From: Helicobacteraceae bacterium
Lineage (GTDB): Bacteria > Campylobacterota > Campylobacteria > Campylobacterales > Sulfurimonadaceae
Assembly (NCBI GenBank): GCA_027083665.1
Contig: JALWNV010000185.1
Location: 1 to 14,703, forward strand
Length of the DNA: 14,703 nt
Direction of reading: 5' to 3'
The notes beneath the pieces are model-generated. The model was not told the origin of the DNA, did not search any database, and saw nothing but the letters and a program-made list of their open reading frames with translations. This document shows positions 1 to 14,703 of the stretch, in pieces. How positions within the stretch are numbered: position 1 is the stretch's first letter; each line of letters begins with the position of its first letter. Both the position numbers and the translations under genes were made by a program.

Positions 1-468
1 ACGGTCACCGAGTTCATTGAGCGCCTCGTAGGCCATACCGGCACTCAGTGCCCCGTCGCCGATCATAACAACCGGTATCCTCTCGCCCTGTTCGCCTTTG
101 AGCGCGATCGCCTTGGCCGCACCGACTCCCAGCGATATGGACGTGGAAGAGTGTCCGGCGACAAAATAGTCGTGTTCGCTCTCGTCGGGCTTGGTGTAGC
201 CGCTGAGCCCCCCGAACTGACGAAGCGTATCGAATGCCTCCCAGCGCCCGGTCAGCAGTTTATGGGCGTATGCCTGATGCGAAACATCGAAAATGAAAGG
301 ATCTTTTTCCGAATCGAACACCGCATGCATCGCGACGATCAGCTCCGTCGCGCCCAGCGTCGAACTGAGGTGGCCGCCGTTTTGGCTGACGACGTCGAGA
401 ATCCGTTCGCGAATCGACCGGCACTGCTGCGCAAGCGCAGTATAATCATGACTCTTTTTCTGGTTCAT
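1..468 (-). CDS. dxs: 1-deoxy-D-xylulose-5-phosphate synthase, N-terminal part (truncated by window edge)
   Basis: Makes 1-deoxy-D-xylulose 5-phosphate from pyruvate and glyceraldehyde 3-phosphate, using thiamine diphosphate, as the first step of the MEP isoprenoid pathway in the cytoplasm. The visible 156 codons start at ATG 466-468 ([10 protein letters not shown]) and run in frame off the left edge. Family signatures are clear: [11 protein letters not shown] (about residues 34-44), [15 protein letters not shown] with the cofactor-region histidine, AGHSSTSIS, and the thiamine-diphosphate motif [15 protein letters not shown] near the cut. The full protein should be about 600 residues, so roughly the last three quarters are missing only because of the window. 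The gene follows the FliF/FliG-like gene by 62 bases. In Campylobacter dxs lies just after fliH, so its position is conserved. A weak -10-like box in the gap could give it its own promoter. The ribosome-binding site is poor. Confidence 0.96.
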
Positions 469-508
469 TCATTTCACTTTTCGTCACGCTGGAGATTATT
501 TCAACGGC

Positions 509-514
509 ATTTTA
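509..514 (-). promoter_or_regulatory. possible -10 box for dxs
   Basis: The minus strand reads TTTTTGGCTAAAATGCC here. A TAAAAT hexamer is preceded by a T-run, as is common in Campylobacterota sigma-70 promoters, which lack a strict -35 box. A start near 502 would give a leader of about 34 bases. It is only a motif match, and read-through from upstream could also express dxs. Confidence 0.3.
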
Positions 515-530
515 GCCAAAAAGCCCGAAG

Positions 531-1409
531 TCAAAGCTTCCCAGGACGCATCAACTCCGCCAATTCAGTCCGCAGGATCTGCGCCGTTTCGTTATCGGAA
601 AAGAGCTCCAGGATTTCACGCTGAAGCGCAGGAGAAAGCTTTGAAAAAATCGCCTTGATTTTTTCGAATCCTTCCGAATGTTCCCATCTCCGCACTTTTG
701 CCTCGAACATCGACACCACCTGCCGGCACAAAGCCTCATCGCATCCTTTCCAACGCGCCATCCGCTTCCACACCGCTCTGCGCTGCGCCGCCGGCATCGC
801 TTCGAGCAAACCCGCGCTTTTTTCAGTTTCAGCGGACAGGAGGAAAACCGTGACGACCTGCGGATGCTCCCGTTGCAGCAGCTTCAGTCGCAGCGCGGTT
901 TTTTCCTGCGACATGTCCGGCATCACGCCGCTCGCCGTTTTCACCGGTTCCGGCCGGGCGGCAGCGGCAACCGTTTCCCTGCGGCGCAGATCGGAGCGAA
1001 TCCGCAGACCAAGCGACGCAAATAGCCACAATACCGCTGCAAGCATCCCCAGCAACAGCAGCTGAAACACTCTTCGCGACACGGAATATCCCGTCTCCGT
1101 CGTGCCGGAGGGCTTAGCGTGTCTGCATATGCCGGAGGCGGCAAGCGCCTCACGAAGGCGATCGGCATCTTTTCCGGGAACCACGATGCTTCCCGTCTCA
1201 TCGAACGCGTACACCGTCGCAGTCGTATCGAGATAATCGATAATGCGTACGGATTCATTCGGAGTAGTCCTCGCGCATAGCGGCACCATCGGAAGCGAAA
1301 ACGCACGATACAGCGCCGCGGCGATCGCCAGCGCGGCGATCAGCAATACCGATGCGAAAACAATCTTTTGCGGCAGCGGACGGGCGTTCAAAAGGGAAAA
1401 CGCACGCAT
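531..1409 (-). CDS. FliF-FliG chimera-like inner-membrane protein at the fliFGH locus
   Basis: This gene is not a standard annotated family; the reading comes from motifs. Residues 15-37 form a membrane helix. Residues 41-95 resemble the first ring-building motif of FliF/YscJ: a short strand, a helix (NESVRIIDYL), a strand ending in SIVVPG, and the helix signature DADRLREALAASG. About 12 residues later comes a second membrane helix (112-135) followed by a basic stretch. After an Ala/Pro-rich linker, residues 179-240 resemble the FliG middle domain: EHPQ at 181-184, then VVTVFLL, a KSAGLLEAMPAAQRRAVWKRMA helix pair in two parts, and a further helix. Residues 245-290 form another helical repeat, like FliG ARM/C-domain helices. 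FliF RBM2/RBM3 and C-tail, the FliG N-domain and the torque helix are not seen. The start ATG lies 11 bases after the hisC stop, with GAGAGAG upstream. The frame is intact. A degenerate relic is the alternative. Confidence 0.68.
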   Translation of the reverse strand: MRAFSLLNARPLPQKIVFASVLLIAALAIAAALYRAFSLPMVPLCARTTPNESVRIIDYLDTTATVYAFDETGSIVVPGKDADRLREALAASGICRHAKPSGTTETGYSVSRRVFQLLLLGMLAAVLWLFASLGLRIRSDLRRRETVAAAARPEPVKTASGVMPDMSQEKTALRLKLLQREHPQVVTVFLLSAETEKSAGLLEAMPAAQRRAVWKRMARWKGCDEALCRQVVSMFEAKVRRWEHSEGFEKIKAIFSKLSPALQREILELFSDNETAQILRTELAELMRPGKL

Positions 1410-1420
1410 CCGCCGCTCTC

Positions 1421-2518
1421 TCAGTCCAGCAGCTCGGCTGCCAGCGCAAAAAACCGGTCGTTCTCCTCCGGCTTCCCGATCGTCACACGAATGGCGTTGA
1501 GACCGTAGCCGGACAGGTCCCGGACGATCACCCCCCGGCGCAAAAGCCCTTCGGCAACGTCCGTCGACGAACGCGGAGGTTCAAAACAGAGCGTGATGAA
1601 GTTCGTGTAGCTGTCGATCGTCTCGAGACCGTATTCCTGCGCGAACGCCTCATAGCGTTTCATCTGGTCGAAATTGTGTTCGATACTCCGCTGCACGAAC
1701 GCTTCATCTCCGAGCGCGACGGCCGCCGCCTCGAGCGACAGGGTCGTGATGTTAAACGGCGGGCGCAGTTTATACAGCGCTTCGATAATCGGCTCCGCCG
1801 CAATGCCGTAGCCCACCCGCATCCCGCCGAGGCCGTAGGCTTTGGAAAACGTTCCGAGGTAAAGGACGTTCGGAAACCTTCCGATCAGCTCCGACGGTTC
1901 AACCGCTTTGGCGGAATCTTTGTATCGGGTGTACTCCATATACGCACCGTCGACAACCACCAGCGTATCGGCATCGATCTTCTCCAAAAACGCCGTGAGC
2001 GCTTCGGCGTCGACGGCATCCCCTGTCGGATTGTTGGGCGTGCAGATGAAGATGATCGACGGGCGATGCTCGAGGTAAAGCGCATAAAACTCGTCGAAAT
2101 CGTGTTCCCGCGACGCGGTACGGACGACCGACGCACCCACGTGCCTGGCATAAATCTCGTACATGGCGAACGTCACACTGTTCATCAGAATCTTCGAACG
2201 GCTGCCGGCCTTGGCATGGATCGCAAACTCGATCACCTGATCGCTTCCCGCACCGATGATGATCTCTCGGCTCCCGACACCGAAACGTTCCGCCAGCGCC
2301 CCTTTGAGCGCATACATCGAATCGTCGGGATAGAGCGCCATTTTCGGCAGGATCGCCGCTACCGCCTCCTGCACCGCAGGAGAACAGCCGAACGGATTTT
2401 CGTTGCTCGCAAGTTTGACGACATCTTCCGGCGCGATTCCGAACTCGCGCACCACCAGTTCAATGGGTTTGCCCGCCTCGTACGTCTTGATGGCGTCGAG
2501 TGTCTTGTTGAATGTCAT
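1421..2518 (-). CDS. hisC: histidinol-phosphate aminotransferase
   Basis: A pyridoxal-phosphate aminotransferase (fold type I) that converts imidazole-acetol phosphate and glutamate to histidinol phosphate in histidine synthesis. Many HisC2-type enzymes also transaminate aromatic keto acids, which would suit its place directly after pheA; that dual role is inference. At 365 residues it has normal length. Visible motifs are SNENPFG (39-44), GAGSDQ (89-94), CTPNNPTG (159-166), the [10 protein letters not shown] strand with the cofactor aspartate D190, and the Schiff-base lysine K226 in [16 protein letters not shown], with R234 beyond it. I chose ATG 2516-2518 over an in-frame upstream start because AAAGGGG sits just before it and [10 protein letters not shown] fits the family start. 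The start overlaps the pheA stop as ATGA, which suggests translational coupling. The next gene begins 11 bases after its stop. Confidence 0.93.
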
Positions 2519-3606
2519 ACATCCCCTTTCACGTAGCTGCCCAGCCACGAGATTTCATCGGTGTGGCGCCGGATGACAGTCTGGACATTCTCATCGTCGA
2601 TATGGCCGTAAAAATCGATAAAGAACCAGTACCCGAATCCGTCGTCGCCTTTGGAAGGACGGCTCTCGATCTTGCTGAGGTTGATCTCGTGCGCGTCGAA
2701 ATCCTGCAGGAAGTGCACAAGCGCTCCCGGCTCGCCGGCATTTTTGAGCCGGGCGAGAATCGAGGTCTTATCCTCTCCGCTCGGGGCATTCTTGAAGTCG
2801 CTCAGGATCACGAAACGGGTCGTATTGTCTGCGACGTCCTCGATATTTTCAAACATCATCGGCACACCGTAAAGCTTGGCCGCAATGTGGCTGCAAATCG
2901 CCGCCGCCTCGGGATCTTCCGCAGCGAGAATCGCCGCCTTCGCCGTCGATTCCACCGGAATCTGCTCAACATTGTGCAGCTCGTGTTCGTTAAGAAATTC
3001 GCGGCACTGGCCGAAACCCTTGTCCTTGGAATAGATCCGCCTGATCTCGTCGAGGTGCGCCGCCTTGGTCGCGAAAGTCATATGAATCGGCATATACAGT
3101 TCCGCGACGATTTTCATCGGACTCGATGCCAACAGGTCGAGCGTCTCGCCCACCACCCCGTCCTGGCGGCTTTCGATCGGAACCACCCCGAATTTCGCCC
3201 GCCGACTCTCGAGGGCTTTGAACACCCCGCTGATCGTCCGCATGGGAAGGTATTCGCTCATCGCCCCGAAGCGGCTTTCGGCCGCCTGATGCGTAAAGGT
3301 GCCTTCCGGACCGAGATATGCGATACGTTCGGGAAGCTCCAGGTTTCGGGCCACGGCGAATATCTCGAGAAAAATCGCTTCGATCGCGCTGGCGTTGAGC
3401 AGACCGTTTTGCTGCTCGTTGAGCCTTTTCAGGCGCTCGAGAATCGCTTTTTCACGCTCGGGACGGTAGATCGGTGCTCCGCTTTCGTTTTTAATCTCGC
3501 CGACGCGCTCGACGACCTTCATCCGTTCGTTGATCAGCCCGAGCAGCTGATCGTCGATAATATCGATCGCACCGCGGCAATCTTCCAATGTCTCAAGCTT
3601 CTTCAT
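2515..3606 (-). CDS. pheA: bifunctional chorismate mutase / prephenate dehydratase (P-protein)
   Basis: Converts chorismate to prephenate and then to phenylpyruvate, the committed branch to phenylalanine. The 363-residue protein has three parts: an AroQ-type chorismate mutase helix domain (about 1-88, with [20 protein letters not shown]), a prephenate dehydratase domain (about 95-270, opening with [14 protein letters not shown] and ending with the TTRFVIL catalytic loop), and a C-terminal ACT domain (about 280-355) with the ESRP motif and GYWFFIDF strand for phenylalanine feedback. One oddity is the usual VPIEN motif, which reads VPIESRQDG, so the conserved Asn is Ser146. The start is ATG 3604-3606, with GTG 3607-3609 directly before it as an alternative. 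The gene overlaps the end of the HAD gene by 14 bases and shares ATGA with hisC, so this is a tight operon. Confidence 0.93.
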
Positions 3607-4390
3607 CACGTTTCGCTTTCACTCTGATCTTCGAAATGTCATTATACACCATCACATCCCTCTCTTCGCTTCGCAGCCGCGAAACCAGCACGTCATCGGG
3701 CCGGACCTTTCCGCTGAGTACCAGCGCCGTTCCCATCCCCAGTGCCGCCGCACCCCGCAAATCCCCCTCGTAATCGTCGCTGATCATGGTAATTTCCGAA
3801 AAAACGGCGTCCGGCACCGACATCCGCAGCCGCCGAAGCGCTTCGTGATAGAACGGGACCGAAGGTTTTCCCACAGTACGGTAGGGAACCGACGCGGCGA
3901 AAGAGAGCATTTTCAGCAAAGCGCCCACTCCGGGGTACCGTTTCCCTTCGTGCACATACAGTGTCGTTTCGTGCATACCGTACAATGCCGCACCGCGGCT
4001 GAGCAGTTCGATCATCTGTGCAAACGTTTCGCTGTCGTAGTCGGACCGAACGGAAACAAGGAGTGCGCCGGGCGTATCGTAATCGAGGGTATACCCGAGT
4101 GCCTGAAGCTGTGTCCTGAACGCTTCGCTGCCGTACACGGCGATACCGGCCGAGCGGGGAACGATCCGCTCGACCATCATCAGCGCGTCGAGATAGCGCT
4201 GCGGCGGGATGGAAAACCCGATGCGGTTAAGGTAGGCGAGGAAGTCGCCGCTCGCCGCTTTGGTATTGTTCGTCACGACAAGATAAGGGATCTTTTCGGC
4301 GTTGAGCGCCGCAAGCCACTCCGCGGCACCGGGCAGAGGCCGCCGATACGTATCGTCGATCAGTGTTCCCTGAACGTCGATGAAGTACAT
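3593..4390 (-). CDS. HAD-superfamily (HAD-IIA, NagD-like) protein with altered motif I
   Basis: A cytoplasmic haloacid-dehalogenase-fold protein of 265 residues; the substrate is unknown. Motif I is FIDVQGTL (residues 4-10), with nucleophile D5 but glutamine at position 7, where phosphatases have the acid/base aspartate. Motif II is VVTNNTK (T40), the motif III lysine is K175 in GKPS, and motif IV is ISDDYEGDLRGAAALGMG (D205/D206, D210). The HAD-IIA cap lies between, ending near KRYPGVGALLKML. The start ATG shares one base with the lysA stop (TGATG), and the 3' end overlaps pheA. A homologue lies between lysA and pheA in Campylobacter (from memory), so the link is old. It may act on a sugar phosphate or nucleotide, or be catalytically weak. 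I cannot assign a pathway from sequence. Confidence 0.82.
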   Translation of the reverse strand: MYFIDVQGTLIDDTYRRPLPGAAEWLAALNAEKIPYLVVTNNTKAASGDFLAYLNRIGFSIPPQRYLDALMMVERIVPRSAGIAVYGSEAFRTQLQALGYTLDYDTPGALLVSVRSDYDSETFAQMIELLSRGAALYGMHETTLYVHEGKRYPGVGALLKMLSFAASVPYRTVGKPSVPFYHEALRRLRMSVPDAVFSEITMISDDYEGDLRGAAALGMGTALVLSGKVRPDDVLVSRLRSEERDVMVYNDISKIRVKAKRDEEA

Positions 4391-5601
4391 CAGTCGAGGC
4401 AGGCCTGTTCCGCCGCAATCAGGTCTTCGAACGTTTCGCGCATACGTATCAGCCGGGCTTCTCCCTTCTCCACGGCGACTTCGGCCGAACGGCCGCGGGT
4501 ATTGTAGTTGCTTCCCATACCGAAACCGTAGGCGCCGGCACTGTGCACAATCAGCAGATCGCCGTGCTCCATCGGCGGCAGCGGGTAGTCTTTGGCCAGA
4601 AAGTCGCCGCTTTCGCAGACCGGGCCCACCACATCCGCCGGCGTCGGTGTACCGGCATGCGGTTTTGCCGCGGATATATAATGGTACGCCTTGTACAGAC
4701 TCGGGCGCAACAGGTCGTTCATCGCTCCGTCAACGACGACGAAACGTTTGGAACCGTTTCGTTTTTCATACAGTACCCGTGTCAGAAAATAGCCGGCATT
4801 GGCAGTCAGAAAACGGCCCGGCTCGCATACAACGGTAATATCCATGCCCGTCAGCGTCGAGAGAATGGCCTGTGCATAGTCGTAAGGCTCGATCGTCGTT
4901 TCATCGTCATAACGTACGCCCAGCCCGCCGCCTACATCGAAAAATTTCAGCTCGATCCCGACCGCCGCATGCAAAGAGCGGACCAGATCAGCGACAATCT
5001 CACTGGCTTCCCGGATAGGGTCGAGTTCCGTCAGCTGACTGCCGATATGAAAGTGAATCCCCACCGGATCCAGCGCTTCGGAGGCATTGGCGCGGATATA
5101 CATGCGTTTTGCCGTATCGATGTCCACACCGAACTTGTTGTCGTGCAGTCCCGTCGAGATATACGGGTGCGTTTTCGGATCGATATTGGGATTGACACGG
5201 ATGCTGATACGGGCCGTCCTTTCCAGCTCCGCGGCAATCAGCTCGACCCGCCCCATTTCCGCCTCGCTTTCGACATTGATGTAGAGGATATCGCGTTCGA
5301 TCGCCTCGCGGATCTCATCGTCGCGTTTGCCCACGCCGCTGAAGATCACCTTGTATTTCGGGACGCCCGCCATCATCGCGCGGCGGACTTCTCCGATGGA
5401 GACGCAGTCCGCACCCGCACCGAGCCGGGCGAAATGCCCGACGACACTCAGATTGGAGTTCGCCTTGACGGCATAGGCCAACAGGGATTTTCGGCCGCGA
5501 AACGCCTCTTTGAGCTTTTCGTACTGCTCGCGCATCGCATCAAAATCATAAACATACAGCGGCGTGCCGTAGGCATCTGCCAGAGAATTGAAATCGGTCA
5601 A
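4390..5601 (-). CDS. lysA: diaminopimelate decarboxylase
   Basis: Decarboxylates meso-diaminopimelate to L-lysine, the last step of the DAP pathway, with pyridoxal phosphate. The 403 residues match the usual length. Visible features of this alanine-racemase-fold (type III) enzyme are the Schiff-base lysine K46 in YAVKANSN, HFHIGSQ (183-189), the phosphate-binding GGGLG (224-228), EPGR (260-263), the C-terminal domain active-site motif GPVCESGD with C329, and the aromatic Y358 in GAYGFGMGSNYN. The start codon is TTG at 5599-5601. A strong AAAAGGAAG site sits about five bases upstream and the family N-terminus fits (MTDFNSLADAYGTPLYVYD). It follows lptG by 46 bases, and its stop overlaps the start of the HAD gene by one base. 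Confidence 0.95.
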   Translation of the reverse strand: MTDFNSLADAYGTPLYVYDFDAMREQYEKLKEAFRGRKSLLAYAVKANSNLSVVGHFARLGAGADCVSIGEVRRAMMAGVPKYKVIFSGVGKRDDEIREAIERDILYINVESEAEMGRVELIAAELERTARISIRVNPNIDPKTHPYISTGLHDNKFGVDIDTAKRMYIRANASEALDPVGIHFHIGSQLTELDPIREASEIVADLVRSLHAAVGIELKFFDVGGGLGVRYDDETTIEPYDYAQAILSTLTGMDITVVCEPGRFLTANAGYFLTRVLYEKRNGSKRFVVVDGAMNDLLRPSLYKAYHYISAAKPHAGTPTPADVVGPVCESGDFLAKDYPLPPMEHGDLLIVHSAGAYGFGMGSNYNTRGRSAEVAVEKGEARLIRMRETFEDLIAAEQACLD

Positions 5602-5647
5602 CAGGCTTCCTTTTTTATTCGAATGATAGCAAAAACGGCGTTAGAGA

Positions 5648-6727
5648 TCAGTCAGCCGCCGCCGTACGGTGCGTACGGTTGCGATACCACTGAACCACCG
5701 CCGCGAAAAACAGGACCACGACCGGCAGAACGATTCCCGCTTCGCTGGGGATCGTCTTGTTGTTGGAGAGCTCCGTCAGCATAAAAAGTACCGCCCATGT
5801 CATCATAATCGCCAAAATCGCGCCGAAGCTAAAAAGCGTGATATTCAAAAAACGCGGGCTGATCGGCACGAAAAAGAAGATCAATATGATCAGACTCGGG
5901 ACAAAAAGCGGCGTGATAAAGATACGGTAAAGTGCACTTTTGATTTTATCGACATTGATATTCTGATCGTTGAACAGCAGCAGTGCGTCGACCGCATCGA
6001 GGATGGTATAGTTGACCTTGCCTTCATAGACCTGGTCGAGTATCTTGGGCCGGAAACCGTGCAGCATCTCCAGCTCGCGTTTCGTTTCGACACTGATCCC
6101 CTTGCTTGTCAGGGAAAGATGCTCCGGTTTCTGCATGACCGTCGCCGTTTTGAGATGCCATGCGTCATCGGCGTAATAGGCTTCGGGTGCCACAAGAATT
6201 TGACGCAGCACGCCGCTTTCGGTACGAAAGATACGGATATCCTCCGCGCGTTCTTGCAGCGGATAGAGTTTTCCGAAATAGACATAACGGTCTTTAAACG
6301 TAAAAAAAAGATTCGAAGTCGGCTGCAAAAACTGTGACGACCTTCTGATATTGTTCGAATACTCATCCGCACGGGCGAACGACGTCGCATGCAATGCGAT
6401 ATAGATCACGACAATGATCGTCGCCACTGCCACAAACGGCCGGATCACATCGGTTTTACTGTAACCCAGCGCATAAATTGCAACAAGCGCATTGGAACGA
6501 ATAAGAAATATCTTCGTCGCGACCATCGCGAACAGCAGAGAAAGCGGCAGTAGCATATCAATCGCGAAAAACGCTTTGTACATCAGATAAATCACGAGCA
6601 GGTTGGCCGACTTCAGGCTGTCGGCATTGTCCATATAGTCGAAGCCGACCATAAAAAACACCAGTGCGAACAAGATAACGCCGATATATTTGAGATAATG
6701 CATTGAAATATACTTGAAAAGCAGCAT
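5648..6727 (-). CDS. lptG: LptF/LptG-family permease of the LPS export ABC transporter
   Basis: Inner-membrane subunit (YjgP/YjgQ family) of the Lpt machine, which takes lipopolysaccharide or lipooligosaccharide from the inner membrane and passes it to the periplasmic bridge, powered by LptB. At 359 residues it has the expected length. There are three N-terminal membrane segments (about 13-30, 44-76, 93-115), a periplasmic jellyroll region (about 120-265), and three C-terminal segments (268-289, 294-318, 328-348) ending in a short basic tail. An in-frame start lies upstream inside pth, but ATG 6725-6727 has AAAGGG six to eight bases ahead and gives a normal N-terminus. It begins 13 bases after the pth stop. 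LptF and LptG are hard to tell apart by eye; the equivalent Campylobacter gene lies in the same place between pth and lysA. Confidence 0.87.
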   Translation of the reverse strand: MLLFKYISMHYLKYIGVILFALVFFMVGFDYMDNADSLKSANLLVIYLMYKAFFAIDMLLPLSLLFAMVATKIFLIRSNALVAIYALGYSKTDVIRPFVAVATIIVVIYIALHATSFARADEYSNNIRRSSQFLQPTSNLFFTFKDRYVYFGKLYPLQERAEDIRIFRTESGVLRQILVAPEAYYADDAWHLKTATVMQKPEHLSLTSKGISVETKRELEMLHGFRPKILDQVYEGKVNYTILDAVDALLLFNDQNINVDKIKSALYRIFITPLFVPSLIILIFFFVPISPRFLNITLFSFGAILAIMMTWAVLFMLTELSNNKTIPSEAGIVLPVVVLFFAAVVQWYRNRTHRTAAAD

Positions 6728-6740
6728 CGGCACCCTTTCG

Positions 6741-7298
6741 CTATTGCAGCGGACTTTTTCTGATCGTATACCGGGATGCGACACGCTCGAGCGGCTCACG
6801 CAAAAGCGCTTCGACGGCATCGGCGGTATGGGAGATCCACGGTTCGAGGTACGGTTTCTCTTCCGGAGAAAAGGGGCTCAGGACATAATCAGCCACCCGG
6901 TTCCGATCCCCCGGGTGGCCGATCCCCATGCGTACGCGGATATAGTCATTCGAGATCGCCGCATCGGCGGACTTGAGACCGTTGTGACCGCCGTGACCGC
7001 CCCCGTGTTTGAAACGCAGAGTCCCGAAAGGCAGGTCGAGATCGTCATGGATCACGGCAACCTCATCGATTTTGTAAAAACGCTTCACGGCGGATATGGC
7101 ACGCCCCGAAAGATTCATGTAAGTCAACGGTTTTAAAAGATAATGGCCGGAGATTTTATAGAGGTCGCCTTCGAACGAGGCTTTTTTGATCGCTTCATGG
7201 CTATGACGGCGAAGCAGTTCGTCCGCCACCATAAACCCGACATTGTGCCGGGTCGTTTCGTACGCCGAACCCGGATTGCCCAGACCGACGATCAGCAA
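6741..7298 (-). CDS. pth: peptidyl-tRNA hydrolase
   Basis: Releases tRNA from peptidyl-tRNA dropped by stalled ribosomes, in the cytoplasm. It is 185 residues long, as usual. Active-site residues are in place: N8 in VGLGNPG, the catalytic H18 in TTRHNVGF, N62 in LTYMNLSG, the HDDLDLPFG loop (84-92) with its conserved acidic residues, and N106 in GGHGGHNGLKS. The start codon is TTG (7296-7298), two bases after the rplY stop. No ATG lies nearby, and MLIVGLGNPG is the expected start of the family. The ribosome-binding site is weak (AAGTAAG across the rplY stop), so coupling to rplY translation is likely. The rplY-pth pair is common in bacteria and suits a shared ribosome-linked role. Confidence 0.95.
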   Translation of the reverse strand: MLIVGLGNPGSAYETTRHNVGFMVADELLRRHSHEAIKKASFEGDLYKISGHYLLKPLTYMNLSGRAISAVKRFYKIDEVAVIHDDLDLPFGTLRFKHGGGHGGHNGLKSADAAISNDYIRVRMGIGHPGDRNRVADYVLSPFSPEEKPYLEPWISHTADAVEALLREPLERVASRYTIRKSPLQ

Positions 7299-7300
7299 AC

Positions 7301-7837
7301 TTACTTCGCTTTGATGATACTCAGCACCGAAACCCGGTCCGCATCCGTAAACGTATAGTCCTCGGATGTCGCCAGGTCACGGATCAGAATGGAGTCTCCG
7401 AGGTCCAGCCCGGAGACATCGATCTCGATTTTGTTCGGGATATTCTCGATCGGGCCTTTGACCGTCAAACGCTTTTTCGCGATGTAGAGCATCCCTTTGT
7501 TTTTCAGACCGATCGGCGACCCGACCGGCGAAACCGGTACGTTGTAACGGGTGACGAGACCCGGCTGGGCGACCATGAGGTCGACGTGCAGCAGATTTCC
7601 GGACACCGGATGGGACTCGTACGCCTGAACGACGACATCCATCTCTTTCTCGCCGACTTTGATCGGGAATGCAAGGGTCTCTTTCTTGCGAACCGTACGG
7701 ATGAACTCGTTCATTTTAAAAGCGGCATGAATATTCTCAAGCCCCTTTCCGTAAATGTTGGCAATCAGATAACCATCCCGGCGCAGCGCTTTCGTACCGC
7801 GCTTGCCGGTACTCTCTCTAACGATACCTTCTAGCAT
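7301..7837 (-). CDS. rplY: 50S ribosomal protein bL25 with C-terminal CTC domain
   Basis: Binds 5S rRNA in the large ribosomal subunit. The 178-residue length marks the long CTC-type bL25, not the short E. coli form of about 94 residues. The N-terminal 5S-binding beta-barrel covers about 1-90 (MLEGIVRESTGKRGTKALRR, then NIYGKG and SHPVSGNLLHVDL). The CTC beta domain follows (NVPVSPVGSPIGLKNKGML to the end) and carries IEIDVSGLDLGDSILIRDL. The start is ATG 7835-7837 with AAAAGGA about six bases upstream. It is the first gene of the long run down to dxs and is preceded by tandem -10 boxes. Position before pth matches Campylobacter. Confidence 0.95.
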   Translation of the reverse strand: MLEGIVRESTGKRGTKALRRDGYLIANIYGKGLENIHAAFKMNEFIRTVRKKETLAFPIKVGEKEMDVVVQAYESHPVSGNLLHVDLMVAQPGLVTRYNVPVSPVGSPIGLKNKGMLYIAKKRLTVKGPIENIPNKIEIDVSGLDLGDSILIRDLATSEDYTFTDADRVSVLSIIKAK

Positions 7838-7869
7838 ATATGTGTCCTTTTGGTAAAAAATAGGACGGA

Positions 7870-7898
7870 ATTATACTTAAAGACTTTTTAAACATAGC
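7870..7898 (-). promoter_or_regulatory. promoter P1 for the rplY-to-dxs run
   Basis: The minus strand carries a perfect TATAAT at 7870-7875, preceded by TTTAAAAAGTCTTTAAG. No clear -35 hexamer lies 17 bases upstream (GCTATG), as is normal in Campylobacterota, where an AT-periodic upstream region replaces it. A start near 7863 gives a leader of about 25 bases with the AAAAGGA ribosome-binding site. Confidence 0.65.
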
Positions 7899-7907
7899 TA
7901 AAATCAG

Positions 7908-7913
7908 ATTATA
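7908..7913 (-). promoter_or_regulatory. second -10 box (P2) upstream of rplY
   Basis: A second TATAAT on the minus strand in the context GAAAATATAATCTG overlaps the pilT stop codon, 38 bases upstream of the P1 box. It may be a tandem promoter for rplY, or chance in AT-rich sequence. Confidence 0.35.
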
Positions 7914-9132
7914 TTTTCAATTCGAAAATCTCATCCTCGCCGAAACGCGGCTTCTCTTCTTCCTCGCCGCCCTCTTTTTTCTGCAGCGTTGAAGAACCGT
8001 CTTTGGCCGTCACACGATCGGTCAGACCTTCCATCCTCAGCTTCATGTCCGCCGGAGACGTCGCATATTTGAACGCCTCTTCGGTCGAAATCTTTCTCGA
8101 CTTCCACAGATCGAGGATCCCCTGATCGAAACTCTGCGAACCGTAAACCTCTTTACCTTCTTCGATCGCATCGCGGATCTCCATATCGCGGTCTTCCATA
8201 ATCAGCTGTTCGATACGGGGCGTTTTCACCAATATCTCAAGGGCCGCCGTCCGCTTCCCGTCGATCGTCGGAATAAGACGCTGCGAAATGACACCTTCAA
8301 GTACCGCCGCCAGCGTCATTCGGACACGGTTTTGTTCTTCGCTCGGAAAAATCGACACGATACGGTTGATCGTCTCTTTGGCATCGAGCGTATGCAGTGT
8401 CGAGAAGACCAGGTGACCCGAATCGGCGGCATGCAGGGCGGTTTCCACCGTTTCCACATCCCGCATCTCCCCGACGAGAATGATATCCGGGTCCTCCCGC
8501 AATACCGCACGCAGCGCATTGGCGAAACTCTTGGTATCCTGTCCGACGCTGCGCTGGTTGACGATACACTTCCGGTCTTTGTGGACGAATTCGATCGGGT
8601 CTTCGATCGTGACGATATGTTTCCGCTTGCTCCAGTTGATTTCGTTGATGATCGCCGCAAGCGTCGTTGATTTCCCGGAACCGGTGACACCGGTGACAAG
8701 CACCAGCCCCCGTTCCGTCTTGGTGAACCGGTGCACGACTTTGGGCAGCCCCAGATCGTCGATGGAGACGATTTTGACGGGAATGACACGAAATACCGCC
8801 GACACCCCGTCCATCTGAAAAAAGATGTTGACCCGGAAACGGGTATTCTCGTCATACGTATAGACGAGGTCGAGCTCTTTGTTCTGCACAAACTCCTGAA
8901 ATCGGCTTCTTAAAAGTTCCTTGGCAAAGGTCAGAGCATCTTCCTTGCTCAGGATCTCGCCGCTCAAAGGCGTAATATCGCCGTTGATACGCGCACGCAC
9001 GACGGCGTTGGCTTTGAGGTGCAGATCCGACCCGCCCGCATCCATCATCCGCTTGAGATAACCCCGAATCCGATTGAGGGTCTCGAACGTCAGAGTTTCG
9101 ATATTGATTTCCGTATTGCTCACTCCGCTCAT
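7909..9132 (-). CDS. type IV pilus retraction ATPase, PilT/PilU family
   Basis: A hexameric secretion-type ATPase at the cytoplasmic base of type IV pili that drives pilus retraction, giving twitching, adhesion or DNA uptake. The 407 residues hold the N-terminal GGSDLHL motif (33-39), Walker A GVTGSGKST (148-156), the Asp box HIVTIEDPIEF (172-182), Walker B and catalytic glutamate in DIILVGEMRD (216-225), and the His box TALHAADSGHLVFSTLHT (231-248). The PilT retraction motif AIRNLIRE is replaced by EIRDAIEE (318-325). The following SFDQGILDLW and SPADMKLRMEGL are more PilU-like. After residue 370 comes a charged acidic tail (GEEEEK). The start ATG has GGAG six bases ahead, inside the last codons of tal, so the two genes are cotranscribed. 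No other pilus gene is in the window. Confidence 0.88.
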   Translation of the reverse strand: MSGVSNTEINIETLTFETLNRIRGYLKRMMDAGGSDLHLKANAVVRARINGDITPLSGEILSKEDALTFAKELLRSRFQEFVQNKELDLVYTYDENTRFRVNIFFQMDGVSAVFRVIPVKIVSIDDLGLPKVVHRFTKTERGLVLVTGVTGSGKSTTLAAIINEINWSKRKHIVTIEDPIEFVHKDRKCIVNQRSVGQDTKSFANALRAVLREDPDIILVGEMRDVETVETALHAADSGHLVFSTLHTLDAKETINRIVSIFPSEEQNRVRMTLAAVLEGVISQRLIPTIDGKRTAALEILVKTPRIEQLIMEDRDMEIRDAIEEGKEVYGSQSFDQGILDLWKSRKISTEEAFKYATSPADMKLRMEGLTDRVTAKDGSSTLQKKEGGEEEEKPRFGEDEIFELKI

Positions 9133-9135
9133 ACA

Positions 9136-10119
9136 CTACTCCACTTCTGCAAGAATTTCGGCAAAAGCCGATTTGAAGGCGTCGAGGCCCTCCGCCATCA
9201 ACTGCGTGAAAACGGAATCGATATCGATTCCCGCTTCCGCAATCCGTGAAAAATGCCGGGCGATCTTTTCGGTTTCGATCGGCAGTTTCGGCAGCGTGTC
9301 TCCTTCGTTTACGAACGCTTCGATCGTCGCGACGGGAGCCGTATTGACCGTATTGTATCCTAAAAGCCCGTCGACATAATAGGAGGGGCGGAGCCCGCCG
9401 CCTTTGACCCCCGTCGACGCAAACAGCGTACGGCATCGCGGGACTCCGGCCGCTTCCACGGCGGCATAGATATCCGCCGCATTGTAGATTCCCGAAAGCG
9501 CGGGCTGTATCCCTTTCGCTTCCAGCCGCGCATCAAGGGCCCGGTCGAGACGGCTGACGAAGACGCTGATAACCGTATCGACGGTCTGAGCGCCGCACTT
9601 CGATCCCCGGGCGAACGCTTCCGTGCACGCCAACGCCTGCGCTTTGGAAAACACCAGTGTCGCATTGACCGGTATCCCTTCACCGACAAGCATCTCCATC
9701 GCCTGAAAACCCGCTTCGGTCGCGGGAACTTTTATCATGACGTTGGGACGGCCGATGGTCCGGTAGAGCCGGCGCCCCTCCTCCAAAGTCCCGACGGCAT
9801 CGTCACACAAAAAAGGATCGACTTCGATACTCACATAGCCGTCATCGGCCTTTTCATATAAGGGATAAAGCACATCCGCGGCTTTCCGGATATCGTAGAT
9901 CGCCAATGCTTCGTACTTCTTCTTCGGTTCATGGCCGCGAAGTTCCTCGAGCTGCAGCTGATACGCCGCAGAAGTCAGAATCGCATTTTTGAAGATTGCG
10001 GGATTGGAGGTCGCTCCGTTGACGATCCCCTTGTCGATCAGTTGCTTCAATCCCGTCTCGATAAATTCGCGTTCGATAAAATCGGCCCATAACGAGAATT
10101 TCAGTTCCGGCAGATACAT
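9136..10119 (-). CDS. tal: transaldolase
   Basis: Transfers a dihydroxyacetone unit between sugar phosphates in the non-oxidative pentose phosphate pathway. The 327-residue protein resembles the Campylobacter-type Tal: FSLWADFIEREF near the start, GATSNPAIFK (35-44), SIEVDPFLCDDA, and the Schiff-base lysine K130 in NVMIKVPATEAGF. Further motifs are NATLVFS (152-158), SVFVSRLD (185-192), and LFASTGVKGGGLRPSYYVD with the phosphate-binding region. I chose ATG 10117-10119 because TGGAG lies eight bases upstream and MYLPELKFSLW fits the family; an in-frame upstream start would run through a leader hairpin. Its own promoter and leader lie just upstream. The stop is three bases from the pilT-family start, so the two form a pair, although the functions look unrelated. 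Confidence 0.93.
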   Translation of the reverse strand: MYLPELKFSLWADFIEREFIETGLKQLIDKGIVNGATSNPAIFKNAILTSAAYQLQLEELRGHEPKKKYEALAIYDIRKAADVLYPLYEKADDGYVSIEVDPFLCDDAVGTLEEGRRLYRTIGRPNVMIKVPATEAGFQAMEMLVGEGIPVNATLVFSKAQALACTEAFARGSKCGAQTVDTVISVFVSRLDRALDARLEAKGIQPALSGIYNAADIYAAVEAAGVPRCRTLFASTGVKGGGLRPSYYVDGLLGYNTVNTAPVATIEAFVNEGDTLPKLPIETEKIARHFSRIAEAGIDIDSVFTQLMAEGLDAFKSAFAEILAEVE

Positions 10120-10136
10120 ACGGCAAACTCCACATC

Positions 10137-10164
10137 GGGGCACTCCCGAATGGTTGGGGATGCC
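10137..10164 (-). other. hairpin in the tal 5' leader
   Basis: In the tal mRNA, GGGCA-UCCC pairs with GGGA-(G)-UGCCC, giving nine base pairs with one bulged G and a loop of about nine bases. It lies between the predicted transcription start (near 10178) and the GGAG site at 10128-10131. No U-run follows on the minus strand, so it is not a terminator for tal. It could affect mRNA stability or ribosome access, or bind a regulator. Confidence 0.5.
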
Positions 10165-10184
10165 CTTTATTTCAATTTGAAAAG

Positions 10185-10190
10185 ATTATA
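10185..10190 (-). promoter_or_regulatory. -10 box of the tal-pilT promoter
   Basis: A perfect TATAAT on the minus strand in the context TTGCTTTGGGCTATAATC, with a T-rich upstream region and no good -35 hexamer. A start near 10178 gives a leader of about 60 bases that includes the hairpin. A short inverted repeat (GCAAA...TTTGC, 10198-10213) overlaps the spacer and -35 region. Confidence 0.6.
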
Positions 10191-10226
10191 GCCCAAAGCA
10201 AATAAGAGTTTGCGAAAACAGCGCTG

Positions 10227-12041
10227 TCAATAGTAATGATGATAGGTTATAAAGCAACTCCGCTGCACTCCGTCGCGCTTCTCCTCGTAGTCGAACGAAA
10301 GTTTCATCGCGTTGTTTTGTCCCAGCCGGAACGTTTGCATCGCTTTCGCCGTCCACAGTCGCATACCGTCGTCATAGAAACGGTACCCGGCTTCCATATG
10401 CAGTTTCGAGCCGCTTCCGGTATACAACACACTTCCTATCGAGGGTTTGAGCGCCGTAACCGCCCGGTCGGTGACGAAGATCTCCGGATCGAAAAGCGTA
10501 TAAAGGTAGCCGCTGCCGTTTCCGGCACTGTAGCCTGCTCCGACGGAGAGACTGAACGTCGTTTTGCGTGTATAAAACGACTGGTCCCATCCGGCATGCA
10601 TCCGCCAGGAAAACGGTTTGAAAAACGCGCTCAAGGGTGCGATGGAAACGATCGAAAGCAGTGTCGCCTTCTCAACAGCCGCCCCGCCGTGATCGTAACG
10701 GGCGACGAGATCGAGAAATTCGATCTGCGTTCCGCGCAGAAAACCGATGTCGCTGTCGCCGAGATCATGATAGGCCGGACGGATCCCGATCGTCTGCAAA
10801 GGCCGGCCGTCCCGCCATCCCGCCGCGAACGCCGCCCGGGTCGCCCGATGTCCTTCGTCCGGGTTGGCCGGCCGGCGAATCGGTACTTTTTCCCCTCGTC
10901 CCAATGTCGCCCGGGCGGAGAGAACGGCATGATAGCGTTTGAGATACGTCGGTTTGTCGACATCACCTTTCATCAGATGATACTGAGCCAACTCCGCCGC
11001 GGCTTCGAGGATATAGCGTTTTTTCTGCCGGCTTATACCCGAATCGTTCAGTACCGCTTCGGGCACCGTTTCTCCGAACACCAGCGCTTTTGCCGCCGTC
11101 GTCCCGTTATCGTCCAGTACCGCCTCGTATGCCAGCAGGATTGTCCGCTTGGACGGCCGATAGTGTCTGGCTTTCACCACCCCTTCCGCTTCCGTCGCAT
11201 GAACCGTCTCCAGCGGGATGACCTGATAGGTGAAGTGTTCGCGGAGACGGATGCTCGGACGTGCGATCTCCATCAGCCAGAACATATTGTACGAACAGTT
11301 CTCATCGAAAAAGAAATACCAGTTGTAGACCCGCTGTATCTCCCAGATATGCCGCACCATCATCATGACTTCATCCGGGCTGAAATCGAGGTCGTATTCC
11401 CAGATATCACGCTGCTCGCTGTCACGGTACTCTTTGAGCTTTTCATAATACGGCAGCATGGAATACAGCCCCGGATAGCCGCCGAAAAGTCCTTTGAACG
11501 CGAAAAGAATGCCGTTCTCCTTGTCAGGATCGGCACCGGCGGCATAATTGATGGCATGCGAAAGCATTTTCGAATCATAGGAAGAGTCGATACGGATAAA
11601 AGTATGGCCGAACATCGAAGCCGGCGAATTGATATGCGCCGCCGAAAAGACAAGCGTCGCCGCCTGAGGATCGACCTTCTTGACAATCCGCTCGAATGCA
11701 CGGCAGTGCAAATCCGGCAATCCTTCAAGTTCCAGCGTCCGCCGCAGCCAGTAGCGGCGTGCCGGATAGAGACAACCCGTCGCATTGTCATCAAAACGGG
11801 GCTCTTCGTACAGAGCCGTGATCGTGGCATTGAGCTCCGCCGCCGCGTCCGTCTTGCCCTCAGGCGCGAGAAAAAATGCCGGATCGTCTATCTCACTCGT
11901 TTCACGGGGCATGTGCAGCAGCAGATGCCAGTACCGGCTTTGCGAAAGGTGCATCTTCTGCGCTTTTTCAAGGGCTTCTTCCAGCCGGTCCGCATTAAGT
12001 GTTCCCCCTATCAGAAGAAGTATCAACAGGTAACGGTACAC
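10227..12041 (-). CDS. exported DUF4105 / Lnb N-terminal-domain protein
   Basis: A 604-residue exported protein of uncertain function. Residues 1-17 form a short signal peptide (a YLLILLLIGGTLNA core, likely cleaved after LNA). The DUF4105 region follows, with LYPARRYWL, the signature HINSPASMFGHTFIRID (H146), and FFDENCSYNMFW (C249). The conserved His and Cys would suit a papain/NlpC-like thiol fold; that is inference. C90 and C113 could form a disulfide. From about residue 400 the sequence is beta-rich with alternating aromatic and polar residues and ends in HHYY, suggesting a beta-barrel or beta-sandwich, perhaps at the outer membrane. In some bacteria this N-terminal domain belongs to Lnb lipoprotein N-acyltransferases, but that role is unproven here. 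The start is GTG 12039-12041 with a poorly spaced AAAGG. No clear promoter precedes it; it lies just after the DUF3015 terminator. Confidence 0.82.
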   Translation of the reverse strand: MYRYLLILLLIGGTLNADRLEEALEKAQKMHLSQSRYWHLLLHMPRETSEIDDPAFFLAPEGKTDAAAELNATITALYEEPRFDDNATGCLYPARRYWLRRTLELEGLPDLHCRAFERIVKKVDPQAATLVFSAAHINSPASMFGHTFIRIDSSYDSKMLSHAINYAAGADPDKENGILFAFKGLFGGYPGLYSMLPYYEKLKEYRDSEQRDIWEYDLDFSPDEVMMMVRHIWEIQRVYNWYFFFDENCSYNMFWLMEIARPSIRLREHFTYQVIPLETVHATEAEGVVKARHYRPSKRTILLAYEAVLDDNGTTAAKALVFGETVPEAVLNDSGISRQKKRYILEAAAELAQYHLMKGDVDKPTYLKRYHAVLSARATLGRGEKVPIRRPANPDEGHRATRAAFAAGWRDGRPLQTIGIRPAYHDLGDSDIGFLRGTQIEFLDLVARYDHGGAAVEKATLLSIVSIAPLSAFFKPFSWRMHAGWDQSFYTRKTTFSLSVGAGYSAGNGSGYLYTLFDPEIFVTDRAVTALKPSIGSVLYTGSGSKLHMEAGYRFYDDGMRLWTAKAMQTFRLGQNNAMKLSFDYEEKRDGVQRSCFITYHHYY

Positions 12042-12069
12042 GGATCAAAAGCCTTTGAAAAAACGAAAT

Positions 12070-12109
12070 GGAAAAACACAAAAGAGGCGGGCCGGAAAAC
12101 GGCCGCGCC
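12070..12109 (-). terminator. intrinsic terminator after the DUF3015 gene
   Basis: On the minus strand the arms GGCG(C)GGCCG and CGGCCCGCC pair as a nine-base-pair GC-rich stem with one bulged C and a five-base loop (12086-12109). TCTTTTGTGTTTTT follows directly. It starts 11 bases after the DUF3015 stop. The DUF4105 gene begins about 30 bases beyond the U-run, so partial read-through could set its level. Confidence 0.85.
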
Positions 12110-12120
12110 ACAGAAAGAAG

Positions 12121-12567
12121 TTAGCCTTTGACCGTCACGATATTGTCGAGGACATCCGCCATCTTGACGTCTTTGGAGGTATAAATACGGTTGTAGTTTT
12201 CCTGAAGTGCCGCAGCGAACGCCGCTTTGTCTTCCGCTCCGAGAAGCTCTGCCAATGTCTCGACGGATTCGCCGTGCCCCATCGCCGCTTCTTTTGCCAA
12301 CTGGTCCATGTTCGACGCGACAAACTCGGCGGCGCGCTCGTTCATCACCAGCTTGACTTTCTTACATCCCGATGTCCCGGAAGTGATACCGAACGTCTGG
12401 TTTCCGACGGTACCGTTCGTCGTCGCCTGCAGCGCGAGCATCAGTGCCGAACTGTCGTCTTTGATGATCATGGCACCGAGGCCGCAACCTGTCTGATCGT
12501 TGACGCCGGCAAATGCCGCCGAACCGAGCGCCGCTACCGCAGCGATACTTACAAGAACTTTTTTCAT
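12121..12567 (-). CDS. exported DUF3015 protein
   Basis: A small, probably periplasmic protein of 148 residues and unknown function. Residues 1-20 are a classic signal peptide (KK, a hydrophobic core, then AAFA before GVNDQ). The mature part carries the DUF3015 signature: GCGLGAMI near its start, then ATTNGTVGNQTFGITSGTSGC. C28 and C68 are the only mature cysteines and probably form a disulfide. The C-terminal half is helical and acidic. The gene has its own promoter, a palindromic leader, a strong AAGGAG site seven bases before ATG 12565-12567, and a strong terminator, so high single-gene expression is likely. The next gene, DUF4105, is also exported, which suggests a joint envelope role. 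Confidence 0.88.
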   Translation of the reverse strand: MKKVLVSIAAVAALGSAAFAGVNDQTGCGLGAMIIKDDSSALMLALQATTNGTVGNQTFGITSGTSGCKKVKLVMNERAAEFVASNMDQLAKEAAMGHGESVETLAELLGAEDKAAFAAALQENYNRIYTSKDVKMADVLDNIVTVKG

Positions 12568-12580
12568 AACTTGACTCCTT

Positions 12581-12595
12581 CATCGTTTAACGATG
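12581..12595 (-). promoter_or_regulatory. perfect palindrome at the 5' end of the DUF3015 transcript
   Basis: CATCGTT and AACGATG are perfect seven-base arms around a single central base. The predicted transcript would begin at or beside this element and then run straight into AAGGAG. It could be an operator overlapping the start site or a 5' stem-loop that stabilises the mRNA. Confidence 0.5.
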
Positions 12596-12600
12596 CAGAC

Positions 12601-12606
12601 AGTATA
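12601..12606 (-). promoter_or_regulatory. -10 box of the DUF3015 promoter
   Basis: The minus strand reads CTGTTTTTATACTGTC. TATACT after a T-run, with TTTAAGC about 17 bases upstream, fits a Campylobacterota sigma-70 promoter. The predicted start is near 12594, giving a short leader made almost entirely of the palindrome and ribosome-binding site. Confidence 0.6.
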
Positions 12607-12646
12607 AAAACAGTTGGCTTAAAGCGGTATTACATTGCAGTCTTCC

Positions 12647-12662
12647 GCCGGTCAGAACCGGC
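12647..12662 (-). other. small hairpin across the aat stop codon
   Basis: GCCGGT and ACCGGC form a six-base-pair stem around the loop TCTG, and the stop codon TGA lies within it. No U-run follows, so it is at best a weak 3' end or processing signal for the clpA-aat transcript. Confidence 0.3.
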
Positions 12663-13314
12663 ACGCTTTAAGTGCCAGCTTCTCGAGGCGATGCAGAAAA
12701 AAATCCCGTGAAACCTCTATGGCCCCGAGACGTTTCAGGTGATCCGTCGGTACCTGTGCGTCTATCATCTCGAAACCTCTCGATTTGAGATGTTCCACCA
12801 AGACGGCAAAAGCGCTTTTGGAAGCGTCGCTGACATACGCGAACATCGATTCGCCGCAAAAGACACCCCCGACCGCCACCCCGTAGAGGCCGCCGACCAG
12901 TTTTCCGTTTTGCCAGGCTTCCACAGAATGCGCATGTCCCATCTCGTGCAGCGTGGTATAGGCTTCGACAATTTCCGGCAAAATCCACGTCGCATTCTGC
13001 CCCGGCCGGGGGATACGGGCGCAATTCCGTATCACCTCAGGAAACGCCGTATCCAACGTGATCTCGAAGTGTTTCATACGTTTTTTCAGGGATTTTCCCA
13101 ACCGGAAATCTTCGAGATTCAGGATGAGCCGGGGATCGGGCGACCACCAGAGAATCGGATCGCCTTCGCTGTACCACGGGAAAATACCGCTCCGGTATGC
13201 CAAAAGCAGCCTCGACGGAGACAAGTCTCCGCCGAACGCCACAATCCCGTTTTCATCCGCATCGCGCGGATCGGGAAAAGCGAGTTCGTAACGGATCTGC
13301 GGAGGAACGGTCAA
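12652..13314 (-). CDS. aat: leucyl/phenylalanyl-tRNA-protein transferase
   Basis: Attaches Leu or Phe from aminoacyl-tRNA to proteins with N-terminal Lys or Arg, marking them for ClpS/ClpAP degradation (bacterial N-degron pathway). The 220 residues show the full signature: GGDLSPSRLLLAYRSGIFPW (28-47), WWSPDPR (56-62), TWI, GHAHSVEAW, GGLYGVAVGGVFCGESMF (141-158), and the DAQ triad D185/Q187, which match the catalytic Asp and Gln of the E. coli enzyme. The start codon is TTG (13312-13314) and overlaps the clpA stop as TTGA, with GAGGAAG upstream inside clpA, so translation is probably coupled. Pairing with clpA makes functional sense, as both act in the same degradation route. A separate promoter for DUF3015 follows. 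Confidence 0.95.
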   Translation of the reverse strand: MTVPPQIRYELAFPDPRDADENGIVAFGGDLSPSRLLLAYRSGIFPWYSEGDPILWWSPDPRLILNLEDFRLGKSLKKRMKHFEITLDTAFPEVIRNCARIPRPGQNATWILPEIVEAYTTLHEMGHAHSVEAWQNGKLVGGLYGVAVGGVFCGESMFAYVSDASKSAFAVLVEHLKSRGFEMIDAQVPTDHLKRLGAIEVSRDFFLHRLEKLALKACRF

Positions 13315-14703
13315 ACGGCGGCTTCCTCGTGGTCGGTTTCGAATGCGAAAACGATTTCCTGCACGAAGTCAACCGTCACACGCCCCCCGTTTCTGAGCCG
13401 TCCGAAAAGCATTTCATTCGTCAGGGGATCTTTGATCTTTTCCTGAATGATACGCGCCAACGGTCGTGCCCCCATCGCCTTGTCGTAGCCCATCTCCGCC
13501 AGATAGCCCCGGGCCCGTTCGGTCAGGACAACCGAAATCGCCTTGGATGCAAGCTGTTCGTTGAGCTCCGCGATAAATTTCCCGACAATACCTTCGACAA
13601 TCTCGCGCTCGAGCGGCGCAAACTCGATCACCGCATCGAGGCGATTTCGGAACTCCGGCGTAAAGAACGATTTAAGCGCCTCGCCGCGCGAAAGGCTGCT
13701 GTCGGCATTGAAACCCATGACACTGCGCTCGGTCGCCCCCACGTTGGACGTCATAATCAAGATCACATTTTTGAAATTCGCCTTGTAGCCGTTGTTGTCC
13801 GTCAATGTCGCACTGTCCATCACCTGAAGCAGGATATTGACCAGGTCCGGATGGGCCTTCTCAATTTCGTCAAGCAGCAGCACCGTATAGGGGTGTTTGC
13901 GGATCGCCTCGGTAAGCAGACCGCCCTGCTCGTACCCCACATAGCCCGGAGGCGCACCGACCAGACGCGAAAGCGCATGTTTTTCCATATATTCGCTCAT
14001 ATCGAAACGTTCAAAATGCACTCCCATCGTCTCCGCCAACGCCCGGGCCAGCTCGGTCTTGCCCACGCCTGTCGGCCCGGCAAACAGAAACGATGCGATC
14101 GGCCGCTCTTGCGGATTGAGCCCCGCACGGCTTCGCTTGATCGCCAGGGCCACCTTTTCGACGGCGGCATCCTGTCCGATCACTCTGGCACGCAGATCCG
14201 ACTCGAGATGTTCGAGCCTTGCGGTATCGTCTTCGCTGATCCGCGATGTCGGCACGCCCGTCATCTTCGAAATCACCTGCTCGATATCGAGTGACTCGAC
14301 CACGTTTCTGTCATGTTTTTTAAGATGAAACGACGCGCCAGCCTCGTCGATCAGATCAATTGCCACATCGGGCAGGAAGCGCTCCGAGATGTATTTCTTC
14401 GACAGTGCCACCGCACTCTCGAGCGCTTCATCCTCGTAGGTGAGCTTATGATGTTCCTCATACTTCCGGCGCAGCCCCTTGAGAATCTCCACGCTCTCTT
14501 GCTGCGAGGGTTCGTCGATGTCGATTTTCGCGAACCGCCGGCTGAGCGCACGGTCTTTTTCAAAGACGTTCCGATACTCCGCGTACGTCGTCGCACCCAT
14601 GCATTTCATCGCCCCCGACGCCAACGCCGGCTTGAGCTGATTGGAGGCGTCCATACTTCCGCCGTTGACCGCGCCCGCGCCCACAAGCGTATGGATCTCG
14701 TCG
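13311..14703 (-). CDS. clpA: ATP-dependent Clp protease ATP-binding subunit ClpA, C-terminal part (truncated by window edge)
   Basis: AAA+ unfoldase that feeds substrates, including N-degron proteins passed on by ClpS, into ClpP. The 463 visible residues begin in the first AAA module at its Walker B region (DEIHTLVGAGA). FEKDRALSRRF with the arginine finger follows. The second module is complete: Walker A GPTGVGKT (fragment residues 209-216), RFDMSEYMEKH, GAPPGYVGYEQGG, Walker B LLLDEIEKAHPD (275-286), MTSNVG, FRNRLD (351-356) and GARPLAR sensor 2 (411-417). MGF at 329-331 fits the IGF/IGL-type loop that docks on ClpP. No long coiled-coil middle domain is seen, which favours ClpA over ClpB. 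The N-domain and first Walker A lie outside the window. The stop overlaps the aat start. Confidence 0.95.
   Translation of the reverse strand, partial: DEIHTLVGAGAVNGGSMDASNQLKPALASGAMKCMGATTYAEYRNVFEKDRALSRRFAKIDIDEPSQQESVEILKGLRRKYEEHHKLTYEDEALESAVALSKKYISERFLPDVAIDLIDEAGASFHLKKHDRNVVESLDIEQVISKMTGVPTSRISEDDTARLEHLESDLRARVIGQDAAVEKVALAIKRSRAGLNPQERPIASFLFAGPTGVGKTELARALAETMGVHFERFDMSEYMEKHALSRLVGAPPGYVGYEQGGLLTEAIRKHPYTVLLLDEIEKAHPDLVNILLQVMDSATLTDNNGYKANFKNVILIMTSNVGATERSVMGFNADSSLSRGEALKSFFTPEFRNRLDAVIEFAPLEREIVEGIVGKFIAELNEQLASKAISVVLTERARGYLAEMGYDKAMGARPLARIIQEKIKDPLTNEMLFGRLRNGGRVTVDFVQEIVFAFETDHEEAAV

Follow-up and report, generated by a model that had tools for sequence, protein, structure and literature searches.

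A reduced FliF–FliG fusion protein in Sulfurimonadaceae lacking flagellar genes, a candidate membrane scaffold for FlhG

Domain organization of the fusion protein

Between hisC and dxs on the minus strand of the window (the whole 14,703-nt stretch of DNA analysed here) lies a gene for a 292-residue protein that joins parts of two flagellar proteins, the MS-ring protein FliF and the rotor/switch protein FliG. From the N- to the C-terminus, the protein is composed of a transmembrane helix (TM1), a FliF/YscJ ring-building motif (RBM1), a second transmembrane helix (TM2), the FliG middle domain with an EHPQ motif and the start of ARM_C. The features of the locus are listed below.

531..1409, minus strand: FliF–FliG fusion gene, 292 aa
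1296..1376, minus strand: TM helix 1, residues 12–38 in the model, with a hydropathy peak at 16–34
1125..1292, minus strand: ring-building motif 1 (RBM1) of the FliF/YscJ type, residues 40–95 (profile and predicted fold)
1005..1061, minus strand: TM helix 2, residues 117–135, followed by a basic stretch on the predicted cytoplasmic side (hydropathy)
672..911, minus strand: FliG middle (ARM_M) domain, residues 167–246 (profile and fold)
858..869, minus strand: EHPQ motif, residues 181–184 (alignment of 12 family members)
552..665, minus strand: start of FliG ARM_C, residues 249–286 (MgtE_N-like match to 249–280 below the cut-off; fold match to 3hjl 114–238)
1421..2548, minus strand: hisC, upstream neighbour, 11 nt from the fusion gene
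1..468, minus strand: dxs, downstream neighbour, 62 nt from the fusion gene and cut at the window edge

An initial annotation of this DNA had proposed a gene at this position whose product carries two membrane helices, a single FliF/YscJ ring motif in its N-terminal half and a FliG middle region with EHPQ. The open reading frame is real but lies on the minus strand. Both helices are supported by hydropathy and by the model, the ring motif has a fold match, and the FliG region is as described, with the correction that the C-terminal part also contains the start of ARM_C. The annotation had made the proposal depend on profile matches to FliF/YscJ and to FliG; both halves score above their Pfam thresholds, in agreement with the predicted fold.

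The RBM1 region has marginal sequence scores, with a YscJ_FliF match that covers only positions 6–68 of the 179-position profile and lies 1 bit above the cut-off. Pfam lists no YscJ_FliF_C match for the fusion at E 10, and Foldseek returned no match to the fusion model at E 0.001 or better. The protein shares with FliF the TM1 and RBM1 fold, their order and the gene position after hisC, but FliF also contains RBM2, RBM3, a collar and a C-terminal FliG-binding tail, in place of which the fusion has FliG parts. Lacking RBM2, RBM3 and the tail, it does not class as a full MS-ring FliF; the RBM1 fold that follows TM1 places it with YscJ/FliF proteins, and ARM_M with EHPQ places it with FliG. This domain and the start of ARM_C are common to FliG and the fusion, whereas FliG_N and the torque domain are missing from the fusion, which has TM helices of its own. 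Consistent with this partial content, the score against the full-FliG equivalog TIGR00207 is 21.3 bits (cut-off 226.7), FliG_C was not found by Pfam in the 292 residues, and FliG_N reaches 20 bits over residues 183–267 (cut-off 25). The chain stops short of the MFxF motif of FliG and of the torque domain at the FliG C-terminus.

From its charge distribution, RBM1 is predicted to be periplasmic. The EHPQ motif of FliG binds FliM, contacting the FliM middle domain, and is invariant in all 12 aligned members of the fusion family. The closest relatives, compared as proteins only, are P0002 (94% identity), P0003 (66%) and P0004 (64%). The same covalent order of FliF and FliG is found in the construct of PDB 8z4d, which we take to be engineered; that construct is 945 residues long, as against 292 for the natural protein, and the window fusion comes from a lineage without flagella.

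Descent from the fliF–fliG pair and evidence of selection

We surveyed 58 hisC loci in a sample of genomes of the family, drawn from a larger group in which G000 denotes the window's genome and g1 its genus (eight genomes, G000–G007). The complete arrangement hisC–fliF–fliG–fliH–dxs is present at 34 of these loci. Seven more start like the fliF–fliG–fliH arrangement and are broken or cut by a contig end, including that of G054, where FliF ends after only 29 residues. The other 17 loci comprise several reduced forms. The window-type fusion is found in G000 and G002–G007, that is, in six of the other seven genomes of the genus, at the hisC–dxs interval where the initial annotation had suggested looking for orthologues; in G001, nothing lies between hisC and dxs. 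Other fusions occupy this slot in G049, G064 and five genomes of g8. The remaining two are G047, whose hisC–dxs interval contains no more than a short remnant resembling FliG_C, and G018, where the site is unassembled.

These fusions differ in the parts they contain. The G049 fusion (g12; 548 aa from the first Met) consists of TM1–RBM1–TM2 followed by the N, M and C parts of FliG. The fusions of the five g8 genomes (about 303–318 aa) contain two TM helices separated by a short loop, with no RBM1 (hydropathy on two of them); FliG_C exceeds its cut-off in all five and FliG_M in two (G014 and G077). In the 512-residue G064 fusion (g14), nearly the whole of FliF is joined to FliG_C. A tree of HisC and Dxs, built without an outgroup, sets g1 (less G001), g8 and g12 apart from the rest with a support of 90 and joins g8 to g12 with 84. 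G064 falls within the flagellated g14 (support 94–100), and G001 is a long branch whose placement is not confident. From this grouping, one fusion event may underlie the genes of g1, g8 and g12, and the ancestor may have looked most like the G049 form; the fusion of G064 would have a separate origin and a different retained partner.

We regard it as almost certain that the window gene descends from the fliF–fliG pair between hisC and dxs, reduced and fused. Loss of the flagellum would have been accompanied by loss of RBM2, RBM3 and the collar of FliF, FliG_N, the torque domain and fliH, leaving TM1–RBM1–TM2 joined to ARM_M/ARM_C. When the family profile was searched against 298 genomes of the order, the fusion occurred, among the matches listed, only in the window's genus (four sampled genomes), and the remaining listed matches were frames of ordinary FliG or FliF size; a scan of genome contigs gave two loci, the same as those of G005 and G002. 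For G000, G003 and G007, the link of the fusion to FliF or FliG comes from Pfam, profile and fold; a BLAST comparison with a single flagellate reference at 1e-4 did not detect it.

The fusion is very probably a functional protein. Among G002, G003, G004, G006 and G007, the alignment of 288 codons contains no gap columns, dN/dS is 0.20–0.32 in all ten pairs, and dN is lower than dS in the six pairs tested (p 2e-7 to 3e-16). The FliG part has a dN/dS of 0.07–0.13 in the four closest pairs, as against 0.28–0.35 for the membrane/RBM1 part; in two pairs at greater distance, both parts have similar values (0.26–0.36). Pairs with G000 give 0.49–0.58 at a dS of 1.5–1.8, which is near saturation; for G005, the majority of pairs are at saturation. 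Since the G000 pairs are close to saturation and the relatives at the DNA level are distant, the selection figures apply to the sister species.

It is quite improbable that the gene is a decaying pseudogene, debris of a fliF–fliG deletion that happens to be open between two other genes. Such debris would accord with the large deletions in the past of the fusion, its decay in G047 and absence from G001, and its faster evolution relative to hisC (dN/dS 0.016–0.092) and dxs (0–0.043) in the same five genomes. However, the frame is open and of near-constant length in seven genomes and in database relatives, EHPQ is invariant, and the dN/dS values and the absence of indels in the sister species led us to reject this reading. 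There is next to no likelihood that the resemblance is due to chance and that the gene encodes an unrelated protein with two TM helices and a helical tail. The 1-bit margin of the YscJ_FliF match might be cited for this reading, which was rejected on the common genomic site, the fold match and the existence of intermediates, among them the G049 fusion with RBM1 and a whole FliG.

Flagellar gene loss and retained partner genes

A census of flagellar genes in a 61-genome sample of the family, including seven genomes of the window's genus, identified FlhA in 43, FliMN_C in 48, FlhF over the cut-off in 42 and MotA_N in 39. FlhA, FliMN_C and MotA_N are absent from the seven genus genomes except G005, and FlhF exceeds its cut-off in none of the seven. 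The window's genome (76% complete) and four single-contig genomes of the genus contain no FlhA, FliMN_C or MotA_N, with FlhF matches below the cut-off. With the exception of G005, the genus therefore lacks the flagellar genes tested, and the fusion is not counted as a component of a flagellar basal body, in keeping with the suggestion of the initial annotation that the protein is unrelated to swimming. A polar landmark based on FlhF was dropped for the genus, given that no FlhF exceeds the cut-off.

Near-complete matches to the FlhF profile, below the cut-off, occur in G005 and G064. Contig C18 of G005 (positions 1–16000) carries a flagellar cluster of another type, on a different contig from the fusion, with motA/motB-like genes, FliG, FliM, FliN, flgF/G-like genes, FlhA, an FlhF-like gene and FlhG, mostly named by eye; it may represent a regained, foreign flagellum. 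G064, which belongs to an otherwise flagellated genus, has kept an FlhF-like gene on contig C38, at its flhF locus (the fusion is on C3), and FlhG, FliMN_C and FlhA were not found in this genome. In G068, a 163-residue frame on contig C88 (about 256–744) exceeds the FliMN_C cut-off with 34 bits; it sits between a C-terminal piece of FlhF and a trmU-like gene on a contig apart, and is either a retained FliN-like protein or contamination (listed at 5%).

The window's genus appears to be Thiomicrolovo, and we take G006, G004 and G003 to be Sulfurimonas sp. HSL-1656, HSL1-2 and S. diazotrophicus, respectively. The initial annotation had proposed a search for orthologues in Sulfurovaceae genomes; by the named records of the same genus, the family is instead Sulfurimonadaceae, in which NCBI classes Thiomicrolovo. 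Excerpts of PMC12403661 describe HSL-1656 and HSL1-2, now Thiomicrolovo, as non-motile, with flagellar genes absent, and as coccoid to oval cells; those of PMC12029903 describe S. diazotrophicus HSL3-1 as a non-motile rod in which no flagellum was observed. Loss of all flagellar genes has also been reported in other Campylobacterota (PMC9321776, in excerpt).

An FlhG-like ATPase is retained at E 1e-15 in 12 of the 16 flagellum-less genomes of the family sample (g1 without G005, 4/6; g8, 7/7; g12, 1/2; G064, none). With FlhG of G003 as the query, six of the eight genus genomes match at E 1e-121 to 1e-177, and G000 (76% complete) and G001 give only a weak match near 1e-12. The flagellated G069 has the gene order aroQ–folK–flhF–flhG–x–fliA–fliM–fliY–x–trmU (names by eye); in G003, aroQ–folK–flhG is followed by a 182-aa gene that starts where flhG stops. 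The ATPase is 63% identical to FlhG of G069, in the same aroQ–folK context, as against 34% to E. coli MinD, and scores 109 bits against minD_bact (cut-off 212.9). These identities and the flhG locus assign it to FlhG over MinD. The FlhG proteins of four flagellum-less genomes have a P-loop and, at the C-terminus, a KRL-containing helix that resembles the one in G069. In the four single-contig genus genomes, FlhG is the sole strong MinD-like match at E 1e-10, with an extra 394-aa frame near 1e-11. E. coli MinD would score about 1e-17 against the same FlhG query, and no MinD was found in the genus genomes scanned with it. Weak ParA-type matches (about 1e-11 to 1e-12) had an Mrp-like N-terminus in the two inspected by eye. 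In G018 (g12; contig C101), flhG is kept after folK with no FliM-like gene behind it; in G047, flhG is also kept and is followed directly by trmU, with no FliM-like gene at the locus.

The 182-residue product, which we term mini-FliM, consists of an EIDAL-like N-terminal motif and a FliM middle (CheC-like) domain. It lacks the C-terminal SPOA domain: FliMN_C is absent from the three proteins tested, and the model stops after the middle domain. No Pfam FliM match was obtained, with one DinB_2 match below the cut-off, and the profile comparison with FliM is weak (E 0.002, probability 14%), so that the identity of mini-FliM rests on the fold search. FliG–FliM middle-domain complexes are among the titles of the structure matches for both the fusion and mini-FliM. 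In mini-FliM, a stretch of the form N-x2-N-E-x2-L-G has invariant N, N, E, L and G in 20 aligned rows and, from its place in the chain, is a candidate FliG-binding loop. Five g8 genomes have a gene of about 320 aa downstream of flhG, in the fliM–fliY slot, whose product opens with an EIDALL-like motif; G056 has it too, cut by a contig end. The FliM-like assignment of this gene is weak (Pfam below the cut-off; E 0.003 in another comparison); it is perhaps a fusion derived from FliM and FliY. We found no paper on FlhG together with EIDALL.

The same six of the eight genus genomes carry the fusion, FlhG and mini-FliM, thus combining FlhG with FliF-, FliG- and FliM-derived parts. In G005, the three genes are spread over three contigs; in G001, all three are absent (mini-FliM by query), and in the incomplete genome of the window the partners, mini-FliM among them, were not found. 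All 11 of the g1 and g8 genomes in which the fusion is intact and the flhG gene readable (G002–G007, G014, G063, G068, G073 and G077) keep FlhG and the FliM-like gene, a count of related genomes and hence not of 11 independent events. No FliM-like gene was found at the locus in the two genomes where the fusion is lost or decayed (G001 and G047). Outside this count are G000 (partners not found), G049 (FlhG not found, 80% complete), G018 (fusion site unassembled), G056 (fusion site not found) and G064 (FlhF-like gene, no FlhG). The fusion, FlhG and mini-FliM probably constitute one module.

A possible scaffold for FlhG

On balance, we favour a domesticated membrane scaffold, derived from the flagellar base, that positions FlhG, a preference based on its use of every retained part. 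The fusion would form the scaffold, with RBM1 outside and the FliG part inside. Its EHPQ face would most likely dock mini-FliM, whose N-terminus would hold the MinD-like ATPase FlhG at the membrane; FlhG held in this way would mark the poles or exclude division from them, as in C. jejuni. A role in division or at the pole, drawn from this analogy, has about even chances. More tentative, and slightly short of even, is the full proposal of a membrane ring of RBM1/ARM fusions with mini-FliM recruiting FlhG as a MinD substitute in the absence of a flagellum, the same ancestral fusion having been trimmed differently across lineages, with at least one fusion arising independently. That the fusion assembles into rings, that the three proteins bind one another and that both partners occur in the species of the window are inferences.

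For monotrichous species, a review describes binding of FlhG to the N-terminus of FliM (PMC12826062, in excerpt). In C. jejuni, FlhG together with fliF, fliM and fliN prevents polar division, and a fliG mutant had little or no effect (PMC3228812); in a later paper, fliG and fliY mutants make minicells and fliH and fliI mutants do not (PMC6946799), so that the fliG phenotype differs between the two. No stable contact between FlhG and the C-ring was detected in C. jejuni, where FlhF is required alongside FlhG. The genus relatives of the window keep FlhG and FliF, FliG and FliM parts, as in the C. jejuni system (PMC3228812, in excerpt; PMC6946799), with no MinD found. However, C. jejuni has a complete flagellar base with FlhF, whereas these relatives have a trimmed fusion and mini-FliM, with no flagellum or FlhF (the FlhF-like gene of G005 excepted).

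The scaffold could instead serve another client, such as type IV pili, chemosensory proteins or FlgSR-type signalling, with FlhG positioning it and having no role in division. We consider this unlikely, though it is the alternative with the most in its favour. Within the window, 6.5 kb from the fusion, is a pilT-family gene (7909–9132, minus strand; TIGR01420 430.7 bits, cut-off 319.1, a PilT/PilU-family call), and the organism may thus possess type IV pili. Flagellar parts are re-used for twitching in the non-flagellated Lysobacter enzymogenes (PMC7277350, in excerpt), and the partners of FlhG differ among species (PMC12826062, in excerpt). Lysobacter likewise keeps flagellar parts for another use, but the parts kept there are an FT3SS-like export apparatus, as opposed to a ring scaffold and a positioning ATPase in Sulfurimonadaceae, and the set retained here corresponds to the division set of C. 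jejuni.

A free-standing ring former with no link to FlhG, in which RBM1 and ARM_M/ARM_C build a small membrane ring for other cargo, is improbable. The retained parts of FliF and FliG are among those that oligomerise in the full proteins, and the window's genome yielded the fusion with neither partner; yet the three genes are kept or missing together across the genus, and the g8 fusions, which lack RBM1, are still accompanied by FlhG and a FliM-like gene.

We found no natural FliF–FliG fusion, and no retained set of FlhG and mini-FliM, in our searches of open-access literature. The parts and the C. jejuni function that could underlie a scaffold positioning FlhG are known; what is new is the stand-alone, trimmed assembly, and mini-FliM constitutes a family without a Pfam name. 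The series of natural FliF–FliG fusions shows which ring modules are dispensable. In flagellates, a motility-free job of the flagellar base is hard to test, as base mutants also lose the flagellum. Here, evolution has apparently done away with the flagellum but left a membrane anchor, the FliG and FliM middle domains and FlhG in place. As this set is retained in cultivated isolates reported as non-motile (excerpts of PMC12403661 and PMC12029903), the question becomes directly testable.
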